A DNA stretch of 64,000 nt, from assembly GCF_016469035.1 (NCBI RefSeq), contig NZ_JAEHJZ010000032.1:148788-212787 (forward strand), in the 5' to 3' direction. The DNA comes from Gelidibacter salicanalis. Its GTDB lineage: Bacteria > Bacteroidota > Bacteroidia > Flavobacteriales > Flavobacteriaceae. Of the stretch, positions 1-64,000 are shown in pieces (the first letter of the stretch is position 1; each line of letters starts with the position of its first letter). The position numbers and the translations under genes were made by a program. The notes under the pieces were generated by a model that saw only the letters and a list, made by a program, of their open reading frames with translations, ran no database searches and had not been told where the DNA came from.

Positions 1-1
1 A

Positions 2-94
2 GATAACCCTGAGAAATTAAATGAATTGATTCAAGTTTTTGAGACTCTAAGAGGCAAGAATTATAGTAATATTGAACAGTTACAATTAAGATAA
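2..94 (+). CDS. C-terminal end of a probable sulfatase (partial)
   Basis: An open frame enters from the left edge and stops at a TAA at 92-94, giving 30 residues that begin DNPEKLNELIQVFE. Seen: this resembles the usual tail of type I sulfatases, where a segment about the dead body of the catalytic domain ends in DNPEKxxEL followed by a short helix. The next gene is a formylglycine-generating enzyme, which activates sulfatases, so the context agrees. Inference only, since the catalytic domain lies outside the window; other families can end in a similar helix. Confidence 0.4.
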   Translation, partial: DNPEKLNELIQVFETLRGKNYSNIEQLQLR

Positions 95-202
95 TATCAT
101 GAAGAGTTATGTAAGAATCTTAAATTTATAACACTTATAATTCTATATCCGTAAACACTAACCAATTAATAATTATTATTTTCTTTAGTTAAAGATAAAG
201 TA

Positions 203-346
203 ATGAATATTTTTAGCTTAGCTCCGAAATTTAATAGCGAAGAGGCCAATCAGAATTTTGCAGTCAATCATTATGAAATCAAGAGGAGATCCCTGCAATT
301 ATACCTGAAAGAGTTCGAGCTTAATAGAAGATTTCTTGGAGAGTGA
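203..346 (+). CDS. Small ORF of 47 residues, unknown
   Basis: ATG at 203, TGA at 344-346. The product starts MNIFSLAPKFNSEEANQNF and has a basic, helix-prone second half with KRRS and LNRR. I do not recognise it. It sits alone in the 329-base gap between the sulfatase tail and the formylglycine-generating enzyme gene. It could be a real small gene, a remnant of a transposase-like gene, or chance. No clear ribosome binding site helps to decide. Confidence 0.2.
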   Translation: MNIFSLAPKFNSEEANQNFAVNHYEIKRRSLQLYLKEFELNRRFLGE

Positions 347-423
347 ATCTTCGAAAGGCTTATTATCTCTATTATTGAAGGGTTATTAATCATTAAGGAT
401 ATACACAATTCTAATTACGAAGA

Positions 424-1581
424 ATGAAGAAAAGAACTACTATCTACAAAAAGAATATTATTTTAATCTCAACAAACACATTTTTCCATCTTATGATACT
501 GCTGTTTGTTGTATCCAATTTTACGAATTGCAAAAATAATACTAATGAAAAATCTATTGTTAGCGCAGAGAGTAGTTCAATAAATAAAGCTTTTTTGATA
601 GATCAACCAAATGTGGTCAAGACTCCTGAGGGTATGGTCTGGGTAATTGGAAAGACCTTTATTCAAGGAGCTAAAAAGGAGGATAAATACGCTATGGATC
701 GCGAAAAGCCAGCACATCAAGTGACCGTTGATGGTTTTTTTATCGATATTATAGAGGTTACCAACAAACAATTTAAAACGTTTGTGGATGCAACAGATTA
801 TATAACAATTGCAGAACGACCTGTAAATTGGGAAGAGATGAAGAAAGATGTTCCTGAAGGTACCCCAAAACCTCACGATTCTATTTTGCAGCCAGGCAGT
901 TTGATTTTTAATAAAGCTGTTAACAAAGTAGCAAATATGAATAATTACGCGCAATGGTGGCGTTGGCAAATTGGAGCTAATTGGAAACATCCAGAAGGAC
1001 CCGAGAGTTCTATTAAAGAAAAAGATAATTACCCAGTGGTACACATTGCTTTTGAAGATGCTTTGGCATATTGTAAATGGGCGAACCGAAGATTACCTAC
1101 AGAGGCGGAATGGGAATCTGCAGCGCAAGGTACTGCAGTCGATGCAATTTATACTTGGGGCAATAACCCGGAAGTTTTAGATGAAAAAGCGAATACTTGG
1201 CAAGGGGTTTTTCCTGTGAAAAATGAATCCAAGGATGGTTTTGAGCTTATTGCACCGGTGAAGTCATATCCACCAAACTCAATAGGGATTTATGATATGT
1301 TAGGCAATGTTTGGGAAATAACAAGTGACTTATTCAATGTGGACTATTATAAGGAGTTAGATGTTACAAAAGAACATGTAAACCCTATAGGAGCAGACCA
1401 AGGCAAAAGCCCGAACAATCCATATCAACAGGAGCATATTATAAAAGGTGGTTCATTTTTATGTCATGCATCATATTGTGCAAGTTTTAGAATTTCGGGT
1501 AAAATGGGCATGAGCCCTGATTCTGGTTCTGACCATACTGGTTTTAGAACTGTTGCAACGGTAGATATGATTGAAAACTAG
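424..1581 (+). CDS. Formylglycine-generating enzyme (SUMF1 family) lipoprotein
   Basis: 385 residues. The N-terminus is a lipoprotein signal: charged MKKR start, hydrophobic stretch near residues 18-34 and a lipobox-like NFTNC at about 32-36, so the protein is probably anchored in the periplasm or outer membrane. Residues 65-380 form an FGE-sulfatase domain (PF03781) with the typical NRRLPTEAEWE segment and a C-terminal GFR. Near the end it has GGSFLCHASYC, matching the motif that holds the two catalytic cysteines of true FGEs (here C347 and C352). Many family members are EgtB-like or lack these cysteines, so conversion of a sulfatase cysteine to formylglycine is likely. The neighbouring sulfatase tail supports this. 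An extracytoplasmic location is usual in Bacteroidota homologues. Confidence 0.8.
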   Translation: MKKRTTIYKKNIILISTNTFFHLMILLFVVSNFTNCKNNTNEKSIVSAESSSINKAFLIDQPNVVKTPEGMVWVIGKTFIQGAKKEDKYAMDREKPAHQVTVDGFFIDIIEVTNKQFKTFVDATDYITIAERPVNWEEMKKDVPEGTPKPHDSILQPGSLIFNKAVNKVANMNNYAQWWRWQIGANWKHPEGPESSIKEKDNYPVVHIAFEDALAYCKWANRRLPTEAEWESAAQGTAVDAIYTWGNNPEVLDEKANTWQGVFPVKNESKDGFELIAPVKSYPPNSIGIYDMLGNVWEITSDLFNVDYYKELDVTKEHVNPIGADQGKSPNNPYQQEHIIKGGSFLCHASYCASFRISGKMGMSPDSGSDHTGFRTVATVDMIEN

Positions 1582-3047
1582 ACATTTTAAATTTTATTAT
1601 TAAACATAGGGTTTTAATCAGAGCAGATGATTTAATCTGTACAATGGTCGCTTTAAGAAGTATGAAGAGCATAACCATTATAATTGAATTAAAAGTTAGA
1701 ACAAAATTTTAGTTCTTATTTGTATCTGATTGTTCAGTCTCACTTTAAAATATTTTGGTTAAGTATAGTCAAAGAAATCCTAAATTACACTTTTGGAGCA
1801 AGTAAGCTGACATTTATTGGGATATCCAATAAATAGAGTAGACATTGTTATCCTAGTGAAATTATTAAAGATCAATAAACATATGATTCTCTTCTTTGGT
1901 AATTTAGTTTTATTGAGTATAAAGATTAGCTCGTGCTTATTGCCTTCATAGTTAAAATTTTATTATATTGATATTCCCTAATTCAAATTTTGGATGGTAA
2001 ATAATTAGCGATATGGAAAGCGTTTCATTTAGTATAAAATTGTTACTGCTGGAGATTTCACAATTTGTAAAGGATACTTTCAATTCAAATAGGAAACATA
2101 TTCATAGCCTACCTAAACGAACTCCTCCTTGTAATTAATTTGTAAACTCCTAATCTTAATAAAAAGTTATTATTTATAACCCACTCAGCCCATTGCCACT
2201 CCATTCCGCGAAAGCTCCTTTACGGGCAAAGCGCTTCATCAAAAAGTCTTGGACCCAACTCCAAAGTCTCCGATTTCCATTCCACTTGCCCGCTCATTCC
2301 CGAAAAAGGTCGGGAAACAGTCAAACTCCATTGCAACCTCCAAATTTGAAGTTACGTCGGCTTCACCTCGGCTAAACGAGAGCAATTCGTTATCATAACA
2401 CGGAAAGCACATTCCCCTACATTCCGCGAAAAGCTTCATTCCGGGAAAAGCGCTTCCCTAAAAAAGTCTTGGACACAGTCCCCAATTCCAGCTTTCCATT
2501 CCGTTAACCCTTCCCGCTACGCTGGGAAGGAACACTTCACTTCGACGTGGCTCAGCACAGGCATTCCCTATCTATAATTGGGAACAGCGTCCGCCAAATC
2601 GGAATTCCATTTAATGATTTGGTTCCGCTTCCCATGTTTGTATACTTCACATAAGCCTTTAGACCTACATCCGCACCCTCGCTGCCCAACCTTTTTTTGA
2701 CAGCAAAATACCAACATTTGGAACTTGACCGGACTGCATAAACCGTTCTCGCTGCGCTTCACTTTTTATAAGTCCTTATCAATTCCAAATATTGAAAATG
2801 TATCAGCAACAAAAAAAGGTAACAGCGAGGGCGCTATGGGAAGTAAATCTAAAATGAATCTTATAAAATCTTACAAAAACATCAAAAAGGAAGCGGCACC
2901 AAAAAAAACAAAAAAGGAAAACACTCAAGATATAATAAGTAAATCACTTCAAAAAAATATAAACACAAACTGTCTGAATGCCAGCCCGACAATTCATTTT
3001 GGCGGGGTTCAGATGGCAATTCTAATTAATCTTTTAAATCTTTTATT
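1582..3047. other. Long noncoding stretch before ssb
   Basis: About 1.47 kb without a convincing gene. 1582-2180 is AT-rich and featureless to me. 2180-2800 changes to a GC-richer composition and holds a long imperfect direct repeat (listed separately) and the small perfect hairpin CCTTCCC...GGGAAGG at 2509-2530. 2800-3047 is the A-rich leader of ssb. The change at about 2180 may mark the edge of the conjugative element. Confidence 0.5.
2199..2507. repeat. Imperfect direct repeat, about 85 bp, two copies
   Basis: Copy one is at about 2199-2286 and copy two at about 2418-2507. Shared blocks include ATTCCGCGAAA, AAAGCGCTTC, AAAAAGTCTTGGAC and TTTCCATTCC in the same order. The copies differ by scattered substitutions and small indels. 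They are too diverged to be a recent duplication. They may be binding sites or an old duplication at the flank of the conjugative element; no target-site duplication or transposase is seen. Confidence 0.6.
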
Positions 3048-3392
3048 ATGAGCACTTTAAAAAATCACGTACAGTTAATCGGAAACGTTGGCCAGGAGCC
3101 ACAGATCACGAACCTTGAAAGCGGTAAGAAAGTAGCCCGTTTTTCATTGGCGACGAACGAGTATTACAAGGATGCCAAAGGCGAGAAGACGCAGACTACA
3201 GATTGGCACACCGTGGTAGCTTGGGGAAAGACCGCCGAAATTATCGAACAATATGTGGATAAGGGCAAAGAAATAGGGGTTACCGGGAAACTGAGAACCA
3301 GAACCTATACCACCGATGATGGCAGTCAGCGCTATGTAACGGAAGTCGAAGCTAGGGAAATTCTTTTGCTAGGAACTAAAAACGAGCAATAA
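3048..3392 (+). CDS. ssb: Single-stranded DNA-binding protein
   Basis: 114 residues, an OB-fold SSB of the short kind carried by conjugative and mobilisable elements. Seen: NHVQLIGNVGQEPQ at the start, KVARFSLATNEYYKDAKGE, then TDWHTVVAWGKTAEI and VTGKLRTRTY, all standard SSB strands. It lacks the long acidic-tipped tail of chromosomal SSB (178 residues in E. coli). It coats single-stranded DNA during transfer or replication. The start at 3048 puts the conserved MSTLKNHVQLIG at the N-terminus. A strong hairpin follows the gene at once. Confidence 0.92.
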   Translation: MSTLKNHVQLIGNVGQEPQITNLESGKKVARFSLATNEYYKDAKGEKTQTTDWHTVVAWGKTAEIIEQYVDKGKEIGVTGKLRTRTYTTDDGSQRYVTEVEAREILLLGTKNEQ

Positions 3393-3402
3393 TACTTAAA
3401 AT

Positions 3403-3440
3403 TTAAGAGGGCGTACTACACGAAAGATGCGCCCTCTTAA
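3403..3440 (+). terminator. Hairpin after ssb
   Basis: Perfect 11-bp inverted repeat TTAAGAGGGCG / CGCCCTCTTAA with a 16-base loop, followed by TCATTATT. It sits 10 bases after the ssb stop and before the next gene. The stem is very stable but the T-run is weak, so it may act as a terminator or attenuator. Confidence 0.6.
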
Positions 3441-3466
3441 TCATTATTCACAAAAAATAGAAAATC

Positions 3467-3847
3467 ATGAAAGCACAAGTTAATGAAATCAAAGAAGGAT
3501 TGCAACATTTTCACGGAACGGAAACGTTCTATCAAATCCCATTAATAAGAACACGTTTTACAGACGGACTGAAATATCTAGCCAATGTAGCGGATTGCTT
3601 TTGGCTGATTACGGATACTTCGGTAATAGTAAAAAGCCTGATTCCTCGTAGTGAATTTATAAGCATAGATTTTAAAAGATTGTCCAAGGAAAAACAGGAT
3701 ATTATGGGTTATGAAGCTGAAATTACCTACACCGATGGCAATGATCATATTTTAGAAACACAAGGGTATCGTGCCACCGATTTTCCACTGGATGAACTGC
3801 GTTTGTTTTTTGTAAATGATACGCTGATGTTACCAAGCGAATACTAA
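3467..3847 (+). CDS. DUF6876 family protein
   Basis: 126 residues, cytoplasmic, no signal or membrane segment. The FTDGLKYLANVADCFWLITDT segment near residues 30-51 is the hallmark of DUF6876, a small family common on Bacteroidota conjugative elements with no known function. The C-terminal part, with ITYTDGNDHILETQGYRATDFP, looks like a short beta-sheet domain. It is followed 11 bases later by a second small gene and probably shares its transcript. Confidence 0.6.
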   Translation: MKAQVNEIKEGLQHFHGTETFYQIPLIRTRFTDGLKYLANVADCFWLITDTSVIVKSLIPRSEFISIDFKRLSKEKQDIMGYEAEITYTDGNDHILETQGYRATDFPLDELRLFFVNDTLMLPSEY

Positions 3848-3858
3848 AATTTTGGACC

Positions 3859-4056
3859 ATGGTACATCTCAATTTTAATGACTTAAGCAAGGAAGCTCAA
3901 AACCGACTTTTAGAACTTTCCAAAAAAGATGTGGAACGAAAATTTGGTGATAGTATTCGCAAATACGTAAGGGAAAATTATACCTGTTTTGAAACGATGA
4001 TTGAGGAAGAAGCATTGCGGAATTTGTATTCCTATACCTTCAAATTCAGTATCTGA
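3859..4056 (+). CDS. Small conserved-looking protein, unknown
   Basis: 65 residues. Starts MVHLNFNDLSKEAQNRLLEL, with the helical, charged look of small regulatory or accessory proteins of mobile elements. No known motif. It lies 11 bases after the DUF6876 gene on the same strand and is closed by a terminator-like hairpin, so it is probably the last gene of the ssb-DUF6876 group. Confidence 0.5.
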   Translation: MVHLNFNDLSKEAQNRLLELSKKDVERKFGDSIRKYVRENYTCFETMIEEEALRNLYSYTFKFSI

Positions 4057-4077
4057 TTTTTAAAATTAATGAACACG

Positions 4078-4105
4078 CACCTCTGAATTTTATGGGGTGT
4101 TTTTG
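4078..4105 (+). terminator. Rho-independent terminator
   Basis: CACCTC pairs with GGGGTG (one G-T pair) around a 10-base loop, followed directly by TTTTTT. It lies 21 bases after the stop of the 65-residue gene. Confidence 0.6.
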
Positions 4106-4319
4106 TGTTTAGTAAATTGTAACTCAACAAAAAAAGTATTTTTATTTTGCTGAAATTCAGCATCTATAATTTTATATGGTTATCCCATTTTGACTTTCGC
4201 TGATAACTGTATCCATCTTAAATTACATATCGGAATTTGAATAATTCCGGAAGAGGCAATTGGCTCCCGATAGCTCGGGATTAGCCAGATTGTATGAAAT
4301 TTTGTCCCGCTGGGCGGGA

Positions 4320-4374
4320 CGAAAAGGAATAGCAAGAGGGTAACGGGCAGAGCCACGTTACATATTCCTTTTCG
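4320..4374. other. Nested inverted repeat, candidate oriT
   Basis: Outer perfect 12-bp repeat CGAAAAGGAATA / TATTCCTTTTCG encloses an inner GTAACG / CGTTAC pair, making one extended hairpin. It lies just upstream of the mobilisation genes, where oriT is normally found. A short GC-rich palindrome, GTCCCGC TGG GCGGGAC, abuts it on the left (4304-4320). The whole 4057-4506 gap has no other gene I can support. Confidence 0.4.
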
Positions 4375-4432
4375 TTTATAAATCATTGATTTTCAATTAC
4401 TTGAAAATTAATTGATTTTTTAGATTTCATCA

Positions 4433-4489
4433 ATTTGCGTCAAATGCCCCGAAACCACCTGTAAACTGGGATGGATTTGCGTCAAATGC
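4433..4489. promoter_or_regulatory. Two copies of a 15-bp palindrome before the mob genes
   Basis: ATTTGCGTCAAATGC occurs at 4433-4447 and 4475-4489. Each copy is an inverted repeat (ATTTG CGT CAAAT). The spacing is exactly 42 bp, about four helical turns, so two protein dimers would sit on the same face. The second copy ends 17 bases before the BfmA-like start. Likely a binding site for the BfmA-like protein or another relaxosome/autoregulatory factor. Confidence 0.55.
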
Positions 4490-4506
4490 ACAAAAAAGCG
4501 AAATAA

Positions 4507-4887
4507 ATGGATTCATTCATCACCATCAGGTTCAAAAGGAAAACTGCCAAATGTTTTCAGGAATTTTCAAAAACTCATTTCAAATCGCATACCGATGCCA
4601 TGGCAACTATGCTCGATTTTTTCTTTTACAATGAGATCTCTCCAAAGGAAAATTTTGGTCCGACAGGGCGAACCATAGAAGCCAACTTACTCAAAAGAAT
4701 CAATGCAGTAATTGCTATAATGAGGGATGTTGAAAAGACCCAAACCAAGCCCACAGTTGCAATGATGGAATCTCTTTTTCAGACCGAAACACCAACAAAG
4801 AAACCGTTGATTTTAGAAAAGAAATTTATCGATAAACAGAAGAAAGTGCGCTTTAAAGAAAAGGAAAATCCAAACAACGAACTTTAA
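4507..4887 (+). CDS. BfmA/BtgA-like mobilisation protein
   Basis: 126 residues. The N-terminal half (FITIRFKRKTAKCFQEFSKT, then SHTDAMATMLDFFFYNEI) looks like a ribbon-helix-helix DNA-binding unit. The middle has ANLLKRINAVIAIMRDVEK, typical of BfmA/BtgA accessory proteins of Bacteroides mobilisable elements. The tail is basic. It probably binds oriT and helps the relaxase encoded 11 bases downstream. Two palindromes just upstream are good candidate sites for autoregulation. Confidence 0.7.
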   Translation: MDSFITIRFKRKTAKCFQEFSKTHFKSHTDAMATMLDFFFYNEISPKENFGPTGRTIEANLLKRINAVIAIMRDVEKTQTKPTVAMMESLFQTETPTKKPLILEKKFIDKQKKVRFKEKENPNNEL

Positions 4888-4898
4888 ATTTTCGAGCT

Positions 4899-5930
4899 AT
4901 GTACATCACAATTACACCCCAAAAAATGGGAGGCAATTATTCCAAGAGTTCAGCGGATTTTGTTGGTTATCTGGAGAAGGAAAACCAAGGATTGGAGCAA
5001 CAGGATATGGAACATTTTTTTAACCAAAATGGCGACGAGATTTCAGCAGAGGAAGTGGTCAGGGAAATAGATAGTAATACGGCAAAACTTGAAAAGCACG
5101 AACCACGGTTTTATTCTATTACCGTAAGTCCTTCAAAATACGAACTGAAACGGTTGCAGAACCATAGTGAGGATTTGCAAAAATACACCCGTGAGATTAT
5201 GAAGGATTATGTGGCTTCATTTAATCGTGAAATCAATGGGCGACCAATAACCATAGACGACATAAAATATTATGCAAAAATTGAACATCAACGAACATTC
5301 AAGGGAACGGACTTTCAGATAAAAGAAAACCAACCGTATGCCACAAAAATACTTCAACTAAAAACAGAAGTCCGAAATGTGAAAGATGGGCGAGCAGTAG
5401 GAAATGTGAAAAAATTGGAAAAAGAAATTGGGAAACTAGAAAGAGAAGCGCCGCATCAACAGAACGGAAAACGAATCGTACAGGAAATGCCAAAAGCAGG
5501 GAACCAAAGTCATATCCATATTATTGTGAGCCGGAAAGATGCGTCTAATAAATTCAGTTTGTCGCCTGGAAGTAAATACAAAGCTTCCGATGTTGAATTA
5601 AATGGTAAAACGGTAAAACGAGGATTTGATAGAGATGGATTTTTTACAAAAGCAGAAAAGACTTTTGACAAGACATTTGATTATCAAAGGAACTTCGCTG
5701 AAACTTATAAGGCAAGAAAGGATTTCATTAAGAATCCGAAAATCTATTTTGCTTCACTAATGAAACTGCCCACCAACGAAAAAGCATTGGCGTTCAAAAT
5801 AATGGGCAAAAGTGGCATCCCGATGATGCCGACTATTCCTGTCACACAAGCACAACTGGCAATGAAAATTTTTAATAGGCTGCGACGTGGTGCTGAAGTG
5901 GCCATCAAATCGAGTTCTATCGGAATCTAA
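4899..5930 (+). CDS. MobB-type relaxase (DUF5712)
   Basis: 343 residues. It starts MYITITPQKMGGNYSKSS, usual for Bacteroidota DUF5712/BfmB relaxases. QSHIHIIVSRKD (H205, H207) gives the metal-binding histidine pair of the relaxase fold, with a further histidine at H130. Tyrosines Y104, Y125 and Y126 are candidate nucleophiles; I cannot choose between them. Residues 150-190 are charged and helical. It would nick oriT and stay covalently bound to the transferred strand. It lies between the BfmA-like gene and the coupling protein gene, the standard mob order. Confidence 0.82.
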   Translation: MYITITPQKMGGNYSKSSADFVGYLEKENQGLEQQDMEHFFNQNGDEISAEEVVREIDSNTAKLEKHEPRFYSITVSPSKYELKRLQNHSEDLQKYTREIMKDYVASFNREINGRPITIDDIKYYAKIEHQRTFKGTDFQIKENQPYATKILQLKTEVRNVKDGRAVGNVKKLEKEIGKLEREAPHQQNGKRIVQEMPKAGNQSHIHIIVSRKDASNKFSLSPGSKYKASDVELNGKTVKRGFDRDGFFTKAEKTFDKTFDYQRNFAETYKARKDFIKNPKIYFASLMKLPTNEKALAFKIMGKSGIPMMPTIPVTQAQLAMKIFNRLRRGAEVAIKSSSIGI

Positions 5931-5939
5931 TTTAAAATT

Positions 5940-7520
5940 ATGCAAATGGACAATCTCGTAACAGTACTTTTTATTATTGGTTTGGCCAGCGGTGTTTTCT
6001 ATGGGATGTATCGGATAAGTAGATATGCATTCATTTTTAATTTTCTTTTGCTCGGTGCTCTTGTGTTTTATTTGAACGAAGAATTCCGATTGGTTTTAAT
6101 CGCACTCTATTTGGTTTGCCCTCTCACATTAAATAATTTGGGAATGTATGTTTTTCTGCACAAAACGGACAAGCCTAAAAATGGAAATGCCAAATATCAG
6201 GTAAACTTTGCCACCACCAAAGGAAACTTCAAATTGGACAATATAAAACGCGGTGCATCCGTCATTGGTTCTGCTGGAAGCGGAAAGACTGAAAGCGTGG
6301 TTTATGGATTCCTGAAACACTTTCGGAAGGAAGGTTTTTGCGGCATCATTCACGACTATAAAAATTTTGAACTAACTGAAATGGCTTATCCACTTTTCAA
6401 GAATGGGGATATCGCATTTAAGGTTATTTCCTTCGATAAAATCATCCACAGGGTAAATCCTATTGCGCCACGCTATTTAGAGAACGAGGAAAGCGTAAAC
6501 GAGGTTTCAAGGGTGCTGATTGAGAATCTTTTGGAGCAACGGGAGTCTGGAACTACTGGAACGACCAAATTTTTTAATGATGCAGCGGAAGGATTGATAG
6601 GTGGGTTGATTTGGAAACTGAAAACTACATATCCAGAATACTGTACATTGCCCCATCTGATTGCTGTTTACCAATATCTAGACACGGACAGCCTAATCCG
6701 GTTTTTGGAAACCAATACAACCTCAAGGGCCATGGCAGATGCTTTTATCAGTGGCAAGGATTCCGAAAGGCAGACCGCTGGTGTAAAGAGCACTTTGGCA
6801 AACGCGCTGAAGCGCATCAGTACGCAACGTATTTTTATGGCATTGTCTGCGGATGAAGTGCCACTCAATATCAATAGTCCAGAAAATCCAACTGTGATTT
6901 CGATCGTGAACAACCCCAAATTCGAAACCTCCTATTCCCCAGTGATCGCTACCATTATTCACACCATAACCAAACAAATGAGTGTTCGTAATAGCGAGCC
7001 TTCTTTTCTCTTAATGGAAGAAGCACCGACCATTCGTTTATTGAATATGCACCGTATTCCCGCAACGTTGCGTAGTTATGACATTGCCACCATTTACGTG
7101 ATGCAGGACAAGATTCAAAACGATATGATGTATGGCGATAAGGCGAGCAAGGCTATTTTGAGCAACCTTTCCTATCAATTTTTCGGTAAGGTAAATGATC
7201 CTGACACCGCAAAGTATTATGAGCGGTTTTTTGAGATTGTTAAAGATCCGACAAAAAGTATTAGCCGAGGTCACAATCTTGATTTTGATACTAGAATAAC
7301 TACAGGAGAAAAGGAAATCCCGAAAATAAGAGCTGATGTTTTCTTTCGATTGAGACAGGGAGAGTTTGTTACCTATGCTGATGGAAAGGATAAGAAGGTG
7401 CAGTTTAAATTACAACCAATTCAAAGAGAGCTTCCAAAAGAATCTAATCAGTTTTCACAAGAGGATCTAGCAGCTAATTTTGAACGGATTTATGAAGAGT
7501 CTAAATCGATCTTTGGGTAG
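5940..7520 (+). CDS. Type IV coupling protein (VirD4/TraG-like, MobC)
   Basis: 526 residues. Two or three hydrophobic segments in the first 75 residues anchor it in the inner membrane. Walker A is GSAGSGKT (110-117). FLLMEEAPTIR near residue 355 fits the Walker B position and the second acidic residue. HDYKN at about 137 and the TraG/TraD C-terminal part (YGDKASKAILSNLSYQFFGKV) complete a TraG-D-type ATPase. It couples the relaxosome to the conjugation channel, whose genes lie on the far side of the defence island. It starts 10 bases after the relaxase and ends the mob operon. Confidence 0.86.
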   Translation: MQMDNLVTVLFIIGLASGVFYGMYRISRYAFIFNFLLLGALVFYLNEEFRLVLIALYLVCPLTLNNLGMYVFLHKTDKPKNGNAKYQVNFATTKGNFKLDNIKRGASVIGSAGSGKTESVVYGFLKHFRKEGFCGIIHDYKNFELTEMAYPLFKNGDIAFKVISFDKIIHRVNPIAPRYLENEESVNEVSRVLIENLLEQRESGTTGTTKFFNDAAEGLIGGLIWKLKTTYPEYCTLPHLIAVYQYLDTDSLIRFLETNTTSRAMADAFISGKDSERQTAGVKSTLANALKRISTQRIFMALSADEVPLNINSPENPTVISIVNNPKFETSYSPVIATIIHTITKQMSVRNSEPSFLLMEEAPTIRLLNMHRIPATLRSYDIATIYVMQDKIQNDMMYGDKASKAILSNLSYQFFGKVNDPDTAKYYERFFEIVKDPTKSISRGHNLDFDTRITTGEKEIPKIRADVFFRLRQGEFVTYADGKDKKVQFKLQPIQRELPKESNQFSQEDLAANFERIYEESKSIFG

Positions 7521-7668
7521 TGGATAATATCATAATTAATTTATTGCTATTGCATTTTATTGAATATGACTGTGTTAAATACTAAATACACTTTTATTTA
7601 GCTGGAATACAATAAGATGATGAATGTTTAAAGAGTGATGTAATACTAAAGTCTCGGCATAGTTTGCT

Positions 7669-7676
7669 ATATTTGT
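7669..7676 (+). promoter_or_regulatory. Minus-7 box of a Bacteroidota promoter
   Basis: TATATTTG fits TAnnTTTG. It lies within the first codons of the longest possible frame of the downstream AAA ATPase, which argues that translation starts after it. No clear TTG at the usual minus-33 distance. Confidence 0.4.
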
Positions 7677-7696
7677 ATAAAATTCGAGATAGAGAT

Positions 7697-8728
7697 TTGA
7701 GCCAATTTGATTATATAAAAGAAATAGCAAAGTATGGTTTAGAAAATGACCAGGAACGCTTATTGACTGTAATTAACGAACTTGTTGAACATTCTAAAAA
7801 GACTAAAAAGGTTAATTTCGCAATTCAATTGCAATCTATCCTTAAAGAGTCTATGCGACAACAAAGCACTAATAATTTGACCAAAGTTGGTTCTGATTCT
7901 TATTATCAGCGTCTTGATGATCGTGATATTCAAGATTTAATTCTTGAAAAAATTACTTCAGACTATTCTTTAGAGAACATTGTTGCAGATGAGGTAGTAA
8001 TGGGGGAACTAAAACATTTTATTGAAGAGCACGATAAAATTGAATTACTTCAAAGATTCAATCTTCCCGTTTCCAATAAATTACTCTTGCACGGACCATC
8101 TGGTTGTGGTAAAACGCTTGCCTCTTACGTGATTGCTGGCGAACTCGATAAAATGATGGTAGTTGTTAATTTGGGAGCAATCGTCTCATCTAAATTAGGC
8201 GAAACAAGTAAAAACCTTTCCAAAATATTTAAGAAAGCAGCTCTTGAAGATTGCATAATCTTTATTGATGAATTTGATAGTCTAGGAAAAGTACGTGATT
8301 ATAGTCAAGACCACGGCGAAATGAAGCGTGTGGTTAATACTATTCTTCAGTTATTTGATTATTTGCCTCAAAGCAGTATTGTTATTGCTGCCACGAATCA
8401 AAAGGAAATGTTAGATTCAGCATTGACGAGAAGATTTGATAGTATAATAGGATTTTCTTTACCTAATACGGAACAAATCAAAAACCTTGTTGAACTGACA
8501 TTAAGTAAGAGTGGGTTTTTATTCAGTAATAAGAGGGAGGCGACTAATATTATGAAGCTGTGTGAAGGTTTGTCTTATTACAGTATTCAGAAAACTCTGC
8601 TCACTGCATTAAAGAGAAGTCTGTTTAAGCATAGTGATAGAGATATAAAGTCAATTACTAAAATTGATAGCCATATTTGGAAATCTCTTGTTATTGCAGA
8701 AAAGAAATCACTTGACATAAACGCTTAA
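7697..8728 (+). CDS. AAA ATPase, IetA-like
   Basis: About 343 residues from the TTG at 7697; the frame is open back to 7664, but a promoter box overlaps those codons. It has a helical N-terminal region (to about residue 95) and then one AAA+ module: GPSGCGKT (Walker A, about 133-140), CIIFIDEFDS (Walker B, about 190-200), ATNQ sensor I and ALTRRFD with the arginine finger. The sequence type matches ATPases paired with subtilases in IetAS systems, known for plasmid incompatibility and reported as antiphage. The partner subtilase is tail to tail, and both stop codons sit in the shared TTAA at 8725-8728. The usual arrangement is one operon, so this convergent form is odd. Confidence 0.72.
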   Translation: MSQFDYIKEIAKYGLENDQERLLTVINELVEHSKKTKKVNFAIQLQSILKESMRQQSTNNLTKVGSDSYYQRLDDRDIQDLILEKITSDYSLENIVADEVVMGELKHFIEEHDKIELLQRFNLPVSNKLLLHGPSGCGKTLASYVIAGELDKMMVVVNLGAIVSSKLGETSKNLSKIFKKAALEDCIIFIDEFDSLGKVRDYSQDHGEMKRVVNTILQLFDYLPQSSIVIAATNQKEMLDSALTRRFDSIIGFSLPNTEQIKNLVELTLSKSGFLFSNKREATNIMKLCEGLSYYSIQKTLLTALKRSLFKHSDRDIKSITKIDSHIWKSLVIAEKKSLDINA

Positions 8729-11154
8729 ATTTCCCCCTCCAAATCAGCTTCGGCTTCGGCTATATTTATTACTTCAACATTATTAATTGCTCTTAACTCG
8801 TCGTAAAGTCTACCAGTATTAGCTCTTAATTTTTCTTCAATTTTAAGAACAAGCGAGAAATTAAATTCTGTAGGATAATTCTCAATCTGAGATGCCATAA
8901 TCTGATTCGATAATAAAGCTTGTACCGCCAGTTTAAAGGTTTTGCCTTCACTACGTAATTGAGAAACGTCAACATTGAATTCAATTTTCTGAACATTACT
9001 GTAAGGAGCAGGCGTTGATTTATCTCTAGCGGATTGTGACCAACTTAGTGTTGTGCGTAATTTTGAATTTAATTCTCGTTGTACTCTGTTAATGTCATCA
9101 GATGAATGATTTTTAAAAACACTAAAGGCCATATGTATTGGGCAATAGGTTAACTGATTATGCTGTAATGGCAAAAAGCTGAAACATAATGTAGCTGTTA
9201 CTTTAAGGATACCATTTGTTTTACCAAGATTCGATGAAATTAAATAATCTGGAAAGTTAACAGGGTAAATTTTCTGTTCACCGCTTTGGATACTGTCTTC
9301 AAGAATCATTGTAACATTATTCTCATCTGAAAAAATGGTATTATCGACATCAATGACCCCATAGCCTGAGGTTCTGTTTAGTAAAGGTTTGTTGGCATCT
9401 GGATAGACTGTGTTTTTCAAAGATGCCCCATTAATTATCAATGCTTTTAATGTTTGCGACTTTAAATCTGGGTAAAGAATTTTAAGTTTTGCAGCAAGGT
9501 TAGCAGTTAGTGGAGCAGCTAAACTTGTTCCTATTTCTTTGGTGTAACCTAAAGCTGGATTAGACGATAATACGGACATCGCAGCGTTATCCATACGATC
9601 TATTGTGTTAGGGTTGTAAAATCCATAATCACCGCCACTTTCAATAACGTCTGGCTTGAAAAGATTTTTATTACGCTTCTTAACAGAATATATTGCAGCC
9701 AGATTAATATGGTCTGTACGAGTATAAATTGCAGGGAATTCTTTACCTGATGCGATACCATTAAAAGCACCATTATATAGACCATCTGCAGCTGCACCCA
9801 CTGTCATATTATTCATTGAGTCTGCCGGCGTATTTAAGTTGGTGTGCTCATTATTAAAGTAGTTTAGGTCATAATCATTATTTTCGTTCATTGCTAGATC
9901 ATTATTTCCTATGCTTATAAAAATTAAACTATCAGTTTCGTGTGCAAACTTATCTAGTTCGAAGGTGTAGTTAGAAAATGCTTCGTTCGTTTTCTTGTGG
10001 GTTTTATAGCAAATTGTTAACACGAAAATACTTAAATGTGGATATTCATTTTTTGCTTTATATAGTAGTTCAATTACTTTTTTTTCAGAAAGGTAGCCAT
10101 CACCACTTCCTATTAATTTTATAGAAAGTAATTTTGCATCTGCATAAATCTCGCCTTCAAAATTAGTGCTATGGTTGTGTCTTCCTAGTGCAGCAAGGGC
10201 GCCTACCATTGTGCCGTGTCCATCGTTTCCACAGTTATCAATTAATGGATTGCCATCTAGCGTAAAAGTGTCATCTTGTAAGGTAATACTGGATAGAGGT
10301 GTTTGCATACTTATTCCGGTATCTAAGATTCCAATTAAAGGAAGCTCTTCATCTGCATTTACAATTTCAAAACCATAAGCTCTGCTCGGTATATTATATA
10401 TTCCAGGCCGTACCACTCCAGAAAGGGAGGAGGTTATGCTCTCTATAACATCAAAATTTTGAGCAATCACAATAAGCTCATTTAATGTAACGTCGAAAAG
10501 CTCTAATCTGTTTGTCTCTCTATCAATAACATATTCGATTAGATGTTCATTTAAGTACAACCTTAATGCTTCAATGATGCTATTCTCAATTTCTGCATTT
10601 GCAGGAAGTTCGATTGTTTTTATCACAACTACGTTCCCGAGAGTCTCAGCATCTACTCGCAGTACGTCGCTCAATGTGAGTAACTTAAAGTTTTTTACAA
10701 AAAGTATGTTTTTATTGTAAGCTGCCTCTGCATTATTCTCTAAACCTCTATTAATTAATCCTTCTACACTTGTTATAAATACCTGAAATTTGTCGTGATC
10801 TGCAATAGAAAATAGTGCCGTTCTATTGAAGTTTGTGAAGCTTACTCCTTCAAGACCAAATGTATTGTACCAAATGCTATAGTATTTTTCCAAATGAAAT
10901 TGACCCATAAAGTCTACCTCTACATAGTCTACGTCATAAGGGACATTAATAGTCTCATCTTTTGCTCTTGCTTTCACTTCTAGGTCACTTAGATACGATT
11001 GTAAATCATCCCGAAAAGCTCTTGCCATAAATATATAATTTGGCTCTGGATTTGCTTCATCGTCGTTGTTTCCGAAACCGTAATTGAACTTTACCTGTCC
11101 AGATTCCTCTAGCTGTCTATCTGCAATGATTCTTAAGTGATTCTTATTTGGCAT
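8725..11154 (-). CDS. Subtilase (S8 peptidase), IetS-like
   Basis: 809 residues, no signal peptide, so probably cytoplasmic. The first 260 residues are a non-protease region of unknown fold. The S8 domain follows with a full triad: D278 in GILDTGIS, H313 in DGHGTMVG, S544 in GTSLAAP, and N418 as the oxyanion asparagine (GNND). A beta-rich C-terminal part runs from about 600. Its AAA ATPase partner converges on it. Known: in IetAS the ATPase is thought to control the protease. Inferred: a toxin-like protease released during infection or plasmid conflict. A decayed gene end overlaps its start. Confidence 0.75.
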   Translation of the reverse strand: MPNKNHLRIIADRQLEESGQVKFNYGFGNNDDEANPEPNYIFMARAFRDDLQSYLSDLEVKARAKDETINVPYDVDYVEVDFMGQFHLEKYYSIWYNTFGLEGVSFTNFNRTALFSIADHDKFQVFITSVEGLINRGLENNAEAAYNKNILFVKNFKLLTLSDVLRVDAETLGNVVVIKTIELPANAEIENSIIEALRLYLNEHLIEYVIDRETNRLELFDVTLNELIVIAQNFDVIESITSSLSGVVRPGIYNIPSRAYGFEIVNADEELPLIGILDTGISMQTPLSSITLQDDTFTLDGNPLIDNCGNDGHGTMVGALAALGRHNHSTNFEGEIYADAKLLSIKLIGSGDGYLSEKKVIELLYKAKNEYPHLSIFVLTICYKTHKKTNEAFSNYTFELDKFAHETDSLIFISIGNNDLAMNENNDYDLNYFNNEHTNLNTPADSMNNMTVGAAADGLYNGAFNGIASGKEFPAIYTRTDHINLAAIYSVKKRNKNLFKPDVIESGGDYGFYNPNTIDRMDNAAMSVLSSNPALGYTKEIGTSLAAPLTANLAAKLKILYPDLKSQTLKALIINGASLKNTVYPDANKPLLNRTSGYGVIDVDNTIFSDENNVTMILEDSIQSGEQKIYPVNFPDYLISSNLGKTNGILKVTATLCFSFLPLQHNQLTYCPIHMAFSVFKNHSSDDINRVQRELNSKLRTTLSWSQSARDKSTPAPYSNVQKIEFNVDVSQLRSEGKTFKLAVQALLSNQIMASQIENYPTEFNFSLVLKIEEKLRANTGRLYDELRAINNVEVINIAEAEADLEGEI

Positions 11155-11242
11155 AATTCGTTAATATAATTTTTTGATTATTCTTCACAATTCTAAATTC
11201 TTCATCACTCAGATCATACAACCTATAAAACAGTGGTCTATC
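11144..11242 (-). pseudogene. Remnant of a restriction-modification type C-terminus
   Basis: A frame of 32 residues closed by a stop upstream reads DRPLFYRLYDLSDEEFRIVK and runs into the first codons of the subtilase gene. A tyrosine-rich segment followed by YDLSDEEFRIV is the usual end of Type IIG and Eco57I/TaqI-like methyltransferase or nuclease proteins. No start codon and no upstream domain remain. It would be the scar of an R-M gene replaced in this island. The rest of 11243-11371 holds nothing I can support. Confidence 0.35.
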
Positions 11243-11371
11243 TTAGGCTCTTAGTATATTTTATACATCGTAATTATTCCTTTGTACATTGTTTTTTAAT
11301 AGCTTTTTAAGACTTATAAAGTTTCCTTCTTCATATTAGCCAATACGCAGTTTCTTTATATTCAAAGAAGC

Positions 11372-13390
11372 CTAAGAACCGACCTTCACAAACGTAACCT
11401 CACAAGCCTTACATACCCGTCGTTCTTGGATGTATTCATTGATATCATACCAACCACCAGTTTTTTGCCAAATATCTAGTCCTCTCCCTAAAATCACTTT
11501 CCATCCGTTATTCATTTCAATAGATCTGTCGTGAATAAAATCGTCAAACTCATAGGAAAATAGGATGCCCATTGATTCCAAAGAATAACGCATTTGCTCA
11601 AAAGCATCTTTCGCATTTTCTATAAACTCTTCATTATTACTTGTTACTAAGTGAAGTTTAACTTCTGTGTCTGGATCTTTCTTTTCGCTAATCAGTTTTG
11701 CTAGTTCCATAAAGTTGCGCAACTGATAGGGTAGCCTAATGTATGGGTCTGTAATATGAAAATCAGTGGCATTTAATAGGTAAGCTCCAAACAAATTATC
11801 GTATGAAATACCAGACTGATTATCTCTAATTATTTTTTGCCCAGGTTCTAGTGATAAAATAACGTTTTCAGATTTCTTTGGTTGACTGTTCTCAGCCACG
11901 TCACTTTGGGGTATCGAAGGTTTTATTTCATTTTCAATCTCTTCTAGTGTCAAGATAGAAAAATGTTCTCCTGTTGATTTACTAACGTAACTAAAATCGA
12001 CTTCTTCAAAGGTTTCGTCCATTTTGCGAAGTTGATCCTTAACCCGCTTTCTATTTTCAATAGCGAAATCTAAAATTTCTTTCGCATCAGCTTCAGTGAA
12101 ATCATTATCAGGGTAGATTATTTTTAGTAGACCAGCGAAAGTTTTGGCAATTGATGTTTTATCTCGGGTAGTAATGGTACTCGATAATTCAAAGTATTTA
12201 GTATAATCGTGTGTTCTATCTTCTTTCCTTAGGTTCTTTAATACTTCAGCAAGGTAATCTACGATAAAACCGTATTGCGACGTAAACATTTCATTTCGTA
12301 ATTTCTGAACTTCCCATCCTGGAAGATATCCGTGCATACGGTCAAGGAAAGCGGTATCATAATAATCTTTAGGTAAGGCCTCAAAAAGATCGCTATGTTT
12401 CATCATATATTTTACTGAATGGTCTGTGTTTCCAACAAACACCATTGAAGCTGATGCACCATATACTTGAGTCCCTCTGGAAAAGGATTTATTAGCCATA
12501 TAATTTTTCATTATATCCACTAAGCCACGATCTACTCGTTTTGTTTTTCCGGCAAATTCATCATAGGCAACAACGTCCCAATATCCAACCAGCCCTATGT
12601 CTCCTGTACTATTATTCACAAATAATTTAGCCTTTGAAACCTCTCCACCAGATATTAAAATTCCGTGTGGCGACATTTCAGAATAAATATGGGATTTACC
12701 TGTTCCCTTTGGACCGAGTTCAATGAGGTTATAATTATTCTCTACAAATGGAACAAGTCTGGTTAATTGCAGCAGTTTTGAACGAAATGTAAATTCTTCC
12801 GGATTAAGACCAATAGATTGCAATAAAACATCCATCCATTCTTCCTTGTCAAAATGTTTCCGAGCGCCTTTATATTCTTCAATATCTACATTGGAAACTT
12901 GAATGGGTTTTAAACTCTCTACCATCCAAGGCGTGTGATCTCTTTCTTCTGAAGGAAAATATCCCAAAGTTAAAATACACCAAACCCCGCTAGACAGTAA
13001 TTTCTGGTGTTCTTTGATAAGTGCATCAGAAATAGGAACACGATTTAAACCTAAATTCGCAAATGATGCTTCATATCTATCCTGTCTGTCATTAAGTTGA
13101 ACAGCCACTTTATCTATAATTCGATGAGATCCTTTTTCTCGGATAGTCGATTTGATTATTTGAGACTCATCTCTATGCACAAAATGTTTAGCGATGATAT
13201 TCTTGACCGTTTCTACGCCGTGCTCAATAGTCGCTTCATCATCTGTAGCGCAGTATTGTCCCAATAAGTATTCGAGAACATACGTAGGAACTATGGCGTT
13301 ACCTTTTACTAATTTCGTTAAATCCTTTCGAACTACCTTACCTGCAAAGTGCTCGTTTATTTTTACATTGAGTGCGTTCATAGGTTTCAA
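11372..13390 (-). CDS. brxL: BREX protein BrxL with a MITD1-like C-terminal domain
   Basis: 672 residues. The first 500 match BrxL: an N-terminal domain, then AAA+ with GPKGTGKS (226-233), DVVAYDEFAG (Walker B region) and FVGNTDHSVKYM. BrxL is a DNA-binding AAA+ ring needed for BREX phage restriction. Residues 525-672 do not look like the usual Lon-like domain. They resemble the C-terminal domain of human MITD1 (MIT_C, a phospholipase D-like fold): ITDPYIR, LVTS, IHDRSIEMNNGW and ILGRGLD are in the same order and spacing. The last 25 residues have CKAC. It overlaps pglZ by four bases (ATGA) and ends the operon. Confidence 0.85.
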   Translation of the reverse strand: MKPMNALNVKINEHFAGKVVRKDLTKLVKGNAIVPTYVLEYLLGQYCATDDEATIEHGVETVKNIIAKHFVHRDESQIIKSTIREKGSHRIIDKVAVQLNDRQDRYEASFANLGLNRVPISDALIKEHQKLLSSGVWCILTLGYFPSEERDHTPWMVESLKPIQVSNVDIEEYKGARKHFDKEEWMDVLLQSIGLNPEEFTFRSKLLQLTRLVPFVENNYNLIELGPKGTGKSHIYSEMSPHGILISGGEVSKAKLFVNNSTGDIGLVGYWDVVAYDEFAGKTKRVDRGLVDIMKNYMANKSFSRGTQVYGASASMVFVGNTDHSVKYMMKHSDLFEALPKDYYDTAFLDRMHGYLPGWEVQKLRNEMFTSQYGFIVDYLAEVLKNLRKEDRTHDYTKYFELSSTITTRDKTSIAKTFAGLLKIIYPDNDFTEADAKEILDFAIENRKRVKDQLRKMDETFEEVDFSYVSKSTGEHFSILTLEEIENEIKPSIPQSDVAENSQPKKSENVILSLEPGQKIIRDNQSGISYDNLFGAYLLNATDFHITDPYIRLPYQLRNFMELAKLISEKKDPDTEVKLHLVTSNNEEFIENAKDAFEQMRYSLESMGILFSYEFDDFIHDRSIEMNNGWKVILGRGLDIWQKTGGWYDINEYIQERRVCKACEVTFVKVGS

Positions 13391-15885
13391 AATTCATCAA
13401 AATCGTTAGTGAAAGAGATATTAAGGGTGTAATAATACTCTTTGTAAACTCTCCATTTGTTTGCGCGATCCATTGGTTCTTCCAATACCAGTTTTACACG
13501 TTGATTTTTATATTTACCACTGGCTTGAGCAGTTAATTGGAATCTGTTTTTAACTTCTCGCTGTCGTTGGTTTTCTTCTTGAATATCGAAGGTGTAAATA
13601 AACTGATCACTTAACAAAGTGCCATCTTCTGCTTGAATGGATGCTTTAATTTTCCTTTCCAACATAGTGTCATCTACTTGCTCCGTTTGAATAAAGGAAA
13701 CAGCGAGTAGGTTAGTAGTAATCTTATCGGTAGATTTAATAATATCGATTTCCACCTGAGCTGTGGTGTCCTGGCGCTTTTTATTGACTTTTAATACCGG
13801 TAATACAATTTCTTGTAAAGAGGCACCTCCGTGAACAAATTTAGAACCAGATCCACTTACGCGTAATCTATTAATAGATTTTGGAATGAGTCCATTTCCG
13901 TTGCTGGTTAAACCAAGTTGGTTGTGGGTAAAGGACTTTACTGCTTCATTGCCTTTTATGTCAGTTCCAAGAATGAACCTTCTATTCAATTTATCTACTT
14001 CGCCTTCTATTTCAGCTTCAGTAAAATCGCTTTCCTCTAGAGTTTGATATTGATATAAGAAACCGTGATCTGAAGTAATAATCATATTATTACCATTCAT
14101 ATTAGAAATCTTCTTTAATAGATCAATCAGATAATCAAACTCTCTTTCAACGGCTTCAAATACTTTGTCTTGTGTTGTAGTGTCATCACCAGTATCATCT
14201 ATATCATTATGATAGATATATATAACATCATATTGTTTTACAAAGTCTCTACCTGTGGTATTTGCGCTAAATTTCATAAAATCCTCTGCTAATATTGCAG
14301 TTGCACGAGCCCCGGAATTTTTAGCCAAAATTTTTGATCGCGCAGAAATACCCATAGAACTCATTTCATCCACGAGAATTAAATCTGAGCCTTTTTTTAC
14401 TGACAATTCTTTGTGGGGAAGTAAGGATGCCATACCTAACTGCGTATAAGAAGGTAGTGAGGCTATAGAGCCTTCAAGTTCGCTGTCATATCTGTTTTCT
14501 TGTGCTAATCGTTTATTTAGTTCCACGCCGCACTCATAGCGTAATGCATCAGATATAATAACAAAGACACGCTGTTTTTTATCTACAAACGGTTTAATAT
14601 GTTTCTTAAAAAACTGTCTTTGACTAAAGGGTTCATTTACAGGCCAAGTGTCTATATTATTAATTACAGATTGCCATTTATCAGTATAATGAAGTAACCA
14701 ATCATTGGTATATAATTTTTCTGCTTTTTGAGCCAATCCACCTAATATGTTGTCTTGATTGGATCTTCTATAGTTTAGAATAAACTTTCTATATAGATAA
14801 TCAATTTCATAAAGCGACGTCGTGTATTGCTCTAAACCATTTTCAATAGAGGTAAAATCAACTTTAAGTTTTTGAATCTGATATTGCAGTTGTGAAGCAA
14901 AAGATACACTTTCGTAGAATGCCACAAAATGCGGGTTATACCAAAACGTATGTTCTCTTTGTTTTACAATGTTCTGTAAGGTCTCATTTGAAATTTCATT
15001 TGTAATTAAGCGCTGAACGAGATCGTGAATTATTTTCTTATCTGTGAGTTTAAATAATTCATCATTTACCACTTTTTCTAATGGCAACGTATTGAGAACA
15101 CTTTCTATTTGAAGATCATTTGCTATTTGCGAAGAGATTTTATCAAAACCATCTCGGTATGTGATTGTATCTTTCCATAGGGAAAGTAGAAGTCTTGTCT
15201 CCTTAGAAAGCTTAGGTGCAACGGTTATATTAAAGTTATCTGAAAAAGCCTCTAGAAGAAAATCATAGATAGATGGCGTTTTACTTGTGTATTTATACTT
15301 ATTTAGAATTTGGGTCCAGTAAAAACCGGATAGCTCATAACGCTCTAAATCCCGTTGCAACTTTTCATTGCCATTGGCAAAAGCTGTCCCGTGGGAGTGA
15401 ATAAATGTATTGAGATTAACGTAGTCTGTATCCAGCGTTACTGCAACCATTTTGTAACGAATGTCTCTATGGGAATCTCCTTTCCCTAGTAATTCTTTTA
15501 ATTTATCAATTCGCTCTTTTGATTTAAAAAATAAAATGTGTTCTGCTACTAATTCCTTAAAACTGAACTCTAAACCTAAATCTTGAAGAATAATAGCTTC
15601 TTGATCGGTATGGAAAATATGATGCGCCAATTCTAAATCCAGTAACCAATTCTCATTGGGTTTAGGTTTAGGAGTATTGCTATAGACTAGAAATTTAATT
15701 TTAGACCTATTAGATGTAATCTTATATTTTATTTCAAATTCATTACCCTGTATATGGCACTTCTCAACACTATTTAACGCTAGTGCGTCAAAGTTTTCTT
15801 TTAATTCATTGCGTTCATCATACCAAAAAATCACATCGTGATCTTGGAATTTTTTTTCTAACGCTTCTTGTATTTTTATGCTCAT
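13387..15885 (-). CDS. pglZ: BREX phosphatase-superfamily protein PglZ (type A)
   Basis: 832 residues. The large helical N-terminal half is typical of BREX type 1 PglZ. The alkaline phosphatase-like core starts at VFVIISDALRYE (D446 as the metal ligand) and has IIYIYHNDIDDTGDD and MIITSDHGFLY further on, giving the remaining metal-binding aspartates and histidine. The C-terminus is beta-rich. It is essential for BREX and is thought to act with PglX in methylation and exclusion. It begins three bases after pglX and overlaps brxL by four, so all three are surely one transcript. Confidence 0.92.
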   Translation of the reverse strand: MSIKIQEALEKKFQDHDVIFWYDERNELKENFDALALNSVEKCHIQGNEFEIKYKITSNRSKIKFLVYSNTPKPKPNENWLLDLELAHHIFHTDQEAIILQDLGLEFSFKELVAEHILFFKSKERIDKLKELLGKGDSHRDIRYKMVAVTLDTDYVNLNTFIHSHGTAFANGNEKLQRDLERYELSGFYWTQILNKYKYTSKTPSIYDFLLEAFSDNFNITVAPKLSKETRLLLSLWKDTITYRDGFDKISSQIANDLQIESVLNTLPLEKVVNDELFKLTDKKIIHDLVQRLITNEISNETLQNIVKQREHTFWYNPHFVAFYESVSFASQLQYQIQKLKVDFTSIENGLEQYTTSLYEIDYLYRKFILNYRRSNQDNILGGLAQKAEKLYTNDWLLHYTDKWQSVINNIDTWPVNEPFSQRQFFKKHIKPFVDKKQRVFVIISDALRYECGVELNKRLAQENRYDSELEGSIASLPSYTQLGMASLLPHKELSVKKGSDLILVDEMSSMGISARSKILAKNSGARATAILAEDFMKFSANTTGRDFVKQYDVIYIYHNDIDDTGDDTTTQDKVFEAVEREFDYLIDLLKKISNMNGNNMIITSDHGFLYQYQTLEESDFTEAEIEGEVDKLNRRFILGTDIKGNEAVKSFTHNQLGLTSNGNGLIPKSINRLRVSGSGSKFVHGGASLQEIVLPVLKVNKKRQDTTAQVEIDIIKSTDKITTNLLAVSFIQTEQVDDTMLERKIKASIQAEDGTLLSDQFIYTFDIQEENQRQREVKNRFQLTAQASGKYKNQRVKLVLEEPMDRANKWRVYKEYYYTLNISFTNDFDEF

Positions 15886-15888
15886 AAC

Positions 15889-18800
15889 TTACTGTATCGT
15901 GCTGGCATCTATCCAATCAAATTTCCTCACTTTATCCTTTGCCTTTTTATCATTTAAGCCTGAAACTGGTTTGATGATAGTTCCAAACTTATTATAGTTA
16001 ACAAGCACGCCATCGTCTAAATCTATGGCGATACGCTCTGTAGCTAGTTTAAATAACTCACGGTCGTATTCTTGTAGCTCAATGACTACTTTGTTGATAC
16101 GGGCTTGTTCTTTTTCTGCGCTGACTTTTTCTCTATCTGTACCCACATTTTTAACGTGATCCAATTGTTTGTCTTGAGCTTTTAATTTCTCTAGATATTC
16201 TTTGAGATACCCGTTAAGTACGGTGTTAAGCGTGTTTGGTGTGTAGCGGTGCATATAGATTAACGCGTTAAATGCACCAGAAGGCGATGAGAACATCCAG
16301 TAGATAGGCCGTTTTTTATAACGCTTGATATGATCTGTATAAAAAGTCTTTAAAAAGTACTTGCGTATATCGCCCACGCAGTCTTCTACAAAAGCTAGGT
16401 TTTTATCAAAATGGGGAATGCCAAAGGTAGCTTTCAAAAAGGCATAAAAACGACCTACGATATCATCTTCAAACCACTCATTGTCTAGTATTGGGATAAC
16501 ATTATCATCATCTGGTAAGAAAGACACTTCGACTGCGCTCAGTGTGACATTGTTGAGGTAATCCTCGAGTGTTTCTCCTTGATTGGCAAGAACTAAACCT
16601 GGTTTATCCAAGCTGTAACGTCCAAACATACAACCTACAGCATAACTTATAAACTGCGCCATAATTTCACTTTCGCGGAAGACTAAAGCACCTTTCTTAA
16701 TTGTGGTCTCTTCTTTAAGGATTGTAATATCTTTTAGTGGAACTTCTGGTGTTAACTCATCTTGTAAGCCATAGATTTCTATAAAGTGGCGATTGAGTTC
16801 TTCTTCATTTTTATGCAGCGCAAAGAATTTATTTTGCCAGTATTGGCAATAGCTATCGTAGGCTTCTTGTAAGTCTTGACCTTTTATGCGGATGAGTCCG
16901 TTTTGTTGGAAGTCAGGAGAAACCTCTTTTGTATTTAATTCCAATTTTGAAATATTAATGGAGTTTTTCACTTTTTCAACTACACCTGAGTTCACTGATT
17001 TATTTAAAGGCAGTTTTCTAATTACCCCTGGAGAAGCGTTTAATGTCGGATTAAATAAATTTAATAATTTAGCAGCAACTTTCGTATTTAGAAATCCGAG
17101 AAGTTCGTAGTCTATGATATTTTCTTTTGAATAAATTGATAAGCCTGCGGAATCAAAAACAAAACCTTTGGGATAGTATCTAAAAGTATTAGTTGAAGAA
17201 GTAATTTTAGACCACGACAATGAAGGCTTGTAATAAAATCTTTGTCCGTCGTGACGAAAACCTTTCAGCTTATTCATTTCGCATAAACTAGTTTCATTAT
17301 AATTTATAATGTTACTGTGGTTTCCAAACCATTTTCTTGCTTCCCCTCCTTTATTATGCATTTTAAATTTGAATTCATTTGGAAAACCGTCATATCCGTT
17401 CCAAATCTTAGAATTTGCGACCTCTGTCCATTCATAAATATACTCTGCATTACGACCAGTACAAATTCCTGCCACTATATCTGATTCTGTATTAATAGTC
17501 TTAAGTTGACTTAAGTAATCGATAAAATCTTTTTTTAACCAATAACCAATAGGACTTTGAGTAATTTTATTGAAATTTATTTGATTTGATTTAAAATAGA
17601 TATTTGAAGGTTTAATCAATTCCTTCATAAGCCGAGTTCGCTTCTGTTCTGAATTTTTTATTTCGGTCAACCGAATAAAAATTCCCGTTTGCGACGATTT
17701 AATTTTGTTAAATACAAATGATGTATTCTGAACCACCTCTCCGCCAATTTCAGGAAATGTTCTTGATCCTAAATGCAGCATTGAATCAAAATGAATGGTT
17801 TCAATCAGGTACTCTCGCAATTTCTCATAGCTACTTAAAAACATCCAACTATGTTGATTAATCATTCCTAAAAACCCTTTTGGCTTTAAGGCAGCGATTC
17901 CAGCTTCCATAAAACAAGCCATTAGATCTGCTTTGCTTCTTGGGTAATTTACTTTTACAAAATCTGCGAGTGCTTTATTCATATTGCCACCACCCATATA
18001 TGGTGGATTATCTACCACACAATGATATTTTCGTGAAAGCGCACTTAATTGTACAATGGCCTGTAAAATGCCCCTTAGGTTATGCCCGTGAAAAAGGTCG
18101 CTATTATTAGCTTTTTTAGCTAAAGAAGCTCTTGTTTTTTCTAAATCATTTGCAGTTGCTTGTGGTATAATAAGCGACCCTAAATTGGTTGCTTGTTGCA
18201 TTGTTTTAAGGTCGTGCAATAATGCATCACTCAATTCTTCATCTACTGCACTAAAAGTTGCTTTTATGTCTTCTTCAGTAATCTGTAAATCTTGATAACA
18301 AGAAATATTAGGTGTAATGTCCTTTTTAAACACACGACGATAATAGTGTCTTGCCTTCAACATTAATGCTAACCCAGCAAGTTGTGCGGCACGCGTATCT
18401 ATTTCAAAACCAAAGAGGTTTTTTTCTATAATGTGTGTTGGGATATCACTTTTGTTATAACCTTCTTCTTCATAAATTATAGAAAGTAATTCAAAGCCAT
18501 AAACGAGTATGTGGCCACTACCACAAGCTTGGTCCAGGAGTGTAATATCTTCTACGCTATCAATTTTGAGGTAATCGTCTGCCGTAACACTAGGCGATTC
18601 TATAAAATAGGGCATATAGTCGCGCAGTTTAGATTGTGGGTTATTTTGCATCCACAATTTACCCACGGTGTTTTGAACCATATATTCTACAATCCATCGC
18701 GGTGTAAATAACTGCGTTGCTGCGGGTATGTCCTCTTTTTTTACTTTGCTTTTACTGGCAAATACCTGATCCTTTTTTTCTGAAATGTAAAATTGATAAA

Positions 18801-19398
18801 GCCAACCTATGATTTCCACTTCTGCGCAATCTTCTGGCTTCATCCCAATCCTAATATCTTCTATGATAGAAAAACTAGAAATAAGATCGTCCGGCAACAA
18901 CAACTCTGCATAATCATCAATCTTTTCAAACAGAAAAGGAAGGGTTTTGCTTAAATGATTGCACGCCCCAACCAATAGCGCTGCGTAGGCTTCATTTTGA
19001 GCATCGGTACTTGGTATTTTACCATCGAGCAAATCATAAATACGTTGGTGTTGTACTGGTAATTCTTCAGGAATATTACCTTGTTTGGCTTCTTGTAATA
19101 TTGCGGGTAGTGTTCCACCTTCCATAGGACTTACCACAGAGACTCCTATAGGTTCATAGCCATTCACATCCATAAAACGTAAGGCTACAAAGCGGTTAAA
19201 CCAAGTGTAGGCAACGGTGTCTATCACTTCAGGTTTGGACGTTTTATTAATGGCTTCTTGTAACTTTTTTAAATGGCCCGCTTTTTCGCGTAATTCTACA
19301 CTATCCGTGGTCAAAACCTTTTCAAGTTTTGCACCAATCTGGTCTATGAGTTTTACGCGGGCGTCTTGCGCAAAGCGTTTTAGTTGGTTGGTGTTCAT
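15889..19398 (-). CDS. pglX: BREX adenine-specific DNA methyltransferase PglX
   Basis: 1169 residues, the usual size for BREX type 1 PglX. SAM-binding motif I is ACGSGH (291-296) and the catalytic motif IV is NPPY (464-467), as in N6-adenine methyltransferases. The region after 600 carries target recognition. PglX methylates one strand of the host BREX site and is also needed for phage exclusion. It is preceded by a 184-base gap containing duplicated scraps of the upstream gene rather than tight coupling. I see no frameshift, phase-variable homopolymer tract or invertible segment. Confidence 0.93.
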   Translation of the reverse strand: MNTNQLKRFAQDARVKLIDQIGAKLEKVLTTDSVELREKAGHLKKLQEAINKTSKPEVIDTVAYTWFNRFVALRFMDVNGYEPIGVSVVSPMEGGTLPAILQEAKQGNIPEELPVQHQRIYDLLDGKIPSTDAQNEAYAALLVGACNHLSKTLPFLFEKIDDYAELLLPDDLISSFSIIEDIRIGMKPEDCAEVEIIGWLYQFYISEKKDQVFASKSKVKKEDIPAATQLFTPRWIVEYMVQNTVGKLWMQNNPQSKLRDYMPYFIESPSVTADDYLKIDSVEDITLLDQACGSGHILVYGFELLSIIYEEEGYNKSDIPTHIIEKNLFGFEIDTRAAQLAGLALMLKARHYYRRVFKKDITPNISCYQDLQITEEDIKATFSAVDEELSDALLHDLKTMQQATNLGSLIIPQATANDLEKTRASLAKKANNSDLFHGHNLRGILQAIVQLSALSRKYHCVVDNPPYMGGGNMNKALADFVKVNYPRSKADLMACFMEAGIAALKPKGFLGMINQHSWMFLSSYEKLREYLIETIHFDSMLHLGSRTFPEIGGEVVQNTSFVFNKIKSSQTGIFIRLTEIKNSEQKRTRLMKELIKPSNIYFKSNQINFNKITQSPIGYWLKKDFIDYLSQLKTINTESDIVAGICTGRNAEYIYEWTEVANSKIWNGYDGFPNEFKFKMHNKGGEARKWFGNHSNIINYNETSLCEMNKLKGFRHDGQRFYYKPSLSWSKITSSTNTFRYYPKGFVFDSAGLSIYSKENIIDYELLGFLNTKVAAKLLNLFNPTLNASPGVIRKLPLNKSVNSGVVEKVKNSINISKLELNTKEVSPDFQQNGLIRIKGQDLQEAYDSYCQYWQNKFFALHKNEEELNRHFIEIYGLQDELTPEVPLKDITILKEETTIKKGALVFRESEIMAQFISYAVGCMFGRYSLDKPGLVLANQGETLEDYLNNVTLSAVEVSFLPDDDNVIPILDNEWFEDDIVGRFYAFLKATFGIPHFDKNLAFVEDCVGDIRKYFLKTFYTDHIKRYKKRPIYWMFSSPSGAFNALIYMHRYTPNTLNTVLNGYLKEYLEKLKAQDKQLDHVKNVGTDREKVSAEKEQARINKVVIELQEYDRELFKLATERIAIDLDDGVLVNYNKFGTIIKPVSGLNDKKAKDKVRKFDWIDASTIQ

Positions 19399-19582
19399 TG
19401 TTTTATTACTGGTTATTACAGGTTGTGGGGTATCGGTTATCAGTTATCAGTTGTCGGTTGTGGGATTGACTCAATTTTTTTATTTCAGTTTACTGTTTCC
19501 TAAGTTACTCCGAAGTTTTCTTGCTTTTCTCCGAAGCTTCTCCGAAGTTTTTTTAATGGTTCATTTAATGGTTCATAATAGG

Positions 19583-19825
19583 TCACTCCATATTATTATC
19601 TGTTTTTAAAGTCCAATAGCCGCCGAAATCTGCACCTATACGTTCTATAATATTTTCAGTTCTTAGTTTTGTGAAATAATTTTCTACTGATCTGTCGCTC
19701 ACCCCTATGATTTTAGCTGCTTCTTTAGCGGTAATATCTTTATTAAAAATGATGAGAAGTAGCAAAACCACAACATTGTCTCCGAAGTCTCTCCGAAATC
19801 TCTCCGAAGTTACTCCGAAGTTTTT
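19583..19825 (-). pseudogene. Duplicated C-terminal fragment of the AlbA_2-type gene
   Basis: An open frame of about 80 residues directly after the full-length gene repeats its last 80: GDN, VVVLLLLIIF, then TAKEAAKIIGVSDRSVENY and FGGYWTLKTD. It has no proper start and begins after a stop. The copy has diverged by about a quarter of its residues, so the duplication is not recent. A third scrap (KNFGEASE and similar) follows at about 19490-19560. The HTH in this copy could still be translated from an internal start at 19771 (62 residues), but a function is unproven. Confidence 0.6.
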
Positions 19826-19843
19826 TTAATGGTTCATAATAGG

Positions 19844-21460
19844 TCATTCCTTACTCTTATCTGTTTTTAAAGTCCAATAGCCTCCGAATGTTGGGCTTCC
19901 AACCCGTTCTATCACGTTAGCTTCTTTGAGTTTTGTTAAGTAGGTTTCCACAGTTCTATCACTAACACCTATCGTTTTTGCTGCTTCTTTTGCGGTTGTA
20001 TTTTTATCAAAAATGATAAGTAATAATAAAACCACTGTGTTGTCTCCGAAGTGTTCCCGAAGTGTTCCCGAAGTGTTTCCGAAGTGTTCCCGAAGTGTTT
20101 CCGAAGTGTTTCCGAAATGTTCCGAAGTATATTGAATAAAACTGTCATAATTATCCCTCAGAAACTCCATAACATACGCTATGTCAGTAGGTTCTTTATT
20201 AAGTTCGATTTGAAGTCTCTCTAAAGTCTCTCTGAAGTCTCTTCCAAGGGTCTCTGAAGTTTTAGTGCTTTCTTCTTCCGCGTGTGTGTATAATTTAAGG
20301 ATGGTCGCATCAAAACTAATGTCATATTCAGGCGCTGTATTATTATAAGTCTTCCAGTTTGCTTCTATGCGGTCAAAACCATAGCCTGCATTTTCTGCAA
20401 GACGTACCATTCTGAATAATTTTGTGATGAGTGGATTTCGTGGCAGGGATAAATCTTTTGCTTTTAACTCTTCAATTGGTTTAGGCAATCCGCCAGGGTT
20501 ATAAAACTCAATATGGTTTGTAAATATGCGTATGCGTGAGTGCGCAGGGGCAAAGTAATCGGCGTGCATTAGCATATTTACAAGTGCTTCACGTATGGCT
20601 TTTAAACCGGGGGAGAGTTCTTGGCCAAAACCTTGATCTGTTAACTGAAATTCAACATCAACCTCTGGCTTTAAGCGTTTAAAACATTCAAAATAATAAT
20701 CCCAAAGGTTTTCAAATTCACCTAAGCGAAAACTATAGTTTGAACTTGCTTCGGAAATGGATTTACCTTCTATTTCTAATAAATCAATTCTAAAATCTGG
20801 AAAATGCTTTTCTATAGTATCTCGTTTTCCTAGAAACAAAAGCCCCGAGTAGGTGAGTTGCCCATTATCCAGAATACGCAGTTTTGAAAGGAAAACATCT
20901 TCATCAAAACGGTTGTAGCTCACATCTGGATTAAAGCGCGCCATATAATCTCGATATTGCTTGAGTGATGTAGCGTGAATATCATCTTTAGACGTATTGG
21001 GTGCCAGTTCAGATGTTTTTGTGCCAAAGCTTTGGTCTCTATAAAAGGCATCTATTTCATTTTTACGTGCTTTTTGATCGCTGCTCGATCTGCGAATAAA
21101 CGTATTAGCTTGTGTATTGTAATACACAGGTTTTTGGGCCGAAACGGGAATGTAAAATGCTAGAACTGTTTTGCCATCAATAACATAACGCTGCTGTTTT
21201 GTATCTACAAAAACATTAAACTTCTCACCTCGAAGGGTATTTAAAAAGTCCTGTTCTATTTTTTCGGCATTTGTAACGCCTTGAATTTCATAGTTATTAC
21301 CAATTTCTTTAATCCCAAAAACTAGCCAGCCTCCCGAAGTATTTGAAAAAGCACTCACAGTTTCCCAACAAGACTTGGGTACGGCAGCCTTCGCTTCCTT
21401 AACCTCAAAATCTTCCCATTCCAGATCATTTAATTTTGCTATGAGTTCCTTTTTGGTCAT
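19844..21460 (-). CDS. AlbA_2 / HATPase_c_4 / winged-HTH protein inside the BREX operon
   Basis: 538 residues. Residues 10-130 are an AlbA_2 (divergent AAA_4, Schlafen-type) domain: EWEDFEVKEAK, NTSGGWLVFGI, FYIPVS, YIRRSSSDQ. Residues 270-390 match the HATPase_c_4 segment (IREALVNMLMHADYF, IEFYNPGGLP, RNPLI). A low-complexity stretch with repeated EHFGNTSxTLR units near 450-480 leads to a winged HTH (TAKEAAKTIGVSDRTVETYL). Such proteins are usually called RecG-like or transcriptional regulators and recur in BREX loci. It starts immediately after the brxC stop. Role is inferred: regulation or nucleic-acid sensing. Confidence 0.75.
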   Translation of the reverse strand: MTKKELIAKLNDLEWEDFEVKEAKAAVPKSCWETVSAFSNTSGGWLVFGIKEIGNNYEIQGVTNAEKIEQDFLNTLRGEKFNVFVDTKQQRYVIDGKTVLAFYIPVSAQKPVYYNTQANTFIRRSSSDQKARKNEIDAFYRDQSFGTKTSELAPNTSKDDIHATSLKQYRDYMARFNPDVSYNRFDEDVFLSKLRILDNGQLTYSGLLFLGKRDTIEKHFPDFRIDLLEIEGKSISEASSNYSFRLGEFENLWDYYFECFKRLKPEVDVEFQLTDQGFGQELSPGLKAIREALVNMLMHADYFAPAHSRIRIFTNHIEFYNPGGLPKPIEELKAKDLSLPRNPLITKLFRMVRLAENAGYGFDRIEANWKTYNNTAPEYDISFDATILKLYTHAEEESTKTSETLGRDFRETLERLQIELNKEPTDIAYVMEFLRDNYDSFIQYTSEHFGNTSETLREHFGNTSGTLREHFGDNTVVLLLLIIFDKNTTAKEAAKTIGVSDRTVETYLTKLKEANVIERVGSPTFGGYWTLKTDKSKE

Positions 21461-24400
21461 CTACTTTAAGTTGATTTTAATATTTTCGTTTATACGCTTT
21501 AAAAATGCTTCTCGAAGTGCTTCTACATATTCGTTTACATCATCTTCAGACACTAATTCATTCTTTTTATAATCGACGTGAATTTGCGAGCGTCTTATAT
21601 ATTTTGCTATGGGTTCTGCAGCTTTACCTTCTTCTTTTTTTGGTGCAGCCATATTGGCCATAAGGTTTAAGGCATCTGTATGGATTTGAGATAATTGCTG
21701 TTTAGATTGCCTGATGTTTGCTATAAAGCGCTCATTTAATATGGCGTTTTTCTTATCGCTTAAAACTTTGACGACATTCAATCGCTGATCTGTATCCAAT
21801 GTTTTAAAAGCAGATCGATTATTTATATCATCTATATATTCTTCTGCTGCAGCTATAAAACCAGTCTTTTCTTCCTTAATAAGCTCCAATACTTTTTTAG
21901 ACAATTCATCTTTTGCCGCTTTTGCCAGCTGTACACCGCTTCCTTTGTAAGGAGTATCACTTTCTATTAGCGTTTTGAGTGTGTCCAACTCATCACTTTG
22001 AATGTAGTCGAAGTTTGCGGTATTGCCTTCTAATAGCGCTTTAACATCGTCATAAATATTGCGTTGCTCTCCATTCATAAAACGTTGAATAGGGGAGAGT
22101 AGGTCTTCTTTAGTGTCTAATAATTCATCTTCAAACTCAGAGAGCTTTGTGATGAAATAGCTGTACTCTTTCTTTGACCAGCGGTCTAATTTTCCTGAAA
22201 ACGGCTCCAGACTTTTAAGAAATGGATACGACTGTTTGCGAGCCAGTAGTTGATCTACATCGATACGCATTTGTATAAGTCTTTCCTTAAATGCTGAAGC
22301 AACATCTTTTGCCTCACGCAAGGAGCAACTTTCATCGAAGGCATCTTTGTATGCATCTTTCAATTTCTTAACAGCGGTTGCATCAAAAGTAGCTTGCGGA
22401 TCTAGAATGGTGTTACCATGATGGGAACTATTTAAAAGTGCGTTTAAAAATGGTTCGTTCTCTAAAAGATTAGAATCCTGTTTTGCCTCAATTTTTCCTC
22501 TTTTATAGAGCTTTGCCGTAACAGTCCAAATAGCATTTGGATACCAGCCATAAGGTTTTTTAATAAATACATTTTTAATATCATTGAGCGTTGTACGATC
22601 GCTCCGATTTTTTCGCTTTAAAATCTCACTTAAAATCTCACCTTCCGCCTCAGAAATAGTGGTATCATCATTTGTAAACAGCGCATCTGGCGATGTGCGA
22701 ATGGTATTCTTAATAGTATCTTCAGAAAAGGAAACAGATTTCAGCATACGCAAATTAGGGTACACTATGGCAACCAGTTTTTGAAACGCATTGATAACGC
22801 GGGTTTTTCCGTCATTGGAATTTGTCATCTCCAATTTACTTCCATTTAGGAATACTTGTGACTCTGCTAATGCTTTGTTGGCCATAAGAATCAAATTCTT
22901 CTTGCGGATTACATTTTGCATTGACTTTTCTTGAAGGATACGAGCTACTTGAGGTCTTGTTCCAGAACCTCTATTTTGCATTTCATATTTTGCTGTTTTG
23001 ATAAACATTCTTACGTCGTGCATAAAAGTCGCGTTGGAGGCAAGGACTAGCTTCATACCTGTGCTTCCCATAGTTTGGGATTGTATGAAAGCTTCATTAT
23101 CATAATCTTGATAATTATCAGTAATAATCTCTACTTCCAGTTCCTTCTCACGACCGAAGAAACTACCGTCTATTTTACTTGTAAAATCATAATCCTGTTT
23201 GTTCTCAAGATATTTTATTTTGTTATCTCTTATTATTTCATCAAAAAGAATCTCTTTGAGCAACTGAGTAATTGCTTGCTCATCAATATCCGTGTTTTTT
23301 ATTTCTTCTTCTACATCCTTTTCATCATCAGTTAAAAACTCAAAAATATCGCCGTTGCGTTGCACATAACTTTGATTTTCTAGAATAGTCAATGCAGTAT
23401 CAATCTTGGCTTCGTGTTCTTTAAGGTTAACGTTAATATCGTCTATGAGCAATACCGAAATATTACGTTTTGTTGTTTTAAAATTTCCAAAATACTTTAC
23501 CAGAAACAATGCTTTAAGAACCTTTACAGCAAAGCGGTCGTCCAATTGTTTTTCGGCAAGAATGATAGATTGCTGTATTTCTCCACGTAGTTCATTACGA
23601 ATGCCCTCGAACATTAGATCGAAACTTACGAGCGCATTTTTATCACGTTCTTGAATGGCTTTAATCACCTGTTGAAATACACCCAGCATAGAACGTTCTC
23701 CTACCGATGCGTGTTTTCCTTGAAAGGCGTTATGATTTGATAACGCAATTCTACACTGCTGGAATAAATCGAACTGATATGGGACAAATGGAAATTTATT
23801 TGCGTAATCATTATTGTCTTTATAGCCTCTAAACTGAACGCCAGCTTCGGAAAATGACAATAAGGATTCTAAGTGAGGTCCATTTTTTTTGTGCGCATTG
23901 GCTAATTCTTCTTGTGCCTTATCATTTTTATCAAGCAAGCGCTTTTCAATTACTTCATCTACGTTGGCAGAAGTAAGCGGTATTTTTATTTTGAATCGTG
24001 CCTGAATACGGGAAAAGTCATTTTGTTGGCTCTTGTTCATATCGCCTACAACAGTTTCCATATCCTCTTGAGAGGTAACTAAAAGCCAAGAATTACCTTT
24101 TGTCTTGGTTGCTAATGTTTCTGCAATGGTTTGCAGGTTCAGCATTAACTTGGTATTGTCACTTATGTATTGACCTACTTCGTCTACAAAGAAATTTAAC
24201 CTAAAACCTTTAGGTTTTGAATCAATATAAGTTTTTACGCGGTTGCAAAAATCTTCAATGGACTGTTTGTTTTTATCTTCTAATTCGTCAAGAATATTCT
24301 CATATTTTTCAGGGCTCTCATTAAATACAGTTGCTAAAATATCTTTTACCTCCAAAACGAAATATTCTAAACGATCTACTTCCCAAGATGTATCATTTAC

Positions 24401-24943
24401 CTTCTTATATTCAGTTTTAAAAGCTTCATATTTTCCTTTTCCATCCAGCCACATTTCGAACTCTGCTACGTGAGGTTGAAAGCCGTAATATCCTAAATGA
24501 TCATAGAACACTTTGTAGAATACAGATAGAATCGCATTAGGATCTTCTTTACTGGTAATCTGTGCTTGTTGATCAATATTGAATAATATAGACTCGGATG
24601 GAATACGTGTGGCGTTTAAAATATCACCTTTGAGCATCTCGTCGTTGTCTACTTTTTCCGCAAACAACTCTCCAGATTTCCAGCCATCGTGTTCTTTGTT
24701 TTCTAATACGTAAGACAAGATTTTTAATAAGTGAGATTTACCACTTCCGAAGAAACCAGAGATCCAAACACCATTTGCACCGGCATAATCATTATAGGCT
24801 TGAAAGAAGTCTCTAATTTTCTTTCCTATTTCATTAGTAATAACATATTCAGTGACTTCTGTAGAAATGTTATCACGGTCATCTGCCTTAATAACTGTTT
24901 CAATAGGACGGTCTATAGGTTTTTCAAAATATTGTTTTATCAT
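21461..24943 (-). CDS. brxC: BREX P-loop ATPase BrxC
   Basis: 1160 residues, normal for BrxC/PglY. Walker A is GFFGSGKS (63-70) following GVWIS. The N-terminal MIKQYFEKPIDRPIETVIK is typical. LNFFVDEVGQYI near residue 250 supplies the Walker B acidic residues, and SWLLVTSQEDM the sensor region. The rest is largely helical. BrxC is an essential BREX component that probably forms large ATP-dependent complexes with PglX, PglZ and BrxB. It overlaps brxB by four bases. Confidence 0.93.
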   Translation of the reverse strand: MIKQYFEKPIDRPIETVIKADDRDNISTEVTEYVITNEIGKKIRDFFQAYNDYAGANGVWISGFFGSGKSHLLKILSYVLENKEHDGWKSGELFAEKVDNDEMLKGDILNATRIPSESILFNIDQQAQITSKEDPNAILSVFYKVFYDHLGYYGFQPHVAEFEMWLDGKGKYEAFKTEYKKVNDTSWEVDRLEYFVLEVKDILATVFNESPEKYENILDELEDKNKQSIEDFCNRVKTYIDSKPKGFRLNFFVDEVGQYISDNTKLMLNLQTIAETLATKTKGNSWLLVTSQEDMETVVGDMNKSQQNDFSRIQARFKIKIPLTSANVDEVIEKRLLDKNDKAQEELANAHKKNGPHLESLLSFSEAGVQFRGYKDNNDYANKFPFVPYQFDLFQQCRIALSNHNAFQGKHASVGERSMLGVFQQVIKAIQERDKNALVSFDLMFEGIRNELRGEIQQSIILAEKQLDDRFAVKVLKALFLVKYFGNFKTTKRNISVLLIDDINVNLKEHEAKIDTALTILENQSYVQRNGDIFEFLTDDEKDVEEEIKNTDIDEQAITQLLKEILFDEIIRDNKIKYLENKQDYDFTSKIDGSFFGREKELEVEIITDNYQDYDNEAFIQSQTMGSTGMKLVLASNATFMHDVRMFIKTAKYEMQNRGSGTRPQVARILQEKSMQNVIRKKNLILMANKALAESQVFLNGSKLEMTNSNDGKTRVINAFQKLVAIVYPNLRMLKSVSFSEDTIKNTIRTSPDALFTNDDTTISEAEGEILSEILKRKNRSDRTTLNDIKNVFIKKPYGWYPNAIWTVTAKLYKRGKIEAKQDSNLLENEPFLNALLNSSHHGNTILDPQATFDATAVKKLKDAYKDAFDESCSLREAKDVASAFKERLIQMRIDVDQLLARKQSYPFLKSLEPFSGKLDRWSKKEYSYFITKLSEFEDELLDTKEDLLSPIQRFMNGEQRNIYDDVKALLEGNTANFDYIQSDELDTLKTLIESDTPYKGSGVQLAKAAKDELSKKVLELIKEEKTGFIAAAEEYIDDINNRSAFKTLDTDQRLNVVKVLSDKKNAILNERFIANIRQSKQQLSQIHTDALNLMANMAAPKKEEGKAAEPIAKYIRRSQIHVDYKKNELVSEDDVNEYVEALREAFLKRINENIKINLK

Positions 24944-25524
24944 AGTTTAGCTTCTATTTTATCCATATTAAATGCACGGTAGTAATTGTCATCTTTTAAT
25001 AAACCAAAAAGGTTTAATGTATGGCCGTTATAATCTCCAGGAAAGAAAGCAACTGTGGGTGCTTCTTTTGCGATATTTTGAAGATTGTTAAGTACATTAT
25101 GAGAACGTATAAACGGAAATACGAGACCTATTCCTGTTAAGAAATACACCTTTGCACTATTAGATTCTATTTTTTGTTTTATTAGTGGCATCAGTACTTG
25201 ATGCATATTAAGAGAAGATTGTAATGCGCTTAAAAACTTGTCTTTAGATTTTGCTTTTTCAACTTTGAACATTCGTTCCATTCCACCTTTAGATTCTAAA
25301 ATCTCGCAAGCAAGATGGTATAGGTTTAACTCTAAAATTGGCACTCCTTTATTTTCTAACTTCTTTTTCAATAAACGTATTTCTTCTCTACAAGCAATTT
25401 CATCGTCAGCTTTGTAAGAGGAAATAAAAAAGGGAATTTCTCCACCTAATGATTCTTTGTTCAGAAAATTTGATGAAGAAATGACATTAAACAAATGTTC
25501 AAATTTATGTGTAAGATTCCCCAT
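24940..25524 (-). CDS. brxB: BREX protein BrxB (DUF1788)
   Basis: 194 residues, matching DUF1788 in size. Recognised by IPFFISSYKADDEI near the start and by VYFLTGIGLVFPFIRSHNVLNNLQ and VAFFPGDYNGHTLNLFGLLKDDNYYRAF in the C-terminal half, the latter being the signature of the family. Small cytoplasmic BREX component of unclear biochemistry. It starts two bases after brxA and overlaps brxC. Confidence 0.92.
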   Translation of the reverse strand: MGNLTHKFEHLFNVISSSNFLNKESLGGEIPFFISSYKADDEIACREEIRLLKKKLENKGVPILELNLYHLACEILESKGGMERMFKVEKAKSKDKFLSALQSSLNMHQVLMPLIKQKIESNSAKVYFLTGIGLVFPFIRSHNVLNNLQNIAKEAPTVAFFPGDYNGHTLNLFGLLKDDNYYRAFNMDKIEAKL

Positions 25525-25526
25525 AC

Positions 25527-26129
25527 TTAAGCTTTTAAATTTTCAATATCAAAATCACTCAATAAGAAAATTTTGAATAATTCCGCGTTGTCTGCGAGTA
25601 TAGCTTTTCTTGTTTCAGATTCTATAATTTGTGGTTGTATCATTTTTGATCTTACATTGTTTATCAGTCCTGCTTGTTCTAATATTTTGAAGGTAACTTG
25701 CTTTACTTTCTTTTGTGTAACTTCTGTTAGTTTATTCATTTCTGGATGGTATTCTGCTTTGCGACGAAAGAAAGAGATGTAATCACCATCTGTGATTTCG
25801 TAATCATATACTAGGTATTTTTCACGAACTACCTCAATGATAAAATCACGAATGAAATGGAAATGTTTACAAGCGGCAATAAATGTTATTTCATTCTGAA
25901 CCTTATAGCTACCTTCCAATAACGCTTTTATCTGACCCTTAGTCAATGTGTCAATCCATTTATACATCTCTTTAAAATAGCGCCTACCAGTAGCTTTTTT
26001 GCCGTTACCTAGGGCGCTTTCAACATCTTCAACGGAATTTTCAAATAGATGCTTGGCTACAAGCACAAATTCTCTTGTGCGTAGGGAAGCCGCAGTAAAT
26101 GAAAAATTATATTTCTTTTCTGCAATCAT
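25527..26129 (-). CDS. brxA: BREX protein BrxA (DUF1819)
   Basis: 200 residues, DUF1819. YNFSFTAASLRTREFVLVAKHLF and RRYFKEMYKWIDTLTKGQ are typical of the family; homologues have a DNA-binding helical fold. First core BREX gene here. Its ATG overlaps the stop of a small XRE gene (ATGA), so translation is probably coupled. Confidence 0.9.
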   Translation of the reverse strand: MIAEKKYNFSFTAASLRTREFVLVAKHLFENSVEDVESALGNGKKATGRRYFKEMYKWIDTLTKGQIKALLEGSYKVQNEITFIAACKHFHFIRDFIIEVVREKYLVYDYEITDGDYISFFRRKAEYHPEMNKLTEVTQKKVKQVTFKILEQAGLINNVRSKMIQPQIIESETRKAILADNAELFKIFLLSDFDIENLKA

Positions 26130-26305
26130 TGTTGCGTTAGCTCTTTTAGAGGTATTTCAAGTAATTCACTAATTTTCTGATAGTTTTTTAGGCTAGGCTC
26201 ACTCTTGCCTTTTACCCAATTACTAACGGAAACTTGGCTTACACCAATTTTATTGGCTAGCCATTTTTGTTTTACACCTTTTGATTCGAGAAGTTCTTTA
26301 AGCAT
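26126..26305 (-). CDS. Small XRE-family HTH protein heading the BREX operon
   Basis: 59 residues, starting MLKELLESKGVKQKWLANKI and followed by GVSQVSVSNWVKGKSEP and SLKNYQKISELLEIPLKEL: a complete Cro/C1-type HTH and almost nothing else. The stop overlaps the brxA start as ATGA. It is most likely the autoregulator of the BREX operon, in the place taken by BrxR (WYL type) in some other systems. AT-rich DNA upstream contains facing TTAAAG and CTTTAA blocks around a promoter-like box. Confidence 0.75.
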   Translation of the reverse strand: MLKELLESKGVKQKWLANKIGVSQVSVSNWVKGKSEPSLKNYQKISELLEIPLKELTQQ

Positions 26306-26324
26306 ATTCAGTTTAATAAAAATT

Positions 26325-26390
26325 AAAGTTTGTCTTCATTGTAAATATAGAAAATTTGCTTTAACAAAAATAAAAATTCATCAAATTATG
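26325..26390 (-). promoter_or_regulatory. Candidate BREX promoter and operator
   Basis: Read on the minus strand, TTTTTGTTAAAG is followed by CTATATTTACA, close to the TAnnTTTG minus-7 box, and then by AAACTTTAAT before the XRE start. GTTAAAG and CTTTAAT face each other on both sides of the box, a layout that fits repression by the small XRE protein. Weak because the DNA is very AT-rich. Confidence 0.35.
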
Positions 26391-26540
26391 CTGGTGTAAT
26401 ATTTTAAAAACAAATAATATCAGAAATAGATTTATTAAATGACCCAAATGGATTCTGTAATATCATTGCCTATCACAGCCTAATGGGATCCGTAAATATT
26501 AAGTTTTAAAAAATAATGGATGGGTAATTGGAATAATAAA

Positions 26541-26699
26541 ATGAGTACTGTAGACAGAGAACTCGCACAAGAAATCGTGCATTATGAGGCAAGTAAATAC
26601 AAAAGATGGTTTACCAAACAGTTAAAGTTGATGCGTATTTCCTCAAAAAAAGCAGATGCGGTATTAAAAACACTTTTATTTTTTGGAGGATCTCAGTAG
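26541..26699 (+). CDS. Small ORF of 52 residues, unknown
   Basis: MSTVDRELAQEIVHYEASKY then RWFTKQLKLMRISSKKADAV, ending GGSQ. Basic and helical, not recognised. It lies in the 26306-26728 gap, exactly between the BREX operon and the tra module, so it could be a remnant of whatever gene was interrupted when the defence island entered. The rest of this gap is AT-rich with nothing I can support. Confidence 0.3.
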   Translation: MSTVDRELAQEIVHYEASKYKRWFTKQLKLMRISSKKADAVLKTLLFFGGSQ

Positions 26700-26728
26700 A
26701 GGGTTTGATGTTAAACTGTTTTTTTATT

Positions 26729-27091
26729 TTAAAAAGGTCCTCTTTCTCTAGGTCCTTTACTAGAAACCTTCCATTGGCTATTCTCTTTAATCAATTTAAA
26801 AACACCAGGCTTCTCGTCATAGGAGGTATTGTACTTAATCCAAGCTGTATCACCATTGACGCTTTCATCTAAGATTTCCACGTTGACTTTTTTGTTGTTT
26901 TCAGGCACCATATCTTGAATCATCAAAAGCCCGCTATAGCCATCGGCAGTAGTGTACTTTTTCATAGTATTGTTATCCTTTTCGTAGAAGCTTTTTAGAA
27001 CTATTTTTGCGGTTTCAGCAGGTGAAAGGTTCTTATTCTGAGAACACGAAATAAATAAAAGTATGACTGAAAAAATGAATATTCTTTTCAT
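26729..27091 (-). CDS. DUF4878-type lipoprotein
   Basis: 120 residues. Signal peptide MKRIFIFSVILLFISC with the lipobox cysteine at residue 16. The mature part (PAETAKIVLKSFYEKDNNTMKKY, DTAWIKYNTSYDE, VFKLIKENSQWKV) is a small cone-fold domain as in DUF4878 proteins. Probably periplasmic. It follows traN by seven bases on the same strand and is likely the last gene of the tra transcript. Role in transfer unknown. Confidence 0.65.
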   Translation of the reverse strand: MKRIFIFSVILLFISCSQNKNLSPAETAKIVLKSFYEKDNNTMKKYTTADGYSGLLMIQDMVPENNKKVNVEILDESVNGDTAWIKYNTSYDEKPGVFKLIKENSQWKVSSKGPRERGPF

Positions 27092-27098
27092 AACAGTA

Positions 27099-27953
27099 TC
27101 AGTTTGGATTATTAATATATCGATGTGATATTTTCAGTTCTATGTTTCTTTCGCCATGTTTTTCGTTCAGTTCCAAAATTGCCCTGCGGTCATTCGATAC
27201 TGAAAACTTAGACATCACATAAACGAATCGTACGGTTTCGTTTTCTCTGATTTTCGTTGGCTGATTATATTTGAAAACAGGTTCTTGATTCAACCGTTGT
27301 AAGGATTTCCTCTTTCCCTTTTGCCGTGTTTCAATCGATAGATTTAAAAAATTTAAATCGTAATCCAAACTGGAAGTATTTTCAATCTGGATAACAAAGT
27401 AGAGTTCTTCTTTATCAAAAACAATAGTCTCTACACTTAAGACAATATCTTCAGTTTGATTCTTAATCCGACCGATGCGCTGTTTTCTGTCCAGAAGATA
27501 CCTACAGAACTTTTCATAATAATACGTACCGTAATCAACACTTTTCTCAGTGGTTTCAACAGGGATCGAATCCTTTACTTTTGGCTTTTCATTCCCAATA
27601 CTACTGGAGATTGGAATGAAATAATTGAGCTTTGAAAGTTTTGCTTTATACCTTATAATATACGAAAAAACGGAGCCATCTTTATTGACTATCAGAAGAT
27701 TGCTTTCTTTCCCTTGTTTTGCCTGGAGCAATCCAAAATACTGTTCTTTTTCACGATTGTAGGTAAAGACAAAATTCTCTGCCCCAGTTATTCCCTGTCG
27801 AATAGGTTCAGGGAAAAATAGCGCAACGTTTTTGGTGTCGTTCGCATAAATAGTGTCCAAAACTTGGGGTGTTCTTATTGAATCTTGGGCTGAGCAAAGT
27901 TGTGGTAAAAACGTGCAAATAAGAAGAACTGAAATAATAATAGAATTTTTCAT
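27099..27953 (-). CDS. traN: Conjugative transposon protein TraN (DUF4138)
   Basis: 284 residues with a signal peptide (MKNSIIISVLLICTFLPQLCSA). The early DTIYANDTKNVALFFPEPIRQGITG and the later EDIVLSVETIVFDKEELYFVIQIEN are typical of DUF4138/TraN, the VirB9-like outer part of the Bacteroidota conjugation channel. Position after traM is canonical. Confidence 0.82.
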   Translation of the reverse strand: MKNSIIISVLLICTFLPQLCSAQDSIRTPQVLDTIYANDTKNVALFFPEPIRQGITGAENFVFTYNREKEQYFGLLQAKQGKESNLLIVNKDGSVFSYIIRYKAKLSKLNYFIPISSSIGNEKPKVKDSIPVETTEKSVDYGTYYYEKFCRYLLDRKQRIGRIKNQTEDIVLSVETIVFDKEELYFVIQIENTSSLDYDLNFLNLSIETRQKGKRKSLQRLNQEPVFKYNQPTKIRENETVRFVYVMSKFSVSNDRRAILELNEKHGERNIELKISHRYINNPN

Positions 27954-27982
27954 AAGAATCAGATTTTAAATTTCAATTAGGC

Positions 27983-28912
27983 CTATGGCCTTGGTTTTAT
28001 AATTAATTTGTAATTGTTCAATACAGTGACTTTTACGCTTCGATTGTTCCGTTTAAGTATCTTGGTAATTCCACCGACTTGCGGAACCGATGGGATGTTG
28101 ATATCGCCAATGATATCATCCAGAACTTCATTGGTGGCTTCAGAGCGGAAATTATTTTCGATATAAATCCCTTCACTGCCATCTTGTAGGTCAAAAGCTT
28201 TGAGATTTGTGGCATGATGATCGATATTCTGAATGTTAATTAAAGCGCGATTGGGCTGAAAGCTGATAAATCCGAAGACAAGCGTGTTCTTTGGCACCAG
28301 TCTATTGTTGATTATTGCTGCTTTCGTGAGCCGCAATCGCAATCGGGCATTTGCCTTTACAATTTGATCGCCATCTACAACTACATAAATACTCTCATCG
28401 GTATGGCCGAGTGTGGCACTGTCATTTGGCTTTGGCGAAGCGGCAAAAAACAATTGATGTTCCAAACCAAGTTCTTTGGCCTGAATTTTTTGTTCTGTCC
28501 TGATTTCGGAGGAATCAATTTTTTCCTTATCATTTCGAGTCACTTTCTCTTTTCCGAAGTTTTGATAGCGTTTCTCGGAGTATTTGATTTTACCGGAGCT
28601 GTAAATACTATCCACAATGCGTTCTTTTTCTCGTTGTGGCAAATCGGGATCGTAAATGCCCAAAGTATCAATCAGTTTTTCATCATAGATGCTGGGTGCG
28701 TTGGTTTCCCGCACTTCCTTCAAATCATTGATGGCATCCAATTTTGAATCATACTGTTTTTGATTTTCCTTTAAATCCGGGATCAAGGTTTGCTTGAGGT
28801 TCTCATTGTCACTTTTATCATTTCCCATGATCATGAGTGAATAGGAAATGAGGAAAAGGAAAATCACGGCCAATACTGTTGCAAAGACTATTTTATTTTT
28901 TTCTATTTTCAT
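27983..28912 (-). CDS. traM: Conjugative transposon protein TraM (VirB10-like)
   Basis: 309 residues. One N-terminal membrane helix (VFATVLAVIFLFLISYSLMIM) and a charged linker, then the C-terminal barrel-type domain with RLRLTKAAIINNRLVPKNTLVFGFISFQ, typical of TraM in Bacteroides transposons. It spans the periplasm and bridges inner- and outer-membrane parts of the channel. Overlaps traK by 20 bases. Confidence 0.82.
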   Translation of the reverse strand: MKIEKNKIVFATVLAVIFLFLISYSLMIMGNDKSDNENLKQTLIPDLKENQKQYDSKLDAINDLKEVRETNAPSIYDEKLIDTLGIYDPDLPQREKERIVDSIYSSGKIKYSEKRYQNFGKEKVTRNDKEKIDSSEIRTEQKIQAKELGLEHQLFFAASPKPNDSATLGHTDESIYVVVDGDQIVKANARLRLRLTKAAIINNRLVPKNTLVFGFISFQPNRALINIQNIDHHATNLKAFDLQDGSEGIYIENNFRSEATNEVLDDIIGDINIPSVPQVGGITKILKRNNRSVKVTVLNNYKLIIKPRP

Positions 28913-29516
28913 TTTGAATTTTTTTTAGAGTGTTTTCGAAGTAATCGGTAATCAATAATCCGTGTGGATTGTTGGGGAAGTTTCGGTCCACCATGATCAG
29001 GTTTCCGGTGGAGACCAATTCATAGGTGTCGGTTATGACGCCTCTGTTGATTTCAAAAATGGTGGTGGTCGTGAAACTATATGTTCCATTCTCTTCCTTC
29101 AAATTGGAATCAATATTGAGGACTTTTTGAACCAATGAGTATTGTAACAATCGATTATAGACGCCATCCGCTTTTTTCTGACGATAGAGGTTGTCCACAG
29201 AACTATTCCCTAACCAAAGTGCTTTTTTTAAGTTCCGTTCATAGTTGCTGGCATCAATGTTATAGAAATAATTGTGGAACTGTTCTAAATGTGCCAATGC
29301 TTCTACAGTGAAATTTTCCTTTTGAGAGACGAGCTTTAGTGGAATAATACTGCCATCGGTATTTATGGCAAAGGCACTATTGAGCGCATTTTTATTGGTG
29401 GTAAAAGCCATCCAAAGTGAAAATGTGCTGGATAACAAAGCACACACGATAGCTGTTAAAACTATGAGCCGGTTTAACTTTAGGATGCCATATATATTTT
29501 TATAAGGAGTTTTCAT
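28893..29516 (-). CDS. traK: Conjugative transposon protein TraK (VirB8-like)
   Basis: About 207 residues from the ATG at 29516. The frame is open to 29564, but the first 16 codons overlap traJ and precede the typical MKTPYKNIYGILKLNRLIVL. One membrane helix at about residues 16-38 and a periplasmic VirB8-like domain. ALWLGNSSVDNLYR is family-like. It connects the channel core. Confidence 0.8.
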   Translation of the reverse strand: MKTPYKNIYGILKLNRLIVLTAIVCALLSSTFSLWMAFTTNKNALNSAFAINTDGSIIPLKLVSQKENFTVEALAHLEQFHNYFYNIDASNYERNLKKALWLGNSSVDNLYRQKKADGVYNRLLQYSLVQKVLNIDSNLKEENGTYSFTTTTIFEINRGVITDTYELVSTGNLIMVDRNFPNNPHGLLITDYFENTLKKIQNENRKK

Positions 29517-29526
29517 TTGACTTGTT

Positions 29527-30369
29527 TTAGCTATTAAACAATCTGAGCGTAAAGGACGTGGCACGGCTGTATAACTTGAATTTCAGAAATACTATAAAAA
29601 AAACAGATCCCAATTGTACCACAGGAGCAAAAAAGCCTTGTCCTGCATCAGTTCCAAACAGGTTAGGCCAAAAATTGGTATTGATTTCGGTATAGATGGC
29701 GTTGATAAATATGTTGACCAAAAAGAAGGCTGGTACCAGCATGTAAACCGCAGCATATAATTTGAAAAAATTATATGCCAAAGAGCGGAATTTTTCAAAC
29801 ACGGCCAAGCTTATGACCAATGGGAAAAATGCTTGCATAATTCCCAATAGAAAATAGCGCTCGGCTAAAAATAGTGGGTAAATAAATAAGTCCAAAATCC
29901 AAAGAAAGAGACTGATTATAAAAGCCAATATCTTGAAACCATATAGCGGCGTTATCAATGCTTCATAAAGTAAACTCATCGCATTTTTTGCGACATCAAA
30001 AAGATGTATGTCTTCTTCTATTGGAAGGTCCTGCAATTGCAAGGGAAGTAAAGCAGGGGCGGTGGCACGATATTGGCCTTCAATTGCGACCAGGATACCA
30101 TCAAAGAACCCTAATACTTGAGTTGAGAATATGACCAATAGAACTATTGCAAAATTCTTTGCGAGTTCTCCTGGAGTCAATCCCCAAGTATAGCCGTCCT
30201 TATCCGCAATACCTTCATTGTATTTTTTTAGGATATTGACCAGAAAAAATAGTACAGCAAGGGTCTTCATTCCCGCAATGGTGTATTGGGAGAAACTACT
30301 GTTCTGTATCGTTTGGAAAACCGTATCGATGTATTCCAATCCTATTCCTAAAATGAAAGTTGCGGTCAT
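29527..30369 (-). CDS. traJ: Conjugative transposon protein TraJ (polytopic, VirB6-like)
   Basis: 280 residues with at least five hydrophobic helices (about 30-45, 70-95, 145-165, 170-195, 205-235). WGLTPGELAKNFAIVLLVI and FFKLYAAVYMLVPAFFLVNIFINAIY are typical of TraJ of Bacteroidota elements. Inner-membrane component of the channel. Two bases separate it from traI. Confidence 0.8.
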   Translation of the reverse strand: MTATFILGIGLEYIDTVFQTIQNSSFSQYTIAGMKTLAVLFFLVNILKKYNEGIADKDGYTWGLTPGELAKNFAIVLLVIFSTQVLGFFDGILVAIEGQYRATAPALLPLQLQDLPIEEDIHLFDVAKNAMSLLYEALITPLYGFKILAFIISLFLWILDLFIYPLFLAERYFLLGIMQAFFPLVISLAVFEKFRSLAYNFFKLYAAVYMLVPAFFLVNIFINAIYTEINTNFWPNLFGTDAGQGFFAPVVQLGSVFFIVFLKFKLYSRATSFTLRLFNS

Positions 30370-30371
30370 CT

Positions 30372-30962
30372 CTAATATTCTGTTTCACGGTTATTGATTT
30401 TGTCCTGCATTTTCCGAAATGAAATGATATCCCTGTAGCGTTTTGTTTTGGTTTTAATATTGGAAACCATTTCCCTAGATTCCAGTTCTTTTTCTTTTAG
30501 AATTGCTGTACGTTCCGCATCGCTCATTTTTAAATAGTCGCTCGACAAAATCTCATCTATAAAATCCAGTGTATCCAACGAGTTTTCAACGATCGCAGTG
30601 AATGATTGTGACACCCTTGATACTTCATCAGGTTTTATAAAAGGACTGTCTAAAATGTCCCTCAAATCATTTTGCATCACCTTGAGAAGGCGTTGGTTAT
30701 TACTTCCAATTTCACGTACTGCGTTTAATTGCTTGACCACATCATTGACCTTTTCAATGTTTTCCTTTTGTGTTTTTAAGAACTCTACGGTCTTGATAAT
30801 GTTTGCAGTCTGCTTCCCGGATTCTATCAATTGTTTTACCAAGCTGATAAAATTGGTGTTGTCATAAGTGGGCATTCCCTGGCAGGCAGCGCGTGCAGGC
30901 AATAAAAATGCAACCGTAAAGAATAGTGAGAATAGGATTGTTTTAATTTTTGTTTTACGCAT
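30372..30962 (-). CDS. traI: Conjugative transposon protein TraI (DUF4141)
   Basis: About 196 residues from the ATG at 30962; the longer frame to 31004 adds 14 residues in front of a good signal peptide (MRKTKIKTILFSLFFTVAFLL then PARAACQG). The mature protein is a long helical coiled coil (ESGKQTANIIKTVEFLKTQKENI, VNDVVKQLNAVREIG), as in VirB5-like DUF4141 proteins. Periplasmic. Order traG-traI-traJ is canonical with traH absent. Confidence 0.75.
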   Translation of the reverse strand: MRKTKIKTILFSLFFTVAFLLPARAACQGMPTYDNTNFISLVKQLIESGKQTANIIKTVEFLKTQKENIEKVNDVVKQLNAVREIGSNNQRLLKVMQNDLRDILDSPFIKPDEVSRVSQSFTAIVENSLDTLDFIDEILSSDYLKMSDAERTAILKEKELESREMVSNIKTKTKRYRDIISFRKMQDKINNRETEY

Positions 30963-31008
30963 TGCTGAATATTTGTTTTGGTATTCGTGAACCTTTGGTT
31001 TCATAATA

Positions 31009-33411
31009 TTATATTTTAGATGTGAATTCTTTAATTGCCAATTCCATATTATTGGTCTTTTTATAAATGGCCATTATGGCCTCGTTTTCCTGTCCATCGG
31101 TTAGATAGGCAGCATACACTTCCTTGGGAACTTCAAGCCTAAAAATGTTGCTTTCCTTTCCAATCTTGATAAACATCTCGGTATACTTCCGTGGACCGGA
31201 AAGATTGTTCTTGATGGATTTTAATTGGTTGAGATCGTGGCTGGAGAGGTTGAGCCGTTTAACCAGTTCGGCGTAGCCTTTTTCATTGTTCAGACTATAA
31301 ATGACCTGGGTGTTTTCCAGAATGCTTGCGGATGTGGCATTGTTTGGAAGCTGATTGATGGATTGCAGAATAATCCCAATCGCTCCATTTTGTTTACGAA
31401 TGGCTTGATAATAAAATTCTACGCTTTCCAACACGTTTTCAAATTTGAGTTGCTTTGCAAACTCATCGAATAGGATGATGCCCTTTTCAGCTCGGTTTTT
31501 CCATATCGTTCTTTGGATAGCCGATTTGATCAGTTTCAACATTACGGACAGGATTTCCTTGTTGTCCTTGACTTCATCCAGTTCAAAAACGATCAAGCGC
31601 TTATCCTCGATTTTATAGGTCTGGTCTTCGCTGACTTCAAACAGAAAACTGTAGAGGCCATCGCTAACGTATTCAGACATGACGTGCAAGAAGCTCGTGA
31701 CATTAAAATAGTCGGGATGGATTTTAAGGGTGTCCAGAAGATCTTCCTGATTCCTTTCCATAAAATTGTAGAAACCTTCCAAGGAATGGTTTTTTGAAGT
31801 GCTGTCATAATAATGACGCAGGATCTTTTTGACGGAAACCGATTGTGCCTTGGTCACTTTAAGGTCTGAAGCAAATAATTCAAAAAGAAATACTGATAAA
31901 TCTTCAAGACGTTCAGGAGCTAAGTCAGATATATTGCTGATATAAAATGGATTGATACCGAGGTTCTTTCCACTCTCATAACGCAGTACGGTATACTGTT
32001 CAGGATACAGTTTTGCGAATTTGGTGTAGGAACCACCTAGGTCAATGATGACCAATCGAACGCCACTTTCAAAATATTGACGCAGGATATTATTCGCCAG
32101 AAAGGATTTGCCCTCGCCTGTCGGAGCAAAGATGGCAAAGTTTCGTGCTTTGATACGATTTTTTCCCTCGTCCCAAACATCTTTTAGAACAGGAATATTA
32201 TATTCACGGTCATTGAAAATGATTCCTGTTGCATCCGATTTATAATTGGTGTTGTTGATGAATAAACAAAGTGCGTGTTTTAAATCGGTAACATATAAAT
32301 CGTTATTCGAGAAATTGGAAGAGAAGCAGCAGTAGCTGTTCAATATATAATTTTTCCGTTCCTCGCCTCTTGGATAGTAGGGGATTATATCCAACTCCTT
32401 GAACTCCGTTTTAATCTTTGAAGTTATTCTATCCAGTTCTTTAGCTTCCTTTGCCCAATAGATAATATTGAGATGGCCACGAATAATACGTGAGCTATCA
32501 TCGGCATTGATTTGGTCCAAGATGTGTTGGATTTTTCCAAGTACGACCTTGTTCTGTGAGCCAAAATTTGAACTTTTGTTCAGTTCCTCGATCTTCTTAT
32601 CGAGCAGCTTACGCCATTTTTGTTTATCATCTAAATAAATAATCTGATTAACGATATGATTTTCATTAAGCGTAAGCCCTAAACCATCAATAAACCCTTG
32701 ATGAAATACGAAGTCGTCAGAAGTGAATCTCTCATTGGTCTTGCTACTCTGTACACTTTCGCCAAAGCACAGTTCGCTATTAATGGCCAGGGCATCAAAA
32801 TGGTTTTTACCAATTGTGACGCTTTTCTTATCCAGTAAAATATCGGTGTCAAAATCTATATTAAAGCCATTAAAGTAGCCACTTGTAAGCTGTAAAATCT
32901 GTTCCGGGTTTAGGGGAAGGAACGTCATTTTTCTACTATTGTTTATAAAGGAAACGGAGTCGCTAACCGAGTTGGCGAAGCTCTTGATGTTGTCATCCAG
33001 TTCCTGTACAATTCCCTTTGATATTTTTCGAAAAGGATTGACATATTTGGGGTTGTTGAGTGCTTTGTTCTTGGTCAGAATAACGAACAGATAGCACTTG
33101 TGTTCAATATAGCCACGACCTTTGAAGTGTTGGTGTGTAGCTTTTTCCAAAAAAGTTGTATTCGGAAGTTGTTCCGAAGAATAGGATTTTTTAAGATAAA
33201 TATCCTGCTTATGGACCACAGTTCCAACAGGCAATGATTTCAAGGCCTGGAACCAAGCACCGTGCATATCCTCAAAGTCCTTTTCGGAAAGCGAGTAGAT
33301 TTCTGGCAGATTTCCTTCATAGCACAAAATTACATTGCCATTGTTGGCAAACACGATATTGTCCTGTATATCTGCAATGGGTTGATATGATGAAAGGTTA
33401 ATCTTGTCCAT
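31009..33411 (-). CDS. traG: Conjugation ATPase TraG (VirB4-like)
   Basis: 800 residues. Walker A is PTGEGKS in FAIFAPTGEGKSFLANN near residue 430; Walker B is KGIILFDEFAKQL near residue 645. The N-terminal half is the usual non-ATPase domain of TraG. LVIIDLGGSYTKFAKL and YYQAIRKQNGAIGIILQSINQ are strongly conserved in this family. It powers channel assembly and DNA transfer at the inner membrane. Overlaps traF by 14 bases. Confidence 0.93.
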   Translation of the reverse strand: MDKINLSSYQPIADIQDNIVFANNGNVILCYEGNLPEIYSLSEKDFEDMHGAWFQALKSLPVGTVVHKQDIYLKKSYSSEQLPNTTFLEKATHQHFKGRGYIEHKCYLFVILTKNKALNNPKYVNPFRKISKGIVQELDDNIKSFANSVSDSVSFINNSRKMTFLPLNPEQILQLTSGYFNGFNIDFDTDILLDKKSVTIGKNHFDALAINSELCFGESVQSSKTNERFTSDDFVFHQGFIDGLGLTLNENHIVNQIIYLDDKQKWRKLLDKKIEELNKSSNFGSQNKVVLGKIQHILDQINADDSSRIIRGHLNIIYWAKEAKELDRITSKIKTEFKELDIIPYYPRGEERKNYILNSYCCFSSNFSNNDLYVTDLKHALCLFINNTNYKSDATGIIFNDREYNIPVLKDVWDEGKNRIKARNFAIFAPTGEGKSFLANNILRQYFESGVRLVIIDLGGSYTKFAKLYPEQYTVLRYESGKNLGINPFYISNISDLAPERLEDLSVFLFELFASDLKVTKAQSVSVKKILRHYYDSTSKNHSLEGFYNFMERNQEDLLDTLKIHPDYFNVTSFLHVMSEYVSDGLYSFLFEVSEDQTYKIEDKRLIVFELDEVKDNKEILSVMLKLIKSAIQRTIWKNRAEKGIILFDEFAKQLKFENVLESVEFYYQAIRKQNGAIGIILQSINQLPNNATSASILENTQVIYSLNNEKGYAELVKRLNLSSHDLNQLKSIKNNLSGPRKYTEMFIKIGKESNIFRLEVPKEVYAAYLTDGQENEAIMAIYKKTNNMELAIKEFTSKI

Positions 33412-33682
33412 AATTGAAGCCTGAATTTTGTTTGTTACTGATGATTTTCGGGAAGGCCTTGGCCATCTGAAATAGTTGTGGATTGTTTGTGATTCGGGTT
33501 AATGCAATGTAAAGCGCAGCATTAAAAACAAAGACACCTATAATAATCCCGAAACTGAATGAAAATATGATAATCATTAAAGAACCAAGGATAGACATCA
33601 TCATTAGGGCGAACAGGGAAATGGGCAGCCCAAAAATGACTGCCTTTTTCCTAATATTTCTATAGACCTCGAACCGCTTCAT
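33398..33682 (-). CDS. traF: Conjugation protein TraF (DUF4133, VirB3-like)
   Basis: 94 residues. MKRFEVYRNIRKKAVIFGLP followed by two membrane helices in a hairpin (about 15-40 and 45-65) and FPKIISNKQ near the end, typical of DUF4133. Overlaps traE by one base and traG by 14. Confidence 0.83.
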   Translation of the reverse strand: MKRFEVYRNIRKKAVIFGLPISLFALMMMSILGSLMIIIFSFSFGIIIGVFVFNAALYIALTRITNNPQLFQMAKAFPKIISNKQNSGFNYGQD

Positions 33683-33969
33683 TATACTACGATTCCAATT
33701 AGATAGGTAAATATTCCAACAACAGCACCCGCTATTAAAACGAATACCAAAACTCTAGTAATACCTTTTTTTAAATCTGCGTTCTCGCCAAAGAAGTGTC
33801 CTGCATTAAAAAGGAAACCAACTAAAAAAATAACACCGAGTAAAATTGGAAAGATTGTTCTTATAGTATCACCTACATCATTTACAGAATCCTCAATGCC
33901 ACCAATTTGTGCAAAGAGAGAGGTAGAGATAAGTGAAAGAAATACTGCGAAATAATTTGATTTTTTCAT
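33682..33969 (-). CDS. traE: Conjugation protein TraE (DUF4134, VirB2-like)
   Basis: 95 residues. Signal peptide (to about SLFAQ), then two helices with VFLVGFLFNAGHFFGENADLKKG between the second and its tail, typical of DUF4134. Possibly the pilin-like subunit. First gene of the tra operon, divergent from the amidase gene. Confidence 0.83.
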   Translation of the reverse strand: MKKSNYFAVFLSLISTSLFAQIGGIEDSVNDVGDTIRTIFPILLGVIFLVGFLFNAGHFFGENADLKKGITRVLVFVLIAGAVVGIFTYLIGIVV

Positions 33970-34158
33970 AACTGAAAAGTTTAAAAATTTGTATTGTTTT
34001 CGTTATTGGAAATTTACATATATTTGTTTACAAATAACTGATAATCAAATATTTGTGAATAAAATATTATTTAATATTGTTTGATTTCCGTTGCTATTAA
34101 TTGGCATCAAATTTTATGATTTTTGGAAGTTGAATTGTTAATAACCCAAAATTTGAAA
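33970..34158. promoter_or_regulatory. Divergent promoter region of tra operon and amidase
   Basis: Very AT-rich. It contains TATATTTG at 34019-34026, a perfect palindrome ATTTGT TT ACAAAT at 34022-34035 and a second one, CAAATATTTG, at 34046-34055. The two palindromes, 24 bp apart, are candidate operators controlling tra expression. Confidence 0.45.
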
Positions 34159-34791
34159 ATGAAAAAAGTGCTCAAAAGCGTCAGTTTTGTCTTTTTGCTT
34201 CTAAAAATGTGTATCATTTTTGGACAGGAAATTGCCACTAAAAAAAGAATAATTATTGATGTTGGACACGGTGGAAAAGATTCTGGTGCAATTGGAATAA
34301 ATGGCATCCAAGAAAAAGATATTGTACTAAATATCGCTCTTGAAATTTTGAAGCTAAACGAAAAGTCAGAAATGCCACTTGATATCTATTTGACGAGATA
34401 TAGCGATACGCTTATTTCGTTAACCGATAGAAGCAAATTGTCCAAAGCTTTGGAAGCAGATGTATTTATTTCGTTGCATTGTAATCATTCGGATAATTCA
34501 AATGCGAGAGGAATTGAAGTGTATGTGGCAAACGCCACTTCACAATATATAAAGGATGCCACTTGGTTAGCTTTTCAATTGCAAGCTGCATTTAATAAGG
34601 AATTGGGATTTGAAAGTAGGGGTGTGAAGTTTGCGAATTTTCAGGTGTTACGGGAAACAGCCAATTATTGTGCTTCTGTACTTGTGGAATTGGGGTTTTT
34701 GAGTAATACAGATGAAAACAATTATTTTTCAAACCTTTCTAACATTCGATTGTCTGCATTATCGATTTTATTAACTATTCAAAATTATTGA
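34159..34791 (+). CDS. N-acetylmuramoyl-L-alanine amidase (Amidase_3)
   Basis: About 210 residues from the ATG at 34159; the frame is open to 34123 but MKKVLKSVSFVFLLLKMCIIFG is a natural signal peptide. Amidase_3 zinc ligands are visible: IDVGHGGKDSGA (His), IALEILKL with the glutamate before it, SLHCNHSD (His) and VLVELGFLSN with the catalytic glutamate. It cleaves peptidoglycan cross-bridges in the periplasm. Placed divergent from traE, it probably opens the wall locally for the transfer channel. Confidence 0.85.
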   Translation: MKKVLKSVSFVFLLLKMCIIFGQEIATKKRIIIDVGHGGKDSGAIGINGIQEKDIVLNIALEILKLNEKSEMPLDIYLTRYSDTLISLTDRSKLSKALEADVFISLHCNHSDNSNARGIEVYVANATSQYIKDATWLAFQLQAAFNKELGFESRGVKFANFQVLRETANYCASVLVELGFLSNTDENNYFSNLSNIRLSALSILLTIQNY

Positions 34792-34795
34792 AAAT

Positions 34796-34894
34796 ATGAA
34801 AGATATTTTTTTAGAACTAACTAAAAGTATAAAGGCTATTGTAGAACATTTTATTTCAGAAGTGATTTTGTTATATAAATCTTTTCGTGGTTGA
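34796..34894 (+). CDS. Tiny ORF of 32 residues after the amidase
   Basis: MKDIFLELTKSIKAIVEHFI, then SEVILLYKSFRG. It begins five bases after the amidase stop and ends one base before the stop of the convergent abiEii. An amphipathic helix is plausible. No family recognised; may be chance. Confidence 0.25.
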   Translation: MKDIFLELTKSIKAIVEHFISEVILLYKSFRG

Positions 34895-34895
34895 A

Positions 34896-35951
34896 TTATT
34901 TACTGTCATCAAGCATTATTGATTTATACCAGTAAAAGAAAGCTTCTGGATTATTCTTTTTAAGCTTGTTGAGCTTATTGTATTTAGGGTTTTCAATCAA
35001 CCAGTCTGTTACCTCTAATGGGTTGTCAAACCTTTCAATCTTATTATTGATTTGGGACTTGATTAGTTCAGACAAGTATGCCACTTTTGAAGATGCTATG
35101 ATGGCTTCTTCAATATTAAATTTCTCAATGGTAAAGTTTGTAAAATTACTGATACCTGTTTGAAGATGTTTAAAATCTTCAGATTTAGTGTCGCGAGTTG
35201 AAAGCACAAAACAAGCTTCTTGCGTATCGTTTAGTACTTGCTCTGCGGTTATATCTAATTTTCTAAAGGAAAGCTCTTCTTTAACCACTTTTGCATAGCT
35301 GGTTCGTACCACCGTCAAATCAGAAATGTTTTCCATTAAAAAAGCGACATCGAATAACTGTTTGATAATCTCTACAGGTCTTCCTTTGCTATATAGAATT
35401 CCTGTTGTTTTTGGGGCAAAGGCGGTTAGTTTATCGCCTAAAATAGCGTCAAAAGTTGGCATCATTACTTGTGTAATTTCGCCCTCTGTCTGAATCCAAT
35501 CGTGAGCTATTGGGATTTCTGTGAGTTCAGGATATGGATTTGGGGTGTATAGAACATCTAATAAAATAGGCTCAATATTTCCGTCCACGTTGCTTTTATA
35601 ATATGTTTTAAAATGTCCCACAGGGGCATCAGGTGTATGTACTCTATTGTTGTCATCTTCCCAATGTGTGAATACAGTTTTACTACACATAATATCTAAT
35701 ATGGGTTCTATATCGCTTTGAGTTTGTTCGGTTATGATATCAATGTCAATGGAAAATCGCTTTGGCTTTTTTGTTGCTAACAACAAAGCGGTTCCACCTT
35801 TGAAAATAAATTCTAGACCGTTTATCTTTAATTGTTCCAATAGTATCAAGGCATAAATAACCTTCTCTATAAGTTTTGGATCATACTTTCTGCCAAGTTT
35901 TTGCTTGACCTCAAAAATCCATTCAGGATGATATGTACTTTCTTTAATCAT
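34896..35951 (-). CDS. abiEii: AbiEii-type nucleotidyltransferase toxin
   Basis: 351 residues. FIFKGGTALLLATKKPKRFSIDIDI gives the AbiEii motif: GG at 52-53 and the metal-binding D69 and D71. LGDKLTAFAPKTTGI near residue 170 and the helical C-terminal half are typical. These toxins are NTP transferases that modify tRNA or other targets to stop growth during phage infection. It lies 23 bases after its antitoxin gene. On this element it acts as defence and as stabiliser. Confidence 0.85.
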   Translation of the reverse strand: MIKESTYHPEWIFEVKQKLGRKYDPKLIEKVIYALILLEQLKINGLEFIFKGGTALLLATKKPKRFSIDIDIITEQTQSDIEPILDIMCSKTVFTHWEDDNNRVHTPDAPVGHFKTYYKSNVDGNIEPILLDVLYTPNPYPELTEIPIAHDWIQTEGEITQVMMPTFDAILGDKLTAFAPKTTGILYSKGRPVEIIKQLFDVAFLMENISDLTVVRTSYAKVVKEELSFRKLDITAEQVLNDTQEACFVLSTRDTKSEDFKHLQTGISNFTNFTIEKFNIEEAIIASSKVAYLSELIKSQINNKIERFDNPLEVTDWLIENPKYNKLNKLKKNNPEAFFYWYKSIMLDDSK

Positions 35952-35962
35952 ATATATTAAGT

Positions 35963-35990
35963 TTTGGCAAAATATTAATTTTTTGCCAAA
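35963..35990. promoter_or_regulatory. Second AbiE-type inverted repeat
   Basis: TTTGGCAAA / TTTGCCAAA with a 10-base spacer, at the end of abiEi and just before abiEii. It is the same half-site as in the repeat in front of abiEi, so the antitoxin may bind here too and set toxin level separately. Confidence 0.55.
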
Positions 35991-36703
35991 GTTAAATTCA
36001 TTCTATGTTCTACTTCTTTTTCCTTATTTCGTCTTTGGGCATAACGTTTCATTTTGCCTTGATTGATTTCAAACTTGCTAAAAGCCGATTCGTATATAAA
36101 ATCTAATTCCCCTTGTTGTGCACCATACAAGTTGGTATCGATAATCATATCCACTAAAAGTTTCTCTAATGATGGTATTATGATATTTTCAGTTTCGATT
36201 ACAGGTGCTTCCGAAACCAAATGTTTTATAATAATTACATCATCACTATTGTGAATGTAAAGCTCAAAGGTTTCTATATCGGGTTCTAAAAAAACTTGTT
36301 TTCCTTTGTCCTTTAATTTGTAAAATACGGATTGGGCTACATCTTTTTCCAATTCAACAATGGTGTAATATTTAAATGGCTGGTGTCGCATTAAATCGTT
36401 CAGCCAAATAGTGTTCCAAATACAAAAATCTATGAAGGGATAGTCCTTTTTGATTTTATTGAACAGTCGCTTTAATTTACTATTGATAACCGGACAAAAT
36501 TCATTATTTCCCTGCAACGCATAAATACCTCTAGTTGGATTTTTTAATACCCCTTCTTTTTTTAGTTTCGACAAATAGACGTTAATCGAGCTTTCTTTCA
36601 GATTTGGAAAATCTTTGCGAATGCCATCAACTAAATCTTTTTTAGAAATAGTTTGATTCCCTTGAAAATAGGATGGTATTTTTTTTTCTATTGTATAATC
36701 CAA
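35975..36703 (-). CDS. abiEi: AbiEi-type antitoxin and repressor
   Basis: 242 residues. The N-terminal winged HTH (ISKKDLVDGIRKDFPNLKESSINVYLSKLKKEG) is followed by NPTRGIYALQ and a C-terminal domain with IDFCIWNTIWLNDLMRHQPF and IIIPSLEKLLVDMIID, as in DUF6577/AbiEi proteins. Known AbiEi antitoxins bind inverted repeats and repress their own operon; such repeats are present before this gene and before abiEii. Confidence 0.8.
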   Translation of the reverse strand: MDYTIEKKIPSYFQGNQTISKKDLVDGIRKDFPNLKESSINVYLSKLKKEGVLKNPTRGIYALQGNNEFCPVINSKLKRLFNKIKKDYPFIDFCIWNTIWLNDLMRHQPFKYYTIVELEKDVAQSVFYKLKDKGKQVFLEPDIETFELYIHNSDDVIIIKHLVSEAPVIETENIIIPSLEKLLVDMIIDTNLYGAQQGELDFIYESAFSKFEINQGKMKRYAQRRNKEKEVEHRMNLTLAKN

Positions 36704-36717
36704 AGTAATTACATTTA

Positions 36718-36757
36718 TTAAACTTTGGCAAAATACAATAAATTTGCCAAAGTTTAA
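36718..36757. promoter_or_regulatory. AbiE operator
   Basis: Perfect 15-bp inverted repeat TTAAACTTTGGCAAA / TTTGCCAAAGTTTAA with a 10-base spacer, starting 15 bases upstream of the abiEi start. The next gene upstream ends at 36758, directly beside it. Classic site for autorepression by the antitoxin. Confidence 0.7.
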
Positions 36758-37420
36758 TTATTTTCTTTTGTCCCCAGCACCTTTATCAAAAGCAATCAAA
36801 TTAAATAGCTCACGCATTCGGCTACGAACACGGTTTCCATAGCGTTCTTCCAGTTCTTCAGCATTGAGATTTGTGGTAGCGTGTGTCTTGATTTTATGTT
36901 TGGTCTGAAGATAAAGTTCATATCGGGAAAGCAATACTTCGCCCATTACGTTCAAGTCTTTGCCATAGAATCTTCCGGCGGGTTCAATACCTAAATCATC
37001 AAAGCAATAAAATCTGGTATTGCCATAGTCTTCAATGGTTTTAAAACCTAGGTGGTTAAAACTGAAAGCAACGTTTCTACACGGAATCATCTCATAAGGT
37101 CTTTGCATTGGTACGATATGGCGCAGTAATTTCATCAAGGTCGTTTTTCCGCATCCTACAGGTCCAGAAAGTAAAATACCTTTGTCGATATCAATGCCGT
37201 TCTTTTCACAATTTTCTTTGTCCTTGATGAAATAATGGCAGAGTTTACGAATGATTTCTTTGTCCTCATCATAAATTCTGAAGTGATTACCAAAGAGGAG
37301 CTTTCCTTTTGCATTTAAATAAATTAGAATTTTGTCAAAGTCGTAAAGAACACTTGTACCATCAAAATCGCCGAGTGAATATTCCACGTCATCTTCTATG
37401 ATTTTAGAGGGGTTGTCCAT
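36758..37420 (-). CDS. P-loop ATPase, DnaC/IstB-like
   Basis: 220 residues. Walker A GPVGCGKT (86-93) and Walker B FYCFDDLGIEP near 140; the ATTNLNAEELEERYGNRVRSRMRELFN segment contains the sensor and arginine residues of DnaC-like AAA+ proteins. With the preceding gene it resembles the two-gene replication block of flavobacterial conjugative elements, where the ATPase would load a helicase. Overlaps the preceding gene by 17 bases. Confidence 0.65.
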   Translation of the reverse strand: MDNPSKIIEDDVEYSLGDFDGTSVLYDFDKILIYLNAKGKLLFGNHFRIYDEDKEIIRKLCHYFIKDKENCEKNGIDIDKGILLSGPVGCGKTTLMKLLRHIVPMQRPYEMIPCRNVAFSFNHLGFKTIEDYGNTRFYCFDDLGIEPAGRFYGKDLNVMGEVLLSRYELYLQTKHKIKTHATTNLNAEELEERYGNRVRSRMRELFNLIAFDKGAGDKRK

Positions 37421-38225
37421 AATCTTTGGTTTTAGTGGTCCGCAAGTTGTCCTTGTCCCGGTACCTATCGGGATGGGACAGTTGATTTTTGTTTGGTTTG
37501 TTTACTTCGGAATATAGCTCCGCTCTGTCCATCCAATTTGCAGCCAAGGCACGCCAATCTCTAATGGTTTTCCCATCGCTGGTTTTCCAATTCCGATTTT
37601 CATAGTGCTCGAAGAATTTTTTTCCTTCATCAGCAGTAAAACTTTTTTCTAAAAAAAAATTAATAACGGCCTGCCAGCCCTTTGGTTGTTTTATAGTGTT
37701 TACTTGTTTGGTATTGTTTATAGTAGATCCCATTTTAAGTCCTGTGGTGGGACTGTAGTGTCCCAGATCAGGTTCATTTTTGGGATTGTACAGTTCCGCT
37801 ACCTGTTCCAATATGGGACTGTACTCCCCTGATATGGGACTGTAGAGTTCCAGAGTCGGTTTATTTTTGGGACTGTAGAGTTCCGCCACATGTTCTAATA
37901 TGGGACTGTCACATCCCATATTAGCCCCATCATCTGTGCAAAGAATGGACATCTTTATTTTGCTTCCCTTATAAGGACTTTTGGAAGGAAAATATGAAAG
38001 ATAATTCCATGAGTTTAGGTCGGTCACACACCTGTGGTAGCTTGATTTTGAACGGATTTTGGAGGCCGTCATCAAATCCGTTCGATTCACATAGAATTGA
38101 ATTGCAAACCGGCTACTGTTCCATTCTTGGAACAGTGCCATATAGAGACTGATGTGTGGAGGATTTAGACGGTCATCCAAAAGAAATTTTTCATAGGCCG
38201 CATTGAGTAGTTTAATGTAATTCAT
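37404..38225 (-). CDS. Replication-initiator-like protein with internal repeat
   Basis: 273 residues. N-terminal winged-helix-like part (NPPHISLYMALFQEWNSSRF, LMTASKIRSKSSYHRCVTDLNSWNYL). The middle is a linker with a duplicated unit: SPILEHVAELYSPKN and SPILEQVAELYNPKN, about 25 residues apart, each followed by xLxHYSP or LELYSP. The C-terminal part (FFEHYENRNWKT, WRALAANWMDRAE) resembles DnaD/primosomal tails. Family inferred from context with the ATPase gene. Confidence 0.5.
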   Translation of the reverse strand: MNYIKLLNAAYEKFLLDDRLNPPHISLYMALFQEWNSSRFAIQFYVNRTDLMTASKIRSKSSYHRCVTDLNSWNYLSYFPSKSPYKGSKIKMSILCTDDGANMGCDSPILEHVAELYSPKNKPTLELYSPISGEYSPILEQVAELYNPKNEPDLGHYSPTTGLKMGSTINNTKQVNTIKQPKGWQAVINFFLEKSFTADEGKKFFEHYENRNWKTSDGKTIRDWRALAANWMDRAELYSEVNKPNKNQLSHPDRYRDKDNLRTTKTKDYGQPL

Positions 38226-38228
38226 GGC

Positions 38229-38513
38229 TTAGTAATTTAGGTTGTGCTGCACACGATTTGCAGTCAAAATTTCTTGGATTTCTTCGGCATCATAATAAAT
38301 GATTCCTCCAACTTTGGTGTAAGGTAAGGTGCCATTGATACGAAGATTTTGTAATGTGCCCGGACTGACCTGAAGCAAGTCCATGACCTCAGATGATTTG
38401 AGGTATCTTTTCAATTTCCCTTTAGACTGTTTGGTTAAAAGGTTTTTAATGTCATCGAGCAATTCCATTTTGAATTCCCGAAGATCGTCGGTGGTAATAA
38501 TACTTGTTGGCAT
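38229..38513 (-). CDS. Helix-turn-helix protein, excisionase family
   Basis: 94 residues. Coiled N-terminus, then KRYLKSSEVMDLLQVSPGTL and the wing NLRINGTLPYTKVGGIIYYD: the HTH_17 form found in excisionase-like regulators of Bacteroidota elements. Four bases before the replication gene, so one operon. It may regulate that operon or direct excision. Confidence 0.75.
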   Translation of the reverse strand: MPTSIITTDDLREFKMELLDDIKNLLTKQSKGKLKRYLKSSEVMDLLQVSPGTLQNLRINGTLPYTKVGGIIYYDAEEIQEILTANRVQHNLNY

Positions 38514-38785
38514 AATAACATGGTTTTGTAGAAAGGGACTATCGCATTGCTGTCAATCATTTTGATAGCCCCTGACTTGATTTGACTTTCGTTCTACAAA
38601 ATTGTTGGATATTGTTGATAAATCATCAATAGTCAGTCCCAAGGTGGGAAGTTTTTTTCAAAATAAAATTTGAGTCGTTTTGGTATTGGAAGGTAAGGAA
38701 AGACAAGGTTTTTGACTCCAAATGATCTCAAAGTAAATGGAAAATGGAAGGGGTCAAGAATTCCCAAGTTGGGATCATCTATGGA
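38514..38785. promoter_or_regulatory. Structured upstream region
   Basis: Contains a perfect 10-bp inverted repeat TTTTGTAGAA (38524-38533) / TTCTACAAAA (38592-38601). Inside it GGGACTATC faces GATAGCCC. The nested hairpin lies just upstream of the HTH gene and could be its operator, an origin or a leader RNA. No gene is seen in the rest of the gap. Confidence 0.4.
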
Positions 38786-39625
38786 TTATTCATCAGAATC
38801 TTCAAACCGCATTTCGAGGGAATCCTTGAGCTTGTCCATGAATTTGGTCTTATTGGATTTTCTGGCCCTGATCTCGATAAAAGTGTGGTAGTAGTTTCCC
38901 AGTCCAATGTTGAACATTTGTTCAAATAGGGACGCCAATTCCTTGATGTCGGCGGTGCCGCTGTTGATGGCCCCGCTGCTGTGAAGCGCGTAGATCAGTT
39001 CAGTGAGTTCCGTTTTGCTTCCCGTCCAGAAAAGTTTAGAAGATGATTGCTTCATTGATTTATTATAAGTGTCTGTGCTGGTCTGTAGCTTTTCTATTTC
39101 CTGTTGCAGGTATACAATCAACATGTCGTAGGCAATTATGGTGGCCACGGTGGTGTCCTGACAGGTAGAAAACTGTTCGTCTATAAAAAAATGGTAAGAT
39201 TCTGTAGGTAACCGTAAATCCGACTTACCTCGGATAAAATATTCTTCATCCAGGGTCGTAGCACCTCTGCGATAGTAATGGTAGAACTCTAAATTATCAT
39301 TAAAGAATACCTGCAATTTATCGATATGGTTGTTGAGATACCTTATTTGAAATTTAGAGCTGCTCCGTGGACGTTTGCTCTCTATATTGAAGAGTCTTAC
39401 GTAGTATATGAGCCTGCTGAAAATTTGTGGTTTAATATGCTTAAAAAAGCTGATCTCTTCATTTTTTGAGTCAAACCCTTTTTCAATGACCTCATTTCTA
39501 AGGCGCTTGATGCATATTTCTGTTTTTGCGATACGATGCTCTGCTTTATATAAAATATCATCAGTCTCAAATTCCAAAGATTCAAGATTCGATTCAAATT
39601 CTGATATAAATTTTTGGTACCTCAT
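38786..39625 (-). CDS. rteC: RteC-type regulator
   Basis: About 279 residues from the ATG at 39625 (frame open to 39640). The whole protein matches RteC: helical N-terminus with FESNLESLEFE, FFKHIKPQIFSRLIYYVRLF, YYRRGATTLDEEYFIRGK, and a C-terminal winged helix (FWTGSKTELTELIYALHSSGAIN). In Tn916-unlike Bacteroides elements RteC activates excision genes. It marks the regulatory end of the conjugative element. Confidence 0.85.
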   Translation of the reverse strand: MRYQKFISEFESNLESLEFETDDILYKAEHRIAKTEICIKRLRNEVIEKGFDSKNEEISFFKHIKPQIFSRLIYYVRLFNIESKRPRSSSKFQIRYLNNHIDKLQVFFNDNLEFYHYYRRGATTLDEEYFIRGKSDLRLPTESYHFFIDEQFSTCQDTTVATIIAYDMLIVYLQQEIEKLQTSTDTYNKSMKQSSSKLFWTGSKTELTELIYALHSSGAINSGTADIKELASLFEQMFNIGLGNYYHTFIEIRARKSNKTKFMDKLKDSLEMRFEDSDE

Positions 39626-39652
39626 GTCTATGTATAGCAATATCTTTTATTA

Positions 39653-42058
39653 CTATCGGGATTCCAATAATCCCATGAGTTCGAGGGTATAATTGTCAGA
39701 AGTTTGGATGTATGCATATTTTTCTTCCACAACTGCTCCAAGTTTTCTTTTTTCAAAAGAGGCCGTCATGCCCAAATCAATGTATTGAAATTTCAACTGC
39801 ATCGCTCTTTTTAGGGTTTGATACAGCAATTGGCGATAGGTCTGGTAGGTCTCAAGACTGTCATAGTCAATTCCTACCAAGGAAGGCACGTAGGTTTGGC
39901 TGCCATTATTTTTATAGCAGAACATCACCCCGATAATTTTCGTCCGATTTTCAGGTTCTCTAATGATTATGAATTCCCAGTTCGGATTTTCGGACATATT
40001 TTCAAATAGCTCAACAGGATAGGAAAATGTATTCAAGCCCAAATTATTCTTGCGTACGTTATCGTACAATTTTTTTACCTGTTTTAGTTGGTTCGTATCC
40101 AGTTTTTTTAGGAACGAGATGTCCAAATAAGGCTCATAGGCCAAAATATCCTTTCTGAGGTGTTTTTTACTTCTTGAGGAAAGTGTCGCCGTATACTGCT
40201 CAATAGAAGCGTTATGCCCTAAATCGATTTTACAGGAATTTGGCATTTGGACCCGGACAAAGCCCTGCCCTTGGAAATAGCTGTGCAATTTATCGTTCTC
40301 TTTAAAATCTCGGAGGACAACCATTTTGGAATTCGAACTCTGTTCCAGATGTTCTAAGGTTAGCATAAACCTATTGAGGGCTTCAGTCCTTAAGGGATGT
40401 GTGTCATTCACATAAAGATGGTTTCCCTCTGTAAATAGACAGCCCAAACTGAGTACATTAGAGGTCATATAGTACGGATCTAATTTTCTTTCGGCCTCTA
40501 TAATCTCTGAGGCGGTCATATTGGCGAGCATATCATCCTTCCATAACGATGAAGATATTGCAGCCGCCAATACAGGCGTTTTTTGCGCGTCAGTAATGAT
40601 CAAATACCAAAAGTTCCAGTTGTTTTCTCTTAGCGGATTGTCGGAAAATGTGTTTTCGAGAAATAAAAGGCCGTCCCAATCTTGGATGCCAGATGTACCT
40701 ACTAACCTGTTCCAGGTCTCTTTGTCAATTTTTGTAATGGAGTCTTCCAATTGTACCGTCAGATTAGCCTCGGATCTGCTTTCAGGTTTTATCTTAGTCT
40801 CTAAATTGAATGCCTGATAGACACGACCCAAATTGGTATCCGTCTCTTCGATCGCTTTTGGCAGATGGTAGACCATGGCGTCAACCAGTGCTTTAATTTC
40901 CTGATGCTGGTTATGTCTGGATATGGTTATTCTTACCCCTGTATTTTTTACGGGCACAGCGGGAAATAGACCTAAATTCACGTAAAAACCTTCCTTCATT
41001 AAGCGATTGACAAAGTTGTAGCCAGTTTTTGGCATCCCCGTACCGATAAAGAAAACCGGCGAATTATTTTTATCTATGAGTGGTAAATCGGTCTGTTGCA
41101 CCAACGCGTTAAAATATTGAATTCTCTGTTTTAGATCGTTTTGGAGGCTATAGATTTCAGGGCTTAAATGAATCTCGGCGGAGGCTGTGGCAGCTGCCAC
41201 GGAAGCAGGTTCCAATTGGGCCGAAAAGGTTAACGGTCCACCAAAGGTTTTTATCTTGTGGTACATTTTTTTGTTGGAACAGACCAGTACCGATCCGCTA
41301 GCTCCAAAGGTTTTGCTCAGGGTTCCGAACAGCAACATATTTTCAGTAAGCTCATTGATTTCGCTCATCACATAGCCCGTCCCATTTTTTCCGATCCAGC
41401 TCATGCCGTGCACATCATCAAAATAGAGAAAGAGCTGTGGGTATTTTTGGGCGAGATAGGTAAGATCCTTGATAGGTGCAAAATCGCCATACATGGAATA
41501 GATGCCATCCGCCATATACCAGATCCTTTGTTTGCTATTGGCATAATACTTTATTTTGTCTTCCAGCATGTTCAGATCATTGTGCCTGACCATAGCAACG
41601 GGAACACTTCGTGTCTTTAATATTTTTGCCGCACTTTGGACGCTCCAATGCACTTGATGGTCCAATATGATGGCATCACGATCGTCAACAGCGCTTGGGA
41701 TGACACCCATATGGCCTAAGGTGCTGTTCTTTGTAATGACTACGGGATTTTGGTACATCTCGGTCACTTTTTCTTCCAATTGTCTATATAGCGGATTGGA
41801 GATGTAGGATTTAGACAGTGGAAATTGGGTGCCGTACCGTTGGATAGCACTTATTGCGGCCTCTTTCAATCTAGAATCCTGTTCCAGTCCTAAATATCCT
41901 GTAGTCCCAAAATGGAATAGGTCTCTATTGTTAACGCCAATGGTTCTACCTGAAAAGCTTTCTCCCTCCGCGTATAAGTGGAGGACGCCTTCATCTATGG
42001 CATCTGTAAATACATCATTTACGGTGTCCAAAAAATTGTTGTGTTTAATTTTAGCCAT
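39653..42058 (-). CDS. Alpha-oxoamine synthase fused to a GNAT-like domain
   Basis: 801 residues. Residues 1-410 are a PLP-dependent alpha-oxoamine synthase (BioF, KBL, CqsA, serine palmitoyltransferase group): FGTTGYLGLEQD near 50, DDVHGMSW with D215 and H217, and the PLP lysine K249 in GTLSKTFGASGS. Such enzymes join an acyl-CoA to an amino acid. Residues 460-801 form an acyltransferase-like region (SRSKKHLRKDI, YIDLGMTASFEKRKLGA). The fusion suggests a two-step lipid or signal synthesis. Divergent from the STAS-like gene; the shared upstream region carries the 17-base site. Substrate unknown. Confidence 0.75.
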   Translation of the reverse strand: MAKIKHNNFLDTVNDVFTDAIDEGVLHLYAEGESFSGRTIGVNNRDLFHFGTTGYLGLEQDSRLKEAAISAIQRYGTQFPLSKSYISNPLYRQLEEKVTEMYQNPVVITKNSTLGHMGVIPSAVDDRDAIILDHQVHWSVQSAAKILKTRSVPVAMVRHNDLNMLEDKIKYYANSKQRIWYMADGIYSMYGDFAPIKDLTYLAQKYPQLFLYFDDVHGMSWIGKNGTGYVMSEINELTENMLLFGTLSKTFGASGSVLVCSNKKMYHKIKTFGGPLTFSAQLEPASVAAATASAEIHLSPEIYSLQNDLKQRIQYFNALVQQTDLPLIDKNNSPVFFIGTGMPKTGYNFVNRLMKEGFYVNLGLFPAVPVKNTGVRITISRHNQHQEIKALVDAMVYHLPKAIEETDTNLGRVYQAFNLETKIKPESRSEANLTVQLEDSITKIDKETWNRLVGTSGIQDWDGLLFLENTFSDNPLRENNWNFWYLIITDAQKTPVLAAAISSSLWKDDMLANMTASEIIEAERKLDPYYMTSNVLSLGCLFTEGNHLYVNDTHPLRTEALNRFMLTLEHLEQSSNSKMVVLRDFKENDKLHSYFQGQGFVRVQMPNSCKIDLGHNASIEQYTATLSSRSKKHLRKDILAYEPYLDISFLKKLDTNQLKQVKKLYDNVRKNNLGLNTFSYPVELFENMSENPNWEFIIIREPENRTKIIGVMFCYKNNGSQTYVPSLVGIDYDSLETYQTYRQLLYQTLKRAMQLKFQYIDLGMTASFEKRKLGAVVEEKYAYIQTSDNYTLELMGLLESR

Positions 42059-42125
42059 GATCTGGGGATTTTTGTGGAACAGAATTTAATAACTTTTGCG
42101 TGATTTGTAGAATTCAACCTCACAA

Positions 42126-42142
42126 TAATCCCGATTAGGCAA
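42126..42142. promoter_or_regulatory. Shared site, copy 1
   Basis: TAATCCCGATTAGGCAA, located 68 bases upstream of the oxoamine synthase start. A half-similar TTAATCCCTATTTG follows at about 42165. The identical 17-mer occurs before the MauE-like gene. Confidence 0.6.
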
Positions 42143-42218
42143 GTTTTAATCCGTTATAAGCAACGATTAATCCCTATTTGTCAATTCATCGAACGAATAG
42201 GTCAAATAAATCACTTGA

Positions 42219-42226
42219 TAATTTTG
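42219..42226 (+). promoter_or_regulatory. Minus-7 box for the STAS-like and AraC genes
   Basis: TAATTTTG fits TAnnTTTG. Transcription would start near 42233, which excludes the ATG at 42234 and favours the ATG pair at 42267/42270. Confidence 0.45.
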
Positions 42227-42266
42227 TAAATTTATGGGAATAACCAGTTTTTTAATTCTCCATACC

Positions 42267-42635
42267 ATGATGACCTACGAAAATGAGTATGCTACTTATC
42301 AAATAATTGAGGGCATTCTGCACGTCAAATACAAAAATATTGCTGTAGATCTGCCTGAAGCCGTCTATATTGTCAAGGATCGGCTAGATTTGCAGGAGGG
42401 ACAATTTATGCCGGTCCTTTGCGATATACGCGATATAAAGGAAATAAATAAGGCAGCGCGTATTTATCTGTCAATAGAAGGTTCTGCCTTCATTAAAGCG
42501 GTAGCCTTTATTGTGGAATCACCGGTTTCTGAAATGTTGTCCCAATTTTACTTACGTACAAGCAAACCTACCATTCCCACCGAGGCATTCGATAATATCC
42601 ATGACGCTCTGGTGTATTTAAATGCATATAGGTGA
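42267..42635 (+). CDS. STAS-like small protein
   Basis: About 122 residues from the ATG at 42267 (frame open to 42234). Alternating strands and helices (YATYQIIEGILHVKYKN, MPVLCDIRDIKEINKAARIYL, FIKAVAFIVESPVSEMLSQF) match the STAS/SpoIIAA-like DUF7793 type found beside regulators in Bacteroidota. It probably binds or tunes the PAS-AraC protein encoded 26 bases downstream. Confidence 0.55.
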   Translation: MMTYENEYATYQIIEGILHVKYKNIAVDLPEAVYIVKDRLDLQEGQFMPVLCDIRDIKEINKAARIYLSIEGSAFIKAVAFIVESPVSEMLSQFYLRTSKPTIPTEAFDNIHDALVYLNAYR

Positions 42636-42661
42636 TTTATTTTGGGACTAAATTTTAAAAG

Positions 42662-43633
42662 ATGCGCACGTTGGAGGACATAGAACAAAGAATGCATGTC
42701 ATCAATAAAATGCTGTTGGAAATGGCTTCGGGGAATTTCTTTTATCGTATTGAACGATCCAAAAAAAACGATAATATTGAAGCACTGGTCGTGACATTGA
42801 ATATGTTGGCTGAGGAAATGCAGGATACCATCTTGCATCAGGGCTATGCTAATAGGGATACGGCTATACTCGACATTGTTCAAATGAGCTTTATATTGGA
42901 TCAGAGGGGGACGGTGCAGATGGCAAATTCAGAGGCATGCACTATTTTATCCATGCTTATGGAAGATGTGGTTGGTAAACTATTTGAATCGTTCTTGGTG
43001 GCGGAGTCGGTTACCAAATGGAAAAAAATATGGAAGCAATCTGAATATAAAACTATCTTTGATACATCTATCGGTTTGTCTTTTAGGACAAAGGCGGATC
43101 TTGTAATTCCTAAGATTGTCTATCTCACAAAATTTTCAGAAAGCACAACAAAAGACATCAAAACCCTCATTACCGTTATACATCATTCCAATTATCAGAG
43201 CAAGCTTCACTCAGATTTAATTACAAAGGTCAAACAGGCGAAACATAAAAGAGAGACGTATTCCGAAGTGTATCCATTGGTTTTACGAAAACCGAAAATG
43301 AGATTGAGCTTTGAAGATATCCGAAAGATTAGGAAGGCGCATGACTTGATCATGAATAATCCAGAACATTATTTTCCTCCACTCAAGAAGTTTGCCCTGC
43401 AACTAGGGACCAATGAATTTAAGCTCAAGTATGGCTTTAAAGAATTATATGGTACTACAGTACACCATTTCCTGATGCAGGAACGACTTCGGAAAGCTCA
43501 GATGATGATCCAGTACAGTGATCGTTCATTTAACACTATAGCCCAGATGTCAGGTTTTAAAACGATGTCGCACTTTTCGAGATCCTTCAAAAACAAATAT
43601 GGGTTTTCTCCAAGTGAGCTCCGTAAAAATTGA
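42662..43633 (+). CDS. PAS-AraC transcriptional regulator
   Basis: 323 residues. An N-terminal HAMP-like or helical segment (INKMLLEMASGNFFYRIERSKKND), a PAS-like domain at about 75-180 (QMSFILDQRGTVQMANSEACTIL), and a C-terminal AraC/XylS domain with two HTHs (FPPLKKFALQLGTNEFKLKYGFKELYG; FNTIAQMSGFKTMSHFSRSFKNKYG). No membrane segment, so a soluble sensor. Most likely binds the 17-base site found upstream of the oxoamine synthase and MauE-like genes. Confidence 0.85.
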   Translation: MRTLEDIEQRMHVINKMLLEMASGNFFYRIERSKKNDNIEALVVTLNMLAEEMQDTILHQGYANRDTAILDIVQMSFILDQRGTVQMANSEACTILSMLMEDVVGKLFESFLVAESVTKWKKIWKQSEYKTIFDTSIGLSFRTKADLVIPKIVYLTKFSESTTKDIKTLITVIHHSNYQSKLHSDLITKVKQAKHKRETYSEVYPLVLRKPKMRLSFEDIRKIRKAHDLIMNNPEHYFPPLKKFALQLGTNEFKLKYGFKELYGTTVHHFLMQERLRKAQMMIQYSDRSFNTIAQMSGFKTMSHFSRSFKNKYGFSPSELRKN

Positions 43634-43669
43634 TTTTTCAAAGACATATAGTATTGACTACAAGTAAAT

Positions 43670-43686
43670 TAATCCCGATTAGGCAA
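43670..43686 (+). promoter_or_regulatory. Shared site, copy 2
   Basis: TAATCCCGATTAGGCAA again, 59 bases before the MauE-like start. Identity over 17 bases with the copy 1.5 kb away is not expected by chance and indicates coregulation. Confidence 0.65.
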
Positions 43687-43745
43687 ATAATGCTCCTTTA
43701 AGATCAAATAGAAGTAACGACCTTTACCATATCAAATCAAATGAT

Positions 43746-45221
43746 ATGAAAGTGCCAAGATCTTTCCTGAAAAATATACCGCCGGTGGTCAGTTTGCTGT
43801 TCGTCCTGTTGTTCGTGTATGCGGCAGTCAGTAAATTTTTGGATTTTCAAAATTTTCAGATGCAGATCGGACAATCTCCTTTATTGAGTGCCTTCACTGG
43901 GTTTGTTTCCTATAGTGTTCTGCTTTTGGAAACCCTTACGGTATTTTTGCTCTCCATTGCAGCCACAAGACGGTTGGGCCTCTATCTTGCCATGGCCTTG
44001 ATGGTCCTGTTCAGTCTTTATATCTTTATCATACTGAACTATAGCCCTTTCGTGCCCTGCTCCTGCGGAGGCGTTCTGGAGCGTATGAGCTGGAGCGAGC
44101 ATTTGCTGTTCAACATTCTTTTTGTGGTGCTTGCAATGATAGCGCTTTATATGTCCACCAAACGGTATAAAAGAACAACCGTATGGATGCTCTGTATAAT
44201 TTTGGTCTGCTCACTGACGATGGCGCTTCTATTCAGGGCTTCTGAGACCATGGCCCATGAACGGAACAATTTTATAAGACGCTTTCCGCAGCACAGGGCC
44301 ACCTTGGAAAATTCGCGTGACCTTGGCCTGAATTCCTATAAGGTTGCGGGGATTGACAGCACCCATATCTACCTTACCAATACTACGGGTCCCTTGCACA
44401 TCAAGGTGCTGGACCATGCACTGGATATCCAACGGGAAACCACCATTGCCCTGTTGGATGGGGACATGCTGTTCAGGTCGCCCAAGGTCAGGGTCGTGGC
44501 CCCGTATTTCTATTTTATGGACGGCAACATCCCGATCATCTTAAAGGGCGGGATCACGGACTGGAAGGTAAAGGCGCAGGAAAGGGTACAGGGCTATTTT
44601 TCAAAAATTGTCCCTACGGTCCACAACGAATTTGTAATGGTGGCCCGCGAGAGCGGAACCAATGAAAATGTACTGGGCCTGATGAAGACAGGTGATACGC
44701 CTGACCTGGCACTGTCCAGGGAACTACTGGTCAAGCAGGTGGACGGTGTCTTTGACACGGACGGCATGCTCCTGTACAACCGGCAGCTCGATTGGATCAT
44801 CTATACCTATTTCTACAGGAACCAATTTATTGTGGCGGATCGTGGCCTAAAACTGGACTATAGGGGCAAGACCATAGATACCATCAGTAGGGCGGTGTTG
44901 GAAGTAAGCAATACTGGCTCGGGGAAGGTGCGCAAAATAGCTGCCCCTCCCATGGTGGTGAACAGGAATACGGCCACCTATGGCAACCATCTTTTTGTGC
45001 AGTCAAAGGTCATGGGGCTCTATGAGCCCGAATCGTCTTGGAAGCGCAATTCGGTGATCGATATCTATGACCTTACAAACGGTTCCTATGTGTTCAGTTT
45101 TTATGTCCCCAATGTGTCCGGTGAAAGCCTATCTGAATTTTATGTTCAGGGCAACCGGTTGGTGGGCTTGATAGGAAACCATATCAGGGCCTATAAACTG
45201 GATTTGGAGATGGACAGATAA
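43746..45221 (+). CDS. MauE-like redox membrane protein with a periplasmic propeller-like domain
   Basis: 491 residues. Residues 10-165 hold four to five membrane helices in the MauE/DoxX style, with the paired cysteines of PCSCGG (C105, C107) between helices three and four, facing a redox role. A further helix (WMLCIILVCSLTMALLF) leads to a 310-residue extracytoplasmic part with repeated short strands, possibly a beta-propeller, like 6-bladed proteins seen beside MauE in this phylum. It could oxidise thiols of the small four-cysteine peptide encoded 82 bases downstream. The gene is GC-richer than those before it. Confidence 0.7.
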   Translation: MKVPRSFLKNIPPVVSLLFVLLFVYAAVSKFLDFQNFQMQIGQSPLLSAFTGFVSYSVLLLETLTVFLLSIAATRRLGLYLAMALMVLFSLYIFIILNYSPFVPCSCGGVLERMSWSEHLLFNILFVVLAMIALYMSTKRYKRTTVWMLCIILVCSLTMALLFRASETMAHERNNFIRRFPQHRATLENSRDLGLNSYKVAGIDSTHIYLTNTTGPLHIKVLDHALDIQRETTIALLDGDMLFRSPKVRVVAPYFYFMDGNIPIILKGGITDWKVKAQERVQGYFSKIVPTVHNEFVMVARESGTNENVLGLMKTGDTPDLALSRELLVKQVDGVFDTDGMLLYNRQLDWIIYTYFYRNQFIVADRGLKLDYRGKTIDTISRAVLEVSNTGSGKVRKIAAPPMVVNRNTATYGNHLFVQSKVMGLYEPESSWKRNSVIDIYDLTNGSYVFSFYVPNVSGESLSEFYVQGNRLVGLIGNHIRAYKLDLEMDR

Positions 45222-45303
45222 GCTCCTATAAACATACTACGTAGTTCAGGAAAAGCCGAAAACCTGTCAATAGAGTAGGCGTAATTTTTAAATTTTTAAT
45301 ATT

Positions 45304-45570
45304 ATGAAAACACAAATTAGAAAATTGATGATGCCAATGGCCTTTGCACTGGTTGCAGCCATAGGCGCCTTTGCGACCGGCAACGGTGCGAAGGATGACG
45401 CGTCCCTTGCCGATAGGCAGGGGTTCCAAAAGGTAGGGGACTTGTGTATCCCTACATCTACGGAATGTTCCACAATTGAGGTACCGTTCCTTTGTACGGA
45501 CGGCGCCAACACCCTTTATGACTTTAATGGGACTTCCTGTCCGGATGTCCTTTACCAGAAAATGGATTAA
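45304..45570 (+). CDS. Small secreted four-cysteine peptide (DUF6520)
   Basis: 88 residues. Signal peptide (MKTQIRKLMMPMAFALVAAI, cleavage near GAFA-TG). The mature 60-odd residues carry four cysteines (C48, C55, C64, C79) in a DUF6520-like layout, enough for two disulfides, and few charges. Its gene follows the MauE-like gene and is closed by a strong hairpin. Candidates: a processed signal or toxin peptide, or a cell-surface structural protein. No modification enzyme of a known RiPP class is seen nearby. Confidence 0.7.
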   Translation: MKTQIRKLMMPMAFALVAAIGAFATGNGAKDDASLADRQGFQKVGDLCIPTSTECSTIEVPFLCTDGANTLYDFNGTSCPDVLYQKMD

Positions 45571-45589
45571 GGAAGGGTGATCAAAAGTT

Positions 45590-45620
45590 CAATGCCGGGA
45601 ATCTTGTGTTTCCGGCATTG
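45590..45620. terminator. Bidirectional hairpin
   Basis: Perfect 9-bp inverted repeat CAATGCCGG / CCGGCATTG with a 13-base loop, in the 58 bases between the convergent DUF6520 and S9 peptidase genes. Confidence 0.7.
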
Positions 45621-45628
45621 TCCATTTC

Positions 45629-48238
45629 TTACAGTCCCATTTCTTTTGGAATCGGGATTTTTTTTAGGTAATAATCGAACCAGGCCTTTGTTTTTAGGGT
45701 CAGATCCTTCTGAAACTTTGGTGTGGTGATAACATGTCCCTCACCTGGATATAAGACCAAGGTGTGTTCTTTTTTAAGGCTTCTCAATGCCAGGTGAAGT
45801 TTCATGCTTTCCTGTGGATCTACCTGTGTATCCCTTGTTCCCGTAACGCTCATTAAAGGGGTCTCAATATGTTCGGCAAATGTGATGGGCGAATTGTCGA
45901 CAAAGCCTTGAAAATCCTCGTAAAGTGATGCTCCCATACGTTTTTGGTGCGTCTGGTAGCGCCACATGTTTGACCGTGTTCCCTTATCAAGGGACAGGGA
46001 ATTCCCGACCAGATCGACATAGCCACAGCCGGAAACGGCAGCGGCAAATGTATTGGACTGGGATACGATAAAGGCCGTCTGGTAACCGCCAAAGGAATAG
46101 CCGATGAGCCCAATATGCTCTCTGTCCGCCACTCCCATGTCCACAACTTTTTTAACGGCTGCCTCCACACAATCCACTGCCGAAGGACCGGGCTCTCCAT
46201 CTTGATGGGCAATATCGGGGTAGAGTACCAAATAGTCGTCTGTGGTATAGATGGTCGGGCAAAAGCCATTGGTGTTGTAGACCGTAGGATTAAAATAGTT
46301 ATGGAAGTATTGGGATTGCGTTTCATAGATATTGACCACCATGGGGTATTGCCGTCCTTCTATGTACCCCGCTGGGTAATGGAGCACGCCGTGGAGCTGA
46401 TCCCCAGCGCTGTTGGTGTAGGCGATGAGCTCCGTTTTGCCCCAGCCATAGTTTTCCTGCTGCACATTGGTCCTTACCATACTTTTACTTTTAAAATTGG
46501 CGTCCATGTAGAGGAGCTGTGGAGAGTGGTCTGCCCGTTGTAGGGTATAGATGAAGTTCTCGCTGTCTGCCGCCTTTTTGAGGTGTGCCAGTTTTGCCTT
46601 TTTTGTGATCATTTTAGTGGGCTTCCCTTTTGTGGTCCATCTGAAATAACCCATCGATTTGTCGTTCAGGTCAAAACTTTCAAGGACAAGACCGTCCCTA
46701 AGGTCAAAGGTGCGGCCAATGGGGTCATAGAGACTGAAGTGCGTTTTTTTCCTATTCAGGTCCGTGACCACCCTGTAGCGTATGTTTTGGGACTTGCCAT
46801 CTGTGAGCCGTATCTGTTCTTTGCCGTTCGGGGATAGCAGCCATACATCATATTCGGAATGGATGATGAGAAACTTACTGTCCGCAGTCCATCCCGCCAC
46901 CCCATGGGAAGGTTGTTGGCCGCCGGGATAGCTCTTCTGTTCCAGATCATTGATGTTGTGGGAGAGCAGGACATGGTGACCCGTCGTGAAATCAAAACTC
47001 CACCACTGTCTGTTTTTGTAATAGTTGATATACCGATTGTTTGGGGATGCCCCTAGGAACCCAGTCTTGTAGGACTGGTGTCCCACAATGAACTCACGCT
47101 TTCCCGTTGCCAGATCCATGAGCCAAAGATCGGTTGGGCCATAGGATTCTGGCTGTGGCTCATAGCGGTGTGGATCAAATACGATGGCCTTTTTTTTGTC
47201 CTCGGTCAGGTAGGCACCATAGCGCTCGTTGTCCATGATTTCAAGGAGACGGTCTGTTTTGGGAAACCAGCACGCTAGCTTTGGTCTGCCCTTTGGGTCT
47301 CCCTCCAAAAGGTTCCTTGGGTATTCCAACCTGTCGCCGCTGCGCCACACCTGTACCTCATCTTCATTATTGTCCGATTCTGTGTCACCCTTGAGGTAAA
47401 AGATGAGGTTCCCATTGTCCGGGGCAATGGCCAACGGGGTAAAGGAAGGGTTGTACAGGATGGTCTTGCCATAGACCGGGCTGGAGGGACTGGACGGATC
47501 AAGTATAAAATATTCTTTGGCATGTGCAAGATCCTCTATGAAATGGATCCTGTGATTGGGTGCCTTGTCCCCATTTTCAATGAACTCTTCCAGAAAGGCC
47601 AGCGCATCACTGTCCGGGTTCCAGACCAGATGCTTACGGGGCAATGGGTTTTCCCGAAACAGCACTTTGGCCCCAAGGCCACGGGCTGGATTTAAAATGG
47701 CCACTGCATTATCGTTAAGGATATAGGCCACTTTGTTGCCATTGGGACTGACTGTGTATTCCTTTATCATGTCTATGTTGGTCGTCCTGCCCGATGCCAG
47801 TTCCATGATCATGAGTTCTTTGCCTTCCTCCATCAACTTCTCGAAAAGCACAAATTTGGAGTTGCCCATAAACTGCCCCGAGATGACCTTATCCCATACC
47901 TTTTGTTTTCCCTGTGGTAGGTCCAGGAGTATCAAGGCACCCTCCGCAAAGACCAGTGCCCACTTTTCATCACTGCCAAAGAGGACCTTGCGCCCTTGGG
48001 GAAAGGGATAGACCTTTTCGGTTTTGGTACCCTTGACAAACAGGGTGTCCACACCGCCATTATAGGCCAATCTATAGGACAGCCATGTCCCTTGGGGGGA
48101 TAGATCTCCCGCAACAAGGGTGTTCCATTGGTCGTAGTCTTTCATGGTGAGGTCCAATTTATCCTGTTTTTGGCAATGTGCCATGGAAGCGCTGAGGAGC
48201 CAGAGAAAGAGAAATGCTTTTTTTAGTACCATAATCAT
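45629..48238 (-). CDS. Secreted S9 family peptidase (prolyl oligopeptidase type)
   Basis: About 870 residues from the ATG at 48238; a longer frame overlaps the SusD gene and lacks a signal peptide, whereas MIMVLKKAFLFLWLLSASMA does not. An N-terminal propeller region precedes the alpha/beta-hydrolase domain: GLIGYSFGGYQ (catalytic serine), GTRDTQVDPQES (aspartate) and GEGHVI (histidine). It would cut peptides in the periplasm or outside. It is the last of a susC-susD-peptidase operon and converges on DUF6520. The obvious idea is that it processes the peptide or its uptake products. Confidence 0.88.
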   Translation of the reverse strand: MIMVLKKAFLFLWLLSASMAHCQKQDKLDLTMKDYDQWNTLVAGDLSPQGTWLSYRLAYNGGVDTLFVKGTKTEKVYPFPQGRKVLFGSDEKWALVFAEGALILLDLPQGKQKVWDKVISGQFMGNSKFVLFEKLMEEGKELMIMELASGRTTNIDMIKEYTVSPNGNKVAYILNDNAVAILNPARGLGAKVLFRENPLPRKHLVWNPDSDALAFLEEFIENGDKAPNHRIHFIEDLAHAKEYFILDPSSPSSPVYGKTILYNPSFTPLAIAPDNGNLIFYLKGDTESDNNEDEVQVWRSGDRLEYPRNLLEGDPKGRPKLACWFPKTDRLLEIMDNERYGAYLTEDKKKAIVFDPHRYEPQPESYGPTDLWLMDLATGKREFIVGHQSYKTGFLGASPNNRYINYYKNRQWWSFDFTTGHHVLLSHNINDLEQKSYPGGQQPSHGVAGWTADSKFLIIHSEYDVWLLSPNGKEQIRLTDGKSQNIRYRVVTDLNRKKTHFSLYDPIGRTFDLRDGLVLESFDLNDKSMGYFRWTTKGKPTKMITKKAKLAHLKKAADSENFIYTLQRADHSPQLLYMDANFKSKSMVRTNVQQENYGWGKTELIAYTNSAGDQLHGVLHYPAGYIEGRQYPMVVNIYETQSQYFHNYFNPTVYNTNGFCPTIYTTDDYLVLYPDIAHQDGEPGPSAVDCVEAAVKKVVDMGVADREHIGLIGYSFGGYQTAFIVSQSNTFAAAVSGCGYVDLVGNSLSLDKGTRSNMWRYQTHQKRMGASLYEDFQGFVDNSPITFAEHIETPLMSVTGTRDTQVDPQESMKLHLALRSLKKEHTLVLYPGEGHVITTPKFQKDLTLKTKAWFDYYLKKIPIPKEMGL

Positions 48239-48243
48239 AAATT

Positions 48244-49629
48244 TCAATAGCCCGTATTTTGGGGTTCCAAGTTTGGGTTGAGCAGGAGTTCCGATTCTGG
48301 AAGGGGAAACAACAGGTTTTTTGGTTCCCATGCCGGTTTGATGGGGGATAGTACCGCCTCTGCCATCCCGTTTCTTTTAAGGTCAAACCAGCGGTGGCCA
48401 AATTCTGTAAAAAGCTCCAACTTTCTTTCTTGCTGTATGGCCGCGAGCAATTGCATCGTGGTGGTCGCTGTGGTGTTCTCAAGGCCCGCCCTGTTCCTGA
48501 TGGTATTCAGGTCCTGTTTTGCGCCATCGCTGTCGCCAAGATTGGCACGGGCCTCCGCCCTTATCAGGATCTGTTCCTCCAGGCGCAGGACAATGGAGTA
48601 TTCCTGGGATACGCCCGTATTCTCCGTCAGTTTGTATTTGTAGGGATGGTACCAGACCTGTACACCTTGCGTCACACTTTTGACCCAATGTTGGCCGCGC
48701 AGATCGTTTTCTCCAAAGCTTGAGACAAGATCCTGTGTGAGTGCCGCAATCGCTGGTGGGCCACTTGAAAAACTGAAGATCTTTCCCTGCAAGGTGTTGG
48801 CCCCTGAAACTCCAGGGTGCAGTTGCCAGATGGTGGAGATGCTGCCTTTTAGAAAGGCCGCATCCAGATCATCCTCAACGGCATATAGTGCCGTTTGTCC
48901 AATAATGTCTGAGGCATACATGTCCGCCAGTGACCATTGTTCCAGATACAGGTGTGCCCTTGCCAAGAGTGCACGGACCGCACCCTTGTTTGCCCGCACC
49001 CTGTTTTGGGCAGGGTATCCATAGGTCAATTTTTGATCGGCGGCCTCAAGATCACCGATGATATGCGCCATGACCTCACTTGCCGGTAGCCTTTGCACCT
49101 GGGCGTTGCCCTGGTAATCTGTCGTGGTGATAAAGGGGATGTCGCCATAAAGGTTGACAAGATAAAAGTGCAGGACCGCCCGAATGAAAAGGGCCTCACC
49201 CTGTAATTGGTGGGTAGCGCTTTTGGGGATTTCAGGGGAATTTTCAAGTCCCTCGAGCAGGGCATTTGCTGCATAGACCTGCCCGTAGCTGTTGCTCCAC
49301 AGGGAGGACGCATAGGTGTTTGAGGGTAACAGGCCATGGGTGAAAAAACTTTCCAGGGGCGAGGTGCCCGTGCCGTAGTACGCGAGCTCATCGGTATAAA
49401 GACCGAGGACCATACTGGTCCCGTCCGGGTTTCCCGTTAACACCCCGTTGTTCCTTAACCGTGCATAGATATCGGAGAGTGCTGCCGTGGCAGTGGTCTG
49501 GTCCTGATATACCGCTGGGCCCGTGAGCTGTGACACTGGGAGGTCTACCTCAATGAACTTAGTGCATCCAAGCAGCGATAGTCCAAGGATGACCGTAACC
49601 ATAAAAATTATAGTGCTTTTTGTCTTCAT
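48244..49629 (-). CDS. SusD/RagB family outer-membrane lipoprotein
   Basis: 461 residues. Lipoprotein signal with cysteine at GLSLLGC (C22). Typical RagB features: FIEVDLPVSQLTGPAVYQDQTTATAALSDIYARLRN, EALFIRAVLHFYLVNLYGDIPFI, VRALLARAHLYLEQW, and the tail LFTEFGHRWFDLKRNG with PIKPAWEPKNLLFPLP. It covers its TonB-dependent partner as a substrate-binding lid. Four bases after susC. Confidence 0.92.
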   Translation of the reverse strand: MKTKSTIIFMVTVILGLSLLGCTKFIEVDLPVSQLTGPAVYQDQTTATAALSDIYARLRNNGVLTGNPDGTSMVLGLYTDELAYYGTGTSPLESFFTHGLLPSNTYASSLWSNSYGQVYAANALLEGLENSPEIPKSATHQLQGEALFIRAVLHFYLVNLYGDIPFITTTDYQGNAQVQRLPASEVMAHIIGDLEAADQKLTYGYPAQNRVRANKGAVRALLARAHLYLEQWSLADMYASDIIGQTALYAVEDDLDAAFLKGSISTIWQLHPGVSGANTLQGKIFSFSSGPPAIAALTQDLVSSFGENDLRGQHWVKSVTQGVQVWYHPYKYKLTENTGVSQEYSIVLRLEEQILIRAEARANLGDSDGAKQDLNTIRNRAGLENTTATTTMQLLAAIQQERKLELFTEFGHRWFDLKRNGMAEAVLSPIKPAWEPKNLLFPLPESELLLNPNLEPQNTGY

Positions 49630-49633
49630 AAGA

Positions 49634-52627
49634 TTAAAAATTAAAGATTGTACCCATGGTCAACTGTCGTAACGGGGGTAAAAATGTAAGGGATTGGTTC
49701 TCTGGATCGGCTCCCTTATAGTTGGTGAGGGTCCATAGGTTTTGGCCCTGTAGATAGATACTTCCCGAAACCGGACCGAGCAGGTTCTTTGGAATCTTAT
49801 AGGTCAGACTTAGGCTCTTCAGCCTTATATAAGAGGCATCGGAAATGGCGGCATTACTGGTCCTGTACCTGAAATAGGCACTAAAGGCCTTAGAGTTCAG
49901 TCCCGTAGTGTAGCGCTGGATCTCGGCGTTCTCTCCGTTGGCGGGCCAATGGTCCAATACCTCAATGGGCATGTTGGTCATGGTCCCCGGCAGATTGGAT
50001 GAGTAAATATAGTTGCGGCCATCCTGCCTGACAAACTGGAACAAAACCTCGAGCTCCCAGTTTTTATAGGCGATACGGTTGTTGAGGCCACCGAACCATT
50101 GTGGGGACACGTCACTGATAAATTGCCGGTCTGCCGAGGTGATCAGGCCGTCACCATTGTAGTCCTCAAACTGATAGATGCCCGAGTCAGCGTCAATGCC
50201 GGTAAAGTGATAGCCCTTAATGATATCCACCGGCTCCCCGATGACATAGGTGTTGGCATAGGTGGAGCCTTCCAGACCATCAAAGCGCAGCAGTCTGTTA
50301 TTGGGGATGGTCAGGTTGGCCGTGGTGCTCCATGAAAGGGCCTTCTTGTCAATGTTGAGCGTGCGCAGTTCCATTTCAAGGCCCCTGTTGAGGATCACGG
50401 CATCCAGATTGGCCTGTATATTGTTAAAGCCCGTAGTTGCGGGAAGGGGGATGCCCACCAGTTGGTTGGAAGAGCGGTTTTGGTACCATGCCGAACTTAA
50501 GGTGATCCTGTCCTTCAAAAAACCCAGTTCGGCAGCGAGCTCTACCTTGGTATTGGTTTCCCATCCAAAGTTTGGACTGAAGAGCCTGGTGGGCTGTAGG
50601 CCGGCCACCCCATTGTAGAGGTTGTTGCTTACGGAATAGGTGTCCAAAAACTGGTAGTCCCCGATCTGGTCACTGCCCGTGGTGCCGTAGCTGCCACGAA
50701 GTTTTCCAAAGCTCAAAAAGGAGGATTTCTCGAGAAATTTCTCCCTTGAAAAGATCCATGCCGCCCCTATGGCCCCAAAATTGGCAAACCTGTTCTTTGG
50801 GCCGAACCTGCTGGAACCGTCCCGCCTTCCCGTGAGGTTGGCAATGTACCTATCTTTGAACTTGTAGTTGACCCTCCCGAACACCGCTTGGTACCTGTAC
50901 TCTGAGAGCTGTTCTGCCAGTATTTGAACGGTGGCCGCGGCGCCGATACTGTTGATCAGGCCGTTGCTGGAAAAACCTGTGCCCCTTTGGGTACGCATCT
51001 CGGTGCTTTCCGATTGGAAGGTAGTGCCAAGCAGTACCTCCAGTTCATGGTCCTGCCATGTATGTTTCCAATGGAGCTGTGGCTCCACGATCCATGAGTT
51101 TCTTGTGCCACCGTTCAAGGTTAGGATGGAACTGCTGCTGGTTACTCCATAAACGGGATTGTAGACGGTGGACGGCCAGGTACGGGCTTCCTTCAAGTCC
51201 ATATCGTTGTAGCCCAGACTTGTCCTGAACTCCAGATTGGGCGCCAAGCTATAGCTGAGAACCGCATTGGCAATGAGGTTCTTGGACCGGTTGGTGTATT
51301 TGCCCAGGCCATTGGCCAAAGGGTTTTCAAAGGTTCCATTTTCCCAGTTTAGGCTACCATCTTCATTATAGAGGGCAGGCGCATTGGGCGCCAGGCGATA
51401 GGCCTGTGTGGTCAGGTCATTGGCCTGGATATTGCTCTTGTTGCTGGCGTAGTTGAGGGTAAGGTCCACCTTGAATCTGTCATTTATGGAGCGGTGGGAG
51501 ACCGAACTTTGGACGGCTGCCTGGGCGTAGGTGTCATCACCGGGAAAGACGGTCGACTCCGTTCTGTAGGTGCCGCTCAACAGAAACCTGGTCTGCTGGT
51601 TTCCCCCGGACATCCCCGCCCGTAAATTTTTAATGTACGCCGTACCGCCAATAAGTTCTTTTGCCCAGTCCGTATTTTTGGTTTGGCTCCAAACACCGTT
51701 GATGTCATAGGCATTGACAGGGTAGGACGTGATGCCATCATTGGCATAGGCCTCACGGCGCATTGCAAGATACTGTCCTGTATCCATCATTTCCATTTTT
51801 GAGCTTACCTTTCCCAGACTAGTAAAGGCCTGTAGGCTAAAGGCCGTCTTTTCTGAGGTGCCGCTCTTGGTGGTAATAAGTACCACCCCGTTGGCACCTC
51901 GGGAGCCATAGATGGCGGTGGCATCGGCATCTTTTAGGACCTCAATGCTTTCTATATCGGACGGGTTGATGCTGTTGAGTGGGCTGGTCGCACTGGCCAA
52001 CAGTCCGCTGGAGGTAAGTGAACTGCCCAGGGACTGTGAGCTGTAGGGAACCCCATTGACAATATACAGCGGCGCATTGCCATTGCTGCGCAAACTGTTG
52101 ATGCCCCTTATCTGGATATTGAAGCCGCCCCCGGGAATGCCAGAGTTTTGGGTGATGTTGACCCCTGCCATACGTCCCTGTAGGGCAGCCAGTGGATTGG
52201 TTATGGGCTGTGTCTCCATATCCTTAGCGGTAACACGTGCAATACTTCCCGTTTTCTCACGGTCAGTAGTGGTGTAGTAGCCGGCATTGATCTGTACCTC
52301 GCCCAGGGCGGTGGCATCTTCTTGTAGGGTGATGTTAATGGTGCTGCGGTTTTGGATGGGGATGGTAAGGGTGGTATAGCCCAAATAGGAAATTTGAAGG
52401 CTGTCCGTTGGTCTGGCAGTAATGGTGTAGCGCCCATCAAAATCAGATACCACACCCGTATTGGAGTTTTTAATAAGAACATTGGCGCCAGAGATGGGCA
52501 ATTGCCCATCGGTAACCTGGCCGGAGACCAACAGGTCTTGGGCAGAAAGGGTCAGAGAAAGGCTTAGGAAGAAGAGACAGCCGGCATAAATACGCCGCCG
52601 CCTACACAAGGTATGATTTTTTGTCAT
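49634..52627 (-). CDS. SusC/RagA family TonB-linked transporter
   Basis: About 997 residues from the ATG at 52627 (frame open to 52654). Signal peptide (MTKNHTLCRRRR then a hydrophobic segment to LSAQ), a carboxypeptidase-like domain (SGQVTDGQLPISGANVLIKN), a plug with NPLAALQGRMAGVNITQNSGIPGG and VLKDADATAIYGSRGANGVVLITTK, and a beta-barrel to the end. It is a RagAB-type pair and sits with a peptidase, so peptides are likelier substrates than sugars. Confidence 0.92.
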   Translation of the reverse strand: MTKNHTLCRRRRIYAGCLFFLSLSLTLSAQDLLVSGQVTDGQLPISGANVLIKNSNTGVVSDFDGRYTITARPTDSLQISYLGYTTLTIPIQNRSTINITLQEDATALGEVQINAGYYTTTDREKTGSIARVTAKDMETQPITNPLAALQGRMAGVNITQNSGIPGGGFNIQIRGINSLRSNGNAPLYIVNGVPYSSQSLGSSLTSSGLLASATSPLNSINPSDIESIEVLKDADATAIYGSRGANGVVLITTKSGTSEKTAFSLQAFTSLGKVSSKMEMMDTGQYLAMRREAYANDGITSYPVNAYDINGVWSQTKNTDWAKELIGGTAYIKNLRAGMSGGNQQTRFLLSGTYRTESTVFPGDDTYAQAAVQSSVSHRSINDRFKVDLTLNYASNKSNIQANDLTTQAYRLAPNAPALYNEDGSLNWENGTFENPLANGLGKYTNRSKNLIANAVLSYSLAPNLEFRTSLGYNDMDLKEARTWPSTVYNPVYGVTSSSSILTLNGGTRNSWIVEPQLHWKHTWQDHELEVLLGTTFQSESTEMRTQRGTGFSSNGLINSIGAAATVQILAEQLSEYRYQAVFGRVNYKFKDRYIANLTGRRDGSSRFGPKNRFANFGAIGAAWIFSREKFLEKSSFLSFGKLRGSYGTTGSDQIGDYQFLDTYSVSNNLYNGVAGLQPTRLFSPNFGWETNTKVELAAELGFLKDRITLSSAWYQNRSSNQLVGIPLPATTGFNNIQANLDAVILNRGLEMELRTLNIDKKALSWSTTANLTIPNNRLLRFDGLEGSTYANTYVIGEPVDIIKGYHFTGIDADSGIYQFEDYNGDGLITSADRQFISDVSPQWFGGLNNRIAYKNWELEVLFQFVRQDGRNYIYSSNLPGTMTNMPIEVLDHWPANGENAEIQRYTTGLNSKAFSAYFRYRTSNAAISDASYIRLKSLSLTYKIPKNLLGPVSGSIYLQGQNLWTLTNYKGADPENQSLTFLPPLRQLTMGTIFNF

Positions 52628-52654
52628 AGTTTTGTAATGGTTAAGATGATACAT

Positions 52655-53277
52655 TTATTTTAACTTTTGGCCTGCTCCAACGTCGTCGAAAACTGGGAGC
52701 GGGTCTTTTTTTTGGTCAGTTTATAGGTTGACCAATTTATTTTTTTGTAAATTTTATCTCATAGGCATCTATATTAAGTGATAAGGGAAGCGGGGCCGCC
52801 GGCCTTAACCAGATCTCCATCAACCGGCAGCCCATTCCCAAAAGACTAAATCCAATTGCTCGCTATGTTGCACTATTTTTTTATAGTGCTGCCATTTCTT
52901 AGGGATGGAGGATTGCAGTTGGCACAGCGAGGTATTAATAGCAAGCTCCATTGGTGTTGTATGGTATCAGTTATTATTTTTAAAATTGTATTAATCCTTA
53001 ATTTAAAGGCTATTGCTCATTGGTTTTAACCTCGGCCTCTTTTTATTGGACGTCCTGAACGATTGTGCCAACAGTGGTTGGGAGGTTTTTTGTGATGTTT
53101 ATATATGCATAGGCTCCATTATTTAAAGTTAAATCAGGAATGTGCCGCATATGTTTTGTGCATAGCGGCAGCTATCCCAAAGACTAATTCTAACTATTTT
53201 AGTGCGAAACCTTTAAAAATAGAAAAGCAGTGCTAAGAATGAAGTGAGTAAAACCTTTGTGAATAAAAAAGGACGCA
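52655..53277. other. Noncoding stretch upstream of susC
   Basis: No gene I can support. Near 52672 an imperfect GCTCCA...TGGGAGC hairpin is followed by an eight-T run on the plus strand. The region changes from GC-rich to AT-rich at about 53.0 kb, marking the right edge of the GC-rich locus. Confidence 0.4.
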
Positions 53278-53405
53278 GAACTCAACTTATTGAACTAGAG
53301 GTACTGGTATACCCTGCAACAATAAGAGAGCCCACGTCCCGGGCCGTGAGCATCTTGCTTATCGTCTCGTTGCATTAAAATTACCAGTTTTCTAGTACGA
53401 GATTC
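53278..53405 (+). ncRNA. Candidate rod-shaped RNA, 6S-like
   Basis: The segment folds as one long rod with internal loops. Pairs from outside in: GAACTC/GAGATTC (one bulge), ACTAGA/TCTAGT, ACTGGTA/TACCAGT, TGCAAC/GTTGCA, ATAAG/CTTAT, and GC-CACG/CGTG-GC around TCCCGGGC. A rod with an asymmetric central loop and the GTGAGCAT segment recalls 6S RNA, which binds RNA polymerase. Strand not certain because a rod looks similar on both. Size of about 130-150 bases is short for 6S. Confidence 0.4.
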
Positions 53406-53559
53406 AAAGCGAATGCTTCAATGTTTTATTTGAAGAATCGCAAATTTAAAGTTTAATCTACATGTATCAAACTCTATATGAAACAAATATATATAATAAT
53501 CTATTAATAATCAAATATTTTCAATTGAAATAGATTATTATAATCATTCAATTTGTTTT

Positions 53560-54087
53560 ATGGAAGAATATATCCGAGAGCAAAAGAAAGAAATAGGAGC
53601 TAGAATTCAAAAGATTTTAGCTATTCTCGATTTAGAACCAGCGCAATTTGCTGCATTGACTAAACTTACTGTTAATACTATCATTAATATTGAATCTGGT
53701 AAAGGCTTTAATAGTAATACTATATTGAATATTTCTTTTTATACGGGAATGCCTTTAAATGTTTTACTTAATCTCTCTTCAAATAGAATTGATAAAACTA
53801 CACTGATCAAAAATTTTTGGTATAATGCCAAAACTTATAACTTTTCTGAATATGAAAAATTCAACGAAAAACGTTTTACAATCGTGGAAGCGATAAGAAG
53901 GTTAATAGAAGAGACTTCGTTTTTTGATATACCTAAAAAAACAGGAGAAGTTCGCAATCGTATTACAAAAGATTATTCTATTAAACTGGAAAGTTCTGCA
54001 GTTAGTCAAGCATTATTAGACTTTGTAGAGGATGGTCTACTTAATAAAAACAAAATTGGGTCAAGAAACTTTCATTACTCTAAGTGA
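53560..54087 (+). CDS. XRE-type HTH protein at the head of the cassette array
   Basis: 175 residues. An HTH at about 18-70 (AQFAALTKLTVNTIINIESGKGFNSNTILNI) in the Cro/C1 style. The second half (NEKRFTIVEAIRRLIEETSFFDIPKKTGEVRNRI, SSAVSQALLDFVEDGLLN) looks like a winged-helix or dimer domain. It is AT-rich like the array behind it, lies 91 bases before the first cassette end and is not itself flanked by the repeat. Possibly the array's regulator. Confidence 0.65.
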   Translation: MEEYIREQKKEIGARIQKILAILDLEPAQFAALTKLTVNTIINIESGKGFNSNTILNISFYTGMPLNVLLNLSSNRIDKTTLIKNFWYNAKTYNFSEYEKFNEKRFTIVEAIRRLIEETSFFDIPKKTGEVRNRITKDYSIKLESSAVSQALLDFVEDGLLNKNKIGSRNFHYSK

Positions 54088-54120
54088 TTTTTTTTTATTT
54101 AAGTTGGAGGTGAAACTATA

Positions 54121-54178
54121 TGACTGAGAATACTAGCGCAGGGTTCTGTGAGAGGCTTAGGGTGAAACTCCCAAAACC
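54121..54178 (+). other. Group II intron-like scrap before the first cassette
   Basis: GGTTCTGTGAGAGGCTTAGG and GTGAAACTCCC resemble the end of domain V and start of domain VI of bacterial group II introns, but the 3' half does not pair back properly and no intron ORF is present. It ends directly at the GTT that opens cassette 1. Confidence 0.3.
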
Positions 54179-54214
54179 GTTAGCATTAATTTAAACGAAC
54201 ATTAGAGAAATCAT

Positions 54215-56110
54215 TTGAAGAATAGTGAAATTAAAATAAAATTTTGGATTGAACTTTGGGAAGATTTAATTAATAATTTCTTGAAAAGGTCTTATGGACT
54301 CACCTTATATTCACCACATATTTTAATTGAAGATATTATAGTTGAAATTGAAGAAAACCAATTTAGAAACAAAGAAAACAGAAAATACTTTTATTCTAAC
54401 TTATCTGACTTTTTAAAAAATGATGAAGTAATCCAAAATCATTTTAAATCCGAGTTTACACTATTAAGAAAAGACTTTAATTCTGACAAGACTAATTACA
54501 CTCTTGCTTTATGCAAAAAAATTAATGAATCTTTCAAAAAAGGAATTTATTTCCAAAAAACATTAGTTCTAACAGAAAAAATACTACTAGAAGACACAGA
54601 ATTAGATATCAAATTTGTTAATAAAATAAACTATTATTCTCAAAGCTTAATTGTTGAGCTCATCAGAAAATCATATGCATTAGAGGATGTGAAAAAATTC
54701 CTTAAGAATATTTTTGATGTGTATCATTATCACGGAGATTCATTAATAACAGATTTCCCACATAATATAGATTATTCAGAATATAAAGATGAAAATGAAA
54801 AAATCGACTTTAAAAAAGCTGAGGAAGTTGTAAAAAACATAATGGATAATCTCTCTTTTAAAGACAGAATAAAGAAACTATCATATTATTACAGTAAAAA
54901 AACTGAGAAGGTAAAATACATCTTCTTTATTAAAGGAATAAAAGGAGAAATTGACAAAACAATCTTTGGTGTAAATTTTTATAACATAAATCAAAAAAGA
55001 TTTACTGAAGAGGATAGAACCTACGATTCAGAAGATTTACAAAAGCATCTTGAAAAAGATAAATACCTACAAGCAGCTGTAGAAATTGATTATTTACTAC
55101 CTAAATCATCATTAAAATTTGCAAAATCAAAAATTGAAAATGCATTAGATATCCTCGCTTGTTATATTAGATTTAAAACAGATGTGGCATTAAATGAATC
55201 AAATTATATTATTGTAAACAAAGATAATAGATTGATATTCTCAACTTCTGGCAGAGGAAAGGATGATATATTTATGAACTATCACGATGCCTTAAATTTT
55301 AACGAACTAGAAAACCATATTGATAGTCTTAAAGAATTTTCGTTTTTATGGAATTCAAAGAAAAATTCAGAGACAGTTTCAAAAATCAAAAACGCTCTTC
55401 ATTGGTATAGAAAAGGAGAACAATCAAGTAAAGAAGCTGATAAAATGCTAAATTATTGGATTGCAATAGAAAATTTATTCAATTCAAAAGAGGACATTAA
55501 AAAAGATATTTTTTCAGATATTCATAAAAGTAAATTTGACTTAATCCAAGAGATTATAGCTTCTGAACAGATATTCAAATTCGTATATGAATATGGCTGG
55601 GAACTGTATCATTATTTCAGTCATAAAGAAAGAAATCGTTTTGAAAAAACAGATATACCAGAAAATCTTGTAGAGCTTGGACAACTAAATCCAGAAGTAG
55701 GAACAAGTATTTATTTAGAAAATTTTATAAAAATTCTGCCTGAATTAAGAGTCTATGAAAAGAATTTATTCATTTTAGATAAAATAGATGCCGTAATAAA
55801 ATTCTATTCTGATTCATCGTTTACAAAATCGGAAATATTAAATCACATTGGACAAGTTAAAAATGACGTTTTGATGATTTATCGATTTAGAAATCTAATT
55901 GTGCATAATGCTCATTTTGACAACACTCTTTTACCATATTTTGTTTGGAAGACAAAATCTTATTGTGGTGGAATTTTAAGGAAATTTATAAATAGCGACA
56001 AAGAGGATTCAAAGTTAAGTGATATAATTTTTGAGATTTTCATCGAAAAAGAAAAATTCTTGTTGGATTTTGAAAAGGGAAATATAAATTTATTTGAGAA
56101 AAAAAACTAA
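54215..56110 (+). CDS. Cassette 1: large HEPN protein (Apea-like)
   Basis: 631 residues from a TTG at 54215, the only sensible start near the cassette edge. The first 390 residues are unknown, helical and lysine-rich. The C-terminal 230 form a HEPN domain of the Apea type: ADKMLNYWIAIENLFNSKED, and R559-NLIV-H564 (RX4-6H), the catalytic motif of HEPN RNases. Such proteins are usual abortive-infection effectors. Stop TAA at 56108-56110 lies in the right arm. Confidence 0.7.
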   Translation: MKNSEIKIKFWIELWEDLINNFLKRSYGLTLYSPHILIEDIIVEIEENQFRNKENRKYFYSNLSDFLKNDEVIQNHFKSEFTLLRKDFNSDKTNYTLALCKKINESFKKGIYFQKTLVLTEKILLEDTELDIKFVNKINYYSQSLIVELIRKSYALEDVKKFLKNIFDVYHYHGDSLITDFPHNIDYSEYKDENEKIDFKKAEEVVKNIMDNLSFKDRIKKLSYYYSKKTEKVKYIFFIKGIKGEIDKTIFGVNFYNINQKRFTEEDRTYDSEDLQKHLEKDKYLQAAVEIDYLLPKSSLKFAKSKIENALDILACYIRFKTDVALNESNYIIVNKDNRLIFSTSGRGKDDIFMNYHDALNFNELENHIDSLKEFSFLWNSKKNSETVSKIKNALHWYRKGEQSSKEADKMLNYWIAIENLFNSKEDIKKDIFSDIHKSKFDLIQEIIASEQIFKFVYEYGWELYHYFSHKERNRFEKTDIPENLVELGQLNPEVGTSIYLENFIKILPELRVYEKNLFILDKIDAVIKFYSDSSFTKSEILNHIGQVKNDVLMIYRFRNLIVHNAHFDNTLLPYFVWKTKSYCGGILRKFINSDKEDSKLSDIIFEIFIEKEKFLLDFEKGNINLFEKKN

Positions 56111-56114
56111 TGCT

Positions 56115-56396
56115 AATAACTAAGAATTCGGCTCGCCGATAGGCCAGAGCTGAATTTTGTGTTGACGAATCCGGTTGATTTGCCATCTATGGGTAAAACG
56201 ATGAGTTGAGGGAGGGATGGTTGGAGGTTGTGCTGTGATTGATTTGGTGAGGTGTGTACATACGTAGTGGTTACTCATTTTACTCGCATCATAAAATAAA
56301 AAGTGCTTTGATTAAATTGTATCCCATCCTTAAAAGTAATATGTTTGATAGGAACATATAATAAATATAGACGCAACTGGTTGCGTCTATATATGA
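56115..56396 (+). repeat. Array repeat R1 (tail type A)
   Basis: Starts AATAACTAAGAATTCGGCTC and has the common hairpin (AATTCGGCTC GCC GATA GGC CA GAGCTGAATT), the common middle (TTTGCC...GGGTAAA hairpin, ATCC...GGAT pair), then tail A ending in the perfect hairpin AGACGCAAC TG GTTGCGTCT just before the next cassette. Confidence 0.85.
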
Positions 56397-56419
56397 GTTG
56401 GCAACAATAAGAGAAAATT

Positions 56420-57070
56420 ATGGCATACAAGGATTTTATACAAAATAACACATATTACTATTTAGCAGATTACCCTTTGGAATGTCCTGAATGTCATCAG
56501 AAGACAACTCCGAATTATACGAATCATAGAATTGCCAATAATTCCCGTTTATTATATGCCAATTTATATTGTCCAAATCCAAATTGTGAAAAAAGTTATA
56601 TTGGAGAATATAAATTAGATGGGAAAACTTATTTTTTTACTAAAGTTATAATTGGTAAACCTAAAAAAACGTTTTTCTCCGAGGAAATATCGACAATATC
56701 ACCAATGTTTTTAAAAATATATAATGAATCCTTTACTGCTGAACAGATGCAATTATTAGAAATTTCAGGTGTTGGATATCGAAAAGCACTTGAGTTTTTA
56801 ATAAAAGATTTTTTAATTAAAATGAAACCAGATAAATCGGAACTTATTAAGAAAATGTTTCTTGGTAAATGTATAGCCGAATTAGTAGACGACCCTAAAA
56901 TAAAAACTACAGCCAAAAGAGCAGTTTGGCTGGGCAATGACCATACACATTATATAAAAAAATGGGACGATAAAGATTTAGCCGACTTAAAAAAGCTAAT
57001 TCGATTAACTATAAATTGGATTGAATCGGAAATTTTAACAGCGGAATTAGAAACATCGATGCCGGAATAA
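56420..57070 (+). CDS. Cassette 2: zinc-ribbon DUF4145 (HEPN-like) protein
   Basis: 216 residues. A zinc ribbon at the N-terminus (C22, C25 in CPEC; C51, C56 in CPNPNC) and a DUF4145 helical domain: GVGYRKALEFLIKDFL, then KRAVWLGNDHTHY, where R...H fits the HEPN-like motif of the family. DUF4145 proteins occur in restriction and defence loci. ATG 24 bases after the cassette edge. Confidence 0.75.
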   Translation: MAYKDFIQNNTYYYLADYPLECPECHQKTTPNYTNHRIANNSRLLYANLYCPNPNCEKSYIGEYKLDGKTYFFTKVIIGKPKKTFFSEEISTISPMFLKIYNESFTAEQMQLLEISGVGYRKALEFLIKDFLIKMKPDKSELIKKMFLGKCIAELVDDPKIKTTAKRAVWLGNDHTHYIKKWDDKDLADLKKLIRLTINWIESEILTAELETSMPE

Positions 57071-57082
57071 ATTACTGTTACC

Positions 57083-57475
57083 AATAACTAAGAATTCGGC
57101 TCGCCGATTACTCCCTTCGGTCATGAGTAAGTTGGCCAGAGCTGCATACTGTGTTGACGCATCCGGTTGGTTTGCCATTTGTGGGTAAAACGTTGGGCTA
57201 AGGGAAGGATGGTTGGAGGTTGTGCTGTTTTGGGCGGCCAAGTAGTATAGAACCGTCTTGTTCTATAACTTGTTAAGTGCTTTGCTTGTGGTTTGAATTT
57301 AGGATGCTTGGTTTTTATCGTTTAGTTTTAAAGTTGGGGCTTATTTGGCCCCCAATTAGTTGGGAGTGCTATTTTAGATTTCAAATGTATACATTTGAGA
57401 ATAACAAACAGGAATGGCATGGGGTGCATAGGGGGTATATGGCACTCTGTGTTGTATATATAAATGTTGGCAACA
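57083..57475 (+). repeat. Array repeat R2 (tail type B)
   Basis: Common part with an extended hairpin tip: between GCC and GGC is an added TTACTC...GAGTAA stem. Tail B follows: TTGGGG...CCCCAA hairpin, then a stretch with AGTGCTATTTTAGATTTCAA and a CAGGAATGGCATGGGGTGCA block, ending TATATATAAAT before GTT. An open frame of 67 codons here (57277-57480) is part of the repeat. Confidence 0.85.
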
Positions 57476-57494
57476 ATTAAAACCAAGCGTACTT

Positions 57495-58232
57495 TTGGAC
57501 AAATCAATTAGAAATTTACAACCACCAAACCAATTAGCTGAAGGCTTTTTGAAATTTGCGAAAGAGGTAAATCAAAAATCCATTGATTTAAACACTAAAT
57601 TCTCTGAAGAAGAAATTTGTGATATATTCAACAACAGTTTTCCTGGGAAAATCAGAGCAAATTTCCTGTTATGGATTGGAGATTTAAATAAGATTATAAG
57701 TGGAATTAATATCATTCTGTCTGACCTATCTGATTTAGAGAATAACAAAAAATCTCTAAAAGGAAATCCTGTTTCAAGAAGCGAATTTCTCTTTCAAGTC
57801 TTTTTTGGAGAATTTTTCAGAATTAGAGAAACTTCAAAAATATTTATTAAGATTTTGACAAAAGAAAAAGTTCTAAATAACAAAGGAAAAAAATCCGTTA
57901 CGGAATTTTATTTTATTGCATTTAAGAAAATGTATGAAATAAGGAATATGTTTATACACGAAGGTTTGAGTTTCAAAGATTATGACATTGAATTTGGAAA
58001 GGAGTTTTATGAAATACTTTCGAAAGACGAGCAAGAAAAATTTATGAAACTAATAAAAGAATCTAACACAAGAGAGAATACGATTGAAATTCAATGTGCA
58101 ATTTATATTAAATTCATTAATAAAATTATGTCTGACTTTTTAGAGTTTCAAGATTTATTAAGCAACCTTTTGGCTGATTTAATAATTGAATATGAAGGAA
58201 AAGCATTAAAAATAACTGTTGCCAATAACTAA
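57495..58232 (+). CDS. Cassette 3: HEPN-like helical protein
   Basis: 245 residues from a TTG at 57495, 19 bases inside the cassette. Entirely helical. R150-NMFI-H155 (in YEIRNMFIHEG) fits the HEPN RX4H motif, as does its helical setting. The last two residues NN and the stop TAA are encoded by the repeat itself (58224-58232), so the cassette had no stop of its own in this frame. Confidence 0.6.
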   Translation: MDKSIRNLQPPNQLAEGFLKFAKEVNQKSIDLNTKFSEEEICDIFNNSFPGKIRANFLLWIGDLNKIISGINIILSDLSDLENNKKSLKGNPVSRSEFLFQVFFGEFFRIRETSKIFIKILTKEKVLNNKGKKSVTEFYFIAFKKMYEIRNMFIHEGLSFKDYDIEFGKEFYEILSKDEQEKFMKLIKESNTRENTIEIQCAIYIKFINKIMSDFLEFQDLLSNLLADLIIEYEGKALKITVANN

Positions 58233-58525
58233 GAGTTAGGCTCGCCAATTGGCCAGAGCTTAATTGTGTGTTGATGCATCCGGTTGATTTGCCGTCTATG
58301 GGTAAAACGTTGAGTTGAGGGAAGGATATTTGGAAGTTGCTCAGTGATTGATTTGGCCAAGTGTGTACATACGTAGTGGTTACTTATGGGAAAGTATCTT
58401 TTCTCATTTTGTACGCATCATAAAATAAAAAGTGCTTTGTTTAAATTGTATCCTATTCTTAAAAGTAATATGTTTGATAGGAACATATAATACATATAGA
58501 CGCAACTGGTTGCGTGTATACATGT
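58224..58525 (+). repeat. Array repeat R3 (tail type A)
   Basis: The common hairpin is AGTTAGGCTC GCCAATTGGC CA GAGCTTAATT: compared with R1, one C-G pair has become A-T, a compensatory change that supports folding. Tail A is nearly the same as in R1; the end hairpin is GACGCAAC/GTTGCGTG. Confidence 0.85.
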
Positions 58526-58558
58526 GTTGCCAGTAATACAACAAAAATCGAGAAATTA

Positions 58559-59437
58559 ATGGGCGTATCAGAAAATTTTAAAACCTTTTGTGACGATTTA
58601 ACTATCTCAACAACCAAACGTACGACCATTTCAATAAGATTTAATGCTATAGTTAAACGGCTTAATAACGATTTTTGGAATTTGGATTCAACAACTGGTG
58701 GAAGATATTTAGGTTCCTATGGTCGTCATACGGCAAACGACAGAGTCAGCGATGTCGATATGCTGTTTGAAATGCCTTGGTCAGTCCACGCAAAATATGA
58801 TAAATATATTAGCAATGGACAATCTGCGCTTCTTCAAGATGTCAAAAATTCAATTGCTAAAACTTATCCGTCAACGTATCTAAAAGGCGACGGACAAATC
58901 GTTCAAGTTACATTTTGGGATTCTAACAAATTTGAAGTTTTGCCAGCATTTAAGCATACGGATAATACATATACCTATGGCGATTCAAATTCCGGAGGTA
59001 GTTGGAAAAAAACAAACCCGATTCCCGAAATTAACGCTATTAATTCAGGAGATAATTTAACAAATAACAATTTAAAAAGACTTTGTAAAATGACACGTGC
59101 TTGGAAATTTCATTGTGACGTGCCAATTAAAGGTTTACTCATAGACACATTAGCATATCGTTTTTTATTGAGTTGGGAACATCGCGATAAATCCTATCTT
59201 TATTACGACTGGATGTGTCGGGATTTTTTTGCATTTTTAAAAAATCAAACTTCCACTCAAACTATTTGGTATGCAGTTGGTAGTATGCAATCTATCTATA
59301 ATCCCGATAATTTTAGATATAAAGCAACAATTGCTTATAATAAGTCTATCGATGCGATAAAGCTTGAAACTGATGGGAAACATTGGTCAACAAAACAAAA
59401 ATGGAGAGAAATATATGGAATCAGATACCCAAGCTAA
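58559..59437 (+). CDS. Cassette 4a: CD-NTase (SMODS nucleotidyltransferase)
   Basis: 292 residues from the ATG at 58559 (an upstream ATG at 58514 would start inside the repeat). GSYGR (52-56) followed by D65 and D67 in SDVDMLF and a third acidic site at FEV (E126) form the nucleotidyltransferase active site of the SMODS/CD-NTase family, which makes cyclic oligonucleotide signals in CBASS defence. TNNNLKRLCKMTRAWK and IDTLAYRFLL are typical of the C-terminal half. The SLATT gene overlaps its end by 23 bases, so the two are coupled. Confidence 0.85.
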   Translation: MGVSENFKTFCDDLTISTTKRTTISIRFNAIVKRLNNDFWNLDSTTGGRYLGSYGRHTANDRVSDVDMLFEMPWSVHAKYDKYISNGQSALLQDVKNSIAKTYPSTYLKGDGQIVQVTFWDSNKFEVLPAFKHTDNTYTYGDSNSGGSWKKTNPIPEINAINSGDNLTNNNLKRLCKMTRAWKFHCDVPIKGLLIDTLAYRFLLSWEHRDKSYLYYDWMCRDFFAFLKNQTSTQTIWYAVGSMQSIYNPDNFRYKATIAYNKSIDAIKLETDGKHWSTKQKWREIYGIRYPS

Positions 59438-59978
59438 ATTAACTATGGAATCCCAATTAAGGGAATTGTATGGTCGAACAGTATGGACGCACAAGACACA
59501 GGAAAAGTGTGCCGATATACTTCGTGCACGAAATCATAATATGAAGATTTTTCAAATAACGTTATCTGCCCTGACAACAACTGGAATTTTAGTAACTGTA
59601 TTTGGAGAAAATTACACTGTAGGCATAATATCTGCTATTCTATCTGCAATTTTATTCACGTTAAATGCATATTTCCAAAAATATGATTTAGGAGAAATTG
59701 CACAAAAACATTCTGAATCCGCATCGGATATTTGGAATGTTAGAGAAAAATATCTTTCATTACTTACAGACTTAAATTCTGGAGTTTTGAATATCGTAGA
59801 AATCGGTAATAAACGTGATGAACTACAATCTGAACTATTTAATATTTATAAAGGAGCGCCAAGAACTTTAAGTAAGGCTTACAAAAAAGCAACAGAAAGT
59901 TTAAATATTAAAGAGGAGTTGACATTTTCAACCGAAGAAATAAATAATCTTTTACCTAAAGAATTAAGACGTGAATAA
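59415..59978 (+). CDS. Cassette 4b: SLATT membrane protein, CBASS-type effector
   Basis: 187 residues from the ATG at 59415. A helical start, two membrane helices in a hairpin (about 44-63 and 67-87) and a cytoplasmic helix (LGEIAQKHSESASDIWNVREKYLSLLTDL) define a SLATT protein, known to pair with SMODS nucleotidyltransferases as a pore-forming effector. No Cap2/Cap3 genes are present, so this is a minimal two-gene system. Both genes lie in one cassette. Confidence 0.8.
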   Translation: MESDTQAKLTMESQLRELYGRTVWTHKTQEKCADILRARNHNMKIFQITLSALTTTGILVTVFGENYTVGIISAILSAILFTLNAYFQKYDLGEIAQKHSESASDIWNVREKYLSLLTDLNSGVLNIVEIGNKRDELQSELFNIYKGAPRTLSKAYKKATESLNIKEELTFSTEEINNLLPKELRRE

Positions 59979-59990
59979 AGTACTACTGGC

Positions 59991-60225
59991 AATAACTAAG
60001 AATTCGGCTCGCCGCACCTGTCCCGCCTTAGCGGGGTAGGCCAGAGCTGAATTTTGTGTTGACGAATCCGGTTGGTTTGCCGTTTATGGGTATAATGATG
60101 GATAAGAAATGGACCTTGGATTCTTTGTATGAATCAGGTACATTTGAGAAAGAGAAACCAAAATAACATGGTGTACATAGGTGATATATACGTCACTCCT
60201 AATGTCATATGTTATATATACACAT
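59991..60225 (+). repeat. Array repeat R4 (short tail)
   Basis: Common hairpin with another tip: CCCGCC TTA GCGGGG inserted between GCC and GGCC. The middle is cut short after GGGTATAAT and joins directly to the 3' end of tail B (KKWTLDSLYESGTFEK-coding stretch). Ends TATATATACACAT before GTT. Confidence 0.85.
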
Positions 60226-60268
60226 GTTCTACGCAATTTGACCAAACTAACCCGAATTTAATGACTGA

Positions 60269-61030
60269 ATGAAATTGAAATGTCTTTGGTGTCTTAATGA
60301 ACAACCACAAGTTACTTTTAACAAAAAAGCTCACACGATACCCAAATCTTTGGGAGGACAGAATTACAATAAGAATGTTTGTGATGATTGCAATTCATTT
60401 TTTGGAAATAAACAAGAAGTGAATTATTCTATTGAAGAGGCTTTAAAGGAAACTTTCAACATAACACGAAGAAGGCTATTGATGGACACTAAACAGAAAC
60501 GTCAAGTCGGAAAATTTAAATCAAGATTTTTTGATATTAAAGAGCGAAATGGAAAGCCAAGACTTGTCATAAAACCATCTTTCCGACTAAATTCAACATT
60601 CCAAAGAGAATTATGTTATTATTTCAAACGCGGACTTTACAAAATGTATTTGGAAGAATTAAACAGGCAAACTGGAAAAGGATTCGAGCCAAAATATGAT
60701 AATATCAGAAATTTTGCAAGATATGGAAAGGGAACTGCAACTGTCCTGTATTTTAACCGAGTGATAGGAATAATGTTAATGTTTCGAAGTGAAGCAGAAA
60801 CACCAATTTTATATTTCGATAGAATGAAATATTTATATTCTAATGAGCAATTTGTAGAAATTGAATTTCTTGGACACGTATTTGGCTTTCCGATAACAGT
60901 ATACACGCAGTCGGATTTTAACAGTTATATAAAAAAGTCATTAGAAGAAAAAAAGAGATTTTTCAAAAATGCAAAAGAAATTGACAAACTAACTGATGTA
61001 GATTTAAGCTTGAGAATAATGAACAGCTGA
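60269..61030 (+). CDS. Cassette 5: HNH-type nuclease-like protein
   Basis: 253 residues. The N-terminus is an HNH-like zinc motif: C5 and C8 (CLWC), the AHTIPKSLGG segment with H22, and C38, C41 followed by N42 (CDDCNSFFG), as in HNH_5 families. The remaining 200 residues are unknown, with FKRGLYKMYLEELNRQTG and a strand-rich end (IEFLGHVFGFPITVY). Start 43 bases inside the cassette. Probably a defence or restriction nuclease. Confidence 0.65.
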   Translation: MKLKCLWCLNEQPQVTFNKKAHTIPKSLGGQNYNKNVCDDCNSFFGNKQEVNYSIEEALKETFNITRRRLLMDTKQKRQVGKFKSRFFDIKERNGKPRLVIKPSFRLNSTFQRELCYYFKRGLYKMYLEELNRQTGKGFEPKYDNIRNFARYGKGTATVLYFNRVIGIMLMFRSEAETPILYFDRMKYLYSNEQFVEIEFLGHVFGFPITVYTQSDFNSYIKKSLEEKKRFFKNAKEIDKLTDVDLSLRIMNS

Positions 61031-61045
61031 ATAAAAACTGCGTAG

Positions 61046-61461
61046 AATAACTAAGAATTTGGCTCGCCGATAGGCCAGAGCTGACTATTGTGTTGACGCA
61101 TCGGGTTGGTTTGGCGTCTATGGGTAAAACGTTGGGTTGAGGGAAGGATGGTTGGAGGTTGTGCTGTTTTGGGAGGCCAAGTAGTATAGAACCTCTTGTT
61201 CTATAACTTGTTAAGTGCTTTGCTTGTGGTTTGAATTTAGGATGCCTGGTTTTTGCCGTTTAGTTTTAAAGTTGGGGCTAATGTAGCCCCCAATTAGTTG
61301 GGAGTGCTATTTTAGATTTCAAATTTATACATTTGAGATATGAACTATAAGAAATGGACCTTGGATGCTTTACAGGAATCGGGTATATTTGAGAACGACA
61401 AACAGAAATGGCATGGGGTGGATAGGGGGTATATATGGCACTCTATGTTGGATATAGACAT
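61046..61461 (+). repeat. Array repeat R5 (tail type B, full)
   Basis: The longest complete copy. Tail B has the hairpin GGGGCTA atg TAGCCCC, a better stem than in R2 with compensatory bases. Contains an ORF (ATG 61340) that runs through the cassette edge. Ends TATAGACAT before GTT. Confidence 0.85.
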
Positions 61462-61480
61462 GTTGGACATAATTATATAA
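61340..61480 (+). CDS. Small ORF inside tail B (46 residues), doubtful
   Basis: MNYKKWTLDALQESGIFEND and onward; closely related peptides (KKWTLDSLYESGTFEK; KKWTLYALQESGTF) are encoded in R4 and in the following partial repeat, with some third-position changes. It could be an old coding sequence caught up in the repeat or simply conserved DNA. Stop TAA lies inside the next cassette fragment. Confidence 0.25.
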   Translation: MNYKKWTLDALQESGIFENDKQKWHGVDRGYIWHSMLDIDMLDIII

Positions 61481-61516
61481 GAATGATAACAGATTTAAGA
61501 ACTTCAATATTACATC
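61462..61516 (+). pseudogene. Remnant of a lost cassette (6a)
   Basis: Starts with a proper left edge, GTTGGACATAA, then 55 bases of AT-rich DNA that end abruptly within tail B sequence. No gene and no right arm remain, so most of the cassette and the first half of its repeat were deleted. Confidence 0.6.
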
Positions 61517-61701
61517 ATTATTTGGCCCCCAATTAATTGGGAGTGCTATTTTAGATTTCAAATTTATACATTTGAGATATGAACTTTAAGAAATGGACCT
61601 TGTATGCTTTACAGGAATCGGGTACATTTTGAGAACGACACACAGAAATGGCATGGGGTGCATAAGTGATATATACGTTACTCTGTGTTATATATAACCA
61701 T
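61517..61701 (+). repeat. Partial array repeat (3' half of tail B)
   Basis: From TTATTTGGCCCCCAATTA to TATATATAACCAT. Nearly identical to R5 and R2 from the CCCCCAATTA point on, including the KKWTL coding stretch, which here has an extra base and is out of frame. Lacks the common hairpin. Confidence 0.75.
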
Positions 61702-61720
61702 GTTGGCATTAATTTGAGAA

Positions 61721-62389
61721 ATGGATAAACTAATAGAAAGAATACTTAAATTTTTTGAAAATAAATCTATTCATTTTGGTTTAAGGACTTCTCTATTTAT
61801 AATTTCTATTTTTGTTTTAACGACTTGCGATTACTATTTAAATTTCACTTATGATATTCATCTAGATAACAAAATTGAAAAATTAGAATCAATTAATAAT
61901 CTAAAGGAAATATATAAAACTGATTCTATAAAACTATCTGAACTGACTGAATTAGAAAATCGGATTTACAAAAGAACGCACTATTCTGACCGATTACGCA
62001 TTTTGGATTTAAACCAAATCAATATTTTCAAGAAATCGGACACAACTGAAATCAAAAGACCAATTATTAAAAACGATAATACTATTACAAATAAACCCAT
62101 TCGTTCATTATTTTGGATGGTTTTGTCATCTAATTATTTCTTTATTATTTTAATTATTGGCTTAATAATTATGCCTTTTACTGGCTCTGTACACAGAGAA
62201 TTAAAAAATGTTTTAGGTGCTATTGCCGCAATAATTATAATAATCGGAATTATATATTTAATCACTTCTATTGCTTATAAGATTCCTTTGTTATGGAATA
62301 AACCATATTTGAATTACATACTTAATTTCTTAATTCACTCACCTTTTATTTATTTAATATTTTGGTGGAATAAAACAGGAAAAAACTAA
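61721..62389 (+). CDS. Cassette 6: four-helix membrane protein, unknown
   Basis: 222 residues. Membrane helices at about 22-41, 130-152, 166-188 and 198-216 with a soluble loop of 85 residues between the first two (DKIEKLESINNLKEIYKTDS and onward, probably helical and periplasmic). No family recognised. In a defence-rich array a membrane effector is possible but unproven. ATG 19 bases inside the cassette. Confidence 0.55.
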   Translation: MDKLIERILKFFENKSIHFGLRTSLFIISIFVLTTCDYYLNFTYDIHLDNKIEKLESINNLKEIYKTDSIKLSELTELENRIYKRTHYSDRLRILDLNQINIFKKSDTTEIKRPIIKNDNTITNKPIRSLFWMVLSSNYFFIILIIGLIIMPFTGSVHRELKNVLGAIAAIIIIIGIIYLITSIAYKIPLLWNKPYLNYILNFLIHSPFIYLIFWWNKTGKN

Positions 62390-62393
62390 TGCC

Positions 62394-62682
62394 AATAACA
62401 AAGAATTAGGCTCGCCGATAGGCCAGAGCTGCATATTTTGTTGACCCATCCGGTAGGTTTGCCGTCTATGGGTAAAACGTTGGGTTGAGGGAAGGATTGT
62501 TGGAGGTTACGCTGTGATTGATGTGGTCAATATGCAATGTAGCGCGAAAGGATCTTTTTGAAATTACTTATCCTTTATATGCAGTTGTTTTACTACAGGG
62601 AAAAATGAATAAGTGGAACAGAAGTTCCATTTATCCGGGTAATATAAGGTGTAAATGTTTATATTAGGTCCACATATAACGA
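62394..62682 (+). repeat. Array repeat R6 (tail type D)
   Basis: Begins AATAACAAAGAATTAGGCTC. The common half is intact to GGAGGTTACGCTGTGATTGA, then a tail unlike A or B (ATGCAATGTAGCGCGAAAGG, GGAACAGAAGTTCC hairpin). It ends CACATATAACGA before GTT. Confidence 0.8.
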
Positions 62683-62713
62683 GTTTCACACCAGCTAAAA
62701 CCAACATAGAGAA

Positions 62714-63922
62714 TTGAACCAACAAACAGTAAAATCATTTATTCAGGAATACAAAAATTCATTTGACCGAATAAACAAACACGAACTTTACAAATGGAAA
62801 GCAGTTAAACAATTCCAAACTCATTGGAATATTGACGCTTCGGATTTTGCTTCAATGCTCGAAACTTCATTGAGTAAAACAGCAAATCTTTTAGATAGTC
62901 ACAACACATTTCCTTTTCGAATGGTTTGTGAAAATGCCAAGCAATCGCCTGAAAAAATCCGTTTACTATTTAAAGGTTTGTATGACGAAAATTTGGACTT
63001 AACAGAACGAGTTAAAACTTTCAGAGCGGAATTTAAAACATTAAACGAATCAAATTTTTCTGGTAAAAACAACTATCAAGGACAAAGAACAGTTGTTGTT
63101 TACTTGACATTGAAATATCCAGAAAGATATTTCTTCTATAAATTCGGTATGTTCGACAAGTTTTCTGACATAGTAAATTATCATTATAAACCAATAAAAG
63201 GTCGTTACGAGAATATCATTCAATTCCAAAATCTATGTGAACTTTTAAAATACGAACTTGAAAATGACCAAGAGCTCATAAAACTTCACAAAGAGAGGAT
63301 TGATGATGATTGTTATTATGACAAAAACTTAAAAATTCTTACCCAAGATTTTGTTTATGCAGTTGTTCGACATTTAGATGTTGAACCTCTGCTAAAAGAA
63401 ACTGAACCTGAAAACATATTTGAATTAAGTCAAGGACTAACTACTTCTGTTCAACTTGCTGAAACTGGAATTGATTTTACACCACGAACAATTAATCATA
63501 TCCAAAATAATATTGCAAACAAAAGAATTGGAGATTTAGGCGAGATTTGGGTAGTGAATTATGAAAGAGAGAAATTAAGAAAATTAGGTAAACCAAAATT
63601 GGCAAATAAAGTCGAACATACGGCAAAGAATTTTGGAGATGGAGCAGGTTTTGATGTAATGTCATTTAATGAGAATGGAGATAAAATGTTCATCGAAGTT
63701 AAAACAACAAAAGGTGGTTTAAATTCAACATTTTACATTACACGAAACGAATTGGAAAGAAGTTTAGTAGAAAAGGAAAACTATTACGTTTATAGACTTT
63801 ATGAATTTGACGATGACAATAACACCGGAAAGTTATTAATTCTAAATGGAGAATTAACTAACCTCTGTCAAACACCAATAAACTACAAGGTAACGATGAA
63901 AAAGCCAGCTTGTAATAACTAA
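62714..63922 (+). CDS. Cassette 7: DUF3883 restriction-like nuclease
   Basis: 402 residues from a TTG at 62714. The N-terminal 240 are unknown. The C-terminal part is DUF3883, a PD-(D/E)XK-type fold: GDLGEIWVVNYER (glutamate), GAGFDVMSF (aspartate), MFIEVKTTKGG (ExK) and FYITRNELE. DUF3883 occurs in Type IV-like restriction and other defence proteins. The last residues NN and the TAA stop come from the repeat. The arms of this cassette do not match, so it may be a hybrid. Confidence 0.75.
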   Translation: MNQQTVKSFIQEYKNSFDRINKHELYKWKAVKQFQTHWNIDASDFASMLETSLSKTANLLDSHNTFPFRMVCENAKQSPEKIRLLFKGLYDENLDLTERVKTFRAEFKTLNESNFSGKNNYQGQRTVVVYLTLKYPERYFFYKFGMFDKFSDIVNYHYKPIKGRYENIIQFQNLCELLKYELENDQELIKLHKERIDDDCYYDKNLKILTQDFVYAVVRHLDVEPLLKETEPENIFELSQGLTTSVQLAETGIDFTPRTINHIQNNIANKRIGDLGEIWVVNYEREKLRKLGKPKLANKVEHTAKNFGDGAGFDVMSFNENGDKMFIEVKTTKGGLNSTFYITRNELERSLVEKENYYVYRLYEFDDDNNTGKLLILNGELTNLCQTPINYKVTMKKPACNN

Positions 63923-64000
63923 GAAGAATTCAGCTCGCCGATTACTCCCTTCGGTCATGAGTAAGTTGGCCAGAGCTGCATACTGTGTTGACGCATCCGG
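63914..64000 (+). repeat. Array repeat R7 (cut by the window end)
   Basis: Begins AATAACTAAGAAGAATTCAG (three extra bases) and shares with R2 the TTACTC...GAGTAA tip. Shows that the array continues to the right. Confidence 0.8.

Follow-up and report, generated by a model that had tools for sequence, protein, structure and literature searches.

A probable integron-like cassette system in Flavobacteriaceae, read from a Gelidibacter salicanalis array with IS91-altered repeats

What kind of element gives a gene cassette two ends that are complementary to each other and differ from one cassette to the next? The window analyzed here, a 64,000-nt stretch of a Gelidibacter salicanalis contig (NZ_JAEHJZ010000032.1), closes with seven cassettes, each followed by a repeat that opens with AATAAC (56115, 57083, 58224, 59991, 61046, 62394, and 63914). 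A sequence-only reading had described integron-like cassettes with an attC divided between the two ends of each, and our analysis upholds that description. The window very probably contains some of the cassettes of an integron-like system, comprising recombinase, attI, and attC with cassette exchange, and its repeats have been altered by an IS91-family element. The array is laid out as follows; arms are given as the bases after the opening GTT and those at the far end.

54142..54172, + strand: 31 nt resembling a group II intron 3′ end, directly 5′ of the first GTT (93.5% over 31 nt to L055 8481-9253), assigned by eye and without a match in Rfam.
54179..56114, + strand: cassette 1, AGCATTA and TAATGCT; 631-aa ORF with a MauJ match slightly under the cut-off in the domain search.
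56115..56396, + strand: repeat 1, IS91-family end (89.5% over 124 nt to the IS91-type element), then a palindromic tail.
56397..57082, + strand: cassette 2, GGCAACA and TGTTACC, with one A opposite C; 216-aa ORF with a DUF4145 match under the cut-off.
57083..57465, + strand: repeat 2, IS91-family end (78.0% over 209 nt to the IS91-type element), with a weak match at 57390-57440 to the recombinase-gene tail (78.4% over 51 nt to the recombinase block).
57466..58223, + strand: cassette 3, GGCAACA and TGTTGCC; 245-aa ORF without a Pfam match.
58224..58525, + strand: repeat 3, IS91-family end (87.9% over 116 nt), then a palindromic tail that is attI-like by eye.
58526..59990, + strand: cassette 4, GCCAGTA and TACTGGC; CD-NTase (SMODS) and SLATT_4 effector, a CBASS-like, defence-like pair.
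59991..60225, + strand: repeat 4, IS91-family end continuing into recombinase-gene tail and attI (60114-60228 shares 95.7% identity, over 115 nt, with the terminal part of the recombinase and attI block in both L055 and L202).
60226..61045, + strand: cassette 5, CTACGCA and TGCGTAG; 253-aa HNH_5 protein.
61046..61701, + strand: repeat 5, matching the IS91-type element (78.6% over 234 nt) and containing a truncated cassette start (GTT at 61462) that is absent from the earlier account; its terminus, 61582-61704, resembles the recombinase-gene tail or attI (74.2% over 132 nt to the recombinase block).
61702..62393, + strand: cassette 6, GGCATTA and TAATGCC; 222-aa ORF without a Pfam match, membrane-like by eye.
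62394..62682, + strand: repeat 6, IS91-family end (84.1% over 138 nt to the IS91-type element).
62683..63913, + strand: cassette 7, arms matching at only 3/7 positions; 402-aa protein with a NOV_C domain (PADLOC PDC-S36-like).
63914..64000, + strand: repeat 7, truncated at the edge of the contig, with 33 nt matching the IS91-type element.

By eye, the palindromic tail of repeat 1 resembles the attI of other flavobacterial heads, and the tail of repeat 6 resembles the attI-like site of the G277 head. Rfam 15 gave no match to a curated family for window positions 53000-64000, its two hits (E 0.38 and 0.47) lying below the gathering scores.

In cassettes 1, 3, 4, 5, and 6, reverse-complementing the seven bases that follow GTT gives exactly the seven that precede AATAAC. 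Cassette 2 matches at six of the seven; its odd position, A opposite C, is T·G on the other strand, which agrees with the G-T type change noted earlier. Six of the seven window cassettes, five of them exactly, have the matching ends that had been claimed. The match in cassettes 1 to 6 in fact extends to position 11, with C at the end facing A at the start at position 8, an extension that the sequence-only reading missed. Cassette 7 (GTT at 62683) does not fit an arm rule of 6/7: beyond its 3/7 match, 6 of its 11 positions form standard pairs and 3 more would be G·T on the bottom strand.

The arms were compared with controls in two sets of sites. Within the G. salicanalis genome, 47 sites at 19 loci were used (52 detections, with five false ones removed, one added by hand, the last of the window, and one armless at a contig start). 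The upstream partner matched at 7/7 for 16 sites and at ≥6/7 for 26, against 0.58 (maximum 2) and 4.06 (maximum 9), respectively, when arms were swapped. In 15 flavobacterial genomes other than the source, with sites defined without use of the arms, 186 of 231 cassettes matched at ≥6/7 and 116 at 7/7, whereas shuffled arms gave means of 7.7 (maximum 14) and 1.9 (maximum 8). The two flanks of a single site, which belong to different cassettes, matched at ≥6/7 in 19 of 252 cases. The arms thus covary within cassettes and are not a common motif, as had been proposed; 45 of the 231 cassettes fall short of 6/7. Two further sets, of 39 sites and of 31 sites (A1), were located via their arms, and their arms are for that reason no proof. 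The pair scan for arrays reported chance pairs, 0 to 9 per strand in the reversed control (for example, 9 against 15 at L153), and was therefore used solely to locate arrays.

A tyrosine recombinase heads arrays in this genome and in others, with an attI-like site closely downstream and cassettes following in a single orientation. The one intact copy in the G. salicanalis genome, which is also its only close copy, lies at C662:152439-153629 and is followed by an attI-like site; the recombinase encoded at L055:1440-2633 is 397 aa long. On sequence evidence, attI adjoins the recombinase as the putative start of new cassettes. A tyrosine recombinase had been expected beside arrays of this kind; this was borne out elsewhere, but none lies beside the window array. 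In this respect the window array is like a CALIN, a cluster of attC sites without an integrase (PMC9024848, excerpts), from which it differs in that recombinase-bearing heads exist in its own genome and others. The recombinase lacks the IntI-specific insertion: in the alignment, IntI4 residues 185-247 face only residues 293-312 of the recombinase, and the stretch from KG.KDR to LRH measures 70-71 aa in 21/21 aligned recombinase relatives (28 proteins requested, 25 rows obtained, 4 of other types). Its score against TIGR02249, 187.8 bits, is below the cut-off of 265. In the loci examined its gene shares the orientation of the cassettes, whereas the integrase of known integrons is usually opposite to the cassette direction.

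Comparison of array heads and cassettes across genomes points to cassette exchange. Six genomes have in common a recombinase–attI block (77-96%) that ends at GTT or at most 13 bases beyond, after which the first cassettes start differently in all six. G. maritimus and G. japonicus share the flank of the same locus, the recombinase, and attI, and then diverge; a matching end arm was found for neither first cassette (1.9 and 9.9 kb searched, respectively). Behind the recombinase, 13 of 15 first cassettes have a matching downstream end arm (≥6/7, C at position 8). Nine further heads yielded one for five, within ~1.4 kb of sequence, and none for four over the ~1.4 kb searched. A cassette of ~990 nt is common to three genomes (G136, G180, and G186) and one of 668 nt to two (G268 and G198), the shared blocks in both cases ending at most 16 nt from GTTs. 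Shared cassettes with an end this close to a GTT include some found in more than one genus, and one cassette is 97-98% identical in two genera. Of 28 matches between genomes, the majority lack a detected GTT near at least one of their ends, in part because local sites escaped detection. A relative (64%) of the cassette 1 gene in G007 was considered as a moved cassette; no matching arms were found for it, and it is not counted as evidence. The window cassettes occur in the same order in 0/9 congeners, so the invariant order that would have spoken against integron-like cassettes was not seen.

These data also bear on whether the arrays are fossils of a once-active integron, now passively carried, with cassettes lost or shuffled by homologous recombination between repeats. 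Such a history would suit the greater frequency of attC hits than of close recombinase hits, and a genome with one close recombinase copy and many altered repeats. It is nonetheless improbable, given arms that are complementary though different between cassettes, first cassettes of close species that differ directly behind GTT, and the near-identical cassette in two genera.

If the arrays belong to an integron-like system, the window repeats still have to be reconciled with its sites. Plain attCs in this genome and the family measure ~120-190 nt and have AAC/GTT ends. We had considered the window repeat as a giant attC and dropped the idea when plain sites of ~120 nt were found; the earlier picture of a 235-416 bp repeat as a simple giant attC fails with it. 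The window repeats are instead chimeras with an IS91-family end, three of the seven continuing as recombinase-gene tail or attI-like sequence. They open with AATAAC (AACAAC in one copy) because the IS91-family end sits before AAC. The R boxes of known integrons have the consensus RYYYAAC / GTTRRRY. The earlier reading had AATAAC/GTT replacing it; AAC/GTT is indeed kept and the R boxes are not matched, with varying bases after GTT (GTTGGCA, GTTCTAC, and GTTGCCA), but AATAAC comes from the IS91-family end.

Two enzymes are encoded by the element found within attCs: an IS91 transposase (NF033538, 406 bits against a cut-off of 125) and a tyrosine recombinase, the latter in open frames of at most ~306 aa. 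The L044 copy has an IS91-type transposase with Y2 and zinc-binding domains; the window repeats carry only the element's end. IS91 members may carry a tyrosine recombinase as a second gene, and the element is like them in encoding both; it differs in being found at a single place in attCs, between arm and AAC. One attC was seen with and without it (120/126 nt identical), and its right end, found eight times, was followed by AAC in 8/8 and by an L-type box in five. Next to AAC, the usual 5′ half of the L stem is missing from the window repeats, and some of these may therefore be inactive.

An account that takes the repeats for transposons, of the IS91 family or MITE-like, and the cassettes for DNA trapped between adjacent insertions would draw on the IS91-type ends and on full copies encoding both enzymes. 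A known transposon, which the earlier reading had named as a possible explanation of the ends, does explain the repeat interior; it leaves the cassette-specific complementary ends unexplained. Element-free plain arrays show the same arm type, and the element sits between arm and AAC, making this account very unlikely. Repeats as transposon terminal inverted repeats were ruled out, the arms differing per cassette.

Under the integron-like reading, attC appears as a folded imperfect palindrome divided between cassette ends, its outer stem formed by both ends of the same cassette and reaching position 11. Two inner positions of the L stem are nearly fixed, as G·T on the bottom strand and A·C on the top: the bottom-strand G·U positions are present in 27/31 and 30/31 sites, and in 138/139 and 139/139 of a larger set. 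This agrees with a folded bottom strand. Stem covariation is present, yet one of five measures in the 139-site analysis is not above shuffles (280/500 reach its value). Within a locus, every placed site is on the same strand, and the longest ORF runs with the cassette direction in 186 of 231 cassettes, against it in 9, and is missing (no ORF of 50 aa) in 36. It is scarcely credible that the complementary ends serve as a signal in the cassette RNA, for example as a stem for processing or stability: they do lie on either side of the cassette and might pair once transcribed, but the constant nonstandard positions are A·C in the sense strand and pair (G·U) only in the other, and blocks shared between species stop at or just past GTT.

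The integron-like system can be compared point by point with IntI integrons. Like class 1-3 and Vibrio chromosomal integrons, it has a recombinase gene beside attI and cassettes in one orientation starting at GTT. It also shares with them a palindromic attC, GTT/AAC, an inner L-type stem, and a structure favoring the bottom strand; the anatomy of known sites is described in part in PMC8946536 and PMC3053210. The flavobacterial system differs in its recombinase, which is without the IntI-specific insertion; in its outer stem, which extends to position 11 with C opposite A at position 8 and does not follow RYYY/RRRY; and in its L stem, which has two near-fixed G·T positions in place of the extrahelical bases of IntI attCs (PMC3053210, excerpts). 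Judged by its sequence, then, the flavobacterial system appears to operate like an integron, with an enzyme and DNA sites unlike those of known integrons.

In the mechanism that we propose, the recombinase would excise and insert cassettes at GTT, presumably acting on attC as a folded bottom strand, as IntI does. The IS91-family element, which brings a related tyrosine recombinase of its own, lies between arm and AAC; its end, joined in places to the recombinase-gene tail and attI, makes the long window repeats. Somewhat favored, on balance, is the further proposal of a separate, large flavobacterial integron lineage in which the recombinase works without the IntI patch, strand choice depends on the near-fixed G·T positions and the ~11-position cassette stem, and, in Gelidibacter, copies of attI are spread through the arrays by an IS91-type element, each copy a new cassette entry point. 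If the mechanism holds, it would be a main gene-exchange route, so far unlisted, in a major environmental bacterial group, and the role of the IntI patch in single-strand recombination would become directly testable.

The proposed search of flavobacterial genomes found sites widely. Sites of a single integron-like type are present in 257/299 genomes of a sample of the family Flavobacteriaceae, and ten single-contig genomes hold 26-136 each; by the same method, 148/198 genomes of the phylum gave no match at E≤1e-5. Close recombinase hits (E≤1e-60) are rarer, in 57/199 genomes of a separate sample, and among ten array-bearing genomes one, G094, yielded no hit to the recombinase at E≤1e-30. Excerpts of the literature list the phylum or the Bacteroidetes/Chlorobi group as bearing integrons or intI genes (PMC9668308, PMC2426708), and those of the IntegronFinder 2.0 paper (PMC9024848) name one complete Bacteroidetes integron, in Salinibacter ruber M1, with only integrases without cassettes known earlier. 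Among titles and abstract openings, with preprints and most subscription papers outside that scope, no report of flavobacterial cassette arrays was found. Group II intron-like ends were also seen, by eye, at the arm or GTT of attCs; they recall the group II introns of attC sites, of which excerpts of PMC7923331 describe group IIC-attC introns and group IIB introns in CALINs.

Seven long stretches opening with AATAAC (repeats 1 to 7) alternate in the window with seven cassettes, each of which opens with GTT and a start arm and closes with an end arm. The AATAAC boxes start at the following window positions.

56115, repeat 1
57083, repeat 2
58224, repeat 3
59991, repeat 4
61046, repeat 5
62394, repeat 6
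63914, repeat 7

The window takes up the last part of contig C242 (148788-212787), which is one of 682 in a draft of 5.16 Mb and breaks off within a repeat. The complementary ends that the sequence-only reading attributed to six of the seven cassettes were recovered as five exact matches (7/7, comparing the seven bases after GTT with the reverse complement of the seven before the AAC-type box) and one at 6/7. In cassettes 1 to 6, position 8 is C at the end and A at the start, and pairing resumes at positions 9 to 11. The arms of cassette 7 (GTT at 62683) agree at 3/7, with 9 of 11 positions pairable if bottom-strand G·T is counted. Products of the window cassettes include a CD-NTase with a SLATT_4 effector, an HNH_5 protein, a NOV_C protein and several unknowns; the CD-NTase and its effector (58526-59990) form a CBASS-like pair carried within a single cassette. 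Directly before an intron-like remnant at the array start lies a gene for a 175-aa protein (53560-54087) with helix–turn–helix matches below cut-off.

Arm complementarity was compared with chance at 47 sites spread over 19 loci of this genome. A 7/7 partner was present in the site's own upstream stretch for 16 of the 47 (swapped-arm mean 0.58), and a partner of at least 6/7 for 26 (swapped-arm mean 4.06). For an arm-independent test, sites were called by a profile of the AAC...GTT stretch alone in 19 loci. These came from 15 flavobacterial genomes other than this one, and two of the 15 had also supplied profile sequences, from other loci. The 310 matches yielded 253 with both ends placed and 231 cassettes between neighbors; these are not all independent, because some cassettes of genome G136 repeat each other. 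Arms matched at 6/7 or better in 186 of the 231 (shuffled ends: mean 7.7, maximum 14) and at 7/7 in 116 (mean 1.9, maximum 8). C at the end with A at the start recurred at position 8 in 184/231, the reverse order in none. Same-genome cassette repeat pairs numbered 100 in all, with G136 cassettes partly copies of one another; loci L181 and L179 of that genome hold an array of many short cassettes (~300-330 nt) with identical arms recurring throughout.

For the alignment we kept 42 records (39 unique) that had arms, carried C and A at position 8 and could be assigned a 3′ end, dropping rows in which that end was not placed; the sites aligned were 30 of 118 to 128 nt plus one from the G. salicanalis genome. 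On the bottom strand, these 31 sites form AAC/GTT and a 16-pair stem with 96.4% of cells paired. Twelve pairs are changed on both sides, and all five covariation measures were reached by 0/500 shuffles. Two stem positions are G·U in 27/31 and 30/31 sites, the exceptions being A-U (two and one), C-G (one) and unpaired (one). A second alignment, fitted to the model, took the 150 best matches from other loci; in it, 99.5% of cells are paired and the two positions are G·U in 138/139 and 139/139 distinct rows; three covariation measures were reached by 0/500 shuffles, one by 10/500 and one (both-side pair changes) by 280/500. On the top strand, the G·U positions become A·C mismatches. DNA folding of the circle form, with arms picked by scan, found the bottom strand more stable in 38/39 sites. 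IntI, the integrase of known integrons, acts on the bottom strand (PMC8946536, PMC3053210).

The genome carries one close recombinase gene (397 aa, contig C662, 152439-153629), followed by TATATACACAT, GTT and then cassettes; the first of these has a plain 123-nt attC. Relatives at E≤1e-60 occur in 57/199 genomes of the family (this one counted). From 18 relative-bearing stretches, 17 were scanned for arm pairs (L152 was left out); the scan was empty for L145, L150, L154 and L155, which are short or at contig ends, and no pairs were found in the Saprospiraceae relative L208 in a separate comparison. Fifteen heads (recombinase gene, attI-like site and first cassette) were examined singly: that of G. 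salicanalis, six from named records and eight from the 18 stretches. The sequence-only reading had suggested looking for a tyrosine recombinase next to such arrays, and one does adjoin them, though not the array in the window: in 13/15 heads the first cassette is closed downstream by a matching end arm (12 at 7/7, one at 6/7), which was not found for the two Gelidibacter heads L203 and L207. Nine further heads could be read (of ten; no frame was found for L219). Each has GTT-N7-A, a pattern that also arises by chance, 26 to 111 nt past the recombinase stop, preceded by a box that by eye is palindromic or TATA-like; a 7/7 end arm lay within the 1.4 kb examined in 5/9. A 128-aa ORF, zinc-ribbon-like by eye and a possible accessory, adjoins the recombinase gene within the conserved block of L055 (1015-1401, minus strand).

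The recombinase lacks the IntI insertion and is therefore not an IntI by the definition in PMC2426708 and PMC9668308. Its top NCBIfam models are both below cut-off (NF040815, 193 bits against 220; TIGR02249, 187.8 against 265), and the sites, unlike those of IntI integrons, do not match the R-box consensus. By the other tests, all made on sequence, the system appears to work like an integron.

The block of recombinase gene and attI-like site is 93 to 96% identical to those of three Gelidibacter records, and the match among these four stops 1 to 5 bases beyond GTT. Between G. maritimus and G. japonicus it runs 13 bases beyond GTT, as chance or descent has given them similar first arms. For the blocks of G. 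gilvus and Aequorivita lipolytica, identity to that of locus L202 is 77 to 78%, and the match stops at GTT. The first cassettes of all six genomes begin differently. A 3.8-kb stretch that includes the left flank is 93% identical between G. maritimus and G. japonicus, which diverge afterwards; a 544-nt stretch (98.7% identical) lies ~0.6 kb past attI in one and 9.4 kb past it in the other. The block itself may also be mobile, because the left flank of an uncultured Gelidibacter block matches no other. A constant cassette order in relatives, which together with arms that do not covary would have told against the sequence-only reading, was not seen: the window order recurs in 0/9 congeners, where, besides repeat and attI pieces, the sole further match was a relative (64%) of the gene in cassette 1, without matching arms. 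A ~990-nt cassette is common to G136, G180 and G186 (89-98% identity) and a 668-nt cassette to G268 and G198 (89%), each ending within 16 nt of the GTTs; most remaining matches of the 28-entry cross-genome list lack both ends near detected GTTs. Relatives of the 990-nt-cassette gene occur in G. salicanalis (L045, 13032-13845; 88-89%) and in G057 (86%).

Sites at E≤0.001 occur in 257/299 genomes and 210/236 genera of the family, and at E≤1e-5 in 50/198 genomes of the phylum (G. salicanalis counted in each). Ten single-contig genomes hold at least 136, 102, 130, 117, 33, 64, 54, 31, 127 and 26 sites, counts that may be too low with up to 150 candidates scored per genome; 9/10 have a recombinase match at E≤1e-30. 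Genus g142 is patchy: among nine genomes sampled (attC match at E≤1e-5), seven have none, and the other two have one and nine.

The window repeat matches at least 46 BLAST pieces in its own genome (40 of 82 candidates scored). Full-length versions carry two minus-strand genes: one for an IS91-family transposase (406 bits to NF033538), the other for a tyrosine recombinase that has 32-35% identity to the integron-like recombinase, with open frames of at most 306 aa. The pair is found at three loci.

L044, 1-2435
L045, 4326-6751
L055, 6055-8480

The right end of this element is GGAGGATTCGTTC or a close variant; AAC follows in 8/8 copies and an L-type box in 5/8. One attC occurs without the element in L057 and with it in L045 (120/126 nt identical). 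Together, the 8/8 junctions and this pair place the element between arm and AAC of attCs, where it behaves as if using the same kind of site. The repeats had been proposed as sites of 235 to 416 bp, but they are not simply such sites. Six of the seven open with ~105-250 nt that match the element's end, interrupted in places by a variable hairpin; repeat 7, cut by the contig end, shows 33 nt. In three, recombinase-gene tail/attI-like sequence comes next.

57390-57440, recombinase-gene tail/attI-like sequence, 78% over 51 nt
60114-60228, recombinase-gene tail/attI-like sequence, 95.7% over 115 nt
61582-61704, recombinase-gene tail/attI-like sequence, 74% over 132 nt

Repeats 1, 3 and 6 have tails that by eye look like the attI-like sites found at other flavobacterial heads. 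In genome G243, contig C1 holds six tyrosine recombinase copies that resemble one another (L226-L231; open frames 217-305 aa) and perhaps belong to the IS91-type element. Group II intron-like ends, seen by eye, lie within attCs or next to them and may face either way (L055, 8481-9253; L204, 12770; L147, 5426 and 8267; L048, 275 and 3351).
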